A stretch of 64,000 nucleotides of DNA from Halomarina litorea (GTDB taxonomy: Archaea; Halobacteriota; Halobacteria; Halobacteriales; Haloarculaceae): positions 2,563,655-2,627,654 of the forward strand of contig NZ_CP100448.1 of the NCBI RefSeq assembly GCF_024227715.1, in the 5' to 3' direction. Positions 1 to 64,000 of the stretch are shown here, one piece after another. Numbering within the stretch: the first letter of the stretch is position 1; each line of letters begins with the position of its first letter. Made by a program: the position numbers and the translations under genes. Below the pieces are notes generated by a model. It was given only the letters and a program-made list of their open reading frames with translations, made no database searches and was not told the DNA's origin.

Positions 1-241
1 GGGCCTCGGTGTAGTTCGTATCGCGGCGGTGCCAGAACTCCTCGGGGTCGAGACCGTGCCGGGCACAGACCGCCTCCAGACCGTCGACGGTGACGTGCGA
101 GAGAATCGCCCGCAGGTCGTCGTCGCTCGGGTCCACGCCGAAGGCGTCGAACGCGCCGTGGGCCGCGGCCCGGAGCACGTCCCAGTCGGTTATCTCGGTG
201 AGGACCCCGTCGTTGTCGAAGACGACTGCCTCGTAACGCAT
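1..241 (-). CDS. HAD-superfamily hydrolase, N-terminal part (gene runs off the window)
   Basis: Only the first 80 codons are present; the 3' end lies beyond base 1. The N-terminus MRYEAVVFDNDGVLTE holds the HAD motif I, a DxD-type pair (Asp9 and Asp11) that forms the nucleophile and acid/base in phosphoglycolate-phosphatase-like enzymes. The following helical stretch (DVLRAAAHGAFDAFGVD) fits the cap domain of this class. Motifs II-IV are outside the window, so the substrate cannot be named. The ATG at 241 places motif I at the usual distance from the N-terminus. It is on the same strand as the FAH gene, separated by about 140 nt. Confidence 0.85.
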   Translation of the reverse strand, partial: MRYEAVVFDNDGVLTEITDWDVLRAAAHGAFDAFGVDPSDDDLRAILSHVTVDGLEAVCARHGLDPEEFWHRRDTNYTEA

Positions 242-380
242 GGGTGGACCTCGCTGCGAGACGCCGATGAGTCTACCGGACGACGGTTCCCCCGGTTGTG
301 GCCTCGTCGCACTCGCGTTCGGGGCGTCGAGTGGACGCGGCCGTGTCGCTCGGCGGAAGAAGAGAAGCGTTCGCGGCGGC

Positions 381-1091
381 CTACTCGACCGTGTTCCGGA
401 GGGTGCCGACGCCCTCGTAGGTTATCTCGATTTCGTCGCCCGACTCGACGAGTCCCGGGTTGGCGGGACTGCCGAAGGAGATGACGTCGCCGGGCCGGAA
501 GGTGAACCGCTGGGAGAGGAAGGCGACGATCTCGCGGGGGGTGAAGAACATCTGGGCCGTCGTCGCCTCCTGACGGCGTTCGCCGTTGATGTCCGTCCAC
601 ATGTCCATATCCGAGACGTCGGCGTCCGTCTCGACGTAGGGGCCGAGGGGGCCGGACCCGTCGAACGCCTTGCGGGCGGTGCGGCCCTCCTGGTCGAGGG
701 CGTCGAGGTCGTTCATGATGGTGTAGCCGAGGAGGGCGTCGTCGACCTCGCTCTCGTCGAGTTCGTGGCACTCCTCGCCGACGACGACGGCGAGTTCGCC
801 CGCGTAGGTGAGTTCGTCGGTCCACTCGGGGTACTCGATGGGCGCGCCGTGGGAGATGACCGACACCGGCGGCTTGATGAAGAAGTCCGGTTCGTCGGGC
901 ACGTCGTAGCCCATCTGTTCGACCTTCGCGCCGAAGTTGCGACCCACGCAGAACAGCGCCGAGGGCTCACAGGGCGCGAGCAGGTCGTACTCCCCCTGCT
1001 CGTATCGCTCCCCGTCGTCGGTGGTGACGCCGCCGTCGACGTACTCGCCGGTCTGCACGCCGTCGTCCGTCTCGATGCGCGCGAGTTTCAT
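381..1091 (-). CDS. fumarylacetoacetate hydrolase (FAH) family protein
   Basis: This 236-residue protein has the FAH beta-roll core. Near residue 47 is the N-terminal signature CVGRNFGAKVEQMG. Carboxylate metal ligands follow in AGELAVVVGEE and in NDLDALDQEGR, and the C-terminus has the PGDVISFGSP..GLVESGDEIE block. Members are Mg-dependent C-C hydrolases, decarboxylases or isomerases of 2-oxo-acid intermediates (HpcE, acylpyruvase, oxaloacetate decarboxylase types). The exact substrate cannot be read from sequence. The frame stays open 33 codons further upstream, but MKLARIETDDG is the natural start and resembles other family members. The gene faces away from the carbonic-anhydrase-like gene at 1177, with only 85 nt between them. 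Confidence 0.88.
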   Translation of the reverse strand: MKLARIETDDGVQTGEYVDGGVTTDDGERYEQGEYDLLAPCEPSALFCVGRNFGAKVEQMGYDVPDEPDFFIKPPVSVISHGAPIEYPEWTDELTYAGELAVVVGEECHELDESEVDDALLGYTIMNDLDALDQEGRTARKAFDGSGPLGPYVETDADVSDMDMWTDINGERRQEATTAQMFFTPREIVAFLSQRFTFRPGDVISFGSPANPGLVESGDEIEITYEGVGTLRNTVE

Positions 1092-1176
1092 GCCCCTACC
1101 TCCCGCCGGCGGGCCGTATGCCTTGCGAGTCGGGACGGTGAGAAGACATATCTCCGTGCCAACGAATACCACCCAC

Positions 1177-1695
1177 ATGGAGTCGGACAAGCGCCACTAC
1201 CCCTTCGAGGGCACGGAACCGCAGGTCCACGGCAACGCCCACGTCAGCCGCGAGTCCACGCTCGTCGGCGACGTGACGGTGGAGGCGAACGCGAGCGTCT
1301 GGCCGGGCGTCGTCCTCCGGGGCGACGTGGGACCGGTCGTCGTCGGCCGCGAGAGCCACATCGGGGACAACGCGACCATCCACGCCTCCCACCTCGGCGA
1401 ACGGGTGATGGTCGGCCACGGCGCGGTGCTGAACGAAGCCACCGTCGAGGACGGTGCGCTGATCGGGTTCAACGCCGCCATCAGCGAGGCCACCGTCGGC
1501 CGGGGGAGCATCGTCGCCATGGGGACGAACGTCCTCCCCGGCATGGACATCCCACCGAAGTCGTTCGTGTTCGGGACCCCCGCCCAGTACGTCCCGCTCT
1601 CGGAGTCGACGGTCAACACCGAGGGCGTCTTCGAGTCGTACTCCTCCGGGGAGTACACCAACCTCGCGGCGCGCCACGAGGCGCTGTTCGACTAG
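1177..1695 (+). CDS. gamma-carbonic anhydrase-like left-handed beta-helix protein
   Basis: This 172-residue protein is built from hexapeptide repeats (residues about 15-130) that fold as a left-handed beta-helix, as in the Cam/YrdA/CaiE group. Two zinc-ligand histidines are recognisable in IGDNATIHASH and VGHGAVL. The third ligand, the last His of the usual H-x4-H pattern, is Asn here (GHGAVLNEA). Carbonic anhydrase activity is therefore uncertain. The C-terminal helix (residues about 145-172) is the usual trimer-packing helix. ATG 1177 is chosen because MESDKRHYPFEG leads directly into the first repeat; longer frames enter the opposite-strand FAH gene. It converges with the SRAP gene with 13 nt between stops. 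Confidence 0.85.
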   Translation: MESDKRHYPFEGTEPQVHGNAHVSRESTLVGDVTVEANASVWPGVVLRGDVGPVVVGRESHIGDNATIHASHLGERVMVGHGAVLNEATVEDGALIGFNAAISEATVGRGSIVAMGTNVLPGMDIPPKSFVFGTPAQYVPLSESTVNTEGVFESYSSGEYTNLAARHEALFD

Positions 1696-1708
1696 TCGAC
1701 CCCCCCGA

Positions 1709-2398
1709 CTACGACAGTTCCTCGATCACGTCCGGCGAGTCGTTCGCCGGGTTGTTCACCGCCTTCGAGACCGGATACGCGCGGAACTCCTCGTCGGTGG
1801 GCATCCCCACCGCCTCGACGTCCGCGCCGTCCAGCCACGCCGCCTCGTCCTCGGGGGCGAGCACTAGCGCCTGCCGGTGGTGGTACTGCGCCATGAACGG
1901 CGTCGGCTCCCGGGTGACGATGGTGAACGTCTCGATAGCCTCCGTCTCCCGGTCCGGACCCCCCTCGCCGCCGAACTCCCCCAGTCCGGTCTGCTTCTGT
2001 TTCGGCTTCCAGTTCTGGTAGAGACCGGCCAGCGCGAACGGTTCCTCGTCTCGCCGGGTGATGCGGTAGGGCTGTTTCCCCGCGTCACCCTGTTTCCACT
2101 CGTAGATGCCGTCCGCGGGCACCAGACAGCGCCGCTCCCGGTATGCTTCGCGGAACGCGGGCTTCTCGGCCAGCGTCTCCGCCCGGGCGTTGATGAACCC
2201 GTCGCCCAGTTCGTCGGCCCACGAGGGGAGCAGGCCCCACCGGGACTCGGTGATGGACTCGCGGGAGACGTCACGGACGACGGGGAGCGACTGGCGCGGC
2301 GCGGCGTTGTAGCGCGGGCGGTACTCGACGGTCAGGTCGGCGTCGAACCGTTCCTCTAGCTCGTCGGGCGGGACGAAGAGACTGTAGCGGCCACACAT
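1709..2398 (-). CDS. SRAP/HMCES-type abasic-site processing protein (YedK family)
   Basis: This 229-residue SRAP domain protein forms a thiazolidine DNA-protein crosslink with abasic sites in single-stranded DNA, protecting them during replication. All key residues are visible: the catalytic Cys2 in MCGRYSLF (Met must be removed), Asn in PRYNAAPRQ, the Glu of GIYEWK and the His of MAQYHHRQAL. The start must be ATG 2398 because Cys has to be residue 2, so the longer open frame upstream is not coding. Residues about 138-156 form an acidic insertion (GEFGGEGGPDRETEAIE) typical of haloarchaeal versions. It ends 13 nt from the convergent carbonic-anhydrase-like gene. Confidence 0.93.
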   Translation of the reverse strand: MCGRYSLFVPPDELEERFDADLTVEYRPRYNAAPRQSLPVVRDVSRESITESRWGLLPSWADELGDGFINARAETLAEKPAFREAYRERRCLVPADGIYEWKQGDAGKQPYRITRRDEEPFALAGLYQNWKPKQKQTGLGEFGGEGGPDRETEAIETFTIVTREPTPFMAQYHHRQALVLAPEDEAAWLDGADVEAVGMPTDEEFRAYPVSKAVNNPANDSPDVIEELS

Positions 2399-2445
2399 AC
2401 CCGAGCTACACCCCGCAGGGGTAAGAACCGTCGCCCGGCACCGGA

Positions 2446-2898
2446 CTACAGGGGGCGCTCCTCGCGTTCGGCGCGGACGACGATGGTGTCCGCCACCCGG
2501 TCGCCCAGTCGCTGGCGCTGGGTGGTCCGTGGCAGCGAGAGGAGGCCGACGCCGAGGACGTCGGCGAGACGGAGCAGTTCGCGGACGGCCGCCGCCCGGT
2601 AGGTCGGTGCGTCCCCGCGGGAGTCCACGACGACGACACCCGCGAGGTACTTCCCGAGCGTCTGTCCCCACGTCCCGACGAGCGCGACGGCGTACGACAT
2701 CCAGACGACGGGCGCGAACAGGAGTGCCGGCGGGAGGCCGACGTCCGCGAGTTCCACCGCGTCGAACGGGCCCGCGAGCGTCGCGAGCGCGACGCTACAG
2801 AGGCCGACGACGACGGCGTCGATGCCGACTGCGAGGGTGCGCTGGCCGACGACGTCGCTCGCCGCCAGGTCCGGCGCGACCCGACTGAACTCCACCAT
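2446..2898 (-). CDS. RDD family membrane protein
   Basis: This 150-residue protein is predicted to have three membrane segments (about residues 20-42, 58-78 and 108-125). It shows the RDD signatures: the R...D pair in QRTLAVGIDAVVVGL and the GQTLGKYLAGVVVVD block that follows a hydrophobic helix in almost all RDD proteins. The last part (GDRVADTIVV) is also typical. RDD proteins are small membrane proteins; some have been linked to Na+/H+ exchange in halophiles, but most are uncharacterised. A TTTTTA box about 26 nt upstream of the ATG (minus-strand sense) suggests a leaderless mRNA. The gene is divergent from the SDR at 3016. Confidence 0.85.
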   Translation of the reverse strand: MVEFSRVAPDLAASDVVGQRTLAVGIDAVVVGLCSVALATLAGPFDAVELADVGLPPALLFAPVVWMSYAVALVGTWGQTLGKYLAGVVVVDSRGDAPTYRAAAVRELLRLADVLGVGLLSLPRTTQRQRLGDRVADTIVVRAEREERPL

Positions 2899-3015
2899 AG
2901 TACGTGAGACGCGAGGGTACGGGTAAAAACCCGTCGTCTATCGAGATAGTCTTCAGCCGATACCATCACCCCGTCGAGACACAACGATTAACACACGAAT
3001 GTCCGAACGCGGTGT

Positions 3016-3789
3016 ATGCTCGACGACATCACGGCGCTGGTGACGGGTGCGAGTCAGGGAATCGGCCGCGAGATAGCCCGGACGTTCGCCGACCGGGGCG
3101 CGAACGTCGTACTGGCGGCGCGAAGCGAGGCGAACCTGCGCGAGACGGCCGAGCCGATGCCCGAGGAGCGAACGCTGGTCGTCCCGACGGACGTGACCGA
3201 CGAGGCGCGCGTCAAGGCGGCGGTCGAGGCCTGTGTGGACGCGTTCGGCGGACTGGACTGCCTCGTCAACAACGCGGGCATCGCGGGACCCACCGCACCC
3301 CACGAGGAGGTGTCCGCCGAGGAGTGGCAGACCGTCCAGAACGTGAACGTCCTCGGGTCGTTCCTCTGTGCGAAGCACGCCTCGCCGCACCTGCGCGAGA
3401 GCGTCCGGGGGAGCATCGTGAACGTCTCGTCCATCGGCGGGAAGAAGCCCTACCCCCTGCGGACGCCCTACGCCGCCTCGAAGATGGCGCTCATCGGTCT
3501 GTCGCGGGCGCTGGCGTTCGAACTCGGCGAGGACGAGGTGACCGTCAACACCGTCTGTCCCGGTCCCGTGACCGGTGACCGCATCGAACGCGTCTTCGAG
3601 GCGCGCGCGGAGGCGACCGGCGTGAGTTACGAACAGGCGAAACGCGACCTCGTCCTCGACGACCTGCCCCTCGACGAGATCGTGCCCGTCGAGGAGGTGG
3701 TCGAACAGGTCGCCTACCTCGCGGGGCCGAACGCGCGCCACGTCACCGCACAGGACGTCAACGTCGACTCGGGGGCGACCTGGTACTGA
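3016..3789 (+). CDS. short-chain dehydrogenase/reductase (SDR), classical type
   Basis: This 257-residue protein has the full classical SDR pattern. The cofactor loop is TGASQGIG (residues 10-17), followed by NNAGIAG, the catalytic Ser in NVSSIGG, and the YAASK Tyr/Lys pair. PGPVTGDRIERVF closes the substrate pocket and the C-terminus is SGATWY. The Arg after the second beta strand (AARSE) hints at NADP preference. Members reduce or oxidise alcohols, sugars or acyl chains; the substrate is not evident. It resembles FabG-like and hydroxysteroid-type SDRs in length. It stands alone, divergent from the RDD gene. Confidence 0.9.
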   Translation: MLDDITALVTGASQGIGREIARTFADRGANVVLAARSEANLRETAEPMPEERTLVVPTDVTDEARVKAAVEACVDAFGGLDCLVNNAGIAGPTAPHEEVSAEEWQTVQNVNVLGSFLCAKHASPHLRESVRGSIVNVSSIGGKKPYPLRTPYAASKMALIGLSRALAFELGEDEVTVNTVCPGPVTGDRIERVFEARAEATGVSYEQAKRDLVLDDLPLDEIVPVEEVVEQVAYLAGPNARHVTAQDVNVDSGATWY

Positions 3790-3853
3790 GGCGAGGTCGA
3801 ACCCGACGACTGCGGGGCCACACACTGACGGGCCCGGGGGGCGAAGCGGGCGT

Positions 3854-4129
3854 ATGAGCACGACAGTCCCCGTCGACGAGTGGGACCGGATGACGACGGA
3901 ACTCCGGACGTTCGCGGGGGAGGAGGGGCGCATCGAGGAGTCCGATGACGGTATCCGCGTCGACTTCGGGTCGGCGCACGTCTCCCTCGGGCGCGACGGG
4001 CGCGTCGAGACGGGGATGCCCCTCCACGACTTCGCCACCGCCGACGCCGTCGCCGTCGAGTTCGACCACAACGCGGGCGTCTTCCACGTCCGCGGTGAAC
4101 ACACCACCTACCGATTCGAGCGGCCCTGA
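3854..4129 (+). CDS. conserved haloarchaeal hypothetical protein (91 aa)
   Basis: This is a small acidic protein with no recognised family. Residues 35-91 alternate short hydrophobic and charged stretches (IRVDFGSAHVSLGRDG, AVAVEFDHNAGVFHVRG), suggesting a small all-beta fold; the N-terminal third looks helical. There is no membrane segment, signal or cysteine cluster. Codon use and acidity match its neighbours, which supports a real gene. It lies 64 nt after the SDR stop and just upstream of another small hypothetical gene. Confidence 0.7.
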   Translation: MSTTVPVDEWDRMTTELRTFAGEEGRIEESDDGIRVDFGSAHVSLGRDGRVETGMPLHDFATADAVAVEFDHNAGVFHVRGEHTTYRFERP

Positions 4130-4162
4130 GCGGCCCCCTGAACGCCCGGGAGCGCCCGCGAC

Positions 4163-4168
4163 TTTAAA
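4163..4168 (+). promoter_or_regulatory. TATA box for the gene at 4193
   Basis: A TTTAAA box sits 25 nt upstream of the GTG at 4193, the archaeal spacing for transcription starting at or next to the start codon. It supports a leaderless mRNA and the choice of GTG. Confidence 0.6.
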
Positions 4169-4192
4169 TCGGATGGCGCGCAACGTGAACCC

Positions 4193-4579
4193 GTGACGCG
4201 GGAGCCATCGTTCGACATCCCGACCCGCCCGGAGCGCCGGTACTCGCGGACGACCGTCGAGTACGATGGGTCGGTGGTGTTCTCGCTCGTCCCTCGGGGC
4301 CGGAAGGACGCCCCCGCGGACGGGGAGGTCGACCGCCTCCTCGGGCGGGTGCTGGAGGAGGGCCCGTACCGCTACGGCGACTGGTTCGACCTCCCGATGC
4401 CGCTGTACCTCGTCCACGACGACGACACGGGCGATACGTTCCGGGTGGCGGTCCGCGACGGCACCGTCGAACTGCACGTCCTGCCGGAGACGGAGTCGGC
4501 GGGGTTGCGAGCGCTGTACGACCGCCTCGTGGCCGCGAGCGACGACCAGTGGGCAGTCGACTGTCGCACCGGCGAGTGA
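4193..4579 (+). CDS. conserved haloarchaeal hypothetical protein (128 aa), GTG start
   Basis: This acidic soluble protein begins with a GTG codon. The choice rests on a TTTAAA box 25 nt upstream and on the continuous coding character of MTREPSFDIPTRPERRYS. The middle (residues about 50-75: LGRVLEEGPYRYGDWFDLP) and the following strand pattern (MPLYLVHDDDTGDTFRVAVRDGTVELHVLP) suggest a compact alpha/beta fold. No catalytic motif is visible. I do not recognise a characterised family. It is followed after 45 nt by the ornithine cyclodeaminase gene on the same strand. Confidence 0.72.
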   Translation: MTREPSFDIPTRPERRYSRTTVEYDGSVVFSLVPRGRKDAPADGEVDRLLGRVLEEGPYRYGDWFDLPMPLYLVHDDDTGDTFRVAVRDGTVELHVLPETESAGLRALYDRLVAASDDQWAVDCRTGE

Positions 4580-4624
4580 TGGGTCGGTCGGAACCGATTA
4601 GCACCGGGGCCGCAATCGGTCGGT

Positions 4625-5926
4625 ATGACACACTCACGCGTGGTCGAACTGGAGGGCCACATCATCGACTCCGGGATGCTCGGCCGGTGTATGGGCATCG
4701 TCATGGACATGGACGGCCTGTTCGAAGTCGAGGAGTTCGACGTGGGCCGCTCGAACACCGAGGAGTCCTACGCCCGGATGACCGTGACGGCGGACACCGA
4801 GGCCGAACTCCAGGCCATCGTCCACGAACTCCACCAGAGCGGCGCGAACCCCGTCGACCCCCTCGACGCGACGCTCACCGCCGCCCCCGCAGACCGGGTC
4901 GTCCCCGAGGGGTTCTACTCCACGACGAACCACCCCACGCAGGTCCGCTTCGAGGGCGAGTGGGTCGAGGTCGAACACATGGAGATGGACTGCGCGGTGG
5001 TCGTCGACCCGAACGCCGAGGGCGGTCCGCGCGCCTACACGAAGGTGCTCAACGCCATCGAGGAGGGCGACCGCGTCGTGACGGGCGAGGCGGGCATCCG
5101 CGTCCAGCCACCCGAGCGCCCCCGGGGGACGGAGGGCACCTTCGGGTTCATGCAGGGTGGCGTCTCCTCCGAGCGCCCCTCCGAGACGACGATCAAGCAG
5201 ATCGCGGAGGCGATGCGGGCGGTCAACGATGCCGGGGGGACCGTCCTCGTCGTCGCCGGCCCGGCGCTCATCCACTCGGGGGCGCGCGAGGACCTCGCCC
5301 GACTGGTCCGCGAGGGGTTCGTCCACGCCATCTCGGCGGGCAACGGCTTCGCGGTCCACGACCTCGAGCGCGACCTGTTCGGCACCTCCCTCGGCGTGAA
5401 CACGGAGACGCTCGACCACGCCCGGAAAGGCCACAAACACCACATCTACACCATCAGCGAGATCATCAAGGCGGGGTCCATCCCCGACGCCGTCGAGTCG
5501 GGACTCGTCGACTCGGGCGTGATGTACGAGTGTGTCACCAACGACGTCCCCTACGTCCTCGCGGGGTCCATCCGCGACGACGGCCCGCTTCCGGACACCA
5601 TCACTGACGCCGTCGAGGCGCAGAACGCCATCCGCGAGCAGGCCCACGAGGCGGACATGGTGCTCATGCTCTCGACGCTGTTGCACTCCGTGGCGGTCGG
5701 CAACTGCCTCCCCTCGACGACGCGGGTCGTCTGCGTCGACATCAACCCCGCGACGGTCACGCAACTCCTCGACCGGGGGAGCGCGCAGGCGGTCGGGATG
5801 GTGACCGACGTGGGGACGTTCGTCCCGATGCTCGCCGACTACGTCCTCGAGTCGGCGGACTCGACTGACTCGACCGACCCCGAGTCGACGGCCGGGGTGG
5901 AGTCGGACTCGACGGCCTCGCGGTAG
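4625..5926 (+). CDS. archaeal-type ornithine cyclodeaminase (TIGR00300, LOR/SDH-domain family)
   Basis: This 433-residue protein matches the TIGR00300 family, formerly called LOR/SDH bifunctional enzyme. The methanococcal homologue has been assigned as an alternative ornithine cyclodeaminase (ornithine to proline plus ammonia). The N-terminal domain (residues about 1-95, HSRVVELEGHIIDSGML) and the Rossmann-like C-terminal domain (about 190-410, with GGTVLVVAGPALIHSG, SAGNGFAVHDLE and CVDINPATVTQL) are complete. The last 25 residues are an acidic Ser/Asp/Thr tail. That tail overlaps the opposite-strand gene at 5839 by 88 nt. In haloarchaea this enzyme may supply proline; that role is inferred. 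Confidence 0.85.
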   Translation: MTHSRVVELEGHIIDSGMLGRCMGIVMDMDGLFEVEEFDVGRSNTEESYARMTVTADTEAELQAIVHELHQSGANPVDPLDATLTAAPADRVVPEGFYSTTNHPTQVRFEGEWVEVEHMEMDCAVVVDPNAEGGPRAYTKVLNAIEEGDRVVTGEAGIRVQPPERPRGTEGTFGFMQGGVSSERPSETTIKQIAEAMRAVNDAGGTVLVVAGPALIHSGAREDLARLVREGFVHAISAGNGFAVHDLERDLFGTSLGVNTETLDHARKGHKHHIYTISEIIKAGSIPDAVESGLVDSGVMYECVTNDVPYVLAGSIRDDGPLPDTITDAVEAQNAIREQAHEADMVLMLSTLLHSVAVGNCLPSTTRVVCVDINPATVTQLLDRGSAQAVGMVTDVGTFVPMLADYVLESADSTDSTDPESTAGVESDSTASR

Positions 5927-6198
5927 CAGACGAGGTCCTGTCTGGCGCGCCGGACGGCGACGTTGGCGGTCCCCGTGACCGCCGATTCGACGGTCGCCAG
6001 TCGCTCGTGGAGGCGGGCCGCGCGCTCGCGCGAGGGTGTGTGCGTCATGTCCTCGAGTTCGCTGGTGACGAACCCGAGCGTGGAGCGCAAGCCGGGGTCG
6101 GCGACCGAGGCGTCGGCCGTGGCGAGGCGGTCGCTGGCCCTGAGGAGGTGGCGAGCGGGGTCGGACGAGTCGGCAGACCGGTCGGGAGACGGCACCAT
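5839..6198 (-). CDS. small helical haloarchaeal protein (about 119 aa), resembles DUF7553-type proteins
   Basis: The protein looks all-alpha. HLLRASDRLATADASV, TSELEDMTHTPSRERAARLHERL and NVAVRRARQDLVCYREAVES resemble the three-helix layout of small haloarchaeal proteins that end in a YRExV-like stretch, so a DUF7553-like assignment is plausible but from memory. The C-terminal 25 residues are low-complexity Ser/Asp/Val/Glu and overlap antisense the end of the ornithine cyclodeaminase gene. Two ATGs (6204 and 6198) are possible. It lies 40 nt downstream of the UspA gene on the same strand, so the two may be co-transcribed. Confidence 0.65.
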   Translation of the reverse strand: MVPSPDRSADSSDPARHLLRASDRLATADASVADPGLRSTLGFVTSELEDMTHTPSRERAARLHERLATVESAVTGTANVAVRRARQDLVCYREAVESDSTPAVDSGSVESVESADSRT

Positions 6199-6238
6199 AC
6201 CCAACGTGGCGACCCGCTTGCAGTTAGGTACGCGGCCC

Positions 6239-6643
6239 CTACTGGGCCTGCCCGTCGGTTAGGGGGACGGCAACCACGGGACGCTCGCTGCTCAGGAGGA
6301 TGTCCTGTGCGTTGCTCCCGAAGATGATCTTCCCCGTGGGGTTGCGCCGCCGGATCCCGATGACGATCTCGTCGGCGTCGTACTCCTCGGCGGCCGCGAG
6401 GATGTCCTCGGCGGGGTCGTTGCCGCGGACGAACTGGTGGGCCTCAACGGGGACCGGCAGGCCTTCCGCCAGCACCTCGATGGCCTTACTCCCGCCGCGA
6501 ATCTCGTCGCTGCTCGTCTCGTCGCCGCCCTCCTGTGAGTTGACGACGTACACCGAGTCGCCGTCGGTGATACGCCCCTGCAGGTAGTCGAGGATTCGCT
6601 CGCTGGTGTCCGCGTTCTTAGTGCCTACGACGAAGGTGACCAT
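6239..6643 (-). CDS. UspA-type universal stress protein
   Basis: This 134-residue single Usp domain starts with the first beta strand MVTFVVGTKNADTSERIL. It keeps the ATP-binding loop near the C-terminus in variant form (GIRRRNPTGKIIFGSNAQDIL, the G-x2-G-x9-GS type loop) and the final strand RPVVAVPL. Haloarchaea carry many Usp paralogues for stress and energy limitation. ATG 6643 is preferred because upstream residues add nothing to the fold. The next gene downstream on the same strand is the small helical protein. Confidence 0.88.
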   Translation of the reverse strand: MVTFVVGTKNADTSERILDYLQGRITDGDSVYVVNSQEGGDETSSDEIRGGSKAIEVLAEGLPVPVEAHQFVRGNDPAEDILAAAEEYDADEIVIGIRRRNPTGKIIFGSNAQDILLSSERPVVAVPLTDGQAQ

Positions 6644-6779
6644 GCGTGGTACCACACCCTCATCCGTGATAAACGTCCCTGCGTACGGGACGCACAGACG
6701 GGTCCGGGGTCGACCCCGAGTCGCCGAATTCGGGGCTCCGACCCCCGACAGCTAACTTCCCCTCCGCGCCACTGCGTGT

Positions 6780-8087
6780 ATGGATACCAAGAAGTTCCTC
6801 TTCGCGTCGCTGGACGCCGCCCTCATCGGCGACATCGCGTGGCAGGTCCACCGGGAGGGCCACGACGTGAAGTACTACGTCGAGGCCGAGTCCGATCGGG
6901 AGATAGCGGACGGGTTCGTCCCGAAGACCGACGACTGGCGCGCCGAGGTGGAGTGGGCCGACGTGGTCGTCTTCGACGACATCTGGGTCGGCACGGACGT
7001 CGGGACGGGAGAACTGGCACAGGACCTCCGCGAGGAAGGTCACGCCGTCATCGGGGGCACCCCGGACACCGACCGACTGGAGGACGACCGCGGGTACGCG
7101 ATGGAGGTGCTCGACGAACACGGTGTCAAGACGCTTCCCCACCGGGAGTTCACGGACTTCGACGCGGGTATCGCCCACGTTCAGGAGCACCCCGCGCCGT
7201 ACGTCGTCAAACCGCTCGGCGAGGTCCAGAACGTCAAGCGCCTCGTCTACGTCGGCCGCGAGGACGACGGCAGCGACGTAGTCGACGTGCTCCGCGCGTA
7301 CAAGAAGGCGTGGGGCCACCGGATGAAAGGCTTCCAGCTCCAGCGGCGCGTCGAGGGCGTCGAGGTGGCCGTCTGCGGGTTCTTCGACGGCGAGGGGTTC
7401 GTCGACCCCATCAACTTCAACTTCGAGCACAAGAAGCTCTTCCCGGGCAACATCGGCCCCTCGACGGGCGAGATGGGGACGGCGATGTTCTGGGCGGGGC
7501 GCAACCGCCTGTTCGAACGGACCCTCGGGCGACTGGAGGGGTGGCTCGCCGACCAGGGCTACGTCGGGAGCATCGACCTGAACTGCATCGTGAACGCCCG
7601 CGGGGTCTACCCGCTGGAGTTCACCCCGCGCTTCGGCTACCCGACCATCACCCTACAGGAGGAGTCCTTCGAGTCGCCGACCGGCGAGTTCCTCTACCGA
7701 CTGGCCCACGGCGAGGAGACCGACCTGCGGGTCCACGGCGGCTATCAGGTCGGCGTCCGAGTCTGCCTCCCGCCGTTCCCCTTCAGCGACCCGCAGACGT
7801 TCGACGAGAACTCGCGGAACGCGGCTATCGTCTTCGAGGGCGACTGCGAGGGCGTCCACATCGAGGACACGAAGAACGTCGACGGGCAGTGGCGCGTCGC
7901 CGGCGAGTCCGGCGTCGCCCTCGTCGTCACGGGGATGGGCGAGACGATGACGGCGGCCCGCGAACGGGCGTACGACCGTATCGAGGACGTCATCGTCCCG
8001 AACATGTACTACCGCGACGACATCGGCGAGCGCTGGGTCGAGGGGGAGGGCGACCGCCTGCAGGCGTGGGGCTACCTCGGGCCCTGA
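6780..8087 (+). CDS. PurD-like ATP-grasp ligase of unknown substrate
   Basis: This 435-residue protein resembles phosphoribosylamine-glycine ligase (GARS) in its ATP-grasp half: PYVVKPLGEVQNVKRLVYVG, then GVEVAVCGFFDGEGFVDP, PSTGEMGTAMFWAG and the metal-binding PLEFTPRFGYPTITLQ. The N-terminus (MDTKKFLFASLDAALIGDIAWQ) lacks the GGGGREHA-type loop of true PurD and has an unusual Asp-rich region (VVVFDDIWVGTDVGTG). It is therefore probably a PurD paralogue ligating an amine to a carboxylate on some other molecule. It lies upstream of crtB on the same strand, with a strong hairpin between (8118-8149). A link to carotenoid or lipid metabolism is only contextual. Confidence 0.75.
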   Translation: MDTKKFLFASLDAALIGDIAWQVHREGHDVKYYVEAESDREIADGFVPKTDDWRAEVEWADVVVFDDIWVGTDVGTGELAQDLREEGHAVIGGTPDTDRLEDDRGYAMEVLDEHGVKTLPHREFTDFDAGIAHVQEHPAPYVVKPLGEVQNVKRLVYVGREDDGSDVVDVLRAYKKAWGHRMKGFQLQRRVEGVEVAVCGFFDGEGFVDPINFNFEHKKLFPGNIGPSTGEMGTAMFWAGRNRLFERTLGRLEGWLADQGYVGSIDLNCIVNARGVYPLEFTPRFGYPTITLQEESFESPTGEFLYRLAHGEETDLRVHGGYQVGVRVCLPPFPFSDPQTFDENSRNAAIVFEGDCEGVHIEDTKNVDGQWRVAGESGVALVVTGMGETMTAARERAYDRIEDVIVPNMYYRDDIGERWVEGEGDRLQAWGYLGP

Positions 8088-8117
8088 GCCGACCTTGCGT
8101 GGGCCCGACGCCTCGTC

Positions 8118-8149
8118 GGAGCGATAGCGTGGCAGGCGGCTATCGCTCC
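8118..8149. repeat. 11-bp perfect inverted repeat (hairpin) between the ATP-grasp gene and crtB
   Basis: GGAGCGATAGC (8118-8128) pairs perfectly with GCTATCGCTCC (8139-8149) across a 10-nt loop. It starts 31 nt after the ATP-grasp stop codon. There is no T-run after it, so it is not a classic terminator. It could stabilise the 3' end or separate the transcripts of the two genes. Confidence 0.7.
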
Positions 8150-8253
8150 GGGACGAAATCAGCGTCAAACGCGTCGCAGACGCCGGATCCAGAGGTTCCG
8201 GCTCACAAAGGCATAAGCCCGTTCGGTGCCAACTTATCGACACTCTACGCCCC

Positions 8254-9258
8254 ATGGTAGACAACTCCCAGCTTGCCGAGAGCAAGTCCATCCACAGGCG
8301 GACCGGCAAGACGTTCTACTACGCCACCCGCCTGCTGCCCCAGCGGGTCCGCCGCGCGACGTACGTCCTCTACGCGTTCTTTCGTATCTCCGACGAGGTA
8401 GTCGACAGCGCGGGACAGAGTCCCGCCGGTGGCCGGACGCAGTCCGGCGACGACACCGACTTCACGCCGAAGCAACAGCGAGAGCGGCTCCTCTCTATCC
8501 GCGACCAGGCGCTCGGCCGCGAACCGACCGACGAACCGGTCCTCGCGGCGTTCGACGAACTCAGGCGCGAGGTGGGCATCGAGGACGAGGAAGTCGAGGT
8601 GTTCATCGACGCGATGCTCACCGACATCGAGAAGACGCGCTACGAGACGTACGACGAACTCGAGGCGTACATGCGCGGGTCGGCGTCGGCCGTCGGCGAG
8701 ATGATGACCTCCGTGATGGGGCCGGAGGACCCGGCGACGGCGCGGCCGCACGCGCAGAAACTCGGCGAGGCGTTCCAGTTGACGAACTTCCTGCGGGACG
8801 TCCGCGAGGACATCGTCGAGCGCGGGCGCATCTACCTCCCGCAGACGACGCTCGCCGAGTACGGGGTGACCGACGAGCAACTCGAACGCTTCGAGGTGGA
8901 CGAGGCGTTCCGCGACGTGATGCGTCACGAACTGCGCCGCGCGGAGGGACTCTACCGCGAGGGGGTGGCGGGCATCGAGACGCTCCCCGAGGACTGCCAG
9001 TTCCCGGTGTTGCTCGCGTCAGTGCTGTACGCCGACCACCACCGACTCATCCGCGAGCGGAACTACGACGTGCTCTCGGCCACGCCGCAGTTGAGCACCC
9101 TGCGGAAACTGACGCTCGTCGCCAAGACGGGCGCGCTCTGGTCGCTCTCGAAGGACCCCGAGCGCGTCTTCGCGCGCGTCAGCGCCATCCCGATGGGGAG
9201 CGACCACCGCCACGGCCGCCCCGACCACGAGGCGGGCGAGGCCCGTCCCGCACAGTAG
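8254..9258 (+). CDS. crtB: phytoene synthase
   Basis: CrtB condenses two geranylgeranyl diphosphates to phytoene, the committed step toward haloarchaeal bacterioruberin. The 334-residue protein shows both Asp-rich Mg-diphosphate motifs: DEVVD at 47-51 and NFLRDVREDIVERGRIYLP in the second half. ARPHAQKLGEAFQLTN precedes the latter, as in all trans-isoprenyl head-to-head synthases. The insert at about 53-72 (GQSPAGGRTQSGDDTDFTP) is a short haloarchaeal linker. The C-terminal tail is His/Gly/Glu-rich. The other carotenoid genes lie downstream on the opposite strand. Confidence 0.95.
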   Translation: MVDNSQLAESKSIHRRTGKTFYYATRLLPQRVRRATYVLYAFFRISDEVVDSAGQSPAGGRTQSGDDTDFTPKQQRERLLSIRDQALGREPTDEPVLAAFDELRREVGIEDEEVEVFIDAMLTDIEKTRYETYDELEAYMRGSASAVGEMMTSVMGPEDPATARPHAQKLGEAFQLTNFLRDVREDIVERGRIYLPQTTLAEYGVTDEQLERFEVDEAFRDVMRHELRRAEGLYREGVAGIETLPEDCQFPVLLASVLYADHHRLIRERNYDVLSATPQLSTLRKLTLVAKTGALWSLSKDPERVFARVSAIPMGSDHRHGRPDHEAGEARPAQ

Positions 9259-9300
9259 TCGGCCCCGCAGCCCGCCCGCTTTCTGCCCCTCCTCGCGGCG

Positions 9301-9807
9301 TCACACCCCGGCGGTCGACGGCTCCCGACCCCGCCGCTCGGCACGCAGCCCGCGGATGAGGTCCTCGCGCGTGACGATACCGACGAGTCGCCCCGCTTCG
9401 ACGACGGGGACGCGGTTGACGTCGCCCGCGAGGACGTCGAGCAGTCGGTCGAGGTCGGCGTCCGGCGGTACCGTGACCAGCGCCGTCGTCATCACCTCGC
9501 GGACGGGCTTGCGGGCGTTGCGCGCGAGGTCGATGCCGAGGTCGAGGTCGTCCCACGAGACGTCCAGGGCGTAGGTGAGCGTCTCGGAGAACGGCGGCAG
9601 GCCGACGGGAAGCCAGAGGACGCGCTCTCTCGTCCGGAACAGGCGGACGAGGTCGCCCTGCGTGACGATACCGACGAGTCGGTCGCCCTCGACGACGGGG
9701 AAGCCGTCGAAGTCGCACCGGGCGAGGCGACCCAGTACCTCCCCCACCTCGTCGTCCGGCGAGACGGTCTCGACGGGCGCCGTCATGACCGTACGGGCTG
9801 TGAGCAT
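9301..9807 (-). CDS. two-CBS-domain protein
   Basis: This 168-residue protein is made almost entirely of a CBS pair. The first CBS covers about residues 7-60 (VMTAPVETVSPDDEVGEVLGRL..FPVVEGDRLVGIVTQGDL) and the second about 100-155 (VMTTALVTVPPDADLDRLLDVL..VPVVEAGRLVGIVTREDLI). CBS pairs bind adenosine nucleotides or SAM and regulate partner enzymes or transporters; no partner domain is present here. It starts 66 nt after the cruF stop on the same strand, so it could be the last gene of the carotenoid operon. Confidence 0.92.
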   Translation of the reverse strand: MLTARTVMTAPVETVSPDDEVGEVLGRLARCDFDGFPVVEGDRLVGIVTQGDLVRLFRTRERVLWLPVGLPPFSETLTYALDVSWDDLDLGIDLARNARKPVREVMTTALVTVPPDADLDRLLDVLAGDVNRVPVVEAGRLVGIVTREDLIRGLRAERRGREPSTAGV

Positions 9808-9873
9808 GGTGTCTGTAGGTCGCGAGCGGGGGTAGCGGTTGCGCCGGGGTAATTCGACGTACCGACGACATCC

Positions 9874-10725
9874 CTACCGCCCGGGCCACGGGACGGACCG
9901 CCGCACGTCGAAGTCGAAGCGGTCGGTGTACAGGAGACCGACGCCGAAGACGGCGGCGACGGCGACGGGGACGAGGTTGCCGAAGTAGGCGTTGACGACA
10001 CCCCACAGGAGGACGAAGCTCACGAGGTCGTCGAGCATGAACGCGCACGCTTCGACGCGTCGGAGGAGGCCTGTCCGGTCGAACCCCCTGTCGAAGGCGA
10101 CGACGGCCACCGTCGCGGAGACGACCCATCCGAGATAGTTCGAGGCGGGCACGTCGTAGTAGGGCCACTCGCCGACGTACTCCCAGAAGCCGAGCGACAC
10201 CGCGGCGGGGTCGAGGACGAGGTCCATCGCGACGACGGCGGCCACCACGACTGGGAGTCGGACGAGCGCCGACTCCGCCCGTCGCCCGAGCAGGAGGAGA
10301 CAGAGCAGGTAGCTGTTCAACACGAGGGGGAAGAAGAAGACGGGGAGCGCGAGGGGAATCTCGCCGAACAGCATCGGCCCGAGGGCCACCTCGTAGCTGA
10401 ACTCACCGTAGGGCCACCCGGTCGTCACGCCGAGCAGTTCGATACCGTAGGCGTAGGCGGTGAGCGCGAGGAGCGCGACCCCCGCCTTCCGGTCGACGAG
10501 GGGGGCCACCCCCGCGACGAGGGGCAGGCGCATCACCAGCACGCCGACGAGGATGAGGTAGGGGTTGAAGTTCAGCGGACCGGGGAGGAGCGACTCGGCG
10601 CTGGCGACGAGCAGTACCGCACCGACGACGGGGAAGACGACGGCGATGGTGAAGCGGTTCTCGCGGACGAGGCCGTCGAGGCGGCGCTGGGCGCGTTCGC
10701 GGTCGAACCCGGCGACCTCACCCAT
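9874..10725 (-). CDS. cruF: carotenoid hydratase (bisanhydrobacterioruberin hydratase, CruF)
   Basis: CruF adds water across the terminal double bonds of bisanhydrobacterioruberin, the last step to bacterioruberin. The 283-residue protein is a polytopic membrane protein with about seven or eight hydrophobic segments. It contains the family's conserved polar patches: GIELLGVTTGWPYGEFSY, MDLVLDPAAVSLGFWEY and ASNYLGWV. The start overlaps the end of lyeJ by 8 nt, showing translational coupling within crtD-lyeJ-cruF. The short cytoplasmic N-terminus (about 20 residues) is Arg-rich. Confidence 0.93.
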   Translation of the reverse strand: MGEVAGFDRERAQRRLDGLVRENRFTIAVVFPVVGAVLLVASAESLLPGPLNFNPYLILVGVLVMRLPLVAGVAPLVDRKAGVALLALTAYAYGIELLGVTTGWPYGEFSYEVALGPMLFGEIPLALPVFFFPLVLNSYLLCLLLLGRRAESALVRLPVVVAAVVAMDLVLDPAAVSLGFWEYVGEWPYYDVPASNYLGWVVSATVAVVAFDRGFDRTGLLRRVEACAFMLDDLVSFVLLWGVVNAYFGNLVPVAVAAVFGVGLLYTDRFDFDVRRSVPWPGR

Positions 10726-11593
10726 ACAGGAGCACCCACAGGCCCGCCATCGTGATGAGCATCCCGACGAGGGTGTTGATGGCCGGGTACCACCAGTAGG
10801 CCTCGCTCACGTCCACCTCCGAGCGGACGATGCCGAGGACGATGACCGGGTACGCCCCGAGAACGGTGGCGAAGAAGGGGTGGACGAGGCCGAAGACGGC
10901 CGCCGCCGCCACCCAGCAGACCGCACAGTACAGGTACGTGCGCGACTTCCCGAGGAACGTGGCCGTGGTCCGGATGCCCGCCGCCCGGTCCGGTTCGATG
11001 TCCGGAATCGCGGAGAACGTGTGCATCCCCATCGTCCAGAGCCACGCGCCCGCGACGGCCGCCCACGGGGGCCACTCGCCCGCCAGTGCGGCGTAGCCGA
11101 CGACGCCCGGTAGGACGTACAGGCCGTTCGACAGCGAGTCGAGGAACGGCGTGGTCTTGAACCTGAGCGGGGGTGCGCTGTACTCCGTCGCCAGCAGGCC
11201 GAACGCGAGGAAGGCGACCAGCGCCTCCCACGGGAGGACGAACGCGAACGGGACGGCGAGGAGTGCGCTCGCGAGGACGACCCCGACGACGAGTCGCCCG
11301 CCCCGGTAGCGCACCTCGCGGTCGTCTTTCTTCTCGTTGTGCTCGTCCACGTCGGCGTCGAAGACGTCGTTGACGCCGTAGAGGTAGACGTTCGCCGGGA
11401 GGAGGAAGTACGCGAACAGCGCGAGGGCGAGGGGCGCGAACAGTTCGCCCGGCGTCTCGGCGGCGTAGGTCACGCCCACCACGACCGGTCCCGCGAGGTA
11501 GAACCAGAAGCGCGGGCGCGAGAGGCGCAGGAGGTACCCCGACCGCGTCGAGGCGGGCGGCAGGAGGTCGTCGAGGCTGGTCGCGAACGCCAT
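10718..11593 (-). CDS. lyeJ: lycopene elongase (UbiA-family prenyltransferase)
   Basis: LyeJ transfers C5 prenyl groups from DMAPP onto lycopene, giving C45/C50 bacterioruberin precursors. The 291-residue UbiA-type membrane protein keeps both Asp-rich motifs: NDVFDADVDE in the first cytoplasmic loop and IPDIEPDRAAG in the second. They are separated by hydrophobic helices as in other UbiA proteins. ATG 11593 is preferred because it follows the crtD stop by 5 nt and gives MAFATSLDDLLPP, a normal N-terminus; the frame otherwise continues open through crtD as an antisense-free shadow. It is the middle gene of crtD-lyeJ-cruF. Confidence 0.93.
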   Translation of the reverse strand: MAFATSLDDLLPPASTRSGYLLRLSRPRFWFYLAGPVVVGVTYAAETPGELFAPLALALFAYFLLPANVYLYGVNDVFDADVDEHNEKKDDREVRYRGGRLVVGVVLASALLAVPFAFVLPWEALVAFLAFGLLATEYSAPPLRFKTTPFLDSLSNGLYVLPGVVGYAALAGEWPPWAAVAGAWLWTMGMHTFSAIPDIEPDRAAGIRTTATFLGKSRTYLYCAVCWVAAAAVFGLVHPFFATVLGAYPVIVLGIVRSEVDVSEAYWWYPAINTLVGMLITMAGLWVLLYG

Positions 11594-11598
11594 CCGAC

Positions 11599-13098
11599 TC
11601 ACTCGTCCTCTACGAGCGTGTTCGCCGTATGCTCTCCGCTGATGAGGCACATGGGGACGCCGATGCCGGGGGTGGTGTACCCGCCCGTGAAGTAGAGGCC
11701 GTCGACGGCCGACGAGCGGTGGCCGGGCCGCAGGAGGGCCGTCTGTCGGAGCGTGTGCGCGAGGCCGCCGAGCGCGTTCCCGCGATAGGCGTTGTAGCGG
11801 TCGGCGAAGTCGGCGACGCAGAACTGTTCCTCGAAGACGATGCGGTCGCGCACGTCGACGCCCGTGTTCTCCGCGAGGTCCGCGAGGACGAACTCGCGGT
11901 ACTCCTCGCGGAGCGCCTCGGTGTCTTCCAGTCCGGGCGCGACGGGGACGAGGACGAACAGGTTCGAGTGGCCCTCCGGTGCGACCGAGTCGTCGGTGAC
12001 GCTCGGGGCACAGACGTAGTAGGCGGGTTCCTCGGGCCACCCCGGGTCCGAGAAGATGCGCTCGAAGTGGCCGTCCCACTCCGTCGGCAGGACGAGTGAG
12101 TGGTGTTCGAGGGGGTCGATGTCGCCCTCGACGCCGAGGTAGAGGAGGTACGCCGAGGGCGAGTAGGTCTTGCCCGCCCAGTAGTCGTCGTCGTACTGGC
12201 GTTCGTGGTCGGGCAGGAGGTGCTGTTCGACGTGGGCATAGTCGGCGTTGGCGACGACGCGGTCCGGGCGTCGCACCTCCCCGTCCGCGGTCTCGACGTG
12301 GAAGCCCGCCTTCCGTTTCGTGATCTCGACCACCTCGCTTCCGGTGGTGTAGGTCACCCCGAGCTCCCCGCCGAGTTCGACGAGACCGTCGACCACCGCG
12401 CCGATACCCCCGTCGGGGTAGAACACGCCCATGTTGAAGTCGACGTGCGACATGATGTTGTAGAGCGCCGGGGTGTTCCCGGGAGCACCCCCGAGGAAGA
12501 CCAGCGTGTACTGCATGATCTGCTGGAGTTTGGGGTGCTCGAAGTACTGGGAGACGTAGTCGTCCATCGTCCCGACCAGTTTCAGGCCGATGGGCGCGGC
12601 CTTCATCACGTCGAGGTCGACCCAGTCGCGCAGTCGGGGGCGGTCCTCGTAGACGAAGTGCTCCATCGCCACGTCGTAGTGCGTCTCGCTCGTCGCGAGG
12701 TACTCCTGCAGGGCGTCGCTCGCGCCGTCCTCGTAGGACTCGAAGGTGTCGAGCATCGTCTCGCGGTCCGCGACGACGTCCGCTCGGTCGCCGTCCTTGT
12801 AGAAGATCCGGTAGTGCGGGTCCAGTCGCTGGAGGGTGTAGTAGTCCTCGACCGAGCGGTCGAAGTGTGAGAAGAACCGCTCGAACACGTCGGGCATGAG
12901 GTACCACGACGGGCCCATGTCGAAGCGGAAGCCGTCGGCCTCGAGGCGGGAGGCCCGGCCGCCCACCTGTTCGTTCTTCTCGAGTACCTCGACGTCCGCC
13001 CCGGCGTCCGCGAGGTAACAGGCCGTCGAGAGACCGCCGAACCCGCCACCGACGACCACCACCGACCGTCCGGCCAGCGGTGAGTCCTGTCGCTGCAT
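11599..13098 (-). CDS. crtD: carotenoid 3,4-desaturase (phytoene desaturase family)
   Basis: This 499-residue FAD flavoprotein is of the CrtI/CrtD class. The N-terminal dinucleotide-binding fold is VVVVGGGFGGLSTACYLADA followed by VLEKNEQVGGRAS (residues 12-50). The C-terminal FAD motif is YFTGGYTTPGIGVPM, preceded by a typical RRP-like substrate region. Its place at the head of the lyeJ-cruF operon identifies it as CrtD, which introduces the 3,4 double bonds in bacterioruberin synthesis, rather than CrtI. CrtI is expected elsewhere in the genome. The start at 13098 faces the SDR at 13223. Confidence 0.92.
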   Translation of the reverse strand: MQRQDSPLAGRSVVVVGGGFGGLSTACYLADAGADVEVLEKNEQVGGRASRLEADGFRFDMGPSWYLMPDVFERFFSHFDRSVEDYYTLQRLDPHYRIFYKDGDRADVVADRETMLDTFESYEDGASDALQEYLATSETHYDVAMEHFVYEDRPRLRDWVDLDVMKAAPIGLKLVGTMDDYVSQYFEHPKLQQIMQYTLVFLGGAPGNTPALYNIMSHVDFNMGVFYPDGGIGAVVDGLVELGGELGVTYTTGSEVVEITKRKAGFHVETADGEVRRPDRVVANADYAHVEQHLLPDHERQYDDDYWAGKTYSPSAYLLYLGVEGDIDPLEHHSLVLPTEWDGHFERIFSDPGWPEEPAYYVCAPSVTDDSVAPEGHSNLFVLVPVAPGLEDTEALREEYREFVLADLAENTGVDVRDRIVFEEQFCVADFADRYNAYRGNALGGLAHTLRQTALLRPGHRSSAVDGLYFTGGYTTPGIGVPMCLISGEHTANTLVEDE

Positions 13099-13222
13099 AC
13101 CCCTACGTCGCCCGGCACCGCCTAAAAGGGGACGTTTCGACCGTCACGGAACCACACGACCGCGCCGCCGTCGCCGACTGCGCGGTCGAAACGACGAATA
13201 GCCGTCTGGGCGTCTGTCGAAT

Positions 13223-13924
13223 ATGGAGGGAACGACTGCAGTCGTCACCGGCGCGAGTCGCGGCCTCGGCGCGAGCGTCGCCCGCCTGTTCGCATCCGAG
13301 GGTGCCCACGTCGTCGTCTGCGCCCGCGACGCGGCGGCCGTCGACGGGGTGGCCGAGGGAATCCGCGAAGACGGGGGGAGCGCCACCGCCCTCCGGTCGG
13401 ACGTGCGCGACGAGTTCGACGTGGAGCGCCTGATGGAGACGGCCGCCCGCGAGGGGCTGGGGAAGGGAATCGACGTCGTCGTCGCCAACGCAGGCGTCTA
13501 CCACGGCGACCCCGGCCACTCCCCACTCGCCGAGGACGCCTACAGCGCCTTCGACGACCACGTCCGGACCAACGGCCGGGGCGTCTTCACGACAGTCAGG
13601 GAGGCGCTCCCGCACCTCGCCGACGGGGCGCGAATCCTCGTCCCCTCGGGGTCCGTCGCCCGCGACCCGAAAGCCGGGTTCGGCTCCTACGCCGTCTCGA
13701 AGGCGCTGGCGGAGGCCGTCGTCGGCCAGTTCGCCGTCGAACTCGACGTCCCCGTCTGCGTCGTCGACCCCGGCCAGGTCTCGACGGACATCACCGGGAA
13801 CGGCCCCGGGCGTGCCCTCGAGGACGTCGCGCCTATGTTCCGCTGGGCCGCGAGCGACGTCTCCGCGGAGGACCTGAGCGGCGCCATCGTCACGCTGAAA
13901 GACTGGAAGGGAGTAACGCGCTGA
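13223..13924 (+). CDS. short-chain dehydrogenase/reductase (SDR)
   Basis: This 233-residue protein begins with the cofactor loop TGASRGLGASVARLF and carries ANAGVYHG, the Ser in LVPSGSVARD, and the catalytic Tyr/Lys in YAVSKALAE. PGQVSTDITGNGPG closes the active site. It is shorter than the SDR at 3016 and belongs to a different subgroup. The substrate is unknown. It sits divergent from crtD over about 124 nt but has no known role in carotenoid synthesis. Confidence 0.88.
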   Translation: MEGTTAVVTGASRGLGASVARLFASEGAHVVVCARDAAAVDGVAEGIREDGGSATALRSDVRDEFDVERLMETAAREGLGKGIDVVVANAGVYHGDPGHSPLAEDAYSAFDDHVRTNGRGVFTTVREALPHLADGARILVPSGSVARDPKAGFGSYAVSKALAEAVVGQFAVELDVPVCVVDPGQVSTDITGNGPGRALEDVAPMFRWAASDVSAEDLSGAIVTLKDWKGVTR

Positions 13925-13948
13925 AGGGCGCCTCCCGCGACCGACGAT

Positions 13949-13956
13949 CTTATTAA
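13949..13956 (+). promoter_or_regulatory. TATA box for the ZIP-like gene at 13982
   Basis: CTTATTAA lies about 27 nt upstream of the ATG at 13982 in a short AT-rich island of otherwise GC-rich DNA. It implies a leaderless or nearly leaderless transcript. Confidence 0.6.
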
Positions 13957-13981
13957 CTAGGATCTACGAGTTGTTAACCAG

Positions 13982-14872
13982 ATGGGTATCACAGACGCCG
14001 TCGGGTTCAACGGTCGGTCCGGTTCGCTGGCGGTGGGGGGCGTCGCCGTCGTCGCCTTGCTCGCCCTCTCGGTGGCCGCGCTCTCGGCGGGGCTCTGGAA
14101 GGTGACGACCATCGCGTGGGTGGCGTTCACCGCGATGGGCGGCGGCATCCCCCTCGGCGTCAGAGCCGCCACCCGGACCGCCGACGCGACCGGGACGGAC
14201 CACGAGTTCGGCGCGCGCCGCCTCGTCTGGGGGTACGGCCTCGCCAGCGGCGCGATGATAGCCAGTGCCGCCGCCTTCCTCCTCCCGCAGGCCATCGGCC
14301 TCCACCCGAAACTCGGCGGGTTCGGCGTCGCCGCCGGTATCCTCATCGGCTTCGCCTCGCACGTCGTCGGCCACCGCCTCGCGCACCTCGACCTGCCGTT
14401 CGACCGCACCGCCGCCCACCTCTCCGCGCACGCCCTCTCGGCGGGCCTCATCATCGGTCTCGTCTACGGGACGATGTCCGAGGTGGGACTGCTCCTCGGT
14501 CTCGCCATCGTCTCGCACAAGGGACCTGCGGGCTACGCCGCCGCCCGCCGTCTCGCCCGCAACGGACGGGACGCCACCGTCCTCCTCCTCCCCGCCGCGG
14601 GCGTCGGTCTCACGGCCATCCCCGGCGCGTACGTCGGCCTGCCGAGTATCCCGACGATAAACGCCGCCGTCTTCGGCTTCGCCGCCGGCATCTTCCTCCA
14701 CGTCGCGATGGACTTCCTCCCGCGCTGTGAGATCGGGAGCGAGGTGACGGAGGTGGCGGGCATCGAGGCCGCCGACCACGGCCTCCTCGACCGCCTCCGC
14801 CTCCACGCCGTCGCGAGCACGTTCCTCGGCGGGGCCGTCGTCTTCGCCGCGTGGGCCGTCCTCGGGTTCTGA
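13982..14872 (+). CDS. ZIP-family-like metal transporter with degenerate metal motifs
   Basis: This 296-residue polytopic protein has about eight hydrophobic segments. The layout matches ZIP transporters: the fourth and fifth helices carry HALSAGLIIG and SHKGPAGY at the places of the usual HNxxDG and HEIPEG metal motifs. One His remains in each, while the acidic and second His ligands are gone. A His-containing loop (ASHVVGHRLAHLD) and an acidic His-containing segment (LHVAMDFLPRCEIGSE) lie nearby. It may transport a divalent metal with altered specificity, or may have lost transport. The TATA at 13949 fits the ATG chosen. Confidence 0.72.
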   Translation: MGITDAVGFNGRSGSLAVGGVAVVALLALSVAALSAGLWKVTTIAWVAFTAMGGGIPLGVRAATRTADATGTDHEFGARRLVWGYGLASGAMIASAAAFLLPQAIGLHPKLGGFGVAAGILIGFASHVVGHRLAHLDLPFDRTAAHLSAHALSAGLIIGLVYGTMSEVGLLLGLAIVSHKGPAGYAAARRLARNGRDATVLLLPAAGVGLTAIPGAYVGLPSIPTINAAVFGFAAGIFLHVAMDFLPRCEIGSEVTEVAGIEAADHGLLDRLRLHAVASTFLGGAVVFAAWAVLGF

Positions 14873-14875
14873 GTC

Positions 14876-15379
14876 TCACTCCGTCGTCGGGTCCGGGAGG
14901 TCCCAGAGCGCGCGCGGGAGGAAGGCGTCGAGGTGGTCGACGACCCGCCAGTCCGAGACGTTCAGCCCCTCGCAGTACTGGCCCGCCGACTCGTGGAGGG
15001 AGACGTGAAGGTCATCGCCCTCGACGTGCACGGAGAGGGGGAAGACGGAACAGCGCGCCGGCTTCCACCCGTGGTCGACCTGTAGCCCGCACTGCCCATC
15101 GTCGCCGAGGAAGTGACACGCCCGGCCGTCCACGTCCACGTACTCCTCGCGCCCCTTGTCCTCGCGCCCGATTACGTCCCGGTCGCCGACCCGCGCGGTG
15201 ACCGCTTCGGGGTCGACGTACCGGGCGAGGTCCGCACGCTCGCCGTCGAAGAGGGGAACGCCGCGGTGACAGCACCACGTACACTGGGGGACGCACTCGA
15301 AGGTGAGGTCGGGGTCGAACTCCACGACGGCCTCGCAGCCGGGGTGGACCTCGACGCGTCGGTGAAGGGCCTCGCTCAT
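14876..15379 (-). CDS. YkgJ-type cysteine-cluster protein
   Basis: This 167-residue protein matches the YkgJ/UPF0153-like families, which bind a metal or Fe-S cluster through clustered Cys. The cluster residues are in FECVPQCTWCCHRGVPLF (about residues 27-44), RACHFLGDDGQCGLQ and KPARCSVFPLSV. A later Cys sits in AGQYCEGLNV. The function is unknown; some members act in metal handling. Start ATG 15379 (MSEALHRRVEVHPGC) is preferred over an ATG nine codons upstream. It ends only 3 nt from the stop of the ZIP-like gene, tail to tail. Confidence 0.82.
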   Translation of the reverse strand: MSEALHRRVEVHPGCEAVVEFDPDLTFECVPQCTWCCHRGVPLFDGERADLARYVDPEAVTARVGDRDVIGREDKGREEYVDVDGRACHFLGDDGQCGLQVDHGWKPARCSVFPLSVHVEGDDLHVSLHESAGQYCEGLNVSDWRVVDHLDAFLPRALWDLPDPTTE

Positions 15380-15481
15380 ACGCACCACTGTGCGGTACGG
15401 TGGCATACCGCTTTCGGCAGTGTCGTGTCCTCCTGCGTGCCTCGCCGACGTGCGACCTCATCGCCGCGCGTCGCCTATCGT

Positions 15482-15823
15482 GTCGGCACGACGGAGCGAC
15501 GTATCGGCGTCCTCGGGAGTGGCGACGTGGGGCGAGCGCTCGCGGCCGGGGTCGCCCGACACGGGTGGGACGTGCTGGTGGGGACCCGGTCGCCCGAGGA
15601 CCTCGCGGAGTGGGCGACGGGGGTGAACGGAACCGTCGCCGTCGGGTCGTTCGCGGCGGCGGCGGGCCACGGCGACGTGGCGGTCCTCGCGGTCCGCGGC
15701 ACCGCCGCCGAGGACGTCGGCGACATCGAGTCCGCCCGGTACCTCGAAACGCTGGTCCCCCTCTGGGTCCGGTTCGGGTCGGTACTCGGCACCTACGACC
15801 ACGCGTTCAGGGCCGTTCGCTGA
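15482..15823 (+). pseudogene. remnant of an NADPH-dependent F420 reductase-like gene, middle deleted
   Basis: The frame encodes a Rossmann start (RIGVLGSGDVGRALAAGVARHG, VLVGTRSPEDLAEWA, GDVAVLAVRGTA). It then jumps straight to the family's C-terminal end (DIESARYLETLVPLWVRFG, then GTYDHAFRAVR). In intact F420-dependent NADP reductase-like proteins roughly 90-100 residues separate these parts. The remaining 114 codons have no good ATG in place; only GTGs at 15425 and 15437 are in frame, within unrelated-looking sequence. I infer an in-frame internal deletion plus loss of the start. A shortened but still expressed protein cannot be excluded. Confidence 0.75.
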
Positions 15824-15832
15824 ACCGTCGAG

Positions 15833-16153
15833 TTAGCTGTAGCCGCGCCAGCGGTGGCCACACTCCGTGCACTTGAAGAAGCGCGTGGGCGGTTCGTCGG
15901 CGCTCCCGGTCTGTTTGATGGTGTACCACGCGAGGCCGTTGCCGCACTTCTCGCACTCCTCCTTCGCGGTGGGCTTCCCCTCGTCGGCGGCGTCCTCGCT
16001 CGTCTCGATGACGTCGTCGAAGGTCTGTGACTCCGTCGAGACGTACTTCGCGGCCTCCTCCTCGTCCTTGGCGACGCGCGCCCCGCAGGACGAACAGACC
16101 ATCTCGTCGTCCCGTGCGTGCATCAGCGAACCGCACTCGTCGCAGAACTGCAT
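15833..16153 (-). CDS. tfs: transcription factor S (TFS), RNA polymerase cleavage factor
   Basis: This 106-residue protein has two zinc ribbons. The N-terminal one is FCDECGSLMHARDDEMVCSSCG and the C-terminal one is CEKCG..KCTECGHRWR. The C-terminal ribbon carries the Asp-Glu pair in TGSADEPPTRFF, which in TFIIS-like proteins reaches the polymerase active site and promotes cleavage of backtracked RNA. The linker is acidic as in other haloarchaea. The gene lies 10 nt from the F420-reductase remnant, tail to tail. Confidence 0.95.
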   Translation of the reverse strand: MQFCDECGSLMHARDDEMVCSSCGARVAKDEEEAAKYVSTESQTFDDVIETSEDAADEGKPTAKEECEKCGNGLAWYTIKQTGSADEPPTRFFKCTECGHRWRGYS

Positions 16154-16192
16154 GGCCGTACTGGCGTCGCCGGACGCTTGACTGCTGGGATC

Positions 16193-16537
16193 TCAGTGGT
16201 CGCCCAGCGCCTCGCGTTCGGCGACGACGGGACAGTCCACCACGCGGAAGTGCTCGCGGTCGACGAGTTCCGCGATTCGGGTCCCCTCGTGGGTGCAGGC
16301 CACCTCGGGCGGGTCCGCGAAGTGCTCACAGCCCTCGCAGTACGCCGCCTTGGGGACGACGCCGGGATCCGGTGTCTCCTGAGGGGTCTCCTCGTCGACC
16401 GACTCGAAGGCCGCGCCCGCGTCGGTCGCCTCGGTCGAGGAGACGTCGAGGGGGGCATCGCCCCCGACGAGGAGGTCACCGTCGAGCGGGTCGTGTGCTG
16501 TCGGTTCGGTCGCGCCCGTGTCGGTGTCGTCGCTCAT
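16193..16537 (-). CDS. small acidic protein with a four-Cys cluster, coupled to the KaiC-like gene
   Basis: The first 60 residues of this 114-residue protein are a disordered acidic stretch. The C-terminal 50 residues hold four Cys in AAYCEGCEHFADPPEVACTHEG and VVDCPVV, a likely zinc-binding module. The ATG overlaps the stop of the upstream KaiC-like gene (ATGA, 16534-16537), so the two are translated together and probably work together. I do not recognise a characterised family. Confidence 0.72.
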   Translation of the reverse strand: MSDDTDTGATEPTAHDPLDGDLLVGGDAPLDVSSTEATDAGAAFESVDEETPQETPDPGVVPKAAYCEGCEHFADPPEVACTHEGTRIAELVDREHFRVVDCPVVAEREALGDH

Positions 16538-17367
16538 CGTATCTTCCTCACCTCGCTGATGTCGAAACCGGAGTCGGTAATCTGCGTCTCGAACTGGACG
16601 ATGCTCTCCTCCTCGATGGCCGAGAGCACGCCGCGGAACTGCTGGACGACCATCGTCCGGGCGAGCGTGCTTCCCCCGCGCTCCCACTGGAACAGGAGGA
16701 TGCCGTCGGTGGCGTCCACCAGTTGCCCGTGTTGCTGGGCGGTCAGCGCCTCCCGGTTGAGGTGGACGAGGACGAGGCCGCCCCAGTCGTAGGCGGCGCG
16801 AGCGAGGCCGCGGACGAGCATGGAGATGTCCGCCCAGCCGTACTCGTCGCCGAGCGCGCCGGCGAGGTCGGTCAGCGAGTCGATGACGACGAGGTTGCCG
16901 GGGGCGTGTTCGTTGAGTCGGTCGCCGAGCGCCTCCGCGACGCTCGTCCGGTCCTGCGTCCCGAGGTCGGTGATGGCGGTGGTCCGCTCGGTGTACCAGT
17001 CGCGGGGGACCGGGCTCAGCCGGAAGTACTCCGCCGAGAGGTCGTGGAAGGTGACGGCGTCCAGTCCCGCCTCCACGAGGTCGTCGTCCATCCCGAGGCG
17101 CATCTCGCCGCGGACCTGTTCGGGGTGGTCGGTGAACGAGACGTAGTGGACGCCGCCCGGAAGCTCCGACGCCTCGGCGAGCGTCCCGTAGTAGAGGTCG
17201 AACAGCTCCTCGTCGGCGTGGGCGAGGCCGTTCATCAGCGCGCTGGTGTAGACGAACTCCCGCGCGCCCGCACCGGGCTCCCCCGAGAGCAACACGACGC
17301 TGCCCGGCGGCGCGCCACCGCCGAGCGTGCTGTCGAGTCGCCGGACGCCGAAGGGGACGCGGTGCAT
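16534..17367 (-). CDS. RAD55/KaiC-like (HTR-like) protein lacking the Walker A lysine
   Basis: This 277-residue RecA-fold protein begins MHRVPFGVRRLDSTLGGGAPPG, like KaiC and RAD55 proteins. Its P-loop position reads SGEPGAGAREF: the GxxGxG frame is kept, but the Lys-Thr pair that binds ATP phosphates is Ala-Arg. The Walker B strand LVVIDSLTDLAG is intact. This is typical of haloarchaeal HTR-like proteins as far as I recall, so it may be a non-hydrolysing or regulatory member. Start ATG 17367 matches the family; an upstream ATG adds 22 poor residues. Its stop overlaps the next gene's start. Confidence 0.8.
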   Translation of the reverse strand: MHRVPFGVRRLDSTLGGGAPPGSVVLLSGEPGAGAREFVYTSALMNGLAHADEELFDLYYGTLAEASELPGGVHYVSFTDHPEQVRGEMRLGMDDDLVEAGLDAVTFHDLSAEYFRLSPVPRDWYTERTTAITDLGTQDRTSVAEALGDRLNEHAPGNLVVIDSLTDLAGALGDEYGWADISMLVRGLARAAYDWGGLVLVHLNREALTAQQHGQLVDATDGILLFQWERGGSTLARTMVVQQFRGVLSAIEEESIVQFETQITDSGFDISEVRKIR

Positions 17368-17395
17368 CACGGACGTGACTCGTGGGTGGCGCGGC

Positions 17396-17515
17396 TTATA
17401 CTCTCGCCTCGTTTCGGGAGTCGATACTGCCACTCAGGGCTCCATCGGGGCGACGGCGAGCGTCAACGGCGACGACCAGCGCCGCGCCGACGGCGGTGAG
17501 GGAGGTGAGAGCCAC
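17396..17515 (-). CDS. possible 39-aa single-span membrane peptide
   Basis: A GTG-started frame 15 nt after the pitA stop would encode VALTSLTAVGAALVVAVDA, one hydrophobic helix, followed by a charged tail. It fills the gap between pitA and the KaiC-like gene on the same strand. There is no homology recalled and no strong initiation signal, so it may be chance. Confidence 0.25.
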   Translation of the reverse strand: MALTSLTAVGAALVVAVDARRRPDGALSGSIDSRNEARV

Positions 17516-17530
17516 CCGGTGGGTCCGGAA

Positions 17531-19255
17531 TCAGGCGAGGAAGACGTGCCGTGGCCGGTCGGCGAGGATGTCGCGACCCCACTGGACGGTGTCGCGGAAG
17601 ACCTCAGAGCGGAAGAAGCCCATCGCGTCCTCCTTCGAGCGCCACTGGCTGGCGATGAACATGTCGTTCTCGTCGTCGACGTTCACCATCAGGTCGGTCT
17701 CCCCGTGCCCCACCATGTCCTCGAGGAGCGTCCCGACGGTGTCGAACTTCTCGACGAACTCCTCTCTGTGCTCGGGTTTGACGGTGTAGAACATCCCCAT
17801 CGTGCCGAACCCGCTCTCCTCGCCCGCGCGCGCGACGATGCCCGGCAGGTCGCCGAGGAACCCGCCCGCGGTGTCGGCGGCGCTCTGGGTCTCCCAGATG
17901 CTCACGACGGCGGCGCGGGCGGTCGCCCGCCCCTCATACACCGCCGTCCCGACGTGCGTGTCGTAGCGGTCGAAGCCGTCGCGGAGGTCCTCGACCCTCG
18001 GGCGCAACTCGTCTACGTCCGCCTCCGAGTAGAGGACCATCGCGTACACGTCCTCGCCGTGTGGCTTGCCCGCGTAGATGTCGAGGTCGGTCAGTTCGGC
18101 GCGGACCTCGTCGTCGAAGTCGCCTTCCTCGGTGGCGTCGCTCGTCGCGGTCCCGCCGTCGAGCGCACCGACCGTCGTCTCGGACGCGCCGGGGAGGTCC
18201 GCGAGGAACCCGCTCGCGGTGTCGGCGGCGCTCCCGGTCGTCCACACGGAGACGACGACGACCCCCTCGTCGGTGGACTCGACGCTCGTCTCGACGTGGC
18301 TGTCGTAGTGCTCGAAGTTCCCCCGGAGACCGTCGACGGCCTCCCGGACCTCGCTCTCGTCGGCGTCCGAGTGCACGAGCACAGCGTGTGCGCCCTCCGG
18401 CGCGTCGATGGAGACGCCGAGACCGGTGAGGTCAGCGGCGACCCCGGCGTCCCCCGTGGTCGCCTCGTCCCGGGAGTCCTCGGTCGGGACGGGGTCGCCC
18501 GCGAGCAGTGCGGGCAGGTCGGCCGGCGGGAAGCGCCGCCCGAAGTAGAACTGGCCGAACTCGGCGAAGCGGGACGTCGAGGGGTCGAAGCGCATCTCGT
18601 AGAGGAGGTCCTTGACGTCGGTCGGGTCGTCGGCAAACAGCGTCACCCCCCACTCGTAGTCGTCGAGGCCGACGCTCCCGGAGATGATCTGCTTGACCTT
18701 CCCGGCGTAGTCCCGCCCGATGTCGCCGTGGTCGCTCATGAAGTCGGCGCGGTCGTCGAACGGGAGGTCGTACCAGTTGACCTCCTCGCCGCGGCGCTTG
18801 TCCATCGGGTAGAAACAGACGTGCTCCGCGTCGGGGAGGTCGGGGTAGATGCGCGACTCGATGTAGTTCTGGAGGCCCGTGTTCTCCGTCTCGCCCTCTT
18901 CGAAGTATTCGCGGGCGGACTCGGAGTAGCCGGACGCCTCCGTCACGGAGACGTACGAGGAGACCTGCGTCGTGTAGTCGGCGAGCGTCGTCTGCTCGAA
19001 CTGGCGCTCCGCCACGTCGAGTTCGCGCGTCGTCGGGCGGAGGTGCAACACCATGAAGTCGGCCTTGTGGCCGAGGATGGAGAAGACGGCCGACCACCCC
19101 TCCTCGGGGTCCTCGTGGGCCGTGAGGTACTCCACCCCTTCTTCGAGCGCCCGCTCGGTTCGCTCGTCGGGGGCGGCCCGCCACGCCGCCCAGTTGACGG
19201 TCCGGAAGTCGTGGAGGACGTACCAGCCCTCGTCGGTCCGCGGTGGTTCGGGCAT
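17531..19255 (-). CDS. pitA: PitA-type heme protein: chlorite-dismutase/HemQ domain, two repeats, and a monooxygenase-like domain
   Basis: This 574-residue protein resembles Haloferax PitA. Residues 1-240 are a Cld/HemQ domain with FYPMDKRRG (Tyr149, the HemQ catalytic tyrosine position) and FMSDHGDIGRDYAGK (His176, the likely proximal heme ligand), then GSVGLDDYEWGVTLF. HemQ decarboxylates coproheme to heme b. Residues 275-356 and 386-472 are two related repeats, each ending in a VVSVW/VVSIW..SAADTA-GFL-DLPG block. Residues 485-574 form an antibiotic-biosynthesis-monooxygenase (ABM)-like ferredoxin fold. Probable roles are heme synthesis and heme or oxidant handling. No signal peptide is seen. 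Confidence 0.88.
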   Translation of the reverse strand: MPEPPRTDEGWYVLHDFRTVNWAAWRAAPDERTERALEEGVEYLTAHEDPEEGWSAVFSILGHKADFMVLHLRPTTRELDVAERQFEQTTLADYTTQVSSYVSVTEASGYSESAREYFEEGETENTGLQNYIESRIYPDLPDAEHVCFYPMDKRRGEEVNWYDLPFDDRADFMSDHGDIGRDYAGKVKQIISGSVGLDDYEWGVTLFADDPTDVKDLLYEMRFDPSTSRFAEFGQFYFGRRFPPADLPALLAGDPVPTEDSRDEATTGDAGVAADLTGLGVSIDAPEGAHAVLVHSDADESEVREAVDGLRGNFEHYDSHVETSVESTDEGVVVVSVWTTGSAADTASGFLADLPGASETTVGALDGGTATSDATEEGDFDDEVRAELTDLDIYAGKPHGEDVYAMVLYSEADVDELRPRVEDLRDGFDRYDTHVGTAVYEGRATARAAVVSIWETQSAADTAGGFLGDLPGIVARAGEESGFGTMGMFYTVKPEHREEFVEKFDTVGTLLEDMVGHGETDLMVNVDDENDMFIASQWRSKEDAMGFFRSEVFRDTVQWGRDILADRPRHVFLA

Positions 19256-19314
19256 ATTGCGGGTTGGCGTGGGTCGTTGAAGGTCCTTTTGAGTTCGCGC
19301 TGCGGGTTGCGCTC

Positions 19315-19756
19315 GCTGGAAAGCCCAACCGAGGGCTCGCGACGAACCTCCGCTCGGAGTCGGAAGCCTACGGGTTCACGCTCTCTATCTGGGGAAGCGG
19401 CGCGCTGTTCATCGAGTCGTTCGGCACGCCGCAGACGGTGACCGTCTTCCTGTTCGTCGCCGAAGCGCTCCTCTCGTATACCACACTCACGTTCCTCGCG
19501 TTCGGCAGTCCGCTCTCCGACGACTCGGGCGTGGACGACGTCGACAAGCAACTCGGCGCCGTCTCCGTCATGTCTCCTCGACGCTCGGTAACCTCCTGCT
19601 GGCGCGCCTCCTCGTCGCCGTACTCGTCGCACTCGGCGTCGATTCGTGGCTCGCAGCGGTGGTCGTCGGCTCTCAGGCGTGTTCGACGTACAACCTGCTC
19701 TTGCTCCTCGAGACCCGCGTGGCGAACGCCCTCGACGACGCCGTCGCGGAGTCGGC
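19315..19756 (+). pseudogene. frameshifted small membrane-protein gene
   Basis: One frame encodes GKPNRGLATNLRSESEAYGF followed by a hydrophobic helix (TVFLFVAEALLSYTTLTFLAF) and runs to about 19560. The continuing hydrophobic sequence (LLLARLLVAVLVALGV..LAAVVVGSQACSTYNLLLLLETRV) is in another frame from about 19565. Together they resemble one haloarchaeal membrane protein of about 145 residues. There is no start codon before GKPNRG (GCT sits where ATG would be expected), and the second frame runs into the opposite-strand FNT gene without its own clear stop. A frameshift plus lost start indicates a decayed gene. Confidence 0.65.
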
Positions 19757-20581
19757 TCAGTCGCCCCGCGAGATGTCCACGTCCGGTTCCTCCGCCGAGC
19801 GGACCGCGTGGCCGTACTTGAACAGGGCGACGAAGACGACGCCCCCGACGGCGTTGCCGGCGACGGTGACCACCTCGAACAGCGCCCAGTCGGCGTACGT
19901 GATGGACGAACTCACGAGCGCGCCCGAGAGCACCTCGATGTTGCCCGCGATGGAGTGGGGCAGGTGGAGGAAGCCGATGGTGAACGTGACGAGGAGGATG
20001 ACGACGAGGCGGCTGATGGTGTCGCGCGCGGAGGTGAGAATCCACGACAGCAGGCCCATCAGCCACCCGGCGAACACCGCGCCGACGAACAGGCCGCCGG
20101 GCGACATCTCGACGAACGTCGACGCGATGCTGATGAACGACGCGGCGTCGACGACGCCGAGTTCCGGCCCGGCGTAGACGGCGACGGGCGCGAACAGGAT
20201 TCCCCCGAGGATGTTCGCGCCGAGGACGACCACCCAGAGGCGGGCGAGGTCGGCAGTCGACGCCCGCCCCGTGAGTACCGGGAGGACGGCGAGCGTGGTG
20301 TGTTCGGTGAACAGTTCGAGTCGCCCGAGGATGACGAGGATGAACCCGACGCTGTAGGCGCCCGCCGTGATGAACTCCATCGTCGGGCTCGCGTAGACGC
20401 CGGCGACGGCCGTGTGGACGGCGAAGAGCAGGAACATCCCGATACCGAGGTCGAGGCCACAGGAGAGCGCCGAGAGGAACTGTCCGCTCGCGGGTCGGCG
20501 GATGGCGATCAGTCCCTCCTCGACCTGATTTTCGAGGATGGCCGTGTAGTCGCGCTGGGTGTCGTAGTCGGGGTCGGTCAT
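19757..20581 (-). CDS. formate/nitrite transporter (FNT) family channel
   Basis: This 274-residue membrane protein has six hydrophobic segments in the FNT arrangement. The conserved pore region GFLHLPHSIAGNIEVLSGA carries the central histidine. The N-terminus (about 40 residues) is soluble and acidic. It is closer to the YfdC-like branch than to FocA/NirC, judging from the overall pattern, so the transported ion is uncertain. It stands alone, with the decayed membrane-protein gene pressed against its 3' end. Confidence 0.85.
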   Translation of the reverse strand: MTDPDYDTQRDYTAILENQVEEGLIAIRRPASGQFLSALSCGLDLGIGMFLLFAVHTAVAGVYASPTMEFITAGAYSVGFILVILGRLELFTEHTTLAVLPVLTGRASTADLARLWVVVLGANILGGILFAPVAVYAGPELGVVDAASFISIASTFVEMSPGGLFVGAVFAGWLMGLLSWILTSARDTISRLVVILLVTFTIGFLHLPHSIAGNIEVLSGALVSSSITYADWALFEVVTVAGNAVGGVVFVALFKYGHAVRSAEEPDVDISRGD

Positions 20582-20716
20582 GGAGGCGCCCGTCAGGACG
20601 TGGCGTCCGTACTCGCGTCCGGAGAATACTTCTTCCGGCTCCGGAACGGGTCGCGGGTATCGATAGCCCGTCGTCGACGCCGGTCTCCGGTCTCGGGGCC
20701 CACACCCCGGCGACCG

Positions 20717-22501
20717 TCAGCGCAGCAGTTGCGGGGCGAACACCATCAGGAAGACGCTCACGAGCATGACGACGCTGGTGACCGTCGTGATGGCGCTCGT
20801 CAGGCGTCGGCCGCCCGGGACCGGGAGCCGGGAGACGACGGCCTCGGTCGACGTGCGCAGGATGTGCCCGCCGTCGAGGGGGAACGCGGGGATGCAGTTG
20901 AAGAACGCGAGATTGATGTTGATCCATCCGGTCCAGAACAGGAGGTTCGCCAGCAGGAACAGGCCGCCGCCGAGGAACGACAGCGGACCCTCCACGGTGT
21001 AGAAGTTCGTCACCGGGTCGACGAACCCCGCGAAGTTGTAGGGAATCTGCCCGACGGTCCCCGCGAGGGGAAGGAACAGCACCGCGCCGACGCGCTGGAA
21101 GAACGTTTCGATGGTCCCGCCCGACCCGCCGAGGACGTTCCGGTAGTAGGACGCCGGGTAGGTGTTGACGCCCACGTCGTCGACGTCAATGCCGCCCGTG
21201 CCGACGTGCGGCCCCGAGATGCCGACGAGGCCGGCCTCGTCGGTCGGCGACTCGCCGAGCGTCACCGACACCTGCCGGAGTTCGCCGCCGACGTACACCT
21301 CGACGGGGACGGTCTGACCGGGCCGCGTCTCCTCCCTGACGGCCTGGAACTCCTCGACGGTCACCGTCCGCTCGCCGTCGAACCGGGTGACGACGACGGG
21401 GCCCTCGGTCGAGTAGCCCGCGTCGGAGAGCGCCGCCTCGAGGCCACCGCCGGGCGTCAGGCGCTCGTAGTACGCCCCGCCGACGAGTTGGAACTCCCCC
21501 CTGTCGGTCTCGACGGTGGCGACGGGGGTCGCGGCGAGTGCGTCGTAGAACCCGGCGGTCGTCGAGACGTCCCGGCCGGCGACCGACTGGATGCGCGGCG
21601 GGTCGCTGACGTTCAGGTCGCCGACGACGCTCGGCGTCGACCGGGTCATGATGAGCGAACGCTCGACGGTGACGGTCCGCTCGCCGTCGCCTCCGGCGAC
21701 GGTCAGTTCGACCGCGGACTGCTCCGTCTCGCGGAGGACGCGCTCCAGGTCGGCGCTGTCGGAGACGTTCTGCCCGGCGGCGGCGACGATGCGGTCGCCG
21801 CGGTCGATGCCCGCCTCGGCTGCCGGGGACCCGCCGACCACGTCGCCGACGCCCGCGCCGGGGGCGATACCGATGCTCCCGATGACGGGGCCGAACAGGA
21901 GGGCGAAGGCGATGATCGTCACCGCGAAGTTGTTGGTGACGCCCGCGGCGAACATCCGGGTCTGGTCACCCCGGTTCGCCCGTTCGCGGCTCTCCTCGTC
22001 GGGTTCGACGAACGCACCGATGGGGATGAACGCGAGGAGCGCGAGCCCCATCGAACTGATCTTGATGTCGCCGACGCGGCAGAACAGCCCGTGGCCCCCC
22101 TCGTGGACGACGAGACCGATGAGCAGCCCCGCGATGATCTCGGGAGCGACCGACAGCGGGAGGAACTCGTTGACGCCGGGGATGACGAGGACGTTCTGCG
22201 GTTCGGTGACGGCGCTCGGTTGCGGGTTGGTGAGCGCGCTGAACCCGGCGAAGAGGACGGCGAAGAAGACGCCGAACATCACCACGATGCCGATGCCGAT
22301 GCCGAAGTTGCCCCACGCCCGCCACAGACGCTTCGGGCGGGCCAGCCAGTCGAGGAACACCTTCCCGCGCTGGGTGTGTATGGTGGTGATGGGGCCGGAG
22401 ACGCGGACGGAGTCCGGCAGGAGTCCCCGCGCGCGGAGGGCCATCATCATCACCGTGTAGAGGACGACCCCCGAGAGGACCAGCCAGAGCGTGTCGACCA
22501 T
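20717..22501 (-). CDS. site-2-protease-family membrane metalloprotease with PDZ domains
   Basis: This 594-residue M50 peptidase has several N-terminal membrane segments. The zinc motif HEGGH lies in LLIGLVVHEGGHGLFC, and the third ligand motif NCIPAFPLDGGHIL is near the C-terminus. Between them are PDZ-like regions (VVGGSPAAEAGIDRGDRIVAAAGQ) and a long extracytoplasmic section. The protein should cleave membrane-anchored regulators within the membrane. The C-terminus ends in hydrophobic helices. It is 33 nt upstream of lysS on the opposite reading order but same strand (lysS is transcribed first). Confidence 0.9.
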   Translation of the reverse strand: MVDTLWLVLSGVVLYTVMMMALRARGLLPDSVRVSGPITTIHTQRGKVFLDWLARPKRLWRAWGNFGIGIGIVVMFGVFFAVLFAGFSALTNPQPSAVTEPQNVLVIPGVNEFLPLSVAPEIIAGLLIGLVVHEGGHGLFCRVGDIKISSMGLALLAFIPIGAFVEPDEESRERANRGDQTRMFAAGVTNNFAVTIIAFALLFGPVIGSIGIAPGAGVGDVVGGSPAAEAGIDRGDRIVAAAGQNVSDSADLERVLRETEQSAVELTVAGGDGERTVTVERSLIMTRSTPSVVGDLNVSDPPRIQSVAGRDVSTTAGFYDALAATPVATVETDRGEFQLVGGAYYERLTPGGGLEAALSDAGYSTEGPVVVTRFDGERTVTVEEFQAVREETRPGQTVPVEVYVGGELRQVSVTLGESPTDEAGLVGISGPHVGTGGIDVDDVGVNTYPASYYRNVLGGSGGTIETFFQRVGAVLFLPLAGTVGQIPYNFAGFVDPVTNFYTVEGPLSFLGGGLFLLANLLFWTGWININLAFFNCIPAFPLDGGHILRTSTEAVVSRLPVPGGRRLTSAITTVTSVVMLVSVFLMVFAPQLLR

Positions 22502-22534
22502 TACCCGAGAAAAGGGGGGTGACCGGTATGAGAG

Positions 22535-24253
22535 TTATCCCTCGCGCCTGAGTCGCCGGAGGACGAAGGTGCGGTCCAGCGCGGCGAGAAACGGGCCGAG
22601 GCGCGGGCCCTGCTCCTCGTCGAGGAACAGGCGGTAGCCGAGGGTGAAGAAGTCGCCCACCTCGACGCCGTTGGCGCGGGCCACCTCGTATATCTCCTCC
22701 TGGAGGGCGTCGGCGTCGGGCGACTCGGACTCGACGAAGTCTGCGAGGGCGTCCAGCGCGGCGGTCTCCTCGTCGGTCACGTCCACCTCGGGCAGGTCCT
22801 CCGCGAGGCGGTAGTTGTACTCGTTGTCGGTCCGGACCGCCCACGTTCGGGCTTTCTCCACGCGCGCGAGGGCGTCCGCGACGGCCCAGTCCGGTGCGTC
22901 TTCGGGGAGGTGGCCGCTCCGGGTCGCCATCGTCGTCCGCAAGTCGGCGTCGTCGGTCATCCCGAGGACGGCGGCGAAGGTGTAGGGGACGCGGACCTGC
23001 CCCTCGCGGACCTCGTCGACGCACATCGGGTAGGCGCGTTCGGCGAGCGCCCGTTCCTGCTCGGAGCCGGACTCCTCGCCGAAGTAGACCCGCTCGAAGC
23101 GGTCGAACTCGTCGACCAACTGGTCCAGTCGGTGGACGTCGAAGTCGCGGGCGCGCTTGGGTGCCTTCGTGAAGAAGTACCGGAACACCTCCACTTCGAG
23201 CATCGACAGCACGTCGTCGACGGTGATGACGTGGCCCGACGAGGAGGAGAGCGCCTCGCCGTTGTACGTGAACCACTCGTACACCATCGGGACGGGCGGT
23301 TCGCGCTCCAGCACCTCGCGGGCGATGTGCTCGCCGCTGGGCCAGGACCCCTCGGCGTGGTCCTTGCCGAACGGTTCGAAGTCCACGTCGAGGACGGCCC
23401 ACTGTGCGGGCCACTCGAAGCGCCACGGGAGCTTCCCCTCGCGAAACGTCGCCGTCCCCTCGTGGCCGCAGCCCTCGATGACCTGATTGCCCGCCTCGAT
23501 GTCCGAACAGACGTAGTCGACGGTGCCCGCCTCGACGTCGACCCCGCGCACGTCCTCGGTGATCTTTCCGCAGTTCTCACAGATGGGGTTGAACGGGACG
23601 TACGCCTCGTCGTCGTCTATCTTCGCCTGATACTCCGAGAGGACGTCGCGCGCGAGGTCACGCTTCTCGACGAGTTCGCGCGTCACGGCCTCGAACGCCC
23701 CTTCCTCGTAGAGGTCCGTGTTCGACACCACGTCGATGGGGACGCCCATCGACTCCGCCATCTTCTCCAGTAGGTGCGTCTGGTGGTCGCCGAAGGAGTC
23801 ACAGCAGCCGAAGGGGTCGGGGACGCTCGTCAGCGGCTTGCCGAGGTTTCGCCCGAGGGCGCCCGGGTTCTCGGTGTCGCCGAGCGAGACGACCTCCCAG
23901 TCGAGCGTCGAGAGCGTCCGCGGGACGCCACGGAGGGGGTCGCGGTCGTCGGCCGTGAACACCTGCCGGACCTCGTGTCCCCGGTCGCGCAGCGCCTCGG
24001 CGACGAAGTACCCGCGCATGATCTCGTTGAGGTGGCCGATGTGGGGCACGCCTGACGGCGAGACGCCGCCCTTGACGATGATGGGGTCCTCGGGGTCGCG
24101 GGCCTCAATCTCGTCGGCGACGGTGTCCGCCCAGAAGGCGCGGTGTCGCTCGCCGTCGCCGTCCCCGTCGCCCGACTCGTCGGCGGAGAGCGGGTCGCTG
24201 TCGAAGGCACCGGGGGCCGTCGAGTCGGACACCTCGGGGTCGTCGGCGCTCAC
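22535..24253 (-). CDS. lysS: lysyl-tRNA synthetase, class I
   Basis: This 572-residue class I LysRS is the archaeal alternative to the bacterial class II enzyme. The HIGH motif is in GVPHIGHLNEIMRG. The KMSKS-like loop is ALSSSSGHVITVDD. A CENC..(about 25)..C zinc-like segment is present in FNPICENCGKITEDV. The N-terminal 35 residues are an acidic disordered extension. The gene starts inside the stop of pyrH (ATGA overlap at 24250-24253), so the two are one transcription unit. Confidence 0.95.
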   Translation of the reverse strand: MSADDPEVSDSTAPGAFDSDPLSADESGDGDGDGERHRAFWADTVADEIEARDPEDPIIVKGGVSPSGVPHIGHLNEIMRGYFVAEALRDRGHEVRQVFTADDRDPLRGVPRTLSTLDWEVVSLGDTENPGALGRNLGKPLTSVPDPFGCCDSFGDHQTHLLEKMAESMGVPIDVVSNTDLYEEGAFEAVTRELVEKRDLARDVLSEYQAKIDDDEAYVPFNPICENCGKITEDVRGVDVEAGTVDYVCSDIEAGNQVIEGCGHEGTATFREGKLPWRFEWPAQWAVLDVDFEPFGKDHAEGSWPSGEHIAREVLEREPPVPMVYEWFTYNGEALSSSSGHVITVDDVLSMLEVEVFRYFFTKAPKRARDFDVHRLDQLVDEFDRFERVYFGEESGSEQERALAERAYPMCVDEVREGQVRVPYTFAAVLGMTDDADLRTTMATRSGHLPEDAPDWAVADALARVEKARTWAVRTDNEYNYRLAEDLPEVDVTDEETAALDALADFVESESPDADALQEEIYEVARANGVEVGDFFTLGYRLFLDEEQGPRLGPFLAALDRTFVLRRLRREG

Positions 24254-24930
24254 GGGACGACCTCCGTGCCGTCGTGGTCGCCGTCGATGATGGCCCGGCG
24301 GATGCGGTCGGGGTCGCTCCCGTCGAGGACGAGCGTGCGGGTGTCCGAGCGCTGGATGATCTTCGCGGCGAGGAGATCGACGGGCGCGTTGCTCCCGGCG
24401 CTCATCTCGATGCCGCCGATGACGTCGACGAGTTCGTTCGTGGAGATCTCGTCGTAGCGGGTCGCGTCGGGGTCCTCGTCGGGGTCGGCGCTGTAGACGC
24501 CGGCGACGCTCGTCGCGTAGACGAGGAGGTCGGCGTCGACCGTCTCGGCGAGGCCGGCGGCCACCGCGTCGGTCGTCTGGGCGGGGACGAGCCCGCCCAT
24601 GACGGGCACGTCACCGCGGTGGAGCGCCGTCGCCGCCGTCTCGTAGGACTCGGGAGGTCTGGGCGCGGCTCGCTCGCCGAGTGCGGCGATGAGCAGGCGG
24701 GCGTTCAGACGGGTGACGCCGATACCGATCTGGTCGAGGGCCATCTCGTTGGCACCGATGTTGCGGGCGGCACCGATGTACTGGCGGGCGACGCGGCCCC
24801 CGCCGACGACCAGCCCCAGTTCGTACCCCTCGTCGAGGAGCGATTCGAAGACGTCCGCGTACGCCGTGACCCGCCCGCTGTCGAGGTCCGGCACGAGGAC
24901 GCTTCCGCCGACGGAGACGACTGCTCTCAT
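24250..24930 (-). CDS. pyrH: UMP kinase, archaeal type
   Basis: This 226-residue amino-acid-kinase-fold protein phosphorylates UMP to UDP. It begins MRAVVSVGGSVLVPDLD and has VVGGGRVARQYIGAARNIGA, GGLVPAQTTDAVAAGLAE and ATSVAGVYSADPDEDPDA, the order seen in archaeal PyrH. Unlike bacterial PyrH it is short at the N-terminus. It is translationally coupled with lysS downstream. Confidence 0.93.
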   Translation of the reverse strand: MRAVVSVGGSVLVPDLDSGRVTAYADVFESLLDEGYELGLVVGGGRVARQYIGAARNIGANEMALDQIGIGVTRLNARLLIAALGERAAPRPPESYETAATALHRGDVPVMGGLVPAQTTDAVAAGLAETVDADLLVYATSVAGVYSADPDEDPDATRYDEISTNELVDVIGGIEMSAGSNAPVDLLAAKIIQRSDTRTLVLDGSDPDRIRRAIIDGDHDGTEVVP

Positions 24931-25039
24931 TGCCGGAGGGTTACCGACTCCGCCGCTTAAGAATTGCCAACCACGGACGCCCGCCCGCTGGCGACGGAGC
25001 GAAGCAAGGCTAAAGCCCCTCGGCCGGTGTGTTCACGGT

Positions 25040-25837
25040 ATGCACGTCGTCACCGTCGTCGGGGAGGACTCGGCGACGCTCGCCGGGCGTCTCGTCTCCC
25101 GACTCGCCGAGGAAGGCCCAGTCGCGTCGGTCACCCGAAACCCGGACGACCGGGAATCCGGGTTCGAGGATGAGTCGGCCACCGTCAGCCACGCCGTCGG
25201 CGGCGGCGGGTGGACCGCCTCGGGACCGGAGCGCACGCTCGACGACGTCGTCGACGACGCCGCACGCACGTGCGAGTACCTCGTTGCGGAGGGGTTCGAC
25301 GCCAGTCGCTACCCCACCGTCGTCGTCGGTGACAGGACGGTCCACGAAGGGGTGGACGTCCTCGCGCGCGGCGAGGGGGCGGATACGGACCTCGCGCCCC
25401 TCGTGGAGGCCATCGAAGAGACCGAACCCCACGAGACGCTGGCGTCGCTGGTCGAGGCGGTCAAACGCTCGCCGCGCGCGGAACGCTCGGGTGCCATCGC
25501 CACGTTCACGGGGCGCGTACGGGCGAAAGACAGCGAGGACGACGCGCGCACCGAACTACTGGAGTTCGAGAAGTACGAGGGGGTCGCCGAAGAGCGGATG
25601 GCGGCGCTCTCCCGGGAACTGGAGGAGCGAGAGGGCGTCTTCGAGGTGCGGATGCACCACCGGACGGGCGTCATCGCTGACGGCGAGGACATCGTCTTCG
25701 TCGTCGTCCTGGCGGGCCACCGCGGCGAGGCGTTCCGAACCGTGGAGGACGGCATCAACCGCCTCAAAGACGAGGTGCCCATCTTCAAGAAGGAGGTCAC
25801 GGTCGAGGAGGAGTTCTGGGTCCACGAGCGCGCGTGA
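25040..25837 (+). CDS. moaE: molybdopterin synthase catalytic subunit with MobB-like N-terminal domain
   Basis: Residues about 125-265 are MoaE, which adds sulfur to precursor Z to form molybdopterin: GAIATFTGRVRAKDS, LEFEKYEGVAEERM, RMHHRTGVIADGEDIVFVVV and KDEVPIFKKEV. Residues 1-115 resemble a shortened MobB-like domain (MHVVTVVGEDSATLAGRLVSRLAEEG) without an obvious Walker Lys. This N-terminal fusion is common in haloarchaea. The long upstream open frame is not coding, since ATG 25040 opens the domain. The next gene is 275 nt away. Confidence 0.93.
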   Translation: MHVVTVVGEDSATLAGRLVSRLAEEGPVASVTRNPDDRESGFEDESATVSHAVGGGGWTASGPERTLDDVVDDAARTCEYLVAEGFDASRYPTVVVGDRTVHEGVDVLARGEGADTDLAPLVEAIEETEPHETLASLVEAVKRSPRAERSGAIATFTGRVRAKDSEDDARTELLEFEKYEGVAEERMAALSRELEEREGVFEVRMHHRTGVIADGEDIVFVVVLAGHRGEAFRTVEDGINRLKDEVPIFKKEVTVEEEFWVHERA

Positions 25838-25899
25838 GCGAAATCGGTCCCGATTTCCGTGACGATAACACCACCATAACGGAGACAGGTGGTAATTAA

Positions 25900-25989
25900 C
25901 GCCGAGAAATCACTCCCTTACCGATCCTTTATTCGAAGTACCTCAGTTAGGAAACAAAAACTTAGCGCCGGTTCTAAAATTTCTCGGCG
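25900..25989. repeat. perfect 11-bp inverted repeat flanking an AT-rich intergenic segment
   Basis: CGCCGAGAAAT (25900-25910) and ATTTCTCGGCG (25979-25989) are exact reverse complements, 68 nt apart. The DNA between them is AT-rich relative to the region (GTACCTCAGTTAGGAAAC, GTTCTAAAA). It lies in the 275-nt gap between moaE and the DUF7123-like gene. It could be a small RNA, a protein binding site, or the scar of a lost mobile element. Confidence 0.6.
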
Positions 25990-26015
25990 TCTCTCGTCGC
26001 CTCGTGAAAGGAACG

Positions 26016-26020
26016 TTTTA
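26016..26020 (+). promoter_or_regulatory. TATA box for the DUF7123-like gene
   Basis: TTTTA in GAACGTTTTACTTG lies about 93-97 nt upstream of the ATG at 26113, leaving a leader of roughly 65-70 nt. The leader contains GGTGAGGT, a Shine-Dalgarno-like sequence, shortly before the ATG. This leadered arrangement differs from the leaderless genes nearby. Confidence 0.45.
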
Positions 26021-26112
26021 CTTGTATTCGTGCCGGGAACGGGGTGAAGCAACGCTAACGTTCCTGCCGATATATGCTCTCCAGTGGGAAAGCGGTGGGT
26101 GAGGTCACACAG

Positions 26113-26355
26113 ATGAGCGTCACAGCACCCTCCGTCGAGTCCGAGAGCAAGGAAGACCGCCTCCTCGCATACCTGCGGCGCAGCGCCGCGGACGGCGAGA
26201 TGTACTTCAAGAGCAAGTTCATCTCGGACGACGTCGGCCTCTCGCCCAAGGAGATCGGCGCGCTGATGGTCCGGCTCAGCGACTCCGCGACGGACCTCGA
26301 GATCGAGAAGTGGTCGTACACGAGCGCGACCACGTGGCGCGTCGCCCCGGCCTGA
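26113..26355 (+). CDS. small DUF7123-like haloarchaeal protein (80 aa)
   Basis: This compact helical protein carries a conserved haloarchaeal sequence: SESKEDRLLAYLRRSAADGE, MYFKSKFISDDVGLSPKEIG and SYTSATTWRV. The pattern resembles a winged-helix module and may bind DNA, but the role is unknown. The naming as DUF7123 is from memory. ATG 26113 is chosen over an in-frame ATG at 26074 because of the SD-like GAGGT and the family's usual N-terminus. Confidence 0.85.
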   Translation: MSVTAPSVESESKEDRLLAYLRRSAADGEMYFKSKFISDDVGLSPKEIGALMVRLSDSATDLEIEKWSYTSATTWRVAPA

Positions 26356-26427
26356 ATCGCCCGCTAACTGGTCCCCTCCTCCCCGCCGTCACGGGGTTTA
26401 TGCCGACACGTCTCGTTGTCCGTACCG

Positions 26428-27525
26428 ATGGACGACATCGATGGGCCGAACCGCGGCCCACCGGTCGACGCGTTTCGCTCGGTCTTCCAGGTCTACGAGG
26501 CACGTCGCGAGGGCGAGACGCTGCTCTACTTCGGTCGACCGACCGTCGCCCCCGACGTCCTCGAGCGTCGCCTCTGGCCGCTGTTCCGCGAGGCGGGCTA
26601 CGAGGTGTCCCTACGCGTGCGGACGGGCGAACACGTCCTCGTCGCCGAGCCACGGTCGACGGGCACCGACGGCGTCCCGTGGCTCAACGTGGTCTTCGCG
26701 CTCCTGACGGTCGTCACGACGCTCTTCGCCGGGTTCGAGTGGTACGGGCTGGAGGCCGACCTCGGTAACCCGAGGTCGCTCCTCCGGACGTGGCCGTTCG
26801 CCGTCGCCGTCCTCGGCGTCTTCGGCGTCCACGAACTCGGCCACTACGCCATGAGCCGGTACTACGACGTGAACGCCAGCCTCCCGTACTTCATCCCCGT
26901 CCCGACGGTGTTCGGGACGATGGGCGCGCTCATCCGGATGCGCGAGCGCATCCCGAGCCGACGGGCCCTGTTCGACATCGCCGTCGCTGGGCCGCTCGCG
27001 GGGCTGGTCGCCGCCGTCGGCGTCACCGCCGTCGGCCTCCAGCTCGACCCCGTCACGGCGGGGCCGGTCATCGGCATCGAGCGCCTGAACTACCCGCCCA
27101 TCATCCAGTTTATCGCCCTCGCGACGGGGGCCGACCTCTACCCCGCGGTCGGCCGGGTCAACCCCGTCGTCGTCGGCGGGTGGGTGGGGATGTTCATCAC
27201 GTTCCTCAACTTGCTCCCGGTCGGCCAGTTGGACGGCGGGCACATCGTCCGGGCGATGCTCGGCGAGCGCCAGGAGACGGTCGGCGCGCTCGTCCCCGCC
27301 GCGCTGTTCGGCCTCGGGGGGTACCTCCTGTTCGTCGCCGGCGAGGCCCTGCAAGGGGTCGTCCTCTGGTTCTTCTGGGGCGTCTTCGCCATCGGCCTCG
27401 CGTACGCGGGGCCGGCCACCCCCGTCCACGACGAGGCGCTCGACTCGAAACGCGTCGCGCTCGGCGTCCTCACGTTCGTCCTCGGGCTGCTCTGTTTCAC
27501 CCCGGTCCCCTTCCAGTTTGCCTGA
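26428..27525 (+). CDS. site-2-protease-family membrane metalloprotease
   Basis: This 365-residue M50 protease has a soluble N-terminal domain (residues about 1-75) followed by membrane segments. The zinc motif is VHELGHYAMSRYY, with the third ligand in LLPVGQLDGGHIV. FIPVPTVFGTMGALI is a family hallmark. It lacks the PDZ tandem of the 20717 protease and resembles the haloarchaeal short S2P branch. It probably cleaves regulators within the membrane. ATG 26428 is used rather than TTG 26416. Confidence 0.9.
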   Translation: MDDIDGPNRGPPVDAFRSVFQVYEARREGETLLYFGRPTVAPDVLERRLWPLFREAGYEVSLRVRTGEHVLVAEPRSTGTDGVPWLNVVFALLTVVTTLFAGFEWYGLEADLGNPRSLLRTWPFAVAVLGVFGVHELGHYAMSRYYDVNASLPYFIPVPTVFGTMGALIRMRERIPSRRALFDIAVAGPLAGLVAAVGVTAVGLQLDPVTAGPVIGIERLNYPPIIQFIALATGADLYPAVGRVNPVVVGGWVGMFITFLNLLPVGQLDGGHIVRAMLGERQETVGALVPAALFGLGGYLLFVAGEALQGVVLWFFWGVFAIGLAYAGPATPVHDEALDSKRVALGVLTFVLGLLCFTPVPFQFA

Positions 27526-27540
27526 AGGGTGTCGGTCGAC

Positions 27541-28404
27541 TCAGTGGGTGTACCCCCGGTCGGGGAGCGCCTCGCCGTCCATCTCCACGTCCCCTCCCTC
27601 GACGACCGACCCGACTGCGGTGACCGGCGTGGGTGAGGCGTCCCGCGCGGCCTCGGGGTCGTCGGTCGTGAACACCAGTTCGAAGTCCTCGCCGAAGTGG
27701 ACCGCGAGTTCGCGTTCGTCGGCCGCGTCGTCGGCCACCTCGCGGACCGCCCCGTCGACGGGGAGGGCGTCGGATTCGACGGCGAACCCGCAGTCGCTCG
27801 CCTCGGCTAGCTGGTGGAGCGACCGGGCGAGGCCGTCGCTGGAGTCCATCATCGCCCCGGCGAGGGGGGCGAGCGCCCGCCCCGCGGCGACCCGCGGTTC
27901 GAAGCGAAAGAGGTCGTTGGCGCGCTCGGGTGATTCGGGGAACAGGCGGAGGGCGGCCCCGCTCCTCCCGAGTGTGCCCGTCACACAGACCGTCTCGCCG
28001 GGGGACGCCCCCGACCGGAAGACCGGGTGGTCGGTCCGGCCGATGGCCGTCGAGGCGACGGTGAACTCCTCGTGGCCGTCGAGGTCACCGCCGACGTACT
28101 CGGCGTCGACGGCTTCGCACACGTTACCGGCACCGTCGAGGAACGCCCGGAGGTCGCCCTCCTCGAAGGTGGGGGCGGCGTAGACAGCGACTGCGGCGCG
28201 GGCGGCGGCCCCCATCGCGGCCACGTCCGAGAGCGACGCCCCGACGGCCCGCCACCCGGCGGTGTAGCGCGTCGTCCCGCCGGGGAAGTCCGTCGTTTCG
28301 TGGAGCATGTCGGTCGTGACGACGAGGTCGTCGACGACGGCGGCGTCGTCGCCCGCCGCGGGGAGGTCGGCCCCGATGAGCGCGAGGGCGGCACGTTCGT
28401 CCAT
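27541..28404 (-). CDS. thiL: thiamine-monophosphate kinase
   Basis: ThiL phosphorylates thiamine phosphate to thiamine diphosphate. The 287-residue PurM-like protein has GDDAAVVDDLVVTTDMLHETTDF, then VGASLSDVAAMGA, VTGTLGRSG and MMDSSDGLARSLHQLA, in family order. The C-terminal HFGEDFELVFT is also diagnostic. It ends 16 nt from the S2P gene, tail to tail, and is divergent from the UPF0104 gene. Confidence 0.93.
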   Translation of the reverse strand: MDERAALALIGADLPAAGDDAAVVDDLVVTTDMLHETTDFPGGTTRYTAGWRAVGASLSDVAAMGAAARAAVAVYAAPTFEEGDLRAFLDGAGNVCEAVDAEYVGGDLDGHEEFTVASTAIGRTDHPVFRSGASPGETVCVTGTLGRSGAALRLFPESPERANDLFRFEPRVAAGRALAPLAGAMMDSSDGLARSLHQLAEASDCGFAVESDALPVDGAVREVADDAADERELAVHFGEDFELVFTTDDPEAARDASPTPVTAVGSVVEGGDVEMDGEALPDRGYTH

Positions 28405-28472
28405 ACACCCCCATCGCGGCCCGACAGATAAGGTCCGGTGGCTTCAAGCCGCTCACGGCCGCGCCGTGGGGT

Positions 28473-29489
28473 ATGGACCTGAACGTGCGGGCGACCGCCA
28501 TCGGCTTTCTCGCCGCACTGGCCGCGCTCGCCGTGTTGCTGTGGGTCATCGGCATCGACACCATCGTCCGGACGATGGGGATGGCCGACCCCGCGATTCT
28601 CGCCCTCCTGCCGTTCGTCGGTGCCGCGTGGCTCGTCTCGTGGGGCCTCTCGCTCCGAGTGGTCCTCGGGGTCATCGGCACTCCCATCAGCGTCACCAAG
28701 TCCGTGCTCATCTACTCGGCGGCGACGTTCGCCAACAACGTCACCCCGTTCGGGCAGGCCGGCGGCGAACCCATCACCGCCTACCTCATCGCCGACGCGA
28801 CCGACAACCAGTACGAGTCGGGGCTAGCGGCCATCGCCAGCGTGGACGCGCTGAACTTCTTCCCCTCGCTCTCGCTCGCGGGCGTCGCCCTCGCGTACTT
28901 CGGTGCGACGGCGACCCTCGGCAGACAGTTGCGGGTCGCGGGGGTAGCCATCGCCGTCCTCGCGCTGGTCGTCCCGCTCGCTGGCTACGCCCTCTGGCGA
29001 TTCCGCCTCCACGTCGAGGGGGGGCTGGCCCGTGTCCTCACCCCCATCGCCCGCGGCCTCGCCCGCCCGATTCCGGGCCGCTCGGCGCCCGACGAAGCGG
29101 CCGTCCGGGTCCGCATCGAGGGTTTCTTCAACGCGGTCGGCCGCGTCGCCGAGGACCGCCGCCGTCTCGTCCTCGCGCTCGGGTTCGCCACCATCGGGTG
29201 GCTCGCGCTCTCGACGTCGCTGTGGCTCTCGCTGTACTCGCTCGGGTTCCGGGTCCCCTTCGCCGCCGCCCTGCTCGTCATCCCCATCGGCTCCCTCGCC
29301 TCCATCACCCCGTTCCCGGGCGGACTGGGGGGTATCGAGGGCGTCCTCATCGCCCTGCTGGTCCCGACGACGGGCGTCGACCTCGCCGCGGCGAGCGCCG
29401 CCGTCCTCATCCACCGCACCGTGACCTACTGGCTCCCGACGCTGTTCGGGGGCGGTGTGGCGGCGATGTACGGCTTCGACGCACTGTGA
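28473..29489 (+). CDS. UPF0104/lysylphosphatidylglycerol-synthase-type membrane protein (flippase-like)
   Basis: This 338-residue protein has about eight membrane helices in the pattern of UPF0104 and the MprF membrane half. Conserved residues occur in NNVTPFGQAGGEPI and TPFPGGLGGIEGVL. Such proteins move or flip lipids; haloarchaeal substrates are unknown. It is on the same strand as the LysE-like gene 42 nt downstream. Confidence 0.85.
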   Translation: MDLNVRATAIGFLAALAALAVLLWVIGIDTIVRTMGMADPAILALLPFVGAAWLVSWGLSLRVVLGVIGTPISVTKSVLIYSAATFANNVTPFGQAGGEPITAYLIADATDNQYESGLAAIASVDALNFFPSLSLAGVALAYFGATATLGRQLRVAGVAIAVLALVVPLAGYALWRFRLHVEGGLARVLTPIARGLARPIPGRSAPDEAAVRVRIEGFFNAVGRVAEDRRRLVLALGFATIGWLALSTSLWLSLYSLGFRVPFAAALLVIPIGSLASITPFPGGLGGIEGVLIALLVPTTGVDLAAASAAVLIHRTVTYWLPTLFGGGVAAMYGFDAL

Positions 29490-29530
29490 TTCGGGAGGTT
29501 TAGGGGGCGTCCTCGCCCAGAGGCGAGCGA

Positions 29531-30172
29531 ATGGACCTCGGGACGCTCGCCCTGTTCGTGCCCGCGGCGGTCGCACTCATCGTCACCCCCGGACCGGACT
29601 CGCTGTACGTCCTCTCGCGGGGCGTCGGAGCGGGGCGCTCGGTGGGCGTCCGCGCCGCCCTCGGCGTGAGCACGGGCGTCCTCGTCCACACTGCGGCGGC
29701 CGCACTCGGCCTCTCGGTGCTCTTTCGGACCTCCCAACTCGCCTACGCTGTCGTGAAGTACGTCGGCGCGGCCTACCTCGTCTACCTCGGGGTCGTCGCG
29801 ATTCGCGGGCGCGACGCCACCTCGCTCGGCGAGGAGGTCGAGGCGGCCGGTGGGGCGGGCGACCGGACGGGAGACGACCGCGCGGGCGGGTTCGCGCGCG
29901 GCGTCCTCGTCAACGTGCTCAACCCGAAGGTGGCGCTGTTCTTCCTCGCCTTCCTCCCGCAGTTCGCCTCCGGGGCGGACGCCCCCCTCGAGATGGGCCT
30001 GCTCGGGGCGACGTACGCCCTGCTGACGTTCGCGTACCTCGGCGGGGTGGCCGTGTTCTCGGACGCCCTCGGTCGCCGTCTCGACGGCCGCGAGGGCACC
30101 GTGCAGGCCGCCTCCGGCGTGGTCCTCGTCGGCCTCGGGGTGGGACTGCTGGCGGAGGGGCGCCTCGGGTGA
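29531..30172 (+). CDS. LysE family translocator
   Basis: This 213-residue protein has about six hydrophobic segments and the LysE/RhtB signatures: PGPDSLYVLSRGVGAGRSVGVRAALGVSTG near the N-terminus and LVNVLNPKVALFFLAFLPQF. Members export amino acids or small metabolites. The substrate cannot be predicted. It may be co-transcribed with the UPF0104 gene. Confidence 0.88.
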   Translation: MDLGTLALFVPAAVALIVTPGPDSLYVLSRGVGAGRSVGVRAALGVSTGVLVHTAAAALGLSVLFRTSQLAYAVVKYVGAAYLVYLGVVAIRGRDATSLGEEVEAAGGAGDRTGDDRAGGFARGVLVNVLNPKVALFFLAFLPQFASGADAPLEMGLLGATYALLTFAYLGGVAVFSDALGRRLDGREGTVQAASGVVLVGLGVGLLAEGRLG

Positions 30173-30254
30173 CCCGCGGCGGGGAGAAACCGGGGGACTG
30201 CGCCGGGCCGCCGTCGCCGTGCCACACCCACTCGCCCCGGGGAGTCATCGATGT

Positions 30255-30262
30255 GTTTAAAC
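30255..30262 (+). promoter_or_regulatory. TATA box for rps19e
   Basis: GTTTAAAC is about 28 nt upstream of the ATG at 30287, in a strongly AT island, giving a leaderless mRNA for the ribosomal protein. Confidence 0.65.
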
Positions 30263-30286
30263 GGCCCGCGACGGACCGTACGGGTA

Positions 30287-30736
30287 ATGACGACGTTCTA
30301 CGACGTCCCGGCAAACGACCTCATCGAGGCCGTCGCCGAGAAGCTGGACATCGAGGAACCGGACTGGGCCGAGTTCACGAAGTCGGGGGTCGCCCGCGAG
30401 CGAACGCCCGAACAGGACGACTTCTGGCAGATTCGCGCCGCGAGCATCCTCCGCACCGTCGCGAAGGACCAGCCCATCGGCGTCGAGCGACTGTCGAGCC
30501 GATACGGCGGCTCCAAGCAGGGGTCGACGCGCTACCGCGTCCGTCCGGACCGCAAGACGAAGGCCAGCGGCAAGGTCATCCGCACCATCCTCCAGCAACT
30601 GGAGGAGGCCGGCTACATCGAGACGGCCGAGGGCGAGGGCCGCCGCATCAGCGGTGACGGCCGCGCGCTCCTCGACGAGACGGCGAGCGAGGTCCTCGAG
30701 GACCTCGACCGTCCGGACCTCGAACGCTACGCGTAA
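30287..30736 (+). CDS. rps19e: ribosomal protein S19e
   Basis: This 149-residue protein of the small subunit, found only in archaea and eukaryotes, is needed for late 30S/40S maturation. It has a winged-helix fold: [27 protein letters not shown] and [14 protein letters not shown] are strong signatures. [18 protein letters not shown] closes the fold. It is followed after 50 nt by the PDCD5-like gene, as in many archaea. Confidence 0.95.
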
Positions 30737-30786
30737 CCCCGCCAAACAGCGTCACGGTTTTACTCCCCACTCCCCAATCACCAGCT

Positions 30787-31134
30787 ATGCCAAGCGAGGA
30801 CGAACTGGACGAACTCCGACGCAAGAAGATGGAACAGCTCAAGGAGCAACAGCAGGGCGGCGGCGAGGTCGACGAGGAGGCGATGAAGGCCCAGCAAGAA
30901 CAGGCCGAGGCCCAGCGGAAGGCCGTCCTCCGTCAGTACCTCACCGACGGCGCGCGAAAGCGCCTCAACTCGGTGAAGATGTCGAAGCCGGACCACGCCG
31001 ACCAGATCGAACAGCAGATCGTCGCGCTCGCCCAGTCCGGGCGCGTCCAGGGCCAGATCGACGAGGAGCAGATGAAGAGCCTCCTCCAGGAGCTGACCCC
31101 GGACTCGAAGAGCTTCAACATCAAGCACCGGTAA
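30787..31134 (+). CDS. PDCD5-like DNA-binding protein
   Basis: This 115-residue protein matches the archaeal PDCD5 family. It is highly charged, with a Gln/Glu-rich helical N-terminus ([18 protein letters not shown]) and a C-terminal bundle ([20 protein letters not shown]). [13 protein letters not shown] is the conserved final helix. Homologues bind DNA or act with chaperonins. Its place after S19e is conserved in archaea. Confidence 0.93.
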
Positions 31135-31237
31135 CCCGGTCACGTCCTCCGGTTTTCCCGCCTCGCGAGCGCCCGCGCCGTGGGTCCCCGTGTCCCCGTA
31201 CCGTTCGGTTGAAGTACGCCCTCCGTGACTCTCCGGT

Positions 31238-32542
31238 ATGTACGAGGGCATCAAGGGGTTTCGTGACTTCTACCCCGCCGAGATGGCCCCCCACCGGGAG
31301 GTCATCGACACCATCGAGCGTGTCGCGCGCGGGTACGGCTTCCGCGAGATAGGGACGCCCGCGCTCGAACGCGCCGAACTGTGGACGGACAAGAGCGGCG
31401 ACGACATCGTCGACGAACTGTACGCCTTCGAGGACAAGGGCGGCCGTCACGTCACGCTGACGCCCGAACTCACGCCGACCGTGGCGCGGATGGTCGTCGC
31501 CAAGCAGCAGGAGCTCTCGAAGCCCATCAAGTGGTTCTCGACGCGCCCGTTCTGGCGCTACGAGCAGGTCCAGCAGGGGCGCTTCCGCGAGTTCTACCAG
31601 ACGAACGTGGACGTCTTCGGGAGCGCGGAACCCGAGGCCGACGCCGAGGTGCTGGCGTTCGCCGCCGACGCCCTCGTGGAACTCGGTCTGGACGCCGAGG
31701 ACTTCGAGTTCGAGGTGTCCCACCGCGACATCCTCGGCGGCCTCCTCGAGGCGTTCGACCGCGAGGTGGACACGCGAGCGGCCATCCGCGCCGTCGACAA
31801 GCGCGACAAGGTCGAGGAGGCGGAGTACTACGGCCTGCTGGAGGACGCCGGCCTCACGTTCGACGAGGCCCAGCGCTTCGACCAGTTGCTGGACGCCGAC
31901 GACCTCTCGGAACTGGTCGAGTTCGCCGGCACGGAGCGCGTCGAGGACGCCGTCGCGAACCTCGAAGCCGTCCTCGACGCGGTCGAGGACCTCGGCGCGC
32001 GCGAGTACTGCACCGTCTCGCTTCGCACCGCCCGCGGTCTCGACTACTACACGGGCGTCGTCTTCGAGTGCTTCGACACCACGGGCGAGGTCTCGCGGTC
32101 GGTGTTCGGCGGCGGGCGCTACGACGACCTCATCGAACAGTCGGGCGGCCAGCCCACCCCCGCCGTCGGCGTCGCCCTCGGTGTGATGAACTCCACCCTC
32201 CCCCTCCTCCTCCAGCGGGCGGGCGTCTGGCCCGAGGAGGCCGTCTCGACGGACTACTACGTCCTGAGCGTCGGCGACACCCGGGCCGTGGCGAGCGACG
32301 TCGCCCGCGACCTGCGCGAACTGGGTCACGTCGTCGAGACAGACGTCTCCGACCGGAGCTTCGGCGCGCAGATGGGGTACGCCGACTCCATCAACGCCGA
32401 GACGGTCGTCATCGTCGGGGAGCGCGACCTGGAGAACGACGAACTGACCATCAAGGACATGGAGAGCGGCGAGCAGACCGCCGTCCCCCTCGAGGACTTC
32501 CCGCCCGAGTCGGGCCGGCCGACCTACGAGGACTTCGAGTAG
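31238..32542 (+). CDS. hisS: histidyl-tRNA synthetase
   Basis: This 434-residue class II synthetase is complete. Motif 2 is FWRYEQVQQGRFREFYQ. The histidine-binding loop is RTARGLDYYTG, and motif 3 is FGGGRYDDLIEQ. The C-terminal anticodon domain runs from about residue 335 (DYYVLSVGDTRAVA). The N-terminus MYEGIKGFRDF is typical of archaeal HisRS. truA follows after 4 nt in an operon. Confidence 0.95.
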   Translation: MYEGIKGFRDFYPAEMAPHREVIDTIERVARGYGFREIGTPALERAELWTDKSGDDIVDELYAFEDKGGRHVTLTPELTPTVARMVVAKQQELSKPIKWFSTRPFWRYEQVQQGRFREFYQTNVDVFGSAEPEADAEVLAFAADALVELGLDAEDFEFEVSHRDILGGLLEAFDREVDTRAAIRAVDKRDKVEEAEYYGLLEDAGLTFDEAQRFDQLLDADDLSELVEFAGTERVEDAVANLEAVLDAVEDLGAREYCTVSLRTARGLDYYTGVVFECFDTTGEVSRSVFGGGRYDDLIEQSGGQPTPAVGVALGVMNSTLPLLLQRAGVWPEEAVSTDYYVLSVGDTRAVASDVARDLRELGHVVETDVSDRSFGAQMGYADSINAETVVIVGERDLENDELTIKDMESGEQTAVPLEDFPPESGRPTYEDFE

Positions 32543-32546
32543 GCCG

Positions 32547-33353
32547 ATGCGGGCGTTCCGTGTGGCGTACGACGGAACCGCCTTCTACGGCTTCCAGCGC
32601 CAACCGGACGTCCCCACCGTCGAGGGGACGCTGTTCTCGGCGCTCGCCCGCCTCGGGGTGTACGACCCCGAGGACCACCGCCCCGCCGGGTACGCCGCCG
32701 CGGGGCGGACCGACGCCGGCGTCTCGGCACTGGCACAGACGGTCACGCTGGAGGGACCGGACTGGCTGACCCCCCGGTCGCTCAACTCCGAACTCCCCGC
32801 CGACGTTCGCGCGTGGGCGTCCGCGCCGGTCCCCGAGGGGTTCCACGCGACCCACGACGCCGTCTCGCGGACCTACACCTACCACCTCCACGCGCCCGAG
32901 GCGGATACGGCCCGCGCCCGGACCGTCCTCGCTTCCCTCTCGGGGCACAACGACCTGCACAACCTCACGCCCGACGAGGAGGGGACGGAGCGAACCCTGG
33001 AGACGACGCTCGCGGCAGACGGGGAGTACCTCGTGGTCTCGGTCGAGTCGGGCGGATTCGCGCGGGAACTCGTGCGCCGACTCGTGGGACTGCTGGACGT
33101 CGTCGCCCGGGGCGAACGCGACGAGGGCTACGTCGAGCGAGCGCTCTCCGACGAGGTCCTCTCGGGCGGCGAGGGGGTTCCCGCGGCCCCGCCCGAACCG
33201 CTCGTCCTGACCGACGTGGCCTACGACGATCTCGACTTCACCGTCGACGAGCGTGCCGCGTCCAGCGCCCGCGAGGTGTTCGAGGCGCGGCGCGTGGAGC
33301 GACAGACGGGCGCGCGGGTCGCGGGGACGATACGGGACGGCTGCGGAGAGTAG
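32547..33353 (+). CDS. truA: tRNA pseudouridine synthase A
   Basis: TruA makes pseudouridine at positions 38-40 of the tRNA anticodon stem. The 268-residue protein carries the catalytic Asp in AAGRTDAGVSALAQ (about residue 57). YDGTAFYGFQRQP opens the fold and GFARELVRRLVGLL is the second conserved block. It starts 4 nt after hisS. Its stop lies directly against the stop of the M28 peptidase. Confidence 0.93.
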   Translation: MRAFRVAYDGTAFYGFQRQPDVPTVEGTLFSALARLGVYDPEDHRPAGYAAAGRTDAGVSALAQTVTLEGPDWLTPRSLNSELPADVRAWASAPVPEGFHATHDAVSRTYTYHLHAPEADTARARTVLASLSGHNDLHNLTPDEEGTERTLETTLAADGEYLVVSVESGGFARELVRRLVGLLDVVARGERDEGYVERALSDEVLSGGEGVPAAPPEPLVLTDVAYDDLDFTVDERAASSAREVFEARRVERQTGARVAGTIRDGCGE

Positions 33354-34700
33354 TCAGTCCCAGTCGTCGGGCCAGAGGCCCGCAGCGCGCATCCCGGCCT
33401 CGGCGTCGGCCTCGCGCAACTGGTCGGCGAGGGTGTCCGGGTCGACGCGTCCGGGGTCGTCGGTCGCGGCGAGTTCCCGCACGAGAAGGGCGGTGAGCAT
33501 CGCGTGTTCGCGCAGGTCGCGGACCTCCACCTTGTCGCGCGTGTCGGCGCGGGTGTGGCCCCACCCCCGACCCCGCTCGGCACCAGCGGGTGACTGGCTG
33601 TGCAACTGGAGTGCGGGGACGCCGGCGCGCAGAAACCACCAGTGGTCGCTGTAGGGGTGCGGTTCCTCGGTGACCGCGAGCGGTTGGCCCCACTCGTCGG
33701 TGACTCGCTCCGCGAGGTCCTTCATCCGACCGCTCCCGTGGGTGTACGCCCGGAGGTTCCGGGCGCGGCCGGCGCCGTCGACGTTGCAGACCGCACGCAC
33801 GCGGTCGGTGGGAAGCGAATCGGCGAGGGTTTCGCTCCCCATCAGGCCGATCTCCTCACAGCCCACGCCCGCCAGCACCACCCGCCGGTCGAGGTCCATC
33901 TCTCCGAGGATTCGGGCGGCGGCGACGACGGTAGCGATGCCACAGCCGTTGTCGAGTGCGCCCTCGGCGATGTCGTGGGCGTCGTAGTGGGCCGTGACGA
34001 CGACGCACTCCTCGGTGTCGGGGCCGAGTCGCCCGACGACGTTCCGACTCTCGCCGGGGTCGGTGTGCGCCTCGACCTCGATAGTCGCCTCCGCGCCCAT
34101 CGCGGCGTACTCGGTCAGCCACGCGCCCGTCTCCTTCGAGACGCCCACGCCGGGGACGGCAGCCTCGCCGTCGAACCGCAGGGCACCCGTCGGCGGGAGT
34201 TGCCCCTCGACGTGGTTGACGAAGACGAACGCCTCCGCGCCCGCGGCGACGGCGTGGCCGAACTTCTCCATGCGGTGGACGAACCGGCCCTTCTCGGCCG
34301 GGGTGTCCGTGCTGGCGACGGCGACGTTGCCCGCGAGTTCCTCGCCGACGGCCTCGATTTCCCCGGGCGTCCCGTAGCCCACGTCCACGAGTTCCCCCCG
34401 TACGTCTCCCGCAGGCGAGTACGGGAGCGCGATGGTCTCGAAGGTGCGTTGGACCGTCTCGCCGTCCCGGTCGGCGGTGACGGCCAGTCTCGCGTGCCCG
34501 CGGGTCCAGCGGTTCATCTCGAAAGGTTCGATTTCGGGGACGGCACCCGCGTCGGCGAACGCCTCGGCCACGAGGTCCGCGGCCCGCCGTTCGCCGGGGT
34601 GGCCGCCGAGTCGGTCCTCGATTTCGGTCAGTCTGGTCAGGAACTCCCAGGCGGTGTCGTCGTGCCAGGCGCGGCCGAGCGCCCGGTCCGTATCGTCCAT
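33354..34700 (-). CDS. M28 family zinc aminopeptidase
   Basis: This 448-residue co-catalytic metallopeptidase resembles Aap/IAP-type aminopeptidases. The metal ligands are visible: AHYDAHD, GALDNGCGIA, GVGCEEIGLMGSE, NVDGAGRARN and SDHWWFLRAG. An inserted PA-like domain lies at about residues 110-200 (VDVGYGTPGEIEAVG, AFVFVNHVEG). There is no signal peptide, so it is probably cytoplasmic. It is convergent with truA and divergent from pepF over 129 nt. Confidence 0.9.
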   Translation of the reverse strand: MDDTDRALGRAWHDDTAWEFLTRLTEIEDRLGGHPGERRAADLVAEAFADAGAVPEIEPFEMNRWTRGHARLAVTADRDGETVQRTFETIALPYSPAGDVRGELVDVGYGTPGEIEAVGEELAGNVAVASTDTPAEKGRFVHRMEKFGHAVAAGAEAFVFVNHVEGQLPPTGALRFDGEAAVPGVGVSKETGAWLTEYAAMGAEATIEVEAHTDPGESRNVVGRLGPDTEECVVVTAHYDAHDIAEGALDNGCGIATVVAAARILGEMDLDRRVVLAGVGCEEIGLMGSETLADSLPTDRVRAVCNVDGAGRARNLRAYTHGSGRMKDLAERVTDEWGQPLAVTEEPHPYSDHWWFLRAGVPALQLHSQSPAGAERGRGWGHTRADTRDKVEVRDLREHAMLTALLVRELAATDDPGRVDPDTLADQLREADAEAGMRAAGLWPDDWD

Positions 34701-34800
34701 GGGGTGGCTTCGGCAGACGCCGTGAAAACTCTCCCCTCCACCGGCCGGGTGTCGCCGGCCGACCGACGAAATCCCCGTGCGAGGGCCGAACGACGACGGG

Positions 34801-34805
34801 TTTAA
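34801..34805 (+). promoter_or_regulatory. TATA box for pepF
   Basis: TTTAA lies about 27 nt upstream of the ATG at 34830, in the divergent gap between the M28 gene and pepF, suggesting a leaderless transcript. Confidence 0.5.
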
Positions 34806-34829
34806 CAGTCGTGCGGGTAACTCACGGCC

Positions 34830-36620
34830 ATGAGTTCGGTCCCCGAGCGCGGCGACATCGACGAGGAGTACAAGTGGAACCTCGAGGACATCTACGCCGA
34901 CGACGACGAGTGGGAGGCGGCCTACGAGGAGTGCGAGGGCCTCATCGAGGAACTCGCGGCCTACGAGGGGCGGGCGACGGAGAGCGCGGCGACGCTCCGC
35001 GAGACCCTCGACCAGTACGAGCGAGTACTGCGGACCGTCTCGAACGTCTACTCCTACGCGAGCATGCGCAGCGACGAGGACACCCGCGACCAGACCTACC
35101 AGGCGCTCCAGGCGCGCGCCCAGTCGCTGTACTCGCAGGCCAACAGCGCCTCCAGCTACCTCGAACCCGAACTGCAGGCACTCTCACAGGAGGACATCGA
35201 GGCATACGTCGAGGCCGAACCCGCCCTCGCGAAGTACGAACACTACTTCGACGACGTGTTGCGGATGAAACCCCACACCCGGTCGGCCGAGGTGGAGGAA
35301 CTGCTCGCGGAGCTGGGCGAGGTCACCGGCGCCTCCGGCGAGGTGTACAACATGCTCACCAACGCGGACATGGAGTTCCCCACCGTCGACCACCCCGAGG
35401 ACGGCGAGACCCAGCTCACCCTCTCGAACTACACGAAGCTCCAGAAGCACCCGAACCGCGAGTTCCGCCGGGAGGTCCACGAGACGTTCTACGGCGAATG
35501 GGCGACGGTCCGCAACGCGGTGGGGTCGGCCTACAAGAACAGCGTCAAGACGGATATCAAACTCGCGCAGGCGCGGGACTACGAGACGGCGCGGCAGGCC
35601 GCCCTCGACAGTTCGAACGTGCCGAGGGAGGTGTACGACACGCTCGTCGACACCGTCCGGGAGAACCTCGACGCCCTCCACGCCCACGCCGACCTGAAGC
35701 GCGAGGCCCTCGGCGTCGACGAACTCCAGATGTGGGACCTCTACGCCCCCCTCGCGGACGGCGAGAGCCCAGAAGTGCCCTACGAGCAGGCCCGGGAGTA
35801 CGTCGTCGAGGCCGTCGCCCCCCTCGGCGAGGACTACCAGCAGCGACTCGCCGAGGGCCTCGACTCGCGGTGGGTCGACGTCTACGAGAACGCGGGCAAG
35901 CAGTCGGGTGCGTACTCCGGAGGGACCTACGACAGCCAGCCGTTCATCCTGATGAACTATCAGGACGATATCTCGAGTATGTTCACGCTGGCTCACGAAC
36001 TCGGCCACTCGCTGCACTCGGACCTGACCAGCGACGAACAGCCGTACATCTACAGCGGCTACGAGATATTCGTCGCCGAGGTGGCCTCGACGGTCAACGA
36101 GACGCTCCTGACGAACTACCTGCTGGAGACGGTCGACGACGAGCGGTTCCGCCGGCACGTCCTCGACGAGTACCTCGAACGGTTCCGGTCGACGCTGTTT
36201 CGCCAGACGATGTTCGCGGAGTTCGAACACCGCGCCCACCAGATGGCCGAGGAGGGCGAGGCGCTCACGCCGGACGTGCTGGACGACCTGTACGGCGGCC
36301 TGAAGCGCGACTACTACGAGACGGCGACGGTGGACGAGCACATCACCCGCGAGTGGATGCGAATCCCGCACTTCTACCGCGCGTTCTACGTCTACCAGTA
36401 CGCGACGGGCATCTCCGCAGCGGTGGCGCTCGTCGAGAAGATCGAGGCGGACGGCGAGTCGGCCGCCGCGGACTACCGCCGGTTCCTCCGGTCTGGCTCG
36501 CGCGAGTACCCCCTCGACCTGCTTCGCATCGCCGGCGTGGACATGGCGTCGCCCGCGCCCATCGAGTCTGCGGTCGAGACGTACCGCGAGTACGTCGACG
36601 AGTTCGCGAGCCTGGTCTGA
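34830..36620 (+). CDS. pepF: oligoendopeptidase F (M3 family)
   Basis: This 596-residue M3B zinc peptidase cleaves short cytoplasmic peptides. The active site is TLAHELGHSLHSDL, with the downstream Glu in YEIFVAEVASTVNE. DNPYDSQ-like segments are replaced by GGTYDSQPFILMNY. The N-terminal helical region (residues about 1-200) is the usual lid. The protein is acidic and there is no export signal. It probably degrades proteasome products. Confidence 0.93.
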   Translation: MSSVPERGDIDEEYKWNLEDIYADDDEWEAAYEECEGLIEELAAYEGRATESAATLRETLDQYERVLRTVSNVYSYASMRSDEDTRDQTYQALQARAQSLYSQANSASSYLEPELQALSQEDIEAYVEAEPALAKYEHYFDDVLRMKPHTRSAEVEELLAELGEVTGASGEVYNMLTNADMEFPTVDHPEDGETQLTLSNYTKLQKHPNREFRREVHETFYGEWATVRNAVGSAYKNSVKTDIKLAQARDYETARQAALDSSNVPREVYDTLVDTVRENLDALHAHADLKREALGVDELQMWDLYAPLADGESPEVPYEQAREYVVEAVAPLGEDYQQRLAEGLDSRWVDVYENAGKQSGAYSGGTYDSQPFILMNYQDDISSMFTLAHELGHSLHSDLTSDEQPYIYSGYEIFVAEVASTVNETLLTNYLLETVDDERFRRHVLDEYLERFRSTLFRQTMFAEFEHRAHQMAEEGEALTPDVLDDLYGGLKRDYYETATVDEHITREWMRIPHFYRAFYVYQYATGISAAVALVEKIEADGESAAADYRRFLRSGSREYPLDLLRIAGVDMASPAPIESAVETYREYVDEFASLV

Positions 36621-36667
36621 GGTCGATTCGACGGTCGGGGCGAGCGACTGGTGCGACCCAAAGGCCC

Positions 36668-36673
36668 TTTTAG
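36668..36673 (+). promoter_or_regulatory. TATA box for pan
   Basis: TTTTAG lies about 28 nt upstream of the ATG at 36701, so transcription should start at the coding region. Confidence 0.5.
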
Positions 36674-36700
36674 CTCAGTCTCGTATCGGCACAGTACTCT

Positions 36701-37921
36701 ATGTCACGCAGCCCCTCGTTGCCGGATCGCCCGCAGTTAGAGCTCGATCCGGACATGTCGCCCGGCGAGCGGCTCGACGCGCTGCAGCGGCACTTCGCCC
36801 GTCTTCTCGAGGTGAACGACCAGCTAGAACAGCGACTCGACGACGCCCGCGGTCAGCAGGAGTCGCTCCGCGAGGAGGTCGACACGCTCCAGCGCGAGAA
36901 CGAGACGCTCAAGACGTCCGTCCGGTACATCGCGACGGTCGAGGAGGTGACCGACGACGACGTCATCATCAAGCAACACGGCAACAACCAGGAGGTCCTC
37001 ACGGACGCCGCCCCGCGACTGGAAGGCGAGATCGAGGCCGGCGACCGCGTCGCCATCAACGACTCCTTCTCCATCCAGTCCATCCTCGACGCCGAGACGG
37101 ACGCCCGCGCGCAGGCCATGCAGGTCGACGGCTCGCCGGACGTCGAGTACGCCGACATCGGGGGTCTCGACGAGCAGATCCTGGAGGTCCGCGAGGCCAT
37201 CGAGGAACCCCTGCTCGACGCCGAGCAGTTCGACGCGGTCGGTATCGACCCGCCGTCAGGGGTGTTGCTGTACGGGCCGCCCGGCACCGGGAAGACGATG
37301 CTGGCCAAAGCGGTGGCGAACCAGACGGACGCGACGTTCATCAAGATGGCCGGCTCCGAACTCGTCCAGAAGTTCATCGGCGAGGGGGCCCGCCTCGTCC
37401 GCGACCTCTTCGAACTGGCGAGCGCACGCGAACCGGCCGTCGTCTTCATCGACGAGATCGACGCCATCGCCTCCAAACGGACGGACTCGAAGACGTCGGG
37501 CGACGCCGAGGTCCAGCGGACGATGATGCAGTTGCTCAGCGAGATGGACGGCTTCGAGGACCGCGGCGAGGTTCGCATCATCGCCGCCACCAACCGCTTC
37601 GACATGCTCGACGACGCCATCCTCCGGCCCGGCCGCTTCGACCGCCTCATCGAGGTGCCCGAACCGAACGCCGAGGGCCGCGAGCGCATCCTCGACATCC
37701 ACACCGAGGGGATGGACATCCACGAGGACGTCTCCTACGAGTCGCTCGCGGAGATGACCGAGGGGTTCACCGGGGCGGAACTCGCCAGCCTCGTCACCGA
37801 GGCCGGGATGTTCTCCATCCGCGACGACCGCACCACCGTGGAGATGGGTGACTTCGAGGCGGCCTTCGAGAAGGTCTCCGACGGCGACGACACGACCGGG
37901 ACTCCGGTCGCGTTCCAATAA
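36701..37921 (+). CDS. pan: proteasome-activating nucleotidase (AAA+ ATPase)
   Basis: PAN is the hexameric unfoldase that feeds substrates into the 20S proteasome. In this 406-residue protein residues about 25-70 form a coiled coil (HFARLLEVNDQLEQRLDDAR). An OB domain follows at 75-130. The AAA+ core has Walker A GPPGTGKTMLAKA, Walker B VVFIDEIDA, the pore loop KFIGEGARL and the arginine finger region FDRLIEVPEPN. The last three residues are Ala-Phe-Gln, where the gate-opening HbYX motif would have Tyr in the middle. Confidence 0.95.
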   Translation: MSRSPSLPDRPQLELDPDMSPGERLDALQRHFARLLEVNDQLEQRLDDARGQQESLREEVDTLQRENETLKTSVRYIATVEEVTDDDVIIKQHGNNQEVLTDAAPRLEGEIEAGDRVAINDSFSIQSILDAETDARAQAMQVDGSPDVEYADIGGLDEQILEVREAIEEPLLDAEQFDAVGIDPPSGVLLYGPPGTGKTMLAKAVANQTDATFIKMAGSELVQKFIGEGARLVRDLFELASAREPAVVFIDEIDAIASKRTDSKTSGDAEVQRTMMQLLSEMDGFEDRGEVRIIAATNRFDMLDDAILRPGRFDRLIEVPEPNAEGRERILDIHTEGMDIHEDVSYESLAEMTEGFTGAELASLVTEAGMFSIRDDRTTVEMGDFEAAFEKVSDGDDTTGTPVAFQ

Positions 37922-38001
37922 GTCCGACCGTTTACGCTGCGCTCGTTCGCGCAGGATGCGCTCACTCGCTCGCGGTACAACACGTAGCGGCTACCGCACC
38001 G

Positions 38002-38685
38002 CTATCGCGCCTTCGCTTTCTCCTGTTCCTCGCGGCGAACCGCACCCACCAAGAGCGTGTCGACCACGAGGCTCTCGATACCCCGGCGGATTCGCTCGGA
38101 GAGCGCCTGGTGGGAGATGTCGAGGTCCTCGGCGAGGTCCGCGAGTTCCACCTCGCGCGGGACCGCGAAGTAGCCCCGCTCGGCGGCGGCGGTCAGCGCC
38201 TCGTACTGCCCCTCGGTGAGGCCGTGGCGGCCAGCGGGTTCGCCCTCCAGTTCGCGGACGCTCCGCACGTCGAACGAGAGGCCCTGTTCCTCACAGAACT
38301 CGACGGTGTCGGAGAGACCCTCGCGGGAGGGGTAGAGCACGCGGAGGACCCACTGGTCGCCGTCGGTGGCCGCAGAGAGGATGGTCGCCTCGCTGTTCGT
38401 TATCATCCGGAGGACGACGGGAATCTGGTTGACCCACTCCATCCGGTAGAGGCGCTCCTCCCCGAGGTCGGTGAGCAGGGTGACGTCGCGTGTAGTGTCG
38501 TCGGCATCCAGCACCTCGTCGAGAGCGTCGAAGTTCGGGGCGCGGACCCACAGCAGGGGCATGACGGAGTCGTCGCCCGTCTCGACGAGTTTCTCGCAGT
38601 CGAACGTGGCCTCGGGGACCCCGTCGAGCGTCTGTGCCAGGGCGAACTCCTCGGCGGGAATCGTCGCGGTGATGAGCGTGGCCAT
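38002..38685 (-). CDS. Bat-type HTH regulator (bacterio-opsin-activator HTH_10)
   Basis: In this 227-residue protein the N-terminal 150 residues form the small alpha/beta domain seen in Bat-type proteins (ATLITATIPAEEFALAQTL, LYRMEWVNQIPVVLRMI). The C-terminus is the HTH_10 domain: LTEGQYEALTAAAERGYFAVP, LADLAEDLDISHQALSERIRR. It is a probable DNA-binding transcription regulator with an unknown signal. Its C-terminus is basic (REEQEKAKAR). It is convergent with pan and divergent from the arginine decarboxylase gene. Confidence 0.9.
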   Translation of the reverse strand: MATLITATIPAEEFALAQTLDGVPEATFDCEKLVETGDDSVMPLLWVRAPNFDALDEVLDADDTTRDVTLLTDLGEERLYRMEWVNQIPVVLRMITNSEATILSAATDGDQWVLRVLYPSREGLSDTVEFCEEQGLSFDVRSVRELEGEPAGRHGLTEGQYEALTAAAERGYFAVPREVELADLAEDLDISHQALSERIRRGIESLVVDTLLVGAVRREEQEKAKAR

Positions 38686-38800
38686 GGACGGAGAGACGCG
38701 ACGTCACGGCATAACGGGTGCGCCCTCGGGGTGAGGGTGACCCGGCGGGTGCCGGACGGGAAGCGCAACCCCTTACCCCGTCCTCGCGCTACCCCGGACA

Positions 38801-39286
38801 ATGGGACTCATCCGGGTCGTCTGGGGGACAGCGCGCGCGCCGACGGAGATGGCGTCGTACGACGCCGCACTCGCCGAGGCGAACGTCCACAACTACAACC
38901 TCGTGTCCGTGTCGTCGGTCGTCCCCGCCGGCGCGCGCGTCGAACGCGTGGGTCGCGCACCCGACCTCGGTCCCGCGGGCGAACGCCTGACCGTGGTGCA
39001 GGCGCGAGCGACGGTCTCGGAGGGCCATGCCGCCGCCGGACTCGGGTGGGCGACGGAGGCGAACGGTCGCGGTCTGTTCTACGAGACGTCGGGCGACGAC
39101 CCCGAGGCGGTGCGCCGGGAGGTCGAGGAGGGTCTCGACGCCGGGAGGAATCTCCGAGACTGGGCGTTCGAGGACGAGGGCTTCCAGTCCGCGGAGAGCG
39201 ACCCCGTCGGGGACAACGGGGACGACGGGGAGTACGCCACGGCCGTCGTCCTCGCGGTGTACGGCGAGAGTTCGCCCATCGTCTGA
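38801..39286 (+). CDS. pyruvoyl-dependent arginine decarboxylase
   Basis: This 161-residue proenzyme self-cleaves at a Ser-Ser pair to form a pyruvoyl group. The site is visible in NYNLVSVSSVVPAGARVE (about residue 47). GHAAAGLGWATEANG and the C-terminal strand TAVVLAVYGES complete the fold. It decarboxylates arginine to agmatine, which archaea need for polyamines and for agmatidine in tRNA-Ile2. An acidic loop at about 130-148 is typical of halophilic versions. Confidence 0.93.
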   Translation: MGLIRVVWGTARAPTEMASYDAALAEANVHNYNLVSVSSVVPAGARVERVGRAPDLGPAGERLTVVQARATVSEGHAAAGLGWATEANGRGLFYETSGDDPEAVRREVEEGLDAGRNLRDWAFEDEGFQSAESDPVGDNGDDGEYATAVVLAVYGESSPIV

Positions 39287-39313
39287 GTGCCGGACGCGTC
39301 GCACCTCGCATCC

Positions 39314-39320
39314 TTTTTAA
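39314..39320 (+). promoter_or_regulatory. TATA box for the DUF5811-like gene
   Basis: TTTTTAA lies about 27 nt upstream of the ATG at 39345, within 30 nt after the arginine decarboxylase stop. Confidence 0.55.
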
Positions 39321-39344
39321 CCCCTCCCCCCGTTCCTCGGGCGA

Positions 39345-39680
39345 ATGCACGGCAACACACCCTATGCGGGGAAGCGAGCCGAGAGCGAGGACCTCTCCGC
39401 CGAGGAGGTCGAACTCCTGCGACGCGACCTGCGTGCGCTGGCCGAGCGTACCCGCTCGCTCCTCCCCGACGAGTTCGTCGTCGGGTCGGAGATTCGCAAC
39501 GGGTCGAACGGGCCGCGGGCCACCGTCGCGGTCCAGCCGCCGGTCGGCAAGCTCGTGTCGACGGGCCTCGCCGCCGACGCGACGACGGAGGAGCGCGACG
39601 CACTCGTCCACGAACTCGCGGCGGGGGCGGCCATCCAGGTCAAACACGCCATCGACGACGTCTCGCCGACCGCCGGGTAG
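39345..39680 (+). CDS. small conserved haloarchaeal protein, DUF5811-like (111 aa)
   Basis: This small acidic protein starts MHGNTPYAGKRAE. It contains a helical first half (LSAEEVELLRRDLRALAERTR) followed by LPDEFVVGSEIRNGSNGPRA and AVQPPVGKLVSTGL, and ends in a helical AAIQVKHAIDD. The pattern matches the DUF5811 family as I recall it. The function is unknown. Its own TATA box suggests independent expression. Confidence 0.82.
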   Translation: MHGNTPYAGKRAESEDLSAEEVELLRRDLRALAERTRSLLPDEFVVGSEIRNGSNGPRATVAVQPPVGKLVSTGLAADATTEERDALVHELAAGAAIQVKHAIDDVSPTAG

Positions 39681-39704
39681 GGGATTCTGACGGGCGACGC
39701 GCCG

Positions 39705-40670
39705 TCAGATGACGACGCCGGATCGGAGGACGGCGATGAGCGCAGTCAGCGTGACCATGCTCGCCAGCGTGGAGGTGAGCACCGCCGAACTGACGAACTC
39801 CGCCGGCGAGACGCCGCTTCCTTCCCCGCCGAACTCCAGGATGAGGATGAGCGGGGTGATGGCCGCCGGCGTGGCGCACTCGAGGACGAACACGCGTGCG
39901 ACCGTACTGTTCTGGACGCCGAAGCCGAGGCCAGCGAGGGCGAGGACGATGCCGATACCGACCAGCGGCGCGACGAGGAGTTTCATCACGTTCGCCAGTC
40001 CAAGCGGTCCGAGCGCGGCGCGCACGTCCGTCCCCACCAGTTGACTGCCGAGCATCAACAGCATGAGCGGGATGGCCGCGTCGCCGACGAGTTTCAGCGT
40101 CTGCATGACCGTCGTGCCCGTATCGGGCGAGACGCCCACGAACCGGAGGACGAGGGCGGCGAGGACGGCGTACAGCAGCGGGATGGTGAACACCCGCTTG
40201 ACGCCGCTCAGGCCGCCGCTTCCGCCGCTCCGGGCCGCGATGTACACCCCGTGAGAGTAGATGAGGACGCTCTGGATTGCGAGAAAGAGCACCGCGGTCG
40301 ACCGCCCGACCGCGCCGAAGGCGAACGCGGAGAGGGGGATGCCGAAGTTCCCGCAGTTGGGGTAGGTACTGGAGAGGACCGTCGCACTGGAGAGCGGTTC
40401 GTCGAGGCCGATGGCCCGGACGGCCACCTCGGCGAGGGCGGCGAGGACGACGATATACGCCGTCACGCCGACGGCGAGTTTGGCGACGGTGTCGGCGTCG
40501 ATGCTGGTCGTGAGCAGGCTGTGGAAGACGAGCGCCGGGACGAGGACGTAGACGACCACCGTGTTCAGCGGGTCCACGTCCAGGTCCTTGCTCCGCCCGA
40601 GGAGGAACCCGACCGCCCCGATGGCGACGATGGGAGCGATGGCGGACGCGAAGATGGAGACCAGCGACAC
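39705..40670 (-). CDS. AEC family transporter, GTG start
   Basis: This 321-residue membrane protein has ten helices in the AEC (auxin-efflux-carrier-like) pattern. The conserved SSTYPNCGNFGIPLSAF lies at the first discontinuous helix, and LECATPAAITPLIL at the second. The frame has no ATG at the beginning; GTG 40670 (VSLVSIFASAIAPIV) gives a normal first helix, while upstream sequence is not hydrophobic. Substrates are organic anions in many members. It follows the alpha/beta hydrolase gene on the same strand. Confidence 0.85.
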   Translation of the reverse strand: MSLVSIFASAIAPIVAIGAVGFLLGRSKDLDVDPLNTVVVYVLVPALVFHSLLTTSIDADTVAKLAVGVTAYIVVLAALAEVAVRAIGLDEPLSSATVLSSTYPNCGNFGIPLSAFAFGAVGRSTAVLFLAIQSVLIYSHGVYIAARSGGSGGLSGVKRVFTIPLLYAVLAALVLRFVGVSPDTGTTVMQTLKLVGDAAIPLMLLMLGSQLVGTDVRAALGPLGLANVMKLLVAPLVGIGIVLALAGLGFGVQNSTVARVFVLECATPAAITPLILILEFGGEGSGVSPAEFVSSAVLTSTLASMVTLTALIAVLRSGVVI

Positions 40671-40729
40671 GACCCACCCGACGGAGGGGGCCGTTACAAG
40701 GGTTGCGAACGGCGCAACCCGGGCCCCAG

Positions 40730-41698
40730 TCAGCCGAAGGAGTCGTGCAGGTCCGCACAGACCGCCCGCACCGCGTCGTGAGCCGGTTCGAGTTCCGGTT
40801 CGACCACCATCCCGAAGAACCCGTGGATGACTCCCTCGTAGTGGTGGTGGGAGACGGACGTGCCGGCCTCGTCGAGCCGGTCGGCGTAGGCGACCCCCTC
40901 GTCGCGCAGTGGGTCGAACCCGGCGGTGACGACGGTCGCCGGCGGGAGGTTCGAGAGGTCCCGCGCCTGTAGCGGCGCGGCGTAGGGGTTGCTCCGGTCG
41001 ACGGGTCGCTCGAGGTAGTGGTCCCAGAACCACGCCATGTCCTCCCGCGTGAGGAAGTAGCCCTCGGCGTTCTCCTCGTAGGAGTCGGTGGTGAGGTCGA
41101 AGTCGGTGACGGGGTAGACGAGGACCTGGTGGGCGAGCGACGGCCCGTCACGGTCCCGAGCGAGGAGGGCGACAGCCGCCGCGAGGTTGCCCCCCGCGCT
41201 GTCGCCGGCGACGGCGAGTCGCCCGGGGTCGCCGCCGACCACCGCGGCGTTCTCCGCGACCCACTCCAGCGCGGCGTAGCAGTCCTCGACCGGCGCGGGG
41301 AAGGGGTGTTCGGGCGCGAGGCGGTAGTCCACGCTGACGACGACGGACCCCGACTCGGCGGCGAGGGTGCGACAGGTCGCGTCGTGGGTGTCGAGGTTCC
41401 CGACGACCCACCCCCCGCCGTGGAAGTAGACCACGACCGGCGCCGGCCCGTCGGCGTCGGGTTCGTAGACGCGCACCGGGAGTTCGGTCCCGACGTCCCC
41501 GCCGGGAATCGAGAGGTCGCGGACCCGCCCGACGGGAGGGAGCTGTTCGGGGTCGAAGGTGAACAGGTCGTCGAGGAGGCGGCGCGCACCGCCGACCGAC
41601 AGCGCGCTGAGTGGTGGGACGCCCTGTTCGTCCATCGCCGCGAGCACGGCCTGTACGTCCGCCCGTGGTTCGTCAGCTGCTGACATTGCGTACGCCAT
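40730..41698 (-). CDS. alpha/beta hydrolase of the hormone-sensitive-lipase family
   Basis: This 322-residue esterase has the HSL signatures: oxyanion motif YFHGGGW, nucleophile AGDSAGGN, the Asp of FDPLRDEG and the His of VIHGFFGM, in that order. It hydrolyses small esters. Both ATG 41698 and ATG 41686 (MSAADEP) are possible; the difference is four residues. There is no signal peptide. It sits upstream of the AEC transporter, but a link is not evident. Confidence 0.93.
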   Translation of the reverse strand: MAYAMSAADEPRADVQAVLAAMDEQGVPPLSALSVGGARRLLDDLFTFDPEQLPPVGRVRDLSIPGGDVGTELPVRVYEPDADGPAPVVVYFHGGGWVVGNLDTHDATCRTLAAESGSVVVSVDYRLAPEHPFPAPVEDCYAALEWVAENAAVVGGDPGRLAVAGDSAGGNLAAAVALLARDRDGPSLAHQVLVYPVTDFDLTTDSYEENAEGYFLTREDMAWFWDHYLERPVDRSNPYAAPLQARDLSNLPPATVVTAGFDPLRDEGVAYADRLDEAGTSVSHHHYEGVIHGFFGMVVEPELEPAHDAVRAVCADLHDSFG

Positions 41699-41739
41699 CT
41701 GGTGTCAACCGACAAGTAGCTTCCCACAGTGCGGGCGGG

Positions 41740-41937
41740 TCAGGTGGCGTCCGTCTCCGGCGGGTCGACGAACAGGCCGTACCAGACGGCCCCACCGGCG
41801 GGGATGGACCCCCCGAGCATCCCCGTCGCGGTGGAAACCGAGAGCGCGAGACTCGCGAATCCCCCGAGGGCGAGCGACACCGGCATCACGACGAGCAACA
41901 GGTCGTACAGGCCGAGCGACGCGTCGCTCCGGGTCAT
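41740..41937 (-). CDS. small membrane protein (65 aa)
   Basis: The peptide starts MTRSDASLGLYDLLLVVMPVS and has two hydrophobic helices (residues about 10-32 and 38-55) with a short acidic tail (DPPETDAT). The pattern is common among small haloarchaeal membrane proteins. A longer start at 41961 is less likely. It lies 50 nt downstream of infB on the same strand. Confidence 0.75.
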   Translation of the reverse strand: MTRSDASLGLYDLLLVVMPVSLALGGFASLALSVSTATGMLGGSIPAGGAVWYGLFVDPPETDAT

Positions 41938-41987
41938 GCACCCCGGAGTGACGAGCGTCACCTAATTAATAGTTATTACCACTCCGG

Positions 41988-43799
41988 TCACTTGCCCCAG
42001 AACGGGTCGACCTTGCGGCGCTTGTCGAGGTACATCGACAGCGCCTCGCGTTCGTCGGTGGGGATGTCCTCTTTGAGCTCCTGTTCCAGAATCTTCGCGT
42101 GTTTCTCGGGAATCTCCGCCCAGAGTTCATCGCCCTCGTCTATCTGGCGGCCCACGGTGGGGCCGTCGATGGCGGCGCTGGCACGTTCGCCGGCACGGAG
42201 TTCGTCGATGTCCTCGCCCTGATTCTGGAGGGTCTGGAGCGTGCCGACGCGCTTGGGGTCGTTGCCCTCGAACTTCACGACGGGAACGTTGCGCTTCAGC
42301 GTCCCCGACATGACCTCCACGCCGACGACGGCGGGATTGTTCTGGCGGAAGACGTGGTCCTCGAGGATGCGAAAGCGCGCGGGCCGCCGGATGTTGTCCA
42401 TGATGGCGTCCTGCTGGGCGCGCTCGATGCCCTCGACGTACTCCTCGTAGTCCTCGACGAGCTGGTAGATGACGTCGTCCTCGAACAGTTCGATGTCCCG
42501 GTCGCTGGCCCCCTGTTCGGCGTCCGGCAGGACGTCGACGTTGAACGCGAGGATGACCTTGTGCTTCGGGTCGTCGGTCGTCGAGGCGACGGCGACGTCG
42601 CGGGGGGCCACGTCGCCCACCTCGGCGCGGACGATGGGCACCTCGGCCTCCGCCAGCGCGTTTGCGATGGCCTCCAGACTGCCGAGCGTGTCGGCCTTCA
42701 CGACGACGCCGTTCTCCGCCGTCTCGACGGTGAGGTCGGCGAGTTCGGACTCCACCTCCTCGACGACGTCCTCGACGGGCCGGTCGCGGACGACCCGGAC
42801 CGGCGCGCCCGCCAGCGCGTCGTCCAGGTCCGGCGCGGCGATCTTGATACCCGACGCGGCCGTCACCCGGTCGACCTTCTCGAAGCGCTTCTCGGTGCGA
42901 ATCTCCTCCAGCGGCCGGGGCTGGAGCAGCGCACGCACCTCCGTGACGATGGTGTCGTTCTTCGCGCCGACGACGATGGTGTCGTCGGTCTGGAGCGACC
43001 CGTCGTACAGCACGACGTCCAGCGTCGTCCCGAAGCCGCGTTCGTCCTTGACCTCGAGGACCGTCCCCGCGCCGGGACCGCTGGTGTCGATGGCCATCTC
43101 CTCTTTCATGTAGCGCTGGGAGAGGCCCATCAGGACCGTCAGCAGGTCCGGGACGCCCTCGCCGGTCAGCGCGCTGACCGGGACGACGCCGATGTTCTTC
43201 CGGAAGTTCTGGACGCGCCAGTACATGTCCGCGGAGAAGCCGTTGTCGCTCATCTCGCCGATGATGCGATAGAGGCTCTCGTTGAGTTTCGTCTCGGCGC
43301 GCTCGCTCTGGGCTTCGAGGGTCCGCTGGATGGGTTCGCCCTCCTGTGCGTTCCACCCGGGCGTGGTGTCGATCTTGTTCGCCGCGACGACGAACGGCGT
43401 CTGGGTCCGCTTGAGGATGTCGATGGCCTCCAGCGTCTGGGGCTGGAAGCCGTCGTTGACGTCGACGACGAGGACGGCGATGTCGGCCAGCGCACCCCCG
43501 CGGGAGCGGAGCGTCGAGAACGAGTGGTGGCCCGGCGTGTCGATGAACAGCAGGCCCGGCAGGTCGAAGTCCGTCGGGTCGACGAGGCTCCCCGCGATGT
43601 CCGAGATGACGTCGAGGGGGACGGCCGTCGCCCCGATGTGTTGTGTGATAGCTCCCGCCTCGCCCGACGTCACGGTGGAACCGCGAATCTTGTCGAGGAG
43701 GCTCGTCTTCCCGTGGTCCACGTGGCCGAGCACCGCGACGATGGGCGTCCTGAGTTCGCCCGCGGCGTTCGGGTCGGTGGGTGTGTCCGTGTCCGACAT
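41988..43799 (-). CDS. infB: translation initiation factor aIF5B/IF-2
   Basis: This 603-residue GTPase promotes subunit joining in initiation. G1 is GHVDHGKTSLLDK, G3 is DTPGHHSFSTLRSRG and G4 is AANKIDTTPGW. Domains II-IV follow (VLEVKDERGFGTTLDVVLYDG and the C-terminal MSGTLKRNVPVVKFEG). No intein is inserted in the G-domain, where some archaea carry one. The start MSDTDTPTDPN is a short acidic lead. A small membrane protein gene follows. Confidence 0.95.
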   Translation of the reverse strand: MSDTDTPTDPNAAGELRTPIVAVLGHVDHGKTSLLDKIRGSTVTSGEAGAITQHIGATAVPLDVISDIAGSLVDPTDFDLPGLLFIDTPGHHSFSTLRSRGGALADIAVLVVDVNDGFQPQTLEAIDILKRTQTPFVVAANKIDTTPGWNAQEGEPIQRTLEAQSERAETKLNESLYRIIGEMSDNGFSADMYWRVQNFRKNIGVVPVSALTGEGVPDLLTVLMGLSQRYMKEEMAIDTSGPGAGTVLEVKDERGFGTTLDVVLYDGSLQTDDTIVVGAKNDTIVTEVRALLQPRPLEEIRTEKRFEKVDRVTAASGIKIAAPDLDDALAGAPVRVVRDRPVEDVVEEVESELADLTVETAENGVVVKADTLGSLEAIANALAEAEVPIVRAEVGDVAPRDVAVASTTDDPKHKVILAFNVDVLPDAEQGASDRDIELFEDDVIYQLVEDYEEYVEGIERAQQDAIMDNIRRPARFRILEDHVFRQNNPAVVGVEVMSGTLKRNVPVVKFEGNDPKRVGTLQTLQNQGEDIDELRAGERASAAIDGPTVGRQIDEGDELWAEIPEKHAKILEQELKEDIPTDEREALSMYLDKRRKVDPFWGK

Positions 43800-43867
43800 A
43801 CAAAAAACCCCTTAGCTCAACCTATCCGTCCCCGCGGTTAAGTCTTTCAGAACGGGGCTGACGACGC

Positions 43868-44473
43868 TCACTCGACCGTGAACGACCCGGTCATCCCGAT
43901 GGACCGGTGGGGACTGCAGTAGTACTCGTACTCGCCGGCCGTGTCGAACGTCGCCTCGTAGGTGTGTCCGGACGAGTGCGTCCTCGACTCCCCGCCCGCC
44001 GTCCCCTCCCAGTTCGCCCCGCTCGGCTGGCGCTCCGGGACGACGTTGTGCCCGCCACCCTCCCACTCCCAGGTGACGGTGCCGCCGCGCGCGAGGGTGA
44101 ACGACTCCGGCGAGAACCGCGCCCTGCCGTTCGCACCCACCGTGACCGTCACCGCGTCCTGCAGGGAGTCGTCGGGGGTCGGCGTCGGCGTCTCGGTCGG
44201 CGTCTCCGCGGGCGTGTCGGTCGGCGCATCGGCCTCCGTCGTCGTGGCACCCGCCCCGTCGTCGGTCCGCGTCGCGGACCCGGTCGTCGGGTCGTCGGTC
44301 GGTTCCGTCGTCGTCGGAGCCCCGGTCGTCGCGGCAGTCGACGTGGTCCCCGTGGCTGCTGTCGTCCCCGACGCACCGTCTGTCGTCCCGTTCGTCGGTT
44401 CGTCGCCGGTACAGCCCGCGAGCGCGACGGCACCGAGGGCCGCGGCCCGCGCGAGGAGGGTCCGTCTGTCCAT
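43868..44473 (-). CDS. halocyanin-like blue copper lipoprotein
   Basis: The protein begins with a twin-arginine-like lipoprotein signal, MDRRTLLARAAALGAVALAGC, ending in the lipobox Cys. About 85 residues of Thr/Ala/Glu-rich linker follow (TTEPTDDPTTG), suggesting a stalk outside the membrane. The last 95 residues form a plastocyanin-like domain: GGHNVVPE, then YYCSPHRSIGMTG with the Cys, His and Met type-1 copper ligands. It carries electrons at the cell surface. ATG 44473 is supported by the signal. Confidence 0.93.
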   Translation of the reverse strand: MDRRTLLARAAALGAVALAGCTGDEPTNGTTDGASGTTAATGTTSTAATTGAPTTTEPTDDPTTGSATRTDDGAGATTTEADAPTDTPAETPTETPTPTPDDSLQDAVTVTVGANGRARFSPESFTLARGGTVTWEWEGGGHNVVPERQPSGANWEGTAGGESRTHSSGHTYEATFDTAGEYEYYCSPHRSIGMTGSFTVE

Positions 44474-44562
44474 ACTGCTCCCGCGTGCGGGCGGCGTATC
44501 AACGTTGACCCGAATTCGACCCGGAACGCGGCCCCGCGCGCCGTGCGCTCCCCTCCCGCGGA

Positions 44563-44568
44563 TTTTAT
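44563..44568 (+). promoter_or_regulatory. TATA box for the PRC-barrel/nob1 operon
   Basis: TTTTAT lies 30 nt upstream of the ATG at 44593, in the gap to halocyanin, and fixes the PRC-barrel start. Confidence 0.6.
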
Positions 44569-44592
44569 GTGACCGCACTCGGAAGGTGGGGT

Positions 44593-44832
44593 ATGCCGGA
44601 GATACTCGCGGAGAACCTCTCGGGAAAGGACGTCATCGGGTCGGACGGGGCGAAACTCGGTCAACTGTACAACATCACGATGGACCTGAAGACCGGGGAG
44701 CTCCACGACCTGGTCGTCGACCCCGAGGACGGCGTCCGTGAGTCCAGTTTCACGAAGAACGAGTTCGGCCGCTACATGGTCCCCGTCAATCGCGTCCAGG
44801 CGGTGAAAGACCACATCGTCATCCGTCGCTGA
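44593..44832 (+). CDS. PRC-barrel domain protein
   Basis: This 79-residue single PRC barrel opens with MPEILAENLSGKDVIGSDGAKLG and continues with a beta pattern (LYNITMDLKTGELHDLVVD, GRYMVPVNRV). Archaeal PRC-barrel proteins are often RNA-related; its coupling to nob1 suggests ribosome or RNA processing, as an inference. Its stop TGA overlaps the ATG of nob1 (TGATG), showing translational coupling. A TATA at 44563 supports this start over an upstream ATG. Confidence 0.9.
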   Translation: MPEILAENLSGKDVIGSDGAKLGQLYNITMDLKTGELHDLVVDPEDGVRESSFTKNEFGRYMVPVNRVQAVKDHIVIRR

Positions 44833-45284
44833 TGCGCGTCCTCGACGCCTCGGCGTTCATCCGGGGGTACGAGACGAACGAGGAGACGGCGTCGGTCCCG
44901 CGCGTCAGGGAGGAACTGAACGACGAGAGCGGCTACCGATTCGACGCCCTCGAAGGGTCGGGGATGCTCGTCCACGTGCCCGACGAACAGTCTATCGACC
45001 GCGTGCGACGCGTCGCCTCGAACACCGGCGACCGGGGGACGCTCTCGGAGACGGACGTGCGCCTCCTCGCCGCCGCCCTCGAACTGGGGGCGACGCTCGT
45101 CACCGACGACTACGCGATGCAGAACGTCGCCGGGAGCCTCGACGTGGCCGTCGAGACCATCGGCCGCGAGGGCATCTCCGAGGAGCGCTCGTGGCGCTTC
45201 AAGTGCGAGGGCTGTGGACGCGTCTACGACACCGACGAGGGGCGCTGTGTGGTCTGCGGGAGCGACCTGAGCCGGATGCGCTAG
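44832..45284 (+). CDS. nob1: Nob1-like endoribonuclease (PIN domain plus zinc ribbon)
   Basis: Nob1 cleaves the 3' end of 16S rRNA precursor in archaea. Residues 1-100 form the PIN domain with acidic residues in VLDASAFIRGYE, LSETDVRLLAAALEL and VTDDYAMQNVA. Residues about 118-150 are a zinc ribbon: RFKCEGCGRVYDTDEGRC and CVVCG. The 150 residues are normal for archaeal Nob1. It is translationally coupled to the PRC-barrel gene. A 43-aa RHH gene lies tail to tail with it. Confidence 0.93.
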   Translation: MRVLDASAFIRGYETNEETASVPRVREELNDESGYRFDALEGSGMLVHVPDEQSIDRVRRVASNTGDRGTLSETDVRLLAAALELGATLVTDDYAMQNVAGSLDVAVETIGREGISEERSWRFKCEGCGRVYDTDEGRCVVCGSDLSRMR

Positions 45285-45285
45285 T

Positions 45286-45417
45286 CTACTCGAGACTGTC
45301 GAGGCCCGCGTCGAGCAACTGCCGGAGGACGGCCTCCTGCGTCATGCCGTACTCGTCGGCTAGCGCCTCGACGCGCCGGGCCATCGACTCCTCGCAGAGG
45401 AGGGTGTACCGCCGCAT
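45286..45417 (-). CDS. 43-aa ribbon-helix-helix (CopG-like) protein
   Basis: The frame encodes 43 residues: an N-terminal beta strand (RRYTLLCEES), helix 1 (MARRVEALADEYG) and helix 2 (TQEAVLRQLLDAGLDSLE). This is the ribbon-helix-helix plan of small DNA-binding regulators. The start ATG is at 45417 and the stop TAG is 1 nt from the nob1 stop. It has no nearby toxin gene, so a toxin-antitoxin role is not supported. Confidence 0.75.
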   Translation of the reverse strand: MRRYTLLCEESMARRVEALADEYGMTQEAVLRQLLDAGLDSLE

Positions 45418-45503
45418 ACCGTGATACTTCTTCGCCGACGGCATAAACACCCGTCAGACCACTGTCGGACCGACGCGGTTCGGGGTCGCTCGAACCCGGG
45501 GCC

Positions 45504-46256
45504 TCACGCGAGCGTCCCGGTGGCCTGCAGGTACGCGAAGACGAACTGCGTGGCGTTGTAGAGGCCGTGGACGAGGGCGGGGACGACGAGGTTGCCCGTG
45601 TACTCGTAGAGCGCCCCGAGGAACAGCGAGAGGAAGAACACCGTCGCGAGCATGGCGACGATGCCGAGGGTGGGACCGCTCAGCCCGAAGACGTGGATGG
45701 GTGCGAACAGCGCGCTGGTCATCACGACGGCGTAGCGGGGGCTCACCGCCTCGCGGAGTCGCCCCTGTATCACGCCGCGGTAGAGCAGTTCCTCGCCGGG
45801 ACCGACGAGCAGTATCGACAGCGGGATGAGCACCAGCAGGAGGTCCGGGTTCTGAAAGCCCGTCTGGACGATGTCGCTCGACGCCATCGGGACGTCGAGG
45901 ACGGTGAACAGGACGTTGATGGCGAGGTACGCCCCGACGAGCAGGACGTACCCCCCGGCGATAGCGAGGAGCGTTCGGCCGCTGGGGACGGCCACCCGCA
46001 GGAGGTCACGGCCCCGGTCGGACTCGTAGAGGTAGGCCAGCGCGACGCCGCCGAAGCCGATGCCCTGGAGCGCCAGCGTCCCGACGATGACGAGTCGGTC
46101 CTGCCGGCCGTACATCTGGATGCCGCCCAGTTCGAACAGGCCGACGAGGAGCAGCAACACGACGTTGCCGACGGCGAACGCGCCGATGGCGATGGTCGCC
46201 GCGACGAGGAGCTCCTGCATGCGAGACTGGCTCCCCGGGAGGGTCCGCTCGCTCAT
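45504..46256 (-). CDS. CPBP family intramembrane metalloprotease
   Basis: This 250-residue membrane protein has about eight helices and the CPBP motifs: GPGEELLYRGVIQG (the EExxxR motif), SALFAPIHVF and ALVHGLYNATQF. The family includes Rce1-like proteases; in prokaryotes many are linked to self-immunity or membrane quality control. No bacteriocin-like gene is nearby. It lies downstream of pgi on the same strand, 72 nt away. Confidence 0.9.
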   Translation of the reverse strand: MSERTLPGSQSRMQELLVAATIAIGAFAVGNVVLLLLVGLFELGGIQMYGRQDRLVIVGTLALQGIGFGGVALAYLYESDRGRDLLRVAVPSGRTLLAIAGGYVLLVGAYLAINVLFTVLDVPMASSDIVQTGFQNPDLLLVLIPLSILLVGPGEELLYRGVIQGRLREAVSPRYAVVMTSALFAPIHVFGLSGPTLGIVAMLATVFFLSLFLGALYEYTGNLVVPALVHGLYNATQFVFAYLQATGTLA

Positions 46257-46328
46257 CCTCGCGCTCCCCTCGTGGCAGTCTTCATCGAGGGTAGGTACAC
46301 GAGCGCGCCGAATAGGTCTTGCGAGCCG

Positions 46329-47621
46329 TCACTCGACTTCGAGTCGCTCCTTGTCGGCGACTGCGTCCGCCTCCTCGAAGTCGCCGCCGCCGAGCAACCC
46401 GCGGGCGGCGCGCTTGCCCCACTCCACGGCGGGCTGGGTGAACGTCTCGACGCCCATCAGTTCGCCCGCGAGGACGCAGGCGGCCTCCATCGCGTAGAGG
46501 AGTTCGCCGACGCCCTTCGCGTCCACCCGGTCGAGTTCGAGGCGGACGTTCGGCTGGTTCGCGGCGGCGAGGCTCGCCTCGGTCGCCTCGAACTCCGCGT
46601 CGAGGAGCGTCCCGAGGTCCGACCCGCCGAGATAGGAGAGACCTTCGACATCCGTCTCGGGGATGGCGCAGTCGGGGCGTTCGCGGGGGCGCACGAGCGT
46701 CACCTGCTTGTCGTGGCGGCCGGCGCGGTACAGTTGAAGTTGGGAGTGCTGGTCGGTCGCGCCGAGCGCCCGCACCGGCGTCTGGCCCATGCCGTCCTTG
46801 CCGAGCGACTCGGCCCAGAGCTGTGCGAACCACTCGCCGAAGGCGTCCAGCCGTTCGGCGTAGGGACACATCACGGTGGTCGTCGCGCCGCGCTGTTCGA
46901 GCGCGTAGGAGACGGCCCCGTAGGCGTAGGCGGGGGAGTCGAACAGCGAGGGGGCGAGCGAGTTCCGTCCAGCCCTGCCGCCGGCGAGCAGTCCCTCGAT
47001 ATCCGCGCCGAAGATGGCGGCGGGAACCAGCCCCACCGAGGAGAGCGCGGAGAACCGCCCCGGAACCCCCTCCGGTACGTCGAGCGCAGGCATGCCGTGT
47101 TCGTCCGCGAGCGCCCGGAGGGGACCGTCCTCGCCGGTGGTGACGACGGTCCGGTCGGTCCAGTCCACTCCGGCGTCCTCGAACGCCTCGCGGACGACGA
47201 GGAAATTGGCGAGCGTCTCGGCGGTGGTGCCCGAGCGGGAGACGACGTGGATGGCCGTCGAATCGAGGGGGAGCGAATCGAGGAGACGGCGGGTGCCGTC
47301 GGGGTCGACGTTGTCGAGGACGCCGTGCGTGGCGTCGGGGGCAAGGGCGGCGGTGAGCGTCCGGGCGCCGAGCGCGCTCCCGCCGATACCGACCGTGAGG
47401 ACGGCCTCGCTGTCGGCGGCCGATTCGGCCGCCTCGCGGATGGCGGCCGCGTCGGTGTCCTCGGGGAGGGCGAGAGAGGCGTAGCCGAACTCCCGGTCGT
47501 CGATGCCCTGCTCGATTCGGTCGTGTACCTCGGCCACCCGGTCGTCGAGGGCGTCGAGCGAGGCCCGCGAGACGCCGGGCTGTGCCACCACGTCCAGTGC
47601 GTTTCCAATGTCGACCCGCAT
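46329..47621 (-). CDS. pgi: glucose-6-phosphate isomerase
   Basis: This 430-residue PGI-superfamily enzyme interconverts glucose 6-phosphate and fructose 6-phosphate, for gluconeogenesis and sugar use. The SIS-type core has VGIGGSALGARTL, VVSRSGTTAETLANF and the catalytic Glu region VVTTGEDGPLRALADEHG. GRFSALSSVGLVPAAIFG is the family signature 1-like block. The C-terminal FTQPAVEWGKRAARGLL is the second signature. Length is typical for haloarchaeal Pgi. Confidence 0.93.
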   Translation of the reverse strand: MRVDIGNALDVVAQPGVSRASLDALDDRVAEVHDRIEQGIDDREFGYASLALPEDTDAAAIREAAESAADSEAVLTVGIGGSALGARTLTAALAPDATHGVLDNVDPDGTRRLLDSLPLDSTAIHVVSRSGTTAETLANFLVVREAFEDAGVDWTDRTVVTTGEDGPLRALADEHGMPALDVPEGVPGRFSALSSVGLVPAAIFGADIEGLLAGGRAGRNSLAPSLFDSPAYAYGAVSYALEQRGATTTVMCPYAERLDAFGEWFAQLWAESLGKDGMGQTPVRALGATDQHSQLQLYRAGRHDKQVTLVRPRERPDCAIPETDVEGLSYLGGSDLGTLLDAEFEATEASLAAANQPNVRLELDRVDAKGVGELLYAMEAACVLAGELMGVETFTQPAVEWGKRAARGLLGGGDFEEADAVADKERLEVE

Positions 47622-47692
47622 ACTCGGGCCTCAGGCTCCTCCCGTATAGCTAATCCGGCATCGTTAATCGCCGCGAGTCCCTACCGCCGACG

Positions 47693-48232
47693 ATGAGCGA
47701 GACGCAGCGGGCGTACTCCGGGCTGTTCGGCGCCTTCCCCTACGCCTACCGCGAGAGCGAGTCGCGCCTGTTCCGCCTGTACGCCGTCGTCGGGGGGCTG
47801 CTGGCGCTCCTCGTCGCGGTGCTGTTCACCTTCGCGCTGGTCGTCGCCTTCGGGAACACCTCGGGGGCGACCGGCGGGACGTTCACCTTCTCCCGGACAC
47901 TGTTCGTCCTCGTCGGCTTCTTCGCCGTCGGTCCGCTGGTGGGACCGGTGCTGTTCGTCGCCCGCCAGCACCGCACGGGGCGGGCCGACCCGCGCTACGA
48001 CGCCGCGATGGCCGCGATGGGCTTCCTGTTCGTCGTCTCGCTGTACGTGGGGGCGGTCATCTCCATCCCTCCGGCGTTCACGCTGGACGGCGAGACGGTC
48101 GACCGCGGCACCCCGACGGGCCTCTTCGCGCCCGTCGTCGGCCTGCTCTACGCGCTCCCGTCGCTGGCGAGCGTCGTCCCGCCCGTCCTCGTCGCCGTCG
48201 GGATGTTCCTCCTGCATCGCCGTCTGGGGTAG
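47693..48232 (+). CDS. four-helix membrane protein of unknown function (179 aa)
   Basis: Four hydrophobic segments are visible, at about residues 30-52 (VVGGLLALLVAVLFTFALVV), 68-92, 107-128 and 150-172. The N-terminus (MSETQRAYSGLFGAFPYAYR) is soluble and the C-terminus ends in a short basic tail (HRRLG). No catalytic motif is present. It is on the same strand as the DUF5812-like gene and divergent from pgi. Confidence 0.75.
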   Translation: MSETQRAYSGLFGAFPYAYRESESRLFRLYAVVGGLLALLVAVLFTFALVVAFGNTSGATGGTFTFSRTLFVLVGFFAVGPLVGPVLFVARQHRTGRADPRYDAAMAAMGFLFVVSLYVGAVISIPPAFTLDGETVDRGTPTGLFAPVVGLLYALPSLASVVPPVLVAVGMFLLHRRLG

Positions 48233-48271
48233 AGCGACACGGGCAAGAGGAACGCTCGCCTACCGGGCCGC

Positions 48272-48745
48272 ATGAGCGATTCGGAGAAGGAGGGTCGGTT
48301 CGTCGTCACGCACGCCGAGAGCGACAGCGCCGTGTTGAAAGACGTCGACGACGGGCAGGTCCACACGCTCGGGTCGAACCCCGGCGTCGAGGAGGGGGAC
48401 GTCCTCAGCGCGACGCTCGCCCCGGACCCGCCCCTCGAGGTGACCTGGCAGGTCGTCGAGGTGGAGACGCGACGCACCGTCCGAATCGAACGGAGCGAGG
48501 AACCCCCGACGACACAGGAGCGAGACATCGCCGCCGGGCAGGACGTGGGCGACCTGACGCGGGAGGAGCGGGCGGGGAAAGGCGAGATACACGTCCTCAC
48601 GGTCCCGCCGGAGGAGACGGAAGACGCCGTATCGGACGTCCTCGACGACGAGGCAACCGTCGTCCGGGCCGCCCGGATGGACGAGGTGAACCGCGTCGAG
48701 GTGCGCGCGCGCGACGGCGTCGTGAGCGTCCGCTATCTCCCGTAG
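48272..48745 (+). CDS. conserved haloarchaeal protein, DUF5812-like (157 aa)
   Basis: This acidic soluble protein has two halves. Residues 1-75 look like an all-beta module (GRFVVTHAESDSAVLKD, VHTLGSNPGVEEGDVLSATL). Residues 80-157 include HVLTVPPEETEDAVSDVLDDE and end in VRAARMDEVNRVEVRARDG. The pattern matches DUF5812 as recalled. The function is unknown. It lies 39 nt after the membrane protein and 28 nt before the convergent terpene-synthase-like gene. Confidence 0.82.
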   Translation: MSDSEKEGRFVVTHAESDSAVLKDVDDGQVHTLGSNPGVEEGDVLSATLAPDPPLEVTWQVVEVETRRTVRIERSEEPPTTQERDIAAGQDVGDLTREERAGKGEIHVLTVPPEETEDAVSDVLDDEATVVRAARMDEVNRVEVRARDGVVSVRYLP

Positions 48746-48773
48746 CGTCCGAAGAGCAGAGTTCAGAAGGCGC

Positions 48774-49778
48774 TTACTTCATCCCGCGGCTGGCGAGGTG
48801 ATACTCCATGACCGTCTCCATCCCCTCGATGAACCGCTGGGTGTCAACGCTGTCGACGCCGTAGTCGCGGTTCGAGACCTCCTCGTGGCGCTGGTCCCAC
48901 TCGGCGAGGAACGCCTCCTCGACGCCCCGTTCCTTGATGCGCTGGGCGACGCGGTCCAGGTCCTGGTTCGCGGGGTCGAGTTCGTCGGGCGCGACGATAC
49001 CGTCCTGAAGCGCCTGAACGATGACGCCCGCCGAGTAGTCGCCCTCGGTGAGTTCGCGCTCCCACGTCGTGACCCAGTTGCCGATGCGCGCCATCTTCTG
49101 GAGGTCCCAGGTGAGGTCGCGGAGGCCGCTCAGGTCGGACTGGTCGAACGTCGGCGAGAACATCAGGTCGATGTCGGTGTACGAGAACAGGACCATGTTG
49201 TGCGCGCCGTACGTGCGCGCTCCCGTCCCGTTCGCGAGGTGTTTGTTGTCGCTGACGAGGCGGGTGTACTCCATCGCGTTGAACCCCTGCCGGATGTCGT
49301 ACTGGAGGATGCTCCGGAACTCGTCGTAGCGGGGGGCACCCTTGAGTCGGACCTCGATGCGCGACCAGACGTCCTGGACGAACTCGAGGACGTCCGCGTC
49401 GACACCCGGTCGGTCCGGGTCGACGGTCTGGGGTGCCGTCGCCACACGGCACGCCTCGTCGAACGTCGACGTGTCCCGTCGGGACTCGATGAGGTCGTCG
49501 AGGGTGGTGATGTACACTGTAAAGAGCGTCTTAATCTCCTTGACGTGTCCTCGGTCCGCGGCGGGGACCGACGAGAGGGTGAACGCGTCGAACAGTTTGT
49601 GGATCCACTGCCAGAGGAACCGGTCGCGGTCGTCCATTACACGCTCGTACTCCCCCGCCACGTCGACGACGACGGAGGGGAGTTCGACTGTCGTGATCTC
49701 GGTGATGAGATCCGTCGGTTCACGCTCTGCCAAGAGCGTCCGCTGATTGGTTGTGGGCTCGACCAGATCGTGTGCCAT
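48774..49778 (-). CDS. class I terpene-synthase-like protein (isoprenoid synthase fold), substrate unknown
   Basis: This 334-residue helical protein has no membrane segment. It contains DDLIE at 94-98 (an Asp-rich Mg-diphosphate motif of the DDxxE type). NWVTTWERE at 234-242 places Asn234, Thr238 and Glu242 in the NSE triad. Arg188 sits exactly 46 residues before Asn234, where class I cyclases have their diphosphate-sensing Arg. The motif spacing (139 residues) is canonical. It is unlike CrtB or prenyl transferases in sequence. Start ATG 49778 is preferred: a TATA-like TTTAATAA lies upstream at 49822-49829 and earlier ATGs overlap it. It is divergent from the sensor gene at 49959. Confidence 0.75.
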   Translation of the reverse strand: MAHDLVEPTTNQRTLLAEREPTDLITEITTVELPSVVVDVAGEYERVMDDRDRFLWQWIHKLFDAFTLSSVPAADRGHVKEIKTLFTVYITTLDDLIESRRDTSTFDEACRVATAPQTVDPDRPGVDADVLEFVQDVWSRIEVRLKGAPRYDEFRSILQYDIRQGFNAMEYTRLVSDNKHLANGTGARTYGAHNMVLFSYTDIDLMFSPTFDQSDLSGLRDLTWDLQKMARIGNWVTTWERELTEGDYSAGVIVQALQDGIVAPDELDPANQDLDRVAQRIKERGVEEAFLAEWDQRHEEVSNRDYGVDSVDTQRFIEGMETVMEYHLASRGMK

Positions 49779-49958
49779 GCCAGCTAAATCGTAGCAATAG
49801 GGGGACGTAAATGTTTGCATTATTAAATCCTTTTCGAGAGATATTCTGAAACTGGTGAATGAAACAGTCATGAAACTGGATATGTTTAGAGCAATCGTAC
49901 ATATATCCGGTATTCCCGGTCGAACAATTTATTTAGACGCAGGTATGCTGGTTACTCG
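49779..49958. promoter_or_regulatory. AT-rich divergent promoter between the terpene-synthase-like gene and the sensor gene
   Basis: This 180-nt gap is strikingly AT-rich. On the minus strand, TTTAATAA (49822-49829) lies about 45-50 nt upstream of ATG 49778, giving a short leader. On the plus strand, TTTATTTA (49928-49935) lies about 27 nt before ATG 49959, giving a leaderless sensor mRNA. The shared region suggests that the sensor controls the pair. Confidence 0.65.
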
Positions 49959-52850
49959 ATGATTTCGGGTCGGGCACAGAAAGAAACGACAGCATCACTC
50001 GTTCGTATGCTTCACGTAACGAGCGATGCAGGCGACCAGACGGGGAGTAGTACCTCGGTCACGGCCGTCGACGACTTCCAGGAGGCGTTCGACCACGTCG
50101 AGGCCGAGGCCCCACTGGACTGTATCGTGTGTGACGAACGAATCGGTGACGACTCCGGGCTGGAGTTCATCGACGAGGTGCGCGCACGCGGGGTGGACTT
50201 ACCCATCCTCGCGCGGGTCGCCCCGGAGTCGGCCGCCGACGCCCTCGCCGCGGGTGCCACCGACGTGGTGAGTCCGACGGCGTCTCCCGAGGTACTCGAC
50301 CGGCGGCTTCAAACCGTCGTGGACGCGTACGCGGGAGACCACGACCGACTCGTCCGGCGTGAGGCCATCGCGGATCTCCGCCAGTCCGCACTGGAGGGGG
50401 TCGGCCTCTCCCGACTGTTCGAGGAGTCGACTGCGCTCATCGAGGCGACGCTCGGCATCGACCGCTGTGGCCTGTTCGAACACCGCGTCGACGAGGACAG
50501 TCTCGTCCTGCGGGCGGAGACCGGGTGGGCGGGTGACCTCGACGCGCTGACCGACGACGACTCCCTCGCGCACAACGCCCTGCTCGCCGACGGCCTCGTC
50601 TGTGCCGACGGCGGCGACGGCTCCATCACGGGCGGTATCGCGGTCGGTCTCGACGTCGAGGGCACCCCCTGGGGCGTCCTCGCAGCCTACACGACCGACG
50701 GCCGGGAGTTCGGCGCGAGCGAGCGCGAACTCCTCCAGCGGGTCGCCGGCATCCTCGAACCCGTCATCGCGCGCGAACAGCGCCACCGGGAACTCGAACG
50801 CTACGAGACCATCCTCGACACCATCGACGACGGCATCTACGCGCTCGACCCGAACTTCCGCATCGAGTGGGTCAACGACGCCGTCACCAACCAGACGGGC
50901 TACGACGCCGACGAACTCATCGGGTCGCACTCCTCGCTGCTCGCACAGGACGACGTCTTCGAGATGGTCGAGAAACTGTCCCAGCAGATGGTCGAGGAGG
51001 GCAGCAACGTCGCCAGCCTCGACACCAACCTCGCCACGAAGACCGGGGATACGCTCCCCATCGAGACGCGCTTCTCGATGCGCGAGCGACAGGACGGGAG
51101 CCACGGGTTCGTCGGCGTGGTCCGCGACATCACGGACCGGAAGCGCTACGAGCAGACCCTGACCGCGCTCCACGACTCCACGCGGGACCTCCTGCACGCC
51201 GAGTCGAAACACGACGTCAGCGACCTCATCGTCGCCACCGCACAGGACGTCCTCGACATGCAGGGCGTCGGCGTCTACCTCTTCGACGGCGAGGCCGGCC
51301 AACTCGAACCCGCCGCCTGGTCCGACGAGATGGCGGAACTCACCGGCGGCCTTCCCGCCGTCGGCCCGCAGCACCCCGCACTCGCGTGGCGGACGTTCGT
51401 CGCCGGCGAACTCCTCTCGTACGACGACATCCGCGAGACGGACGACGTGTACAACGAGGAGACGCCGTTCCGTTCCGGGCTGTACGTCCCCCTCGGGGAA
51501 CACGGCGTGCTGTTCGCCGAGTCCACCGAGATCGCCGAGTTCGACCCACAGCTGACCGAACTCGTCGACCTGCTGGCCGCGAGCGCCGAGGCCGCACTCG
51601 ACCGCGTCGAGCGCGAGGACGAGATTCGCCAGCGCGACAGCGAACTGCGCGAGCAGAACGCGATGCTGACCGGCCTCAAGCGCACGAACGACATCATCCG
51701 CTCCATCGACAGCGCGCTGGTGCAAGCCGACACCCGCGAGGAGATCGAGCGGGCGGTCTGCGAGAAACTCGTCACGGCCGACGAGTTCGCCTTCGCGTGG
51801 ACCGGCGTGCTGGAGGACGGCGGCGAGCGCCTCGCCCCCCGGTCGTGGGCCGGCGACGAACGGGGCTACCTCGACACCGTCGACCTGTCGCCGGGCGAGG
51901 AACACGCCGAGCCCGCCGCGCGGGCGGCCGCCGTCCGCGAACAGGTCGTCGTCAGCGAGGTCGCGAGCGGCTTCCAGGCCGAACCCTGGCGGCGCACCGC
52001 GCTCTCGAACGACTACCTCTCGGTGCTCGCGGTGCCGCTCCTGCACGGGAGCGTCCTCTACGGCGTCCTCACCGTGTACGCGACGAAGCAGGACGCCTTC
52101 GACGAGATGACGCGCGCGGTGCTCGGCGAACTGGGTCAGACCATCGCCAACGCCATCAACAACGTCGAGACGCGGCGGACGATGCTCGCCGACCGGGTCG
52201 CCGAGATCGAACTCCACATCGACGACGACGACATGTTCCTGCGGACGCTCGCCGAGACCGCCGAGTGTCGATTCGAGGTCGACGACGTCATCCAGGAGTC
52301 CGGCGGCTCGGCGCTCGTGTTCTGTAGCGGCGTCGACGCCGACCCCGAGAAACTGCAGGCGCTGGAAGAGGAGTTCGTCGGCGTCGAACACGTCGGCATC
52401 ATCGCCGAGGACGACGAGGCGGTGCGCTTCGAGATGCGCCTCTCGGGCGACACCATCACCCAGACGCTCACCGACTGCGGGGCCGTCACCCGCTCCATCG
52501 CCGTCGACGACACCGGGACGCGCGTCGTCGTCGAACTCCCGCAGGACGCGGACGTCCGGGAGTTCGTCGAGGCGGTCCAGACGACCTATTCGGGGGTGGA
52601 CCTCATCGCGCGGCGCAACCGCTCGTCGTCCGCCCAGACCCGCCGCGACGTGCGCTCGGGCATCTCCGAACGGCTGACCGACCGCCAGCACGAGGTGCTC
52701 AGGACGGCGTACGCCAGCGGCTTCTTCGAGTGGCCCCGCGACCGCACCGGCCAGGAGGTCGCCGACTCGCTGGACATCTCCCAGCCGACGTTCAACAAGC
52801 ACCTCCGGGCCTCCGAGCGCAAACTATTCTCGATGCTGCTCGAGGGCTGA
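49959..52850 (+). CDS. multi-sensor Bat-type transcription regulator: receiver-like, GAF, PAS, GAF, GAF and HTH_10
   Basis: This 963-residue protein is modular. Residues 17-125 look like a receiver with the phospho-Asp position kept (VCDERIGDDSGLEF), but the first acidic pair and the Lys are missing. A GAF follows at 140-275. A PAS lies at about 285-400 (ILDTIDDGIYALDPNFRIEW, VRDITDRKRYE), then GAFs at about 405-560 and 575-740. A BAT domain is at about 750-890. HTH_10 is at 905-960 (LTDRQHEVLRTAYASGFFEWP, DISQPTFNKHLRASERKL). It senses light, redox or a ligand and binds DNA. It is probably leaderless. Confidence 0.92.
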   Translation: MISGRAQKETTASLVRMLHVTSDAGDQTGSSTSVTAVDDFQEAFDHVEAEAPLDCIVCDERIGDDSGLEFIDEVRARGVDLPILARVAPESAADALAAGATDVVSPTASPEVLDRRLQTVVDAYAGDHDRLVRREAIADLRQSALEGVGLSRLFEESTALIEATLGIDRCGLFEHRVDEDSLVLRAETGWAGDLDALTDDDSLAHNALLADGLVCADGGDGSITGGIAVGLDVEGTPWGVLAAYTTDGREFGASERELLQRVAGILEPVIAREQRHRELERYETILDTIDDGIYALDPNFRIEWVNDAVTNQTGYDADELIGSHSSLLAQDDVFEMVEKLSQQMVEEGSNVASLDTNLATKTGDTLPIETRFSMRERQDGSHGFVGVVRDITDRKRYEQTLTALHDSTRDLLHAESKHDVSDLIVATAQDVLDMQGVGVYLFDGEAGQLEPAAWSDEMAELTGGLPAVGPQHPALAWRTFVAGELLSYDDIRETDDVYNEETPFRSGLYVPLGEHGVLFAESTEIAEFDPQLTELVDLLAASAEAALDRVEREDEIRQRDSELREQNAMLTGLKRTNDIIRSIDSALVQADTREEIERAVCEKLVTADEFAFAWTGVLEDGGERLAPRSWAGDERGYLDTVDLSPGEEHAEPAARAAAVREQVVVSEVASGFQAEPWRRTALSNDYLSVLAVPLLHGSVLYGVLTVYATKQDAFDEMTRAVLGELGQTIANAINNVETRRTMLADRVAEIELHIDDDDMFLRTLAETAECRFEVDDVIQESGGSALVFCSGVDADPEKLQALEEEFVGVEHVGIIAEDDEAVRFEMRLSGDTITQTLTDCGAVTRSIAVDDTGTRVVVELPQDADVREFVEAVQTTYSGVDLIARRNRSSSAQTRRDVRSGISERLTDRQHEVLRTAYASGFFEWPRDRTGQEVADSLDISQPTFNKHLRASERKLFSMLLEG

Positions 52851-52946
52851 CCCGACGGCTACACACCTAGCCACCCCGACCCCGAGATATTTCGGAGTAT
52901 AGGACTAACTGCCTTGTCGAGTCACTGGTGAGAGGCAGGTATCAAG

Positions 52947-53222
52947 ATGAGCACCGACGACGCGGGCACACGACGACACGACACACACCAGCGGTCGCTC
53001 ACCATCGAGATCGTTCGCGCCCTCGCCGCCGAACACGGCTGCCGACCCGAGGCCCTCCGGCCACGACTGTACGAGGCGATCGACCCCGACGCACTCGAAG
53101 CGCTGTTCGCCCCCTGCGGCGACGGCACGCCGCGGGCGCCTGGCTGCGTCGTCTTCGAGATTGGGTCGTTCGAGGTCACCGTCGAGGGCGACCGGAACGT
53201 CTCCGTGGCGTCGGCCGAGTAG
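52947..53222 (+). CDS. HalOD1-domain protein (91 aa)
   Basis: This small protein carries the haloarchaeal output domain HalOD1: LTIEIVRALAAEHGCRPEAL, PRLYEAIDPDALEALF and a beta finish (CVVFEIGSFEVTVEG). HalOD1 is usually attached to response regulators; stand-alone forms are frequent and their targets unknown. It is 96 nt downstream of the large sensor gene and 79 nt upstream of secF. Confidence 0.88.
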   Translation: MSTDDAGTRRHDTHQRSLTIEIVRALAAEHGCRPEALRPRLYEAIDPDALEALFAPCGDGTPRAPGCVVFEIGSFEVTVEGDRNVSVASAE

Positions 53223-53301
53223 GGTCGGCTTTCACCCGCACGCGACGGGCTCGTTTCTCCGAAAAGGAACGCTTATCCAACGCCCCTCCAGACCGACGCA
53301 C

Positions 53302-54180
53302 ATGACTCGATTCGAGGTACCGACTGTCGACTACACCCGGTACTCCAACCGCCAACTGGTGGCCGTCCCCCTGGCCGTGCTGGCGGTCGCACTCGCGGTC
53401 ATCGCCGGGTGGTACGTCCTGACCGGTGCCCCCGTGACCCCGGGCATCGCCTTCACCGGCGGCACGGAGCTCCAGATCGCGACGGACGACTCGGACGCCG
53501 AGATTCGCGAGGCGTTCACCCAGCGCGTCCCCTACGAGGTGGAGTCGGTCCAGCGGGCCGGCGACTCCTACATCGTCACTTTCCAGGCGACGCAGAACAG
53601 CGAGGTGCGGGAGATAACGAACGCCGCGGACGACGCCGGCTACGAGGTACTCGCCCAGCAGTCGCGCTCGCCGACGTTCTCCTCGGAGTCCCAGCAACAG
53701 GCACTCATCGGTATCGCCGTTGCCTTCGCCGGGATGAGCGTCCTCGTCTTCCTGCTCTTTCGGACGTTCGTGCCGAGTATCGCCGTCGTCGCCAGCGCCT
53801 TCTCGGACATCGTCATCCCCGTCGCGCTGATGAACCTCTTCGGCATCAAGCTCAGCCTCGGGACGGTGGCGGCGCTGTTGATGCTCATCGGGTACTCCGT
53901 CGACTCGGACCTCCTGTTGAACAACCACGTCCTCCGGCGGTCGGGTGACTTCTACGACTCCACCTACCGCGCCATGCGCACGGGCGTGACGATGACGCTC
54001 ACCTCAATCGCCGCGATGGCCGTGATGACGTTCGTCGCCTCGCCGTTCGTCTTCGGCATTCCCCTCCTCCCGGAGGTGGGCATCATCCTCGTGTTCGGCC
54101 TCACCGCCGACCTGATGAACACCTACCTGCTGAACGTGAGCCTGCTTCGCTACTACAAGTACGAGGGGATCGCGAAATGA
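53302..54180 (+). CDS. secF: protein translocase subunit SecF
   Basis: This 292-residue SecDF-type membrane protein has helix 1 at about 20-40, then an extracytoplasmic domain (about 45-120, GIAFTGGTELQIAT). Five helices follow with the signatures VVASAFSDIVIPVALMNLFG and GYSVDSDLLLNNHVLRRS. It uses ion gradients to help proteins leave the Sec channel. It precedes secD, the usual archaeal order. Confidence 0.95.
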   Translation: MTRFEVPTVDYTRYSNRQLVAVPLAVLAVALAVIAGWYVLTGAPVTPGIAFTGGTELQIATDDSDAEIREAFTQRVPYEVESVQRAGDSYIVTFQATQNSEVREITNAADDAGYEVLAQQSRSPTFSSESQQQALIGIAVAFAGMSVLVFLLFRTFVPSIAVVASAFSDIVIPVALMNLFGIKLSLGTVAALLMLIGYSVDSDLLLNNHVLRRSGDFYDSTYRAMRTGVTMTLTSIAAMAVMTFVASPFVFGIPLLPEVGIILVFGLTADLMNTYLLNVSLLRYYKYEGIAK

Positions 54181-54268
54181 ACGGGGTCGATTCGCTCACT
54201 GCTCACGCTCGCCATCGTCGGGCACGCCCGAGGAGAATCGCCTCGCTCCGCTCGGCTCACCACCGGGG
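54181..54268. other. 88-nt spacer between secF and secD
   Basis: The spacer holds no gene. It contains short repeats such as GCTCAC and CGCTCCGCTCGGCTC and ends just before the secD GTG. It is longer than the few-nt gap usual for coupled genes. Confidence 0.4.
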
Positions 54269-55876
54269 GTGGTCCGAGTGAACCTCAGAGGGAACTGGCG
54301 GGTCGTCCTGCTCGCCGTCTTCGTCGTCCTGAGCGGCGTCGCCCTGTTCGCCCCGACGGGCGGGGGCGCTGGCGGCAACGCGACGAACGACTCGGCGGCC
54401 GTCTCCACCGGCCCGACGAACCTCCAGTACGGTCTGGAACTCTCCGGCGGGACGCGCCTGCGGGCGCCGCTCGTGGGGCTGACCGCCGAGGACGTCGCGG
54501 TCACGCCCGACAACGAGCAGACCGTCGAGGAGACCGTCGCCGATCAACTGGCCGTCTCCTCGCTCGACGTGCAGGCCCGCCCCGGCGCGACCCCGTCGGC
54601 CAGCGGCACCGTCGAGGTGTTCAACGAGAACGTCACCGAAGAGGAGTTCGTCGCCGCCCTGCAGGCCGCGAACCTCTCGGCGACGACCGAGAACGTCCGG
54701 TCGGGCGTCACCGACCAGACCATGCAGACCGCCGTGGAGGTCCTGGACCGGAAGATACGCGGCGCGGGCGGGTTCTCCGGGGGTGACGCCGCCGTCGTCA
54801 CGAGCGCGACCGGCGAGTCGTTCGTCCTCGTCGAGGTGCCCGGCAAGAGCCGGTCCGAGGTGCTCGACCTCGTCGGTGACCGGGGGCAGGTCGCCGTCGT
54901 CGCCCACTTCCCGGACCAGAACGGATCGGGCTACCGCAACGTCCTGCTGTTCACCCAGGAGGGCATCGCGGACGTCCAGCCGGTCCGACAGGACTCCTCC
55001 GGTCAGCCCGTCGTCCCCATCCGCCTCACCGAGAGCGCCGCACAGGAGTTCTCGGACGCGATGCGGCAGTACGGCTTCACGGGCTCCCAGGGCGTGCTCA
55101 ACTGCCAGTACGAACGCAACCCCGACGACGCGGGCTACTGTCTGTTCACCGTCGTCGGCGGGGGCGTCGTCAACAACACCGTGCAGGGCGAAATCGTCTA
55201 CGAGGCGAGCGTGGCCCCGAGTCTCGCCGAGACCATCAACAACGGCGACTTCGTGAAGGACCCGCGCTTCCAGACCAGTGCGCCCAACACGAGCGCGGCC
55301 CAGAACCTCCGCCTGAACCTGCAGGCGGGGGCGCTCCCCGCAGAACTCGACGTCGACAGCGGGACGTCGTACTTCCTCCAGCCCAGTCTGGCACAGGAGT
55401 TCAAGACGTTCTCGGTGGTGACGGGGTTCTTCGCGGTGCTGGCCGTCGCGGGCGTCGTCTTCCTTCGCTACCGCGAACTCGGCGTCGCCATCCCGATGTT
55501 GCTGACCGCCGCCGCCGAGGTGTTCATCCTCCTCGGGTTCGCGGCCGCCGTCGGCCTCGCCCTCGACCTCTCGCACATCGCGGGGTTCATCGCCGTCATC
55601 GGGACGGGGGTGGACGACCTCATCATCATCGCCGACGAGATTCTGCAGGAGGGAGAGGTGCGCACCGGGAAGGTGTTCGAGTCGCGCTTCCGCAAGGCGT
55701 TCTGGGTCATCGGTGCGGCCGCCGCGACGACCATCGTCGCCATGTCCCCGCTGGCCGTCCTCTCGCTGGGCGACCTGCAGGGGTTCGCGCTGGTCACCAT
55801 CGTCGGCGTCCTCATCGGCGTCCTCGTCACCCGCCCGGCCTACGGGAACATCCTGCGGAACGTCGTGCTGGACTGA
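54269..55876 (+). CDS. secD: protein translocase subunit SecD, GTG start
   Basis: This 535-residue protein has one N-terminal helix (VVLLAVFVVLSGVALFAP), a long extracytoplasmic P1 domain (residues about 40-360, starting LQYGLELSGGTRLRAPL), and five C-terminal helices with GVDDLIIIADEIL and AVLSLGDLQGFALVTIVGV. There is no ATG; GTG 54269 or GTG 54278 both give the first helix. It works with SecF in protein export. Confidence 0.94.
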   Translation: MVRVNLRGNWRVVLLAVFVVLSGVALFAPTGGGAGGNATNDSAAVSTGPTNLQYGLELSGGTRLRAPLVGLTAEDVAVTPDNEQTVEETVADQLAVSSLDVQARPGATPSASGTVEVFNENVTEEEFVAALQAANLSATTENVRSGVTDQTMQTAVEVLDRKIRGAGGFSGGDAAVVTSATGESFVLVEVPGKSRSEVLDLVGDRGQVAVVAHFPDQNGSGYRNVLLFTQEGIADVQPVRQDSSGQPVVPIRLTESAAQEFSDAMRQYGFTGSQGVLNCQYERNPDDAGYCLFTVVGGGVVNNTVQGEIVYEASVAPSLAETINNGDFVKDPRFQTSAPNTSAAQNLRLNLQAGALPAELDVDSGTSYFLQPSLAQEFKTFSVVTGFFAVLAVAGVVFLRYRELGVAIPMLLTAAAEVFILLGFAAAVGLALDLSHIAGFIAVIGTGVDDLIIIADEILQEGEVRTGKVFESRFRKAFWVIGAAAATTIVAMSPLAVLSLGDLQGFALVTIVGVLIGVLVTRPAYGNILRNVVLD

Positions 55877-56057
55877 GTCCGACCGTTTCTCGAAGCCAGT
55901 CGCTCACGGGGAGTGGCGTCGCGAGAACCGTCCGGGGGGTCCGACCCGGACGGGCTGTCAGAGGGAGGGGACGGCCGCTGTCAGAGGCGTGTACGCCGCC
56001 CCCTACCGATTCGGGGTGCGTGCGGTACGGGCATAGGATTTCGGGGTAGCGAATTAC

Positions 56058-56933
56058 TCAAATTGAACTGACATGTTCGGAGAAGAACCGGTCGACGACG
56101 TCGAGGGTACCGTCGACGACCACCCGGAGCGAGTCGTCCGCGAGGTCGTACGTGACGGCGACGCGCCACGGGTCGCGGGACAGAACTTCGCACTCGGCGT
56201 CGCCGTCGAAGACACCGGGGTACGGGTCGGTGGAAACTCCGCGGCGTTCGTGGAACGTCCGCACCACCGGGTAGTGAAGCGCGAGGGACACCATCGGGGT
56301 GTGGTGGTACCAGTGGCAGTGGGTACACTCCAGGTGGGCGAAGGTGTCGTCGTTCAGCCCCTCGGTGTGACTCTCGTCGATGAAGTCGGAACGCACCGGT
56401 CCCGAGCAGTACGGGCAGATGCCACTGACGAACGTCCGGAGGGCGCACTGTGCCTGTCGCCTGCCGGCCAGCCACAGGCTCTCGGGGTCCTCGGGATCGA
56501 AGGCGTTCGGCGGGAGCGGATACCGGGTGTGCGTCCACCCGCACGCCTCGCACCCGAGGTAGTAGCGCGCGCCCTCGTAGCGGACGCACATCCGCTCGGC
56601 GCATCGGAGGCACTCCTCGTCGACGGGCGCGGGCGGGACCTGGTGGTGGTCGGGCCCGAACGACCCCGAGAGGATGGCCTGGTAGACGCGGATTCCCGGA
56701 ATCGTGAGCTGGTACCCCTCGTCGACCCGTTCGACGAACCGGTCGCGCAACTGCCGGAGGTGGTAGTTCAGGTTCCCGGTGTCGCGGACCCCGAGTGCGT
56801 CGCGGAGCGTCCGGTGGGACAGCACCGCGTACTCGCCGCCGCCGCTGGCGTCGCCGATGGCCTCGATGATTCGGAGTCGCGTCTCGTTGGCGAGAAGCGA
56901 GAACGCGTCCTCCAGGTGCTCCCCGTCGGTCAC
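56058..56933 (-). CDS. winged-helix (ArsR-like) regulator with a zinc-ribbon-like region
   Basis: In this 291-residue protein residues about 1-85 are a winged helix (LEDAFSLLANETRLRIIEAIG, LNYHLRQLRDRFVERV). The rest resembles a haloarchaeal DUF7351-type region with Cys pairs in CLRCAERMC, LGCEACGWTH, GICPYCSGP and LECTHCHWYHH, suggesting two zinc ribbons. It probably represses genes; targets unknown. It is divergent from hpt over 83 nt. Confidence 0.85.
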   Translation of the reverse strand: MTDGEHLEDAFSLLANETRLRIIEAIGDASGGGEYAVLSHRTLRDALGVRDTGNLNYHLRQLRDRFVERVDEGYQLTIPGIRVYQAILSGSFGPDHHQVPPAPVDEECLRCAERMCVRYEGARYYLGCEACGWTHTRYPLPPNAFDPEDPESLWLAGRRQAQCALRTFVSGICPYCSGPVRSDFIDESHTEGLNDDTFAHLECTHCHWYHHTPMVSLALHYPVVRTFHERRGVSTDPYPGVFDGDAECEVLSRDPWRVAVTYDLADDSLRVVVDGTLDVVDRFFSEHVSSI

Positions 56934-57016
56934 AGCGTCTGTTCGTCGCGTGGCGTAATTGCCTTTCGCCGTGGAACGGCCGGTGGGTTTAGCCCGCGGG
57001 GACCGTTGGCCCGTCC

Positions 57017-57571
57017 ATGCCGGACCTCACGCGACTCAAGGCCTCGCTCCGTTCTGCACCCGTCGTGGACCGCGACGGGTACGACTACATGGTCCACCCC
57101 GTCACCGACGGCATCCCGCGCGTCGAACCCGACTTGCTGCGGGAGGTGGCACGCGCCCTCGCGACGGTGGCTGACCTCGAGGGCGTGGACTACCTCGTCA
57201 CGCCCGAGGCGATGGGCATCCACCACGCGACGGCGCTCTCGCTGGAGACGGACCTCCCGTTCGTCGTCGTCAGGAAGCGCTCGTACGGCCTCGACGGGGA
57301 GGTGGCCGTCCACCAGACGACCGGCTACGGCGAGGACGAACTCTACCTCAACGGGGTCGAGGCGGGCGACCGGGTGTGCGTCGTCGACGACATGCTCTCG
57401 ACGGGCGGGACGCTCGCGGCGGTCTGTACCGCACTCGGGGAGGCCGGCGCGGAGGTGGTGGACGTGGTGACGGTCCTCAGACGCGACGACGGTATCCCCG
57501 ACCTCCCGGTCGACCCCTCCTCACTCCTCCGGGTCGAGGTGGTGGACGGCGAGGTCCGAATCGAGGAGTGA
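57017..57571 (+). CDS. hpt: hypoxanthine/guanine phosphoribosyltransferase-like protein
   Basis: This 184-residue type I PRTase salvages purine bases or acts in related base salvage. The PRPP-binding motif is VCVVDDMLSTGGTLAAV. VTPEAMGIHHATALSLE and VVRKRSYGLDGEV are typical of the haloarchaeal HGPRTase-like group, which is closest to Apt/Hpt. The protein is cytoplasmic. Its 3' end faces the macro-domain remnant. Confidence 0.9.
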   Translation: MPDLTRLKASLRSAPVVDRDGYDYMVHPVTDGIPRVEPDLLREVARALATVADLEGVDYLVTPEAMGIHHATALSLETDLPFVVVRKRSYGLDGEVAVHQTTGYGEDELYLNGVEAGDRVCVVDDMLSTGGTLAAVCTALGEAGAEVVDVVTVLRRDDGIPDLPVDPSSLLRVEVVDGEVRIEE

Positions 57572-57639
57572 GGGGAGTCGATAGACCGAACTACCGTCGC
57601 CGCGCGCCCGAGGTATGGACGACGGGAACGACCACGACA

Positions 57640-57774
57640 CGGACCGGCGGCACGACCGGCGCGACGGAGCGCCCCGGTCACGCCACTGCCCATGCGAAGC
57701 GAGGTGCCCGCTGCATTGACGAGCGCGTCGGCGGACTGTGCGGCGATGTCGCCCTCGACGACGGTGAACTCCAT
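57640..57774 (-). pseudogene. N-terminal remnant of a macro-domain (ADP-ribose-binding) gene
   Basis: ATG 57774 opens EFTVVEGDIAAQSADALVNA, AAGTSLRMGSGVTGALRRAG: the first two motifs of an Appr-1''-p-binding macro domain, including the Asp (GDI) and the Asn of VNAA. The homology stops after about 40 residues; the rest of the domain (about 130 residues) is missing. The frame runs on as noise into hpt on the other strand. I infer truncation. Confidence 0.72.
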
Positions 57775-58024
57775 GCGAGAGCGTACACTCAGCGGGTGAA
57801 AACGGTTGGCGGCCGCGTGCCACGGCCGTGCCATATCCCGTAGTGTCGAAAGAGTCGAGGCGGCGGGGCGACGCTGGATGCCTACCCCACCTGTGACGGC
57901 GAACCGTCATGAGCGACGCGTCGTCCGGGCCGCCTCGTTTCCGAGGAGCGACCCCGCACGACTCAGCCTGTGGGCTACTCGTGTAGCCCGCCCGGTCCAA
58001 CACGGACTCACGTGCTAGCCACTC
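57775..58024. other. gene-free 250-nt gap with one hairpin
   Basis: I see no convincing gene here between the macro remnant and rnhB; both strands have only weak frames. It includes a perfect 7-bp hairpin at 57972-57989. Confidence 0.5.
57972..57989. terminator. possible 3' hairpin after rnhB
   Basis: GGGCTAC-TCGT-GTAGCCC forms a 7-bp stem with a 4-nt loop, 36 nt downstream of the rnhB stop on its strand. There is no T-run, so termination is uncertain. Confidence 0.35.
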
Positions 58025-58672
58025 TCAGAAGGAGTCGAGAGCGGACTGCTCCGCGGCCGCGAGGACGTCCCGACTGGTCTTCCACGAGGTGCGCGCGCAC
58101 GCGGGGAGATCGCCCGTATCGCGGACGTACTCCCGGAGGAACGACCGGGTCGCGGGGTCGCTCGGGTAGCCCGACCCGAGGTCGTACCCCTCGTAGTCGG
58201 CGGCGAGGCGGGTGAGGGCGGCGTCGCGTTCCACCTTCGCGACGACGCTCGCCGCCCCCACCAGCGCCGAGGACTCGTCGGCGCGGTGGACCGCCCGCAC
58301 CGTCACCGCCCCGTCCAGCGCACCCGCGACGCGACGGGCGAACCGGGCCTCGTCGACGTCCGCCGCGTCCGCGAGGCCCTCGCACCCGTCGGGAACCGCG
58401 GCGTCGGCGATGGCGGCGGCGTGGGCCGTCACCGTCAGCGAGTTCATGTCTGTCCCGGGGTCGTCGATGCGCGCCGTCGGGACGCGGGCGACGCCCGTCG
58501 ACACGTCGGGGTGGTCCCGGAGGAGGGCGGCCAGTCGCTCCCGGCGGTCGGGGGCGAGCCGTTTCGAGTCGTCCACGTCCTCAGGGAGCGCCGCCCCGGG
58601 ACCGTAGACGCAGGCGGCGACCATCGGCCCGAGCACCGGTCCCTTCCCCGCCTCGTCGACGCCGAACTCCAT
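58025..58672 (-). CDS. rnhB: ribonuclease HII
   Basis: This 215-residue RNase HII removes ribonucleotides from DNA and RNA-DNA hybrids. MEFGVDEAGKGPVLGPMVAA has the first acidic pair (Asp6, Glu7). VDDSKRLAPDRRERL and GAASVVAKVERDAAL follow, and GSGYPSDPATRSFL is the archaeal C-terminal block. ATG 58672 is chosen because the family begins within a few residues of the DEAGKG motif; the longer frame is poor. Confidence 0.93.
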   Translation of the reverse strand: MEFGVDEAGKGPVLGPMVAACVYGPGAALPEDVDDSKRLAPDRRERLAALLRDHPDVSTGVARVPTARIDDPGTDMNSLTVTAHAAAIADAAVPDGCEGLADAADVDEARFARRVAGALDGAVTVRAVHRADESSALVGAASVVAKVERDAALTRLAADYEGYDLGSGYPSDPATRSFLREYVRDTGDLPACARTSWKTSRDVLAAAEQSALDSF

Positions 58673-58872
58673 GGAGGAGGCGGGGCGCGCACCCACCATA
58701 GGCGTTGTCGTCGGGACGACGGACCCGTCGGTACCTCTCCGCCGCGTGTCGGTCACGCCTCCCGAACGGTGGCCGGAAAGTTGACGTATCGGCATCGTCA
58801 GGACGGGACACGGAACGACCCACCCGGGTCATCGAGCGGTGAGGGGGCCGACCCCACCGCGTTCCCCATCGA

Positions 58873-59637
58873 ATGACATCCAACACCACGAACGGCGTGG
58901 CGGTGTTGCCCGCCGTGCCCGACGACGGACAGTCGACGACGCGGGATGGTGACGGGTCCGGCGACCGGCCGGTCCCCACGCTGGCGGAACTCCGCCTCCC
59001 CGCAGACCGGGTCGCACTCGGGGCCGCGTTCCGCCGGGAACCCGCCCTGACGTGTCGCATCGAACGCGTCGCCGCCGGGCGGCCGGACCGGCCGTTCACG
59101 TTCGCGTGGCTCGGCGGGACCGACCGGCAGGGAATCGAGGAGGCGCTCGCGGCCGACCCGTCGGTCGAACTGCGCCGGATGCTCGCCGAACGCGACGGCC
59201 AGTGGCTCGCCCACCTCGCGTTCGACGAGTCGGTCGCGCTGGTGGCCGCAGTCGTCACCGGCGCGTCGGGCGTCGTGTGCGCGGCTCTCGCCCGCGAGGG
59301 CGCGTGGCGACTCCACCTCCGGTTTCCCTCCCGCGACGACGTAGGCGCGACCGTCTCCCACCTCGACCGCTTCGGCTTCGAGGCGGACCTGACGCACATC
59401 CGCGAGGCCGGCGAGACGGACGACCTCCGCCTGACGGAGAAACAGCGCGAGACCATCGAGGCGGCCTACCGGCAGGGGTACTTCGAGGTGCCCCGCCGGG
59501 TGTCGCTCGGCGAACTCGCCGAGGACCTCGACGTCTCCCATCAGGCGCTCTCCGAGCGACTCCGTCGGGCCCAGCAGGCGCTCATGCGCTTCGAACTGGC
59601 CGACACCCCGGCGCCCGTCGAGACGGAGCGGGCGTGA
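58873..59637 (+). CDS. Bat-type HTH regulator (254 aa)
   Basis: Residues 1-40 are a disordered lead. The middle (about 45-165) is the Bat-type alpha/beta domain (PADRVALGAAFRREPALT, VCAALAREGAWRLHLRFPS). The C-terminus is HTH_10: LTEKQRETIEAAYRQGYFEVP, LGELAEDLDVSHQALSERLRRA. It resembles the regulators at 38002 and 60116. It lies 9 nt from the P450 remnant, tail to tail. Confidence 0.88.
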   Translation: MTSNTTNGVAVLPAVPDDGQSTTRDGDGSGDRPVPTLAELRLPADRVALGAAFRREPALTCRIERVAAGRPDRPFTFAWLGGTDRQGIEEALAADPSVELRRMLAERDGQWLAHLAFDESVALVAAVVTGASGVVCAALAREGAWRLHLRFPSRDDVGATVSHLDRFGFEADLTHIREAGETDDLRLTEKQRETIEAAYRQGYFEVPRRVSLGELAEDLDVSHQALSERLRRAQQALMRFELADTPAPVETERA

Positions 59638-59646
59638 GGCGACCGG

Positions 59647-60031
59647 TCAGCGCTCGTGCAGGCGAACCCCGACGGGGCCGTCCGGGACGGCGTTGGCCGT
59701 CGCCACGAGGTCGAGTGGCGCGTCGGTGAGCGACTCGACCCGGAACCGCCGGGCGAGGGTCGCCACGAGGAGGCGTAGCTCCGTCCGGGCGAAGCGCATC
59801 CCGATGCAGTGGCGCGGGCCGCCCGAGAACGGGAAGTAGGCGTACTCCGGGCCGTCCCACGTCGCCCAGCGCTCGGGCCGGAACTCCAGGGGCGCGTCGA
59901 ACCAGCGTTCGTCGTGGTGGACGACCCACTGCGGCAGGGAGACGACGCTCCAGCGAGAGGGCGCTTCCGAGGAGGGGGAGTCCCGCGGGGCCGCTGGGGA
60001 CCCGCAGGTCGGCGCCGTTCGTGACTGCCAT
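59647..60031 (-). pseudogene. cytochrome P450 remnant: both ends kept, middle lost
   Basis: From ATG 60031 the first frame gives MAVTNGADLRVPSGPAGLPLLGSALSL, a P450 N-terminal proline region. A different frame then gives the P450 C-terminus: VVSLPQWVVHHDERWFDAP, FRPERW and the heme loop FSGGPRHCIGMRFARTELR with the Cys ligand. More than 300 residues, including the I-helix and ExxR, are absent, and the two parts are out of frame. The joint lies near 59950. I infer an internal deletion that left a dead gene. Confidence 0.82.
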
Positions 60032-60084
60032 ACCCGAGGCTCGTCCGCCCCCGCGCTTGCCGGTTCTGTCGGACGCACTAGTGT

Positions 60085-60091
60085 CTTTAAG
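60085..60091 (+). promoter_or_regulatory. TATA box for the regulator at 60116
   Basis: CTTTAAG lies about 28 nt upstream of ATG 60116, so the mRNA should be leaderless. This supports ATG 60116 over an ATG at 60095. Confidence 0.6.
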
Positions 60092-60115
60092 CCGGTGGCG
60101 GCGTGGCACGCGGGC

Positions 60116-60772
60116 ATGCAGTATCTCGACCTGACGGTACGCTACCCGCCCTCGTGGCGCCACCCGATGCACCGGTATCTGGACGACGCGCCCGACGCCG
60201 AGCGGTCGCGGATGCTCGCGTGGAACCTCTCGGCGGGCGACCTGACCCACGCCCTGTTCCACGTCGTGGCCGACCGGGAGCCCTACGTCGCCGCCCTCGA
60301 CGGGGTGGACTCCGTCGAGCGCTACGACGTGACGGCGCTCGACGACGGGTCGTTCTACGTCTTCGTCCGCGAACGGACCGGCGAGCGCCTGGCGCGGTTC
60401 GCGGCGGCGTTCGCGGGCCTCGACCTCGTCATCGTCCCGCCGCTGACCTACCTGCCGGGCGGTCGCCTGCGCTTCGAGGTGGTCGGCGAGGCGGGGGCGC
60501 TCCGGTCGGTGGTCGAGGGGGTCCCCGACCCCCTCCGGGCGGACGTGGAACGCGTCGGCGAGTACGACCACGCAGACGCGGGGGCGGCGAGCCTCACCGG
60601 GCGCCAGCGGGCGGCGCTCGACGCGGGCCTCGAAGTGGGGTACTACGACGTGCCGCGGACGGGCGGCGTCGACGACGTGGCCGCGGCACTCGGCTGTGCG
60701 CCCTCGACGGCCTCGGACCACTTGCGGAAGGCGGAGGCGGCGCTGGTCAGGCGAGCACGCGCCGAAGAATGA
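60116..60772 (+). CDS. Bat-type HTH regulator (218 aa)
   Basis: The N-terminal 150 residues (MQYLDLTVRYPPSWRHPMHRY) match the Bat-type small domain. The C-terminus is HTH_10: LTGRQRAALDAGLEVGYYDVP, VDDVAAALGCAPSTASDHLRKAEAAL. It is divergent from the P450 remnant, which it may once have regulated. It ends 3 nt from the 47-aa gene on the other strand. Confidence 0.88.
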   Translation: MQYLDLTVRYPPSWRHPMHRYLDDAPDAERSRMLAWNLSAGDLTHALFHVVADREPYVAALDGVDSVERYDVTALDDGSFYVFVRERTGERLARFAAAFAGLDLVIVPPLTYLPGGRLRFEVVGEAGALRSVVEGVPDPLRADVERVGEYDHADAGAASLTGRQRAALDAGLEVGYYDVPRTGGVDDVAAALGCAPSTASDHLRKAEAALVRRARAEE

Positions 60773-60775
60773 GCC

Positions 60776-60919
60776 TCAGTCGTCCGCCGGGCGGACGAGT
60801 CGGTCCTCCCCGTCGTCGTGCTCCTCGCGTCGCTCCCTCCCCTCGGGCGCCGGATCCTCGTGTTCCGCCGCGGGCGCGTAGTGGAAGACGTACTCCTCGG
60901 TGGTGTTGCGGTGGCACAT
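60776..60919 (-). CDS. 47-aa small protein downstream of an operator-like repeat
   Basis: The frame encodes MCHRNTTEEYVFHYAPAAEH, then an acidic/basic tail ending PADD. The N-terminus looks conserved-like (Cys-His-Arg pair and aromatic residues), the tail disordered. No match is recalled. The repeat at 60923-60954 directly upstream, and the TATA-like sequence beyond it, support expression. Confidence 0.6.
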   Translation of the reverse strand: MCHRNTTEEYVFHYAPAAEHEDPAPEGRERREEHDDGEDRLVRPADD

Positions 60920-60922
60920 GGT

Positions 60923-60954
60923 TTGTCACACCTTGTCGTGACAAATAGTGACAT
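60923..60954. promoter_or_regulatory. operator-like inverted repeats upstream of the 47-aa gene
   Basis: TTGTCAC (60923-60929) and GTGACAA (60938-60944) are a perfect 7-bp inverted repeat with an 8-nt spacer. A third GTGACA half-site is at 60949-60954. They lie between the start codon and a TATA-like stretch (GTTTTTGTGTATG on the minus strand), the place for a repressor site. Confidence 0.55.
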
Positions 60955-60995
60955 ACACAAAAACCTGTCGGCCGTCTGCGACAGCCCGTTAAGTA

Positions 60996-62291
60996 TCAGG
61001 CCGACGCATCGTCGCGGAAGAACTCCGGGCGCTCGAACGGTTCGTCCTCGCCCTCGACGCGCAGGACGTCGAGCGCGGTCACCTCGGCGTCGACGCCGAG
61101 CAGTCCCGCCAGCGAGGGGTCGGTGCGCCCGTCGTCGCTGCTGATGAGTTCCTTCACGTAGAGGCCGCCCTCGCCGCGCAGTTCGACGACGGCGTGATAG
61201 TCGTCCTCCAGTTCCCCCTCGATGTCGTAGACGGTCCGGGTGCGCACGATGTCCGCCCGCCGGTGGTCGACGCGGTGGGGCGTGCGCTGTTCGAGCGTCG
61301 CCCCCCGCAGGTCGTCGAGGGCGGTCTGGAACGCCTCGTCGTCGACCGGGTCCGAGAACTCGACGGTGGCGCGGTAGGTCTTCTCGGCGTCGAGTTCCTT
61401 CACCCGCTCGACCATGTCGTGGGTCGCGAGCCGCAGGCCCTCCACCTCGGCGCGCCCCTCGGCGAACTCGTTGATGGACGCCTCCAGCGACGCGGCATCG
61501 ACGAGACGGCGCCGCGGGTTCTTGACCTCGATGACGAACGGACGCCCCTGGTCGAGCATCAGGGCGTCGACGTCCTCGCGGCCCGCGCCGTGGAAGACGG
61601 CCTCCTCGCCGTTCATCGCCTCGAGGACGACGGGGGCCGTGAGTTGTTCGACGCTCGTCCCGTAGCGGTAGCCGGTCCCCTCGCAGGCCTCGCAGGGCTG
61701 GCCGCGCTTCATCCCCGACACCCCGCACTCCGAACAGGGCCACTTCGTCTGGGGGATGTCGCGTTCGAGTTTGCGGTACCGGCCGTAGACGAACGCGCTG
61801 TTGACCTGCAGGTCGATGTCGTCCGTCGAGAGGTCGATGAGCGCGAGCACGTCCGGGCGTTCGAGGTCGAGTTCGGCGTCCGTCGCCGCCCCGATGCGCT
61901 TTCCGACCTCGCGGTTGAACTCCGATTTCAACTGCTCGCCGGCGTCCTCGGGCAGGCCCGCGTCCTCCCGGAGGAAGCGCTCGTTCTCCTCCAGCAGGGG
62001 CGAGACGCGCGTTCCGACCTGATAGGTCCGGAACTCCCAGCCCTCCATCGCCGCGAGCGCTCGCTCCGCGAACTGCTCGAAGCGGGTACACTCGCCCTCG
62101 CAGACCCAGCAGTCCTCGGGGGTCGGCGGTTCGTAGGGGTCGTCCGTCGCCAGCGCGAACGAGACGCGCATGGCCTTCCCGCGCTCGGCGTTCGTGAGGC
62201 CGAAACTGCGGTCGGCGACCAGTCGCCCGAGACAGGCGTCGCAGACCGGGCCGGTCGCCACCGCCCGTTCCGTCACGTCGTGCAGGTCCAT
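60996..62291 (-). CDS. pus10: tRNA pseudouridine(54/55) synthase
   Basis: Archaeal Pus10 makes pseudouridine 54 and 55 of tRNA. The 431-residue protein has an N-terminal zinc-binding region with Cys in VCDACLGRLV and DCWVCEGECTRF. A second Cys cluster (CSECG..CEACEGTG) lies near residue 190. The catalytic region GREDVDALML holds the Asp in the FHGAGREDVD block. PHRVDHRRADIVRTR and LYVKELISSD complete the C-terminus. It starts 60 nt upstream of the membrane protein on the same strand. Confidence 0.94.
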   Translation of the reverse strand: MDLHDVTERAVATGPVCDACLGRLVADRSFGLTNAERGKAMRVSFALATDDPYEPPTPEDCWVCEGECTRFEQFAERALAAMEGWEFRTYQVGTRVSPLLEENERFLREDAGLPEDAGEQLKSEFNREVGKRIGAATDAELDLERPDVLALIDLSTDDIDLQVNSAFVYGRYRKLERDIPQTKWPCSECGVSGMKRGQPCEACEGTGYRYGTSVEQLTAPVVLEAMNGEEAVFHGAGREDVDALMLDQGRPFVIEVKNPRRRLVDAASLEASINEFAEGRAEVEGLRLATHDMVERVKELDAEKTYRATVEFSDPVDDEAFQTALDDLRGATLEQRTPHRVDHRRADIVRTRTVYDIEGELEDDYHAVVELRGEGGLYVKELISSDDGRTDPSLAGLLGVDAEVTALDVLRVEGEDEPFERPEFFRDDASA

Positions 62292-62351
62292 TAGCGTACG
62301 TCAGGCCACGCCGCGCCTTTGGCCTTCGGATTGGCGGGTCGGCGGCGAGCG

Positions 62352-63161
62352 TCAGTCCGGTCGCTCGCCGCCACCCGCCGTCCGTCCATCGAAACCGGTG
62401 TCGACCCGCCGTCCGCGCGCCCGGTCGCCCCGGAGGAAGGCGAGCGTCGTCGCCGAGAACGCGAACCCGACGGGCGCGGCGACGGCCGACGCGAGGAGGA
62501 TACCGCCGACGCCCGCCGTGTACGCCAGCAGGGAGACGGGCACCGACACCACCGCGCCGACGACGAGGTACTTCACGAAGAACGCGAGGTGCTCGCCACC
62601 CGCGACGGCGAGCCGGTAGCTCCGACGGAGTGCCGACCCGATGGACCGGTCCTCCGTGACGACGAGGAAGGGCGCGGCGTAGAACAGGTAGCCCGCGAGG
62701 AGGAACAGGGGGACGCCGACGAGCAGACCGAGGATGCCGCTCGCCAGCGCCGCCGCCACGACGAGGAACCCGACCAGCGCCACCAGCACGGCGTACACCA
62801 GCAGGTCGACGACGTACCGGCGGGCGTTGGCGACGAAGTCGTACCGGCCCGTCCGGAACGTCTGTTCGAGACTCCCGAGGTAGCCCGCCGCGAGCACCCC
62901 CTCCGCGACGAGGGCGAACGGGAGGACCCACAGCGGACCTGCGACGGAGAACCCGTCCGGCGCGGGCGGGTTGACGAACGACCACAGGCCGACGACGGCC
63001 TTCGGGAACGGGAAGGCAACGTCGAGCACCCGGTCGCTCCCGACGGCCCTGAAAATCTGGCCCACCTGCAGGAGCGACCAGACGAACGGGACGACGACGA
63101 GGCCCCGGGCGGGGCGGGTGCGCTCCCACGAGTCCGAGAGCAGGTCGAAGAACGCGACCAT
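62352..63161 (-). CDS. polytopic membrane protein of unknown function (269 aa)
   Basis: About six hydrophobic segments are visible (LVVVPFVWSLLQVG, PLWVLPFALVAEGVLAA, LLVYAVLVALVGFLVVAAAL and others). SIGSALRRSYRLAVA resembles a soluble coupling helix found in haloarchaeal DUF7544/DUF7847-like families; I cannot name it. The C-terminus is soluble and Arg/Gly-rich. ATG 63161 is used because upstream codons are not membrane-like and fall in the gap before the DUF389 gene. Confidence 0.75.
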   Translation of the reverse strand: MVAFFDLLSDSWERTRPARGLVVVPFVWSLLQVGQIFRAVGSDRVLDVAFPFPKAVVGLWSFVNPPAPDGFSVAGPLWVLPFALVAEGVLAAGYLGSLEQTFRTGRYDFVANARRYVVDLLVYAVLVALVGFLVVAAALASGILGLLVGVPLFLLAGYLFYAAPFLVVTEDRSIGSALRRSYRLAVAGGEHLAFFVKYLVVGAVVSVPVSLLAYTAGVGGILLASAVAAPVGFAFSATTLAFLRGDRARGRRVDTGFDGRTAGGGERPD

Positions 63162-63336
63162 CTCAGCGGCCTCGCGGGGGCGAAGCGTTCGGGAGGGAGT
63201 CGAGAGCGGCGCTGGCCGGGGAGGGGCGGGGGACCATCTCTGCTCGAATCCCCACCGTCGAGTGACATAACCGTTCGGGACGGGAGGCGTTCTCCCGGCG
63301 GCAACGGTTTTCACGCCGGGTGGAGTTACCCACGCC

Positions 63337-64000
63337 ATGCGCTTACTGCAGGTGTCGGTGCCGACGAACCGCCGCGCGGCGGTCGAGTCGGCGCTCGACG
63401 ACCTCGACACGCGGTATCTCCTCGTCGACGAGGTGAGCCACACCCCGTCGCTGGTCTGTTACATCCCGGTGCCGTCGGGGGCGGCCGAGGGGGTGCTCGA
63501 CCGCCTCTACGACGCGGGACTGGACGAGGACGCTTACGCCGTCGTCACCGACGCGAGTTCCGTCAGGGGCGTCGACACTGACCGACTCACCGCCGAACTG
63601 GTCGAGGGGCCGCAGGGCGACCGGGGTATCTCCCACCCCGAACTCCGCGAACGGGCCGACGACCTGTGGCCCGACGGGAGCACCTACATCGCGCTGGCCC
63701 TCCTGAGCGCCGTCGTCGCCACCGCCGGCCTGCTGCTCGACTCGGCCATCGTCATCGTCGGGGCGATGGTCATCGCCCCGTTCGCCGGGACCACCCTCTC
63801 GGCGTCCGTCGGGTGGGTCATCGACGACTACGACATGATTCGACGGAGCGCCCGTGCGCAGGTCGTCGGCCTCGTGGTGGCCGTCCTGAGCGCCCTCGGC
63901 GTCAGCGTCGCCATGCGACAGGCCGGGTTCGTCCCGCGGATGCTCCAGATAACCGCCGCCGAGCAGGTGGGCTTTTTCATCACGCCGAGTCTGCTGGCGC
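63337..64000 (+). CDS. DUF389 (TIGR00341) membrane protein, partial
   Basis: The gene runs off the window after 221 codons. Residues 1-110 are a soluble domain (MRLLQVSVPTNRRAAVESAL). The first membrane helix is YIALALLSAVVATAGLLLDS. IVIVGAMVIAPFAGTTLSA is the diagnostic DUF389 block. DUF389 proteins may be transporters; function is unknown. Confidence 0.9.
   Translation, partial: MRLLQVSVPTNRRAAVESALDDLDTRYLLVDEVSHTPSLVCYIPVPSGAAEGVLDRLYDAGLDEDAYAVVTDASSVRGVDTDRLTAELVEGPQGDRGISHPELRERADDLWPDGSTYIALALLSAVVATAGLLLDSAIVIVGAMVIAPFAGTTLSASVGWVIDDYDMIRRSARAQVVGLVVAVLSALGVSVAMRQAGFVPRMLQITAAEQVGFFITPSLLA

Follow-up and report, generated by a model that had tools for sequence, protein, structure and literature searches.

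A class I terpene-synthase-like protein family of haloarchaea and its linkage to Bat-type regulator genes

Does a short haloarchaeal gene of no recognized family encode a working terpene synthase, and what is its relationship to the signalling genes that surround it? Plant, fungal and bacterial terpene synthases have been studied in detail; to our knowledge those of archaea hardly have, and archaeal isoprenoids are usually regarded as membrane lipids and carotenoids. We examined these questions for a gene (P0002) located in a 64,000 nucleotide stretch of the Halomarina litorea genome (‘the window’), in which an earlier sequence-only reading had recognized terpene-synthase-like motifs. The gene and its motifs are as follows:

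48774..49778, (-) strand: class I terpene-synthase-like gene P0002, 334 amino acids (open reading frame, predicted fold and family conservation)
49485..49499, (-) strand: Asp-rich motif DDLIE, residues 94–98 (family alignment)
49053..49079, (-) strand: NSE motif NWVTTWERE, residues 234–242 (family alignment)
49215..49217, (-) strand: Arg188, proposed diphosphate sensor, not conserved (family alignment)

Predicted fold and motifs of P0002

Translation of the P0002 open reading frame (48774–49778) indicated that it is unbroken. The frame stays open upstream, with an ATG at 49871; relatives of the protein begin at the equivalent of position 49778, and for one of them (L003) no other start is possible. 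The residues to which the sequence-only reading had drawn attention (DDLIE at 94–98, R188, and N234, T238 and E242) were all present in the translation where they had been placed. When the sequence of P0002 was shuffled, a DDxx[DE]...Nxxx[ST]xxxE pair with a spacing of 110–180 residues arose in 0.6% of the shuffles, and the same pair accompanied by an arginine at position −46 in 0.05%. At such rates the motifs by themselves are suggestive, and conservation and fold must decide.

An AlphaFold2 model of P0002, generated with 21 family members as input, displayed a pLDDT of 89.4 and a pTM of 0.88. The class I isoprenoid-synthase alpha-helical fold spans the whole protein, as judged from the model and from its comparison with known structures using VIA-align. 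A Foldseek search of the PDB with the model returned class I isoprenoid synthases, the top match being the N-domain of geosmin synthase, and the matches listed by VIA-align (Z 19.8–21.3, rmsd 3.0–4.2, 263–291 residues) were terpene synthases in 50 of 50 cases. A direct sequence search of P0002 or its profile against solved structures gave no meaningful match. The suggestion that the protein adopts a class I terpene-synthase fold is therefore upheld by structure prediction, which yielded the isoprenoid-synthase fold.

FPP synthases are also found among the Foldseek matches, and the fold alone is therefore no proof of a terpene synthase; the predicted fold would assign P0002 to the superfamily, while its motifs point to a terpene synthase. 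The same fold could instead carry prenyl-diphosphate synthesis, head-to-head condensation, or a hydrolase or lyase reaction on a prenyl diphosphate that yields a linear alcohol, and the sequence does not reveal the type of product. We nevertheless regard such a non-cyclizing activity as unlikely, given that the second motif is of the NSE type with no second Asp-rich motif, that profile similarity to the CrtB protein encoded in the window is absent, that the Pfam matches obtained for the family are to Terpene_syn_C_2 and (weakly) to Terpene_synth_C, and that the structural matches listed by VIA-align are all terpene synthases.

Family conservation and the diphosphate site

Conservation was counted in an alignment of 71 distinct members of the P0002 family. 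Within the Asp-rich motif, position 94 is Asp in 68 of 71 members (Asn in two and Glu in one), D95 is invariant, and position 98 is Glu or Asp in all 71. Within the NSE motif, N234, W235, R241 and E242 are each found in 71/71 members, and position 238 is Thr in 70 and Ser in one. R220, R231, D204, D247, W56, W58, W239 and P149 are likewise invariant (71/71), and K83 is kept in 67 of the 71. The NSE motif of the family (N-W-x-x-(T/S)-W-x-R-E) is thus canonical save for a Trp in place of Asp at its second position, a position at which the Asp is no metal ligand in known enzymes. The expectation that DDxxE and NxxxTxxxE would be conserved throughout the family holds, with the metal and diphosphate ligands invariant or nearly so.

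The same alignment does not sustain the view, taken in the sequence-only reading, that R188 (46 residues before the NSE Asn) acts as the diphosphate sensor. That residue is Arg in P0002 itself and in 16 of the 71 members overall, with Glu in 26 and Trp in 11, and R188 was ruled out as the sensor on these counts; judged from the aligned sequences, its presence in P0002 is a coincidence or a feature of the clade, and no feature of the family. Nor was a conserved Arg–Tyr pair found after the NSE motif, as no Arg past R241 reaches 95% in the 71-member alignment. Because R188 is not conserved, recognition of the diphosphate must depart from the textbook description, and because both the −46 Arg and an Arg past R241 lack conservation the diphosphate site is non-canonical. 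R220, R231 and K83 are candidates, on the basis of their conservation, to stand in for the contacts of the sensor Arg. The family also represents a test case for how a terpene synthase can function in the absence of the textbook diphosphate-sensing arginine.

P0002 shares with bacterial class I terpene synthases (PF19086) a full-length alpha-domain fold, a similar length, and the motifs DDxx(E/D) and N-x3-(S/T)-x2-R-E located about 140 residues apart. The bacterial examples compared were the N-domain of geosmin synthase (5dz2), T-muurolol synthase (9hqm), epi-isozizaene synthase (3kb9) and hydropyrene synthase (8b4m), and identity to P0002 in structure alignments is 9–13%. Unlike the bacterial enzymes, the archaeal family displays Trp at the second NSE position in 71/71 members, does not conserve the −46 sensor Arg or the post-NSE Arg, and has sensor genes as neighbours.

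P0002 is very probably a working relative of the terpene synthases; we infer its catalysis, metal number, substrate and product from fold, motifs and conservation. In the mechanism that we envisage, D94 and D95 (with E98) together with N234, T238 and E242 would hold metal ions, with help from R241. A prenyl diphosphate of C15 or C20 chain length (possibly C25) would be bound and ionized by these metals at its diphosphate group, and quenching of the carbocation in the helical pocket would give a linear or cyclized terpene. Haloarchaea are rich in GGPP.

Breadth and annotation of the family

A search of P0002 against Pfam and NCBIfam yielded no family match. The Terpene_syn_C_2 profile (PF19086; curated cut-off 23.7 bits) was matched by 17 of 21 relatives of P0002, several of them above the cut-off. 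Haloferax volcanii, one of the control genomes, gave no PF19086 match. The closest relative tested (75% identity) matched profile positions 2–179 with an E-value of 0.0035 and a score of 17.6 bits, and other family members scored up to 35.5 bits. Matches to Terpene_synth_C in the family were weak. The family, for which there is no NCBIfam model and which falls mostly below the Pfam cut-off, is thus missed by standard annotation.

Of 391 sampled Halobacteria genomes, 120 contain a member, and members occur in 39 of 86 genera, a distribution that is widespread but patchy. Terpene_syn_C_2 matches also occur in three genomes of another class of the same phylum, and a protein from one of these (L103) scored 265 bits with the P0002 family profile. 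No relatives were confirmed in viral contigs (IMG/VR). At two loci of that other class (L122 and L123, in genomes G541 and G557) the synthase gene is divergent from a gene for an FAD enzyme that is weakly geranylgeranyl reductase-like, below the curated cut-off. The genome that contains P0002 also encodes a paralogue (L057, G000:C1:582352-583311) that is 40% identical to it, scores above the Terpene_syn_C_2 cut-off and is transcribed divergently from the gene for a diol dehydratase reactivase. In a distant subclade (L095 and L096) NDLSD replaces DDxxE, and both genes are divergent from a small glutaredoxin-like gene. Synthase copies in two genomes (L068 in G041; L021/L025 in G006) are split across two frames, and are therefore apparently broken or mis-sequenced.

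The window also contains carotenoid genes, about 36–40 kb away from the synthase:

8254-9258, (+) strand: squalene/phytoene synthase family gene
9874-10725, (-) strand: Caroten_synth family gene
11599-13098, (-) strand: CrtI-like amine oxidoreductase gene

Comparison of P0002 with the window's own CrtB using hhalign gave a probability of 0.3%, and P0002 has no Pfam match to SQS_PSY; no kinship between the two proteins was found on the former result, and the earlier remark that P0002 does not look like CrtB stands.

Terpene synthases from archaea have been announced previously, and the class of enzyme can therefore not be considered new: the title of a preprint by Samusevich et al. (bioRxiv 10.1101/2024.01.29.577750, cited in PMC12797696) claims archaeal terpenoid biosynthesis, archaeal terpene synthases are mentioned as characterized in PMC13235557, and a Halomicroarcula genome paper reports terpene clusters, in passages that do not name the enzymes. 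The P0002 family may already include a characterized member among the archaeal enzymes of Samusevich et al. In the literature compared, which did not extend to that preprint, we found no description of the breadth of the family, of its non-canonical diphosphate-binding residues or of its co-inheritance with sensor genes.

Sensor and regulator genes adjoining the synthase

The immediate surroundings of P0002 in the window comprise the following:

48272-48745, (+) strand: DUF5812 gene, convergent with the synthase
49779..49958, no strand: divergent intergenic region in which AT-rich blocks, putative promoters, are conserved near each of the two starts (four Halomarina-type loci aligned)
49959..52850, (+) strand: Bat-type sensor/transcription regulator, 963 amino acids, with a divergent REC domain and with PAS, GAF, BAT and HTH_10 domains (Pfam)
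52947..53222, (+) strand: stand-alone HalOD1 protein, 91 amino acids (Pfam HalOD1, E 3.8e-21); recurs near the synthase

The regulator gene lies upstream of P0002 and is transcribed divergently from it, with the HalOD1 gene coming next, and its domain order (REC-PAS-GAF-BAT-HTH_10) is that of the Bat-type architecture. With 55 HTH_10 matches in 3.9 Mb, the genome has a large complement of Bat-like regulators. The signals to which known Bat responds are low oxygen and light. A LOV-type light-sensing function was considered for the PAS domain of the regulator and was dropped, as its match to the YtvA family is weak; no flavin-binding Cys motif was found in it by eye. Both the REC-PAS-GAF-BAT-HTH_10 architecture and stand-alone HalOD1 proteins have been described (PMC5847659). 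In Halobacterium salinarum, low oxygen leads Bat to induce bop, and bat is located near the phytoene synthase gene crtB1 (PMC2253796), such that a Bat-type regulator near an isoprenoid enzyme gene is common to both systems. The enzyme there is a phytoene synthase in an opsin/retinal cluster, whereas here it is a terpene synthase, and the locus in the window differs further in its distinct regulator group and in its HalOD1 protein.

An orthologue of the regulator was found in 47 of 391 genomes, many of which belong to the single genus g6, and it adjoins the synthase gene, 90–973 bases away, in 42 of the 47. In the other five (L117–L121), which are the regulator-positive ones among 271 synthase-negative genomes, the synthase was not found, and tblastn detected no synthase remnants at those regulator loci. 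In one of them, from the same genus (G005), gene order around the regulator is intact and the synthase cleanly absent. The existence of these five genomes implies that the regulator has other targets or that the synthase was lost. The gene had been termed an orphan; in the genomic sense that description fails, as within its own clade it travels with a Bat-type regulator and often with a HalOD1 protein.

The linkage could reflect chance or the mere shared ancestry of neighbours, without function. Bat-like genes are abundant in haloarchaea (the 55 HTH_10 matches in this genome being an example), the predominance of genus g6 among the regulator-positive genomes would fit such a reading, and the branch that places the 14 synthase-adjacent regulators on one side of a 27-member tree has modest support (74/70). 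We consider this reading rather improbable, because the adjacency extends across three families (f1, f4 and f6) and 11 genera and because the neighbours remain together while their orientation and order vary. At L078 the order is synthase, regulator and HalOD1 on one strand, at L058, L061, L062 and L063 it is regulator, HalOD1 and synthase on one strand, and in other groups of regulator-bearing loci the synthase and regulator are divergent; the association thus outlives rearrangement. The adjacent regulators also form one distinct score class with a model of the regulator trained on 12 orthologues (and, like the HalOD1 and kinase models, seeded from the synthase loci themselves), scoring 875–1202 bits against at most 394 for other locus genes and at most 600 for own-genome paralogues; L058 and L061, which are outside the training set, still fall within the 875–1202 range. 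The branching of the synthase-adjacent regulators largely mirrors the synthase tree.

In other branches (L071, L073, L075, L087, L088 and L091) a PAS-HATPase kinase gene adjoins the synthase, its products scoring 535–553 bits with the kinase model against at most 154 for other genes. Across 35 non-redundant loci, with genes called from composition by a simple script, which overlooked some of them, a PAS domain is present in 15 of 59 immediate neighbours and in no more than one of 63 fourth neighbours, a comparison whose p-values ignore relatedness; the absence of such enrichment at fourth neighbours also argues against a chance linkage.

Signalling genes are the commonest neighbours of the synthase, the family does not conserve the canonical sensor Arg, and no recurrent tailoring enzymes of a terpene cluster were found among the immediate haloarchaeal neighbours. 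Each of these speaks for P0002 being a non-catalytic sensor, one that would bind GGPP or FPP together with metal and signal the isoprenoid status to the adjoining Bat-type regulator or kinase. We find this quite unlikely, as all of the metal ligands, both ends of the NSE motif included, are kept in the 71 members, many family members have no adjoining sensor gene, and the presence of the regulator without the synthase in five genomes is hard to square with a required co-sensor. We favour catalysis over ligand sensing, as the metal ligands are invariant and no output domain is fused to the protein. A further possibility, to which we give even less credence, is that the synthase makes a terpene that serves as a haloarchaeal signal, with the dedicated PAS/GAF Bat-type regulator or, in other branches, the PAS kinase sensing that terpene or its precursor; were this true, terpene and regulator would constitute a small-molecule signalling circuit in archaea.

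We return to a catalytic class I terpene synthase that acts on a C15/C20 prenyl diphosphate and is switched by its own sensor-regulator, which we hold to be the likely explanation of the locus. The divergent Bat-type regulator and its HalOD1 partner would control expression of the synthase upon an environmental cue; such control by the regulator is probable within the clade of P0002, given the linkage and co-inheritance of the two genes, and by analogy with known Bat the cue is likely to be oxygen, redox or light. This suggests that haloarchaea with the linked regulator make a terpene in response to a signal. If so, many haloarchaea (approximately one third of the sampled genomes) make regulated terpenoids, one large branch of them with its own sensor.

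Two further features of these loci were observed. In one clade, of family f7 (L066, L067, L072, L081, L089 and L092), a divergent gene for a metallo-beta-lactamase-fold hydrolase takes the place of the regulator beside the synthase. The genes that flank the regulator in G005 and G254 appear unchanged, as after a clean loss, and the synthase-less G005 retains a relative of the DUF5812 gene beside the regulator.

Follow-up and report, generated by a model that had tools for sequence, protein, structure and literature searches.

The locus raises the question of whether, in a haloarchaeon, a terpene-synthase-like gene and a sensory regulator that are transcribed away from each other across a short gap belong together, with the regulator controlling the synthase. 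We analysed a stretch of 64,000 nucleotides of Halomarina litorea (contig NZ_CP100448.1, positions 2,563,655 to 2,627,654 of the forward strand), hereafter the window, and the nearest named relatives of its genome are Halomarina oriensis and H. rubra. The pair described in the initial annotation, a terpene-synthase-like gene beside a divergent regulator, proved to be real. A gene for a putative class I terpene synthase homologue of 334 amino acids, so assigned from its motifs, the PF19086 matches of its relatives and its predicted fold, lies on the minus strand (48774–49778, start ATG at 49778). The gene for a Bat-type regulator of 963 amino acids, recognised by its Pfam domains and by relatives that adjoin synthase genes, lies on the plus strand (49959–52850), and an intergenic gap of exactly 180 bases (49779–49958) separates the two. 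The span 49779–52850, under which the pair had been described, covers the gap and the regulator, and the synthase gene lies just outside it. Moreover, an ORF encoding a HalOD1 protein of 91 amino acids (52947–53222, plus strand; PF18545, E 3.8e-21), directly after the Bat gene and kept in most of the linked loci, had been overlooked. A longer reading of the synthase gene from 49871 has an open frame, but a conserved box falls inside the extension; for this reason, and because the synthase relatives of the same genus share a protein start of the type MAH(D/E), the start was taken as 49778. Considering the evidence below together, we think it probable, with moderate confidence, that this is a haloarchaeal class I terpene synthase controlled by the adjacent Bat one-component regulator, with the HalOD1 protein as a likely partner.

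The gap has the features of a shared control region. Its length had been given correctly, and it is indeed AT-rich (60.6% AT vs 30.7% in the whole window); equally AT-rich 180-base stretches make up only 0.06% of those in the window. The TATA element that had been claimed for each gene was borne out as one conserved box on each side in all five same-genus loci with the synthase, namely a CCGAACGAtTTAT-like box on the Bat side and a TGCAAA..TTTACG-like box on the synthase side, each about 30 bases before the start codon. Three genomes of the genus that lack the synthase have the Bat-side box too. A scan of the control region for bacterial-type promoters, whose models leave out archaeal promoters, found none. 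In addition, a candidate operator profile was learnt from 13 divergent loci, all of a single lineage, with a seed chosen by eye, and a score was counted as good if at most 5 of 200 shuffles equalled it. It was good in 5 of 12 regions outside its training set (two of five same-genus loci with the synthase, two of three without it and one of four of another genus). In the window itself this profile, which stems from another lineage, scored no better than shuffles, 79 of 200 being as good. A common operator is offered as a lead only.

The question of whether the two genes stay neighbours in other haloarchaea was answered with 97 stretches around synthase genes, hand-picked from the hits for genus breadth, with many near-duplicates from two large genera left out. 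A Bat was called adjacent when it reached at least 190 bits with the Bat profile and the gap was below 1.8 kb; neighbouring genes were six-frame ORFs picked by conservation, not curated. By this measure a Bat adjoins the synthase in 36 of the 97 loci, from 13 genera and three families, so that the pairing withstands the neighbourhood check that the initial annotation had proposed; the 1.56 Mb covered by these stretches contain only two further Bats. One locus (L160), in which the Bat is fragmented, was included among the linked ones. The linked loci show three arrangements: in 22 the two genes diverge, in 11 they are in tandem with Bat upstream, and in 3 they are in tandem with Bat downstream. 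In the synthase tree, which has 98 rows since one stretch (L109) carries two synthases, all 36 linked synthases fall into a single clade of 37 rows, where each arrangement forms one group. Thus, the linkage has outlived changes of arrangement. The Bat tree contains 35 of the 36 linked Bats, which fall into four groups; both trees were made by a quick method. Repeated independent recruitment of Bat is not claimed from these groups, as a single origin was not rejected (AU p 0.40).

Linkage inside one clade is in part plain inheritance, and this leads to the strongest of the other readings, namely that the genes are neighbours by inheritance only: Bat and HalOD1 would control something else or themselves, and the synthase would have been inserted beside them and be otherwise controlled or constitutive. 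In three of eight same-genus genomes (G003, G004 and G005) the Bat stands without any synthase, the rest of the neighbourhood, PGI through SecD, being kept, including HalOD1 and Bat (54–55% identity), and the Bat-side box persists there as well. Since the Bat is in place there without the synthase, it serves, or once served, some other purpose; either a pre-existing Bat acquired the synthase as its neighbour or the branch of these three genomes lost it. Furthermore, an adjacent Bat is absent from 61 of the 97 sampled synthase loci, which also weakens the proposal of a sensor-controlled module, while the identification of a terpene synthase homologue and of a Bat-type regulator and the conserved neighbourhood stand. 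Against inheritance alone, a linkage that runs through three arrangements, 13 genera and three families exceeds what is expected of a remnant of drift, and a short shared divergent gap is found in 22 loci. We therefore hold this reading to be possible but rather unlikely, and control of the synthase by the Bat, as judged from the sequences, to be likely.

The regulator is multi-sensor and of Bat type, as had been proposed. In Pfam its domain order is receiver-like, GAF, PAS, GAF, GAF, BAT and HTH_10, with BAT (PF15915, E 2.3e-40) followed by HTH_10 (PF04967, E 3.5e-20), PAS (PF00989, E 1.5e-13) and GAF matched in three stretches (PF13185, E 4.9e-32), and the order of PAS, GAF, BAT and HTH_10 is identical in seven linked Bats of other genera. 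Read from the letters, the receiver-like N-terminus has neither the acidic pair nor the lysine, which we take to be the usual receiver residues; phosphorylation is therefore doubtful. The PAS domain of the window's Bat was searched for three LOV cysteine strings, all of which are absent, and light or oxygen as the stimulus is a guess by analogy with the family. The same PAS, GAF, BAT and HTH_10 domains are found in Halobacterium Bat, NarO and DmsR, and PMC11218638 describes bacterioopsin activators with these domains and with low-oxygen or anaerobic roles. The window's Bat differs from the known bacterioopsin activators in its extra receiver-like N-terminus and its several GAF domains, and also in that it adjoins a terpene synthase gene, with no bop, other opsin or carotenoid gene found among the identified neighbours of the pair.

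As for the small gene behind the regulator, HalOD1 follows the Bat in 28 of the 36 linked loci vs 10 of 37 unlinked Bats by profile (Fisher p 1.9e-05, with the kinship of the loci ignored), a count which favours the linked loci because the profile was derived from them; tblastn added one further linked locus (L098). The window protein is, like other HalOD1 proteins (PF18545), a single HalOD1 domain, and it differs from them by standing beside a Bat gene. We consider it a likely partner of the Bat regulator.

The synthase family is much wider than its linkage with Bat. Matches came from 17 of 59 near relatives and from 120 of the 391 genomes sampled across the class. At the level of the phylum, 38 of 392 genomes have the family; of these 38, 17 lie outside the class, some with weak or partial matches, and long and strong matches outside the class but in the same phylum come from six genomes (G431, G619, G540, G556, G620 and G654). 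No relative was found in viral contigs. A second member of the family is encoded in the genome of the window (C1:582352-583311, L112:7341-8315), with no Bat within the surrounding 16 kb; it adjoins ORFs that by eye resemble the large subunit of a diol dehydratase and the matching reactivase. In another genome of the genus a synthase copy is split over two frames (L114, G006:C1:1465603-1466531). By raw counts, a FilR1-type HTH gene stands beside 12 of the 98 synthases and a PAS histidine kinase beside 9, and a metallo-beta-lactamase-fold gene is the sole modelled neighbour class beside 15, while 26 have none of the four modelled neighbour classes. The FilR1/HVO_A0261-type gene is mostly directly downstream on the same strand (L107, L128, L129, L130 and eight other loci). 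The synthase and the metallo-beta-lactamase-fold gene are divergently arranged within a single clade (L113, L116, L121, L122, L136, L137, L141, L143, L148, L165, L168, L169, L173, L187 and L189). A type II/IV secretion ATPase gene lies beside the synthase in two loci lacking all modelled classes.

A second reading would turn the relation of the two genes around: the terpene or a derivative of it would act as a ligand that the regulator next door binds with its GAF or PAS domains, and the pair would be a chemical signalling cassette. Several regulator types recur beside the synthase, the receptor is kept in relatives without the synthase, and the families of linked loci have no tailoring or transport gene in common beyond HalOD1. 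Moreover, PMC5413776 has put forward archaeal proteins with HTH_10, BAT and GAF domains as putative LuxR solos, and this is the closest printed idea to such a reading. On the other side, the Bat-type regulators described in PMC11218638 respond to low oxygen or anaerobic growth, and ordinary control commonly uses two-gene operons. We regard the cassette as improbable, and there is an equally slim chance that Bat, FilR1-like and histidine kinase regulators have been exchanged around one synthase family in a wider archaeal signalling system, whose synthase-less relatives keep the receptor.

It remains to be asked what the left gene encodes. The first metal-binding motif of class I terpene synthases, DDxx(D/E), is present in the window protein as D94 D95 L I E98, and over the 98 alignment rows of the family D94 is kept in 92, D95 in 97 and D or E at position 98 in 97. 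The second one, the NSE motif N-xxx-S/T-xxx-E, is present as N234, T238 and E242, with N234 and E242 each in 98 of 98 rows and T or S at position 238 likewise in 98 of 98. Of 19 aligned relatives, 16 are matched by PF19086 (Terpene_syn_C_2) in Pfam (best E 1.6e-07); the window copy itself has no terpene synthase match in Pfam up to E 10, and in NCBIfam none of the 19 aligned members is matched, nor is the window copy. The AlphaFold model has a pTM of 0.70 and a mean pLDDT of 67.8, and residues 236–249, around the NSE motif, are predicted poorly; it was built on an alignment of only four sequences, because the single-protein scan of genome contigs gave three relatives. When the model was compared with the PDB by VIA, all 50 matches listed were terpene synthases (Z 16.1–18.4), in line with an alpha-domain fold, and Foldseek lists farnesyl diphosphate synthases and terpene synthases (E ~1e-3 to 1e-2). 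When solved structures were searched by sequence, with either the window protein or the profile of its family as query, the matches were at chance level only, among them a weak one (E 2.1) to 7e4m (Stt4548), presumably a bacterial diterpene synthase, and the window protein has 6–12% identity to the terpene synthase structures listed. The family has DDxx(D/E), NxxxTxxxE and the alpha-helical fold in common with the class I terpene synthases of PF19086, and differs from them in being archaeal, in a window copy below Pfam detection and in lacking a family-wide sensor Arg or RY pair: where a pyrophosphate-sensor Arg is usual, 46 residues ahead of the NSE motif, the window protein has Arg188, with Arg there in only 19 of 98 rows, and an RY pair within the last 45 residues occurs in 30 of 98. 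From its motifs, the profile matches of its relatives and its predicted fold we assign the left gene to the class I terpene synthases, with a presumably catalytic product, which agrees with its first description as terpene-synthase-like. That it would be another enzyme of the isoprenoid-synthase fold, for example a prenyltransferase, is very unlikely: the first three Foldseek matches listed are farnesyl diphosphate synthases (E ~1e-3), the family is very divergent and no terpene synthase profile of Pfam matches the window copy, but its second motif is of the NSE type with N and E invariant, where prenyltransferases have DDxxD, and the terpene synthase profile and the VIA matches listed point the other way.

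The catalysis, substrate, regulation and stimulus that we infer for the terpene synthase under Bat control could fit together as follows. The PAS and GAF domains of the Bat would respond to a cue from inside the cell, be it redox state, oxygen or a small ligand, and its HTH_10 domain would bind within the shared 180-base region, by which the synthase gene and probably also its own gene would be switched on. The synthase, whose DDxxE and NSE motifs would bind Mg2+, would then ionise a prenyl diphosphate (GGPP or FPP) and release a small terpene. Both GGPP and FPP are available in haloarchaea from the lipid and carotenoid pathways.

As for earlier work, a 2024 preprint by Samusevich et al. (bioRxiv 10.1101/2024.01.29.577750) is said, by its title, to report elusive terpenoid biosynthesis in archaea. 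In the open-access literature, beyond whose reach subscription papers and preprints mostly lie, we found no paper on the pairing of a synthase with a Bat. PMC12797696 mentions rare archaeal examples, its reference 39, given for archaea, being a prenyltransferase paper, and also cites the preprint by Samusevich et al. Two terpene clusters per Halomicroarcula genome are reported in PMC8600319, and PMC6939163 describes gene expansions in haloarchaea, some of them in a terpene-like context. As far as open-access searches reach, this is a real and conserved sensor-synthase arrangement, of which the parts are known and the pairing is new. The arrangement suggests that in these cells a terpene may be made only on the signal of a sensory switch. 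To our knowledge, archaeal terpene chemistry beyond lipids and carotenoids is barely charted, and a synthase family that often has a dedicated sensor as its neighbour offers a direct way into it. The stimulus of the regulator would show when the terpene is needed, the divergent promoter could be used as a reporter, and a Bat-type regulator gains a likely target that is neither an opsin nor a carotenoid gene.
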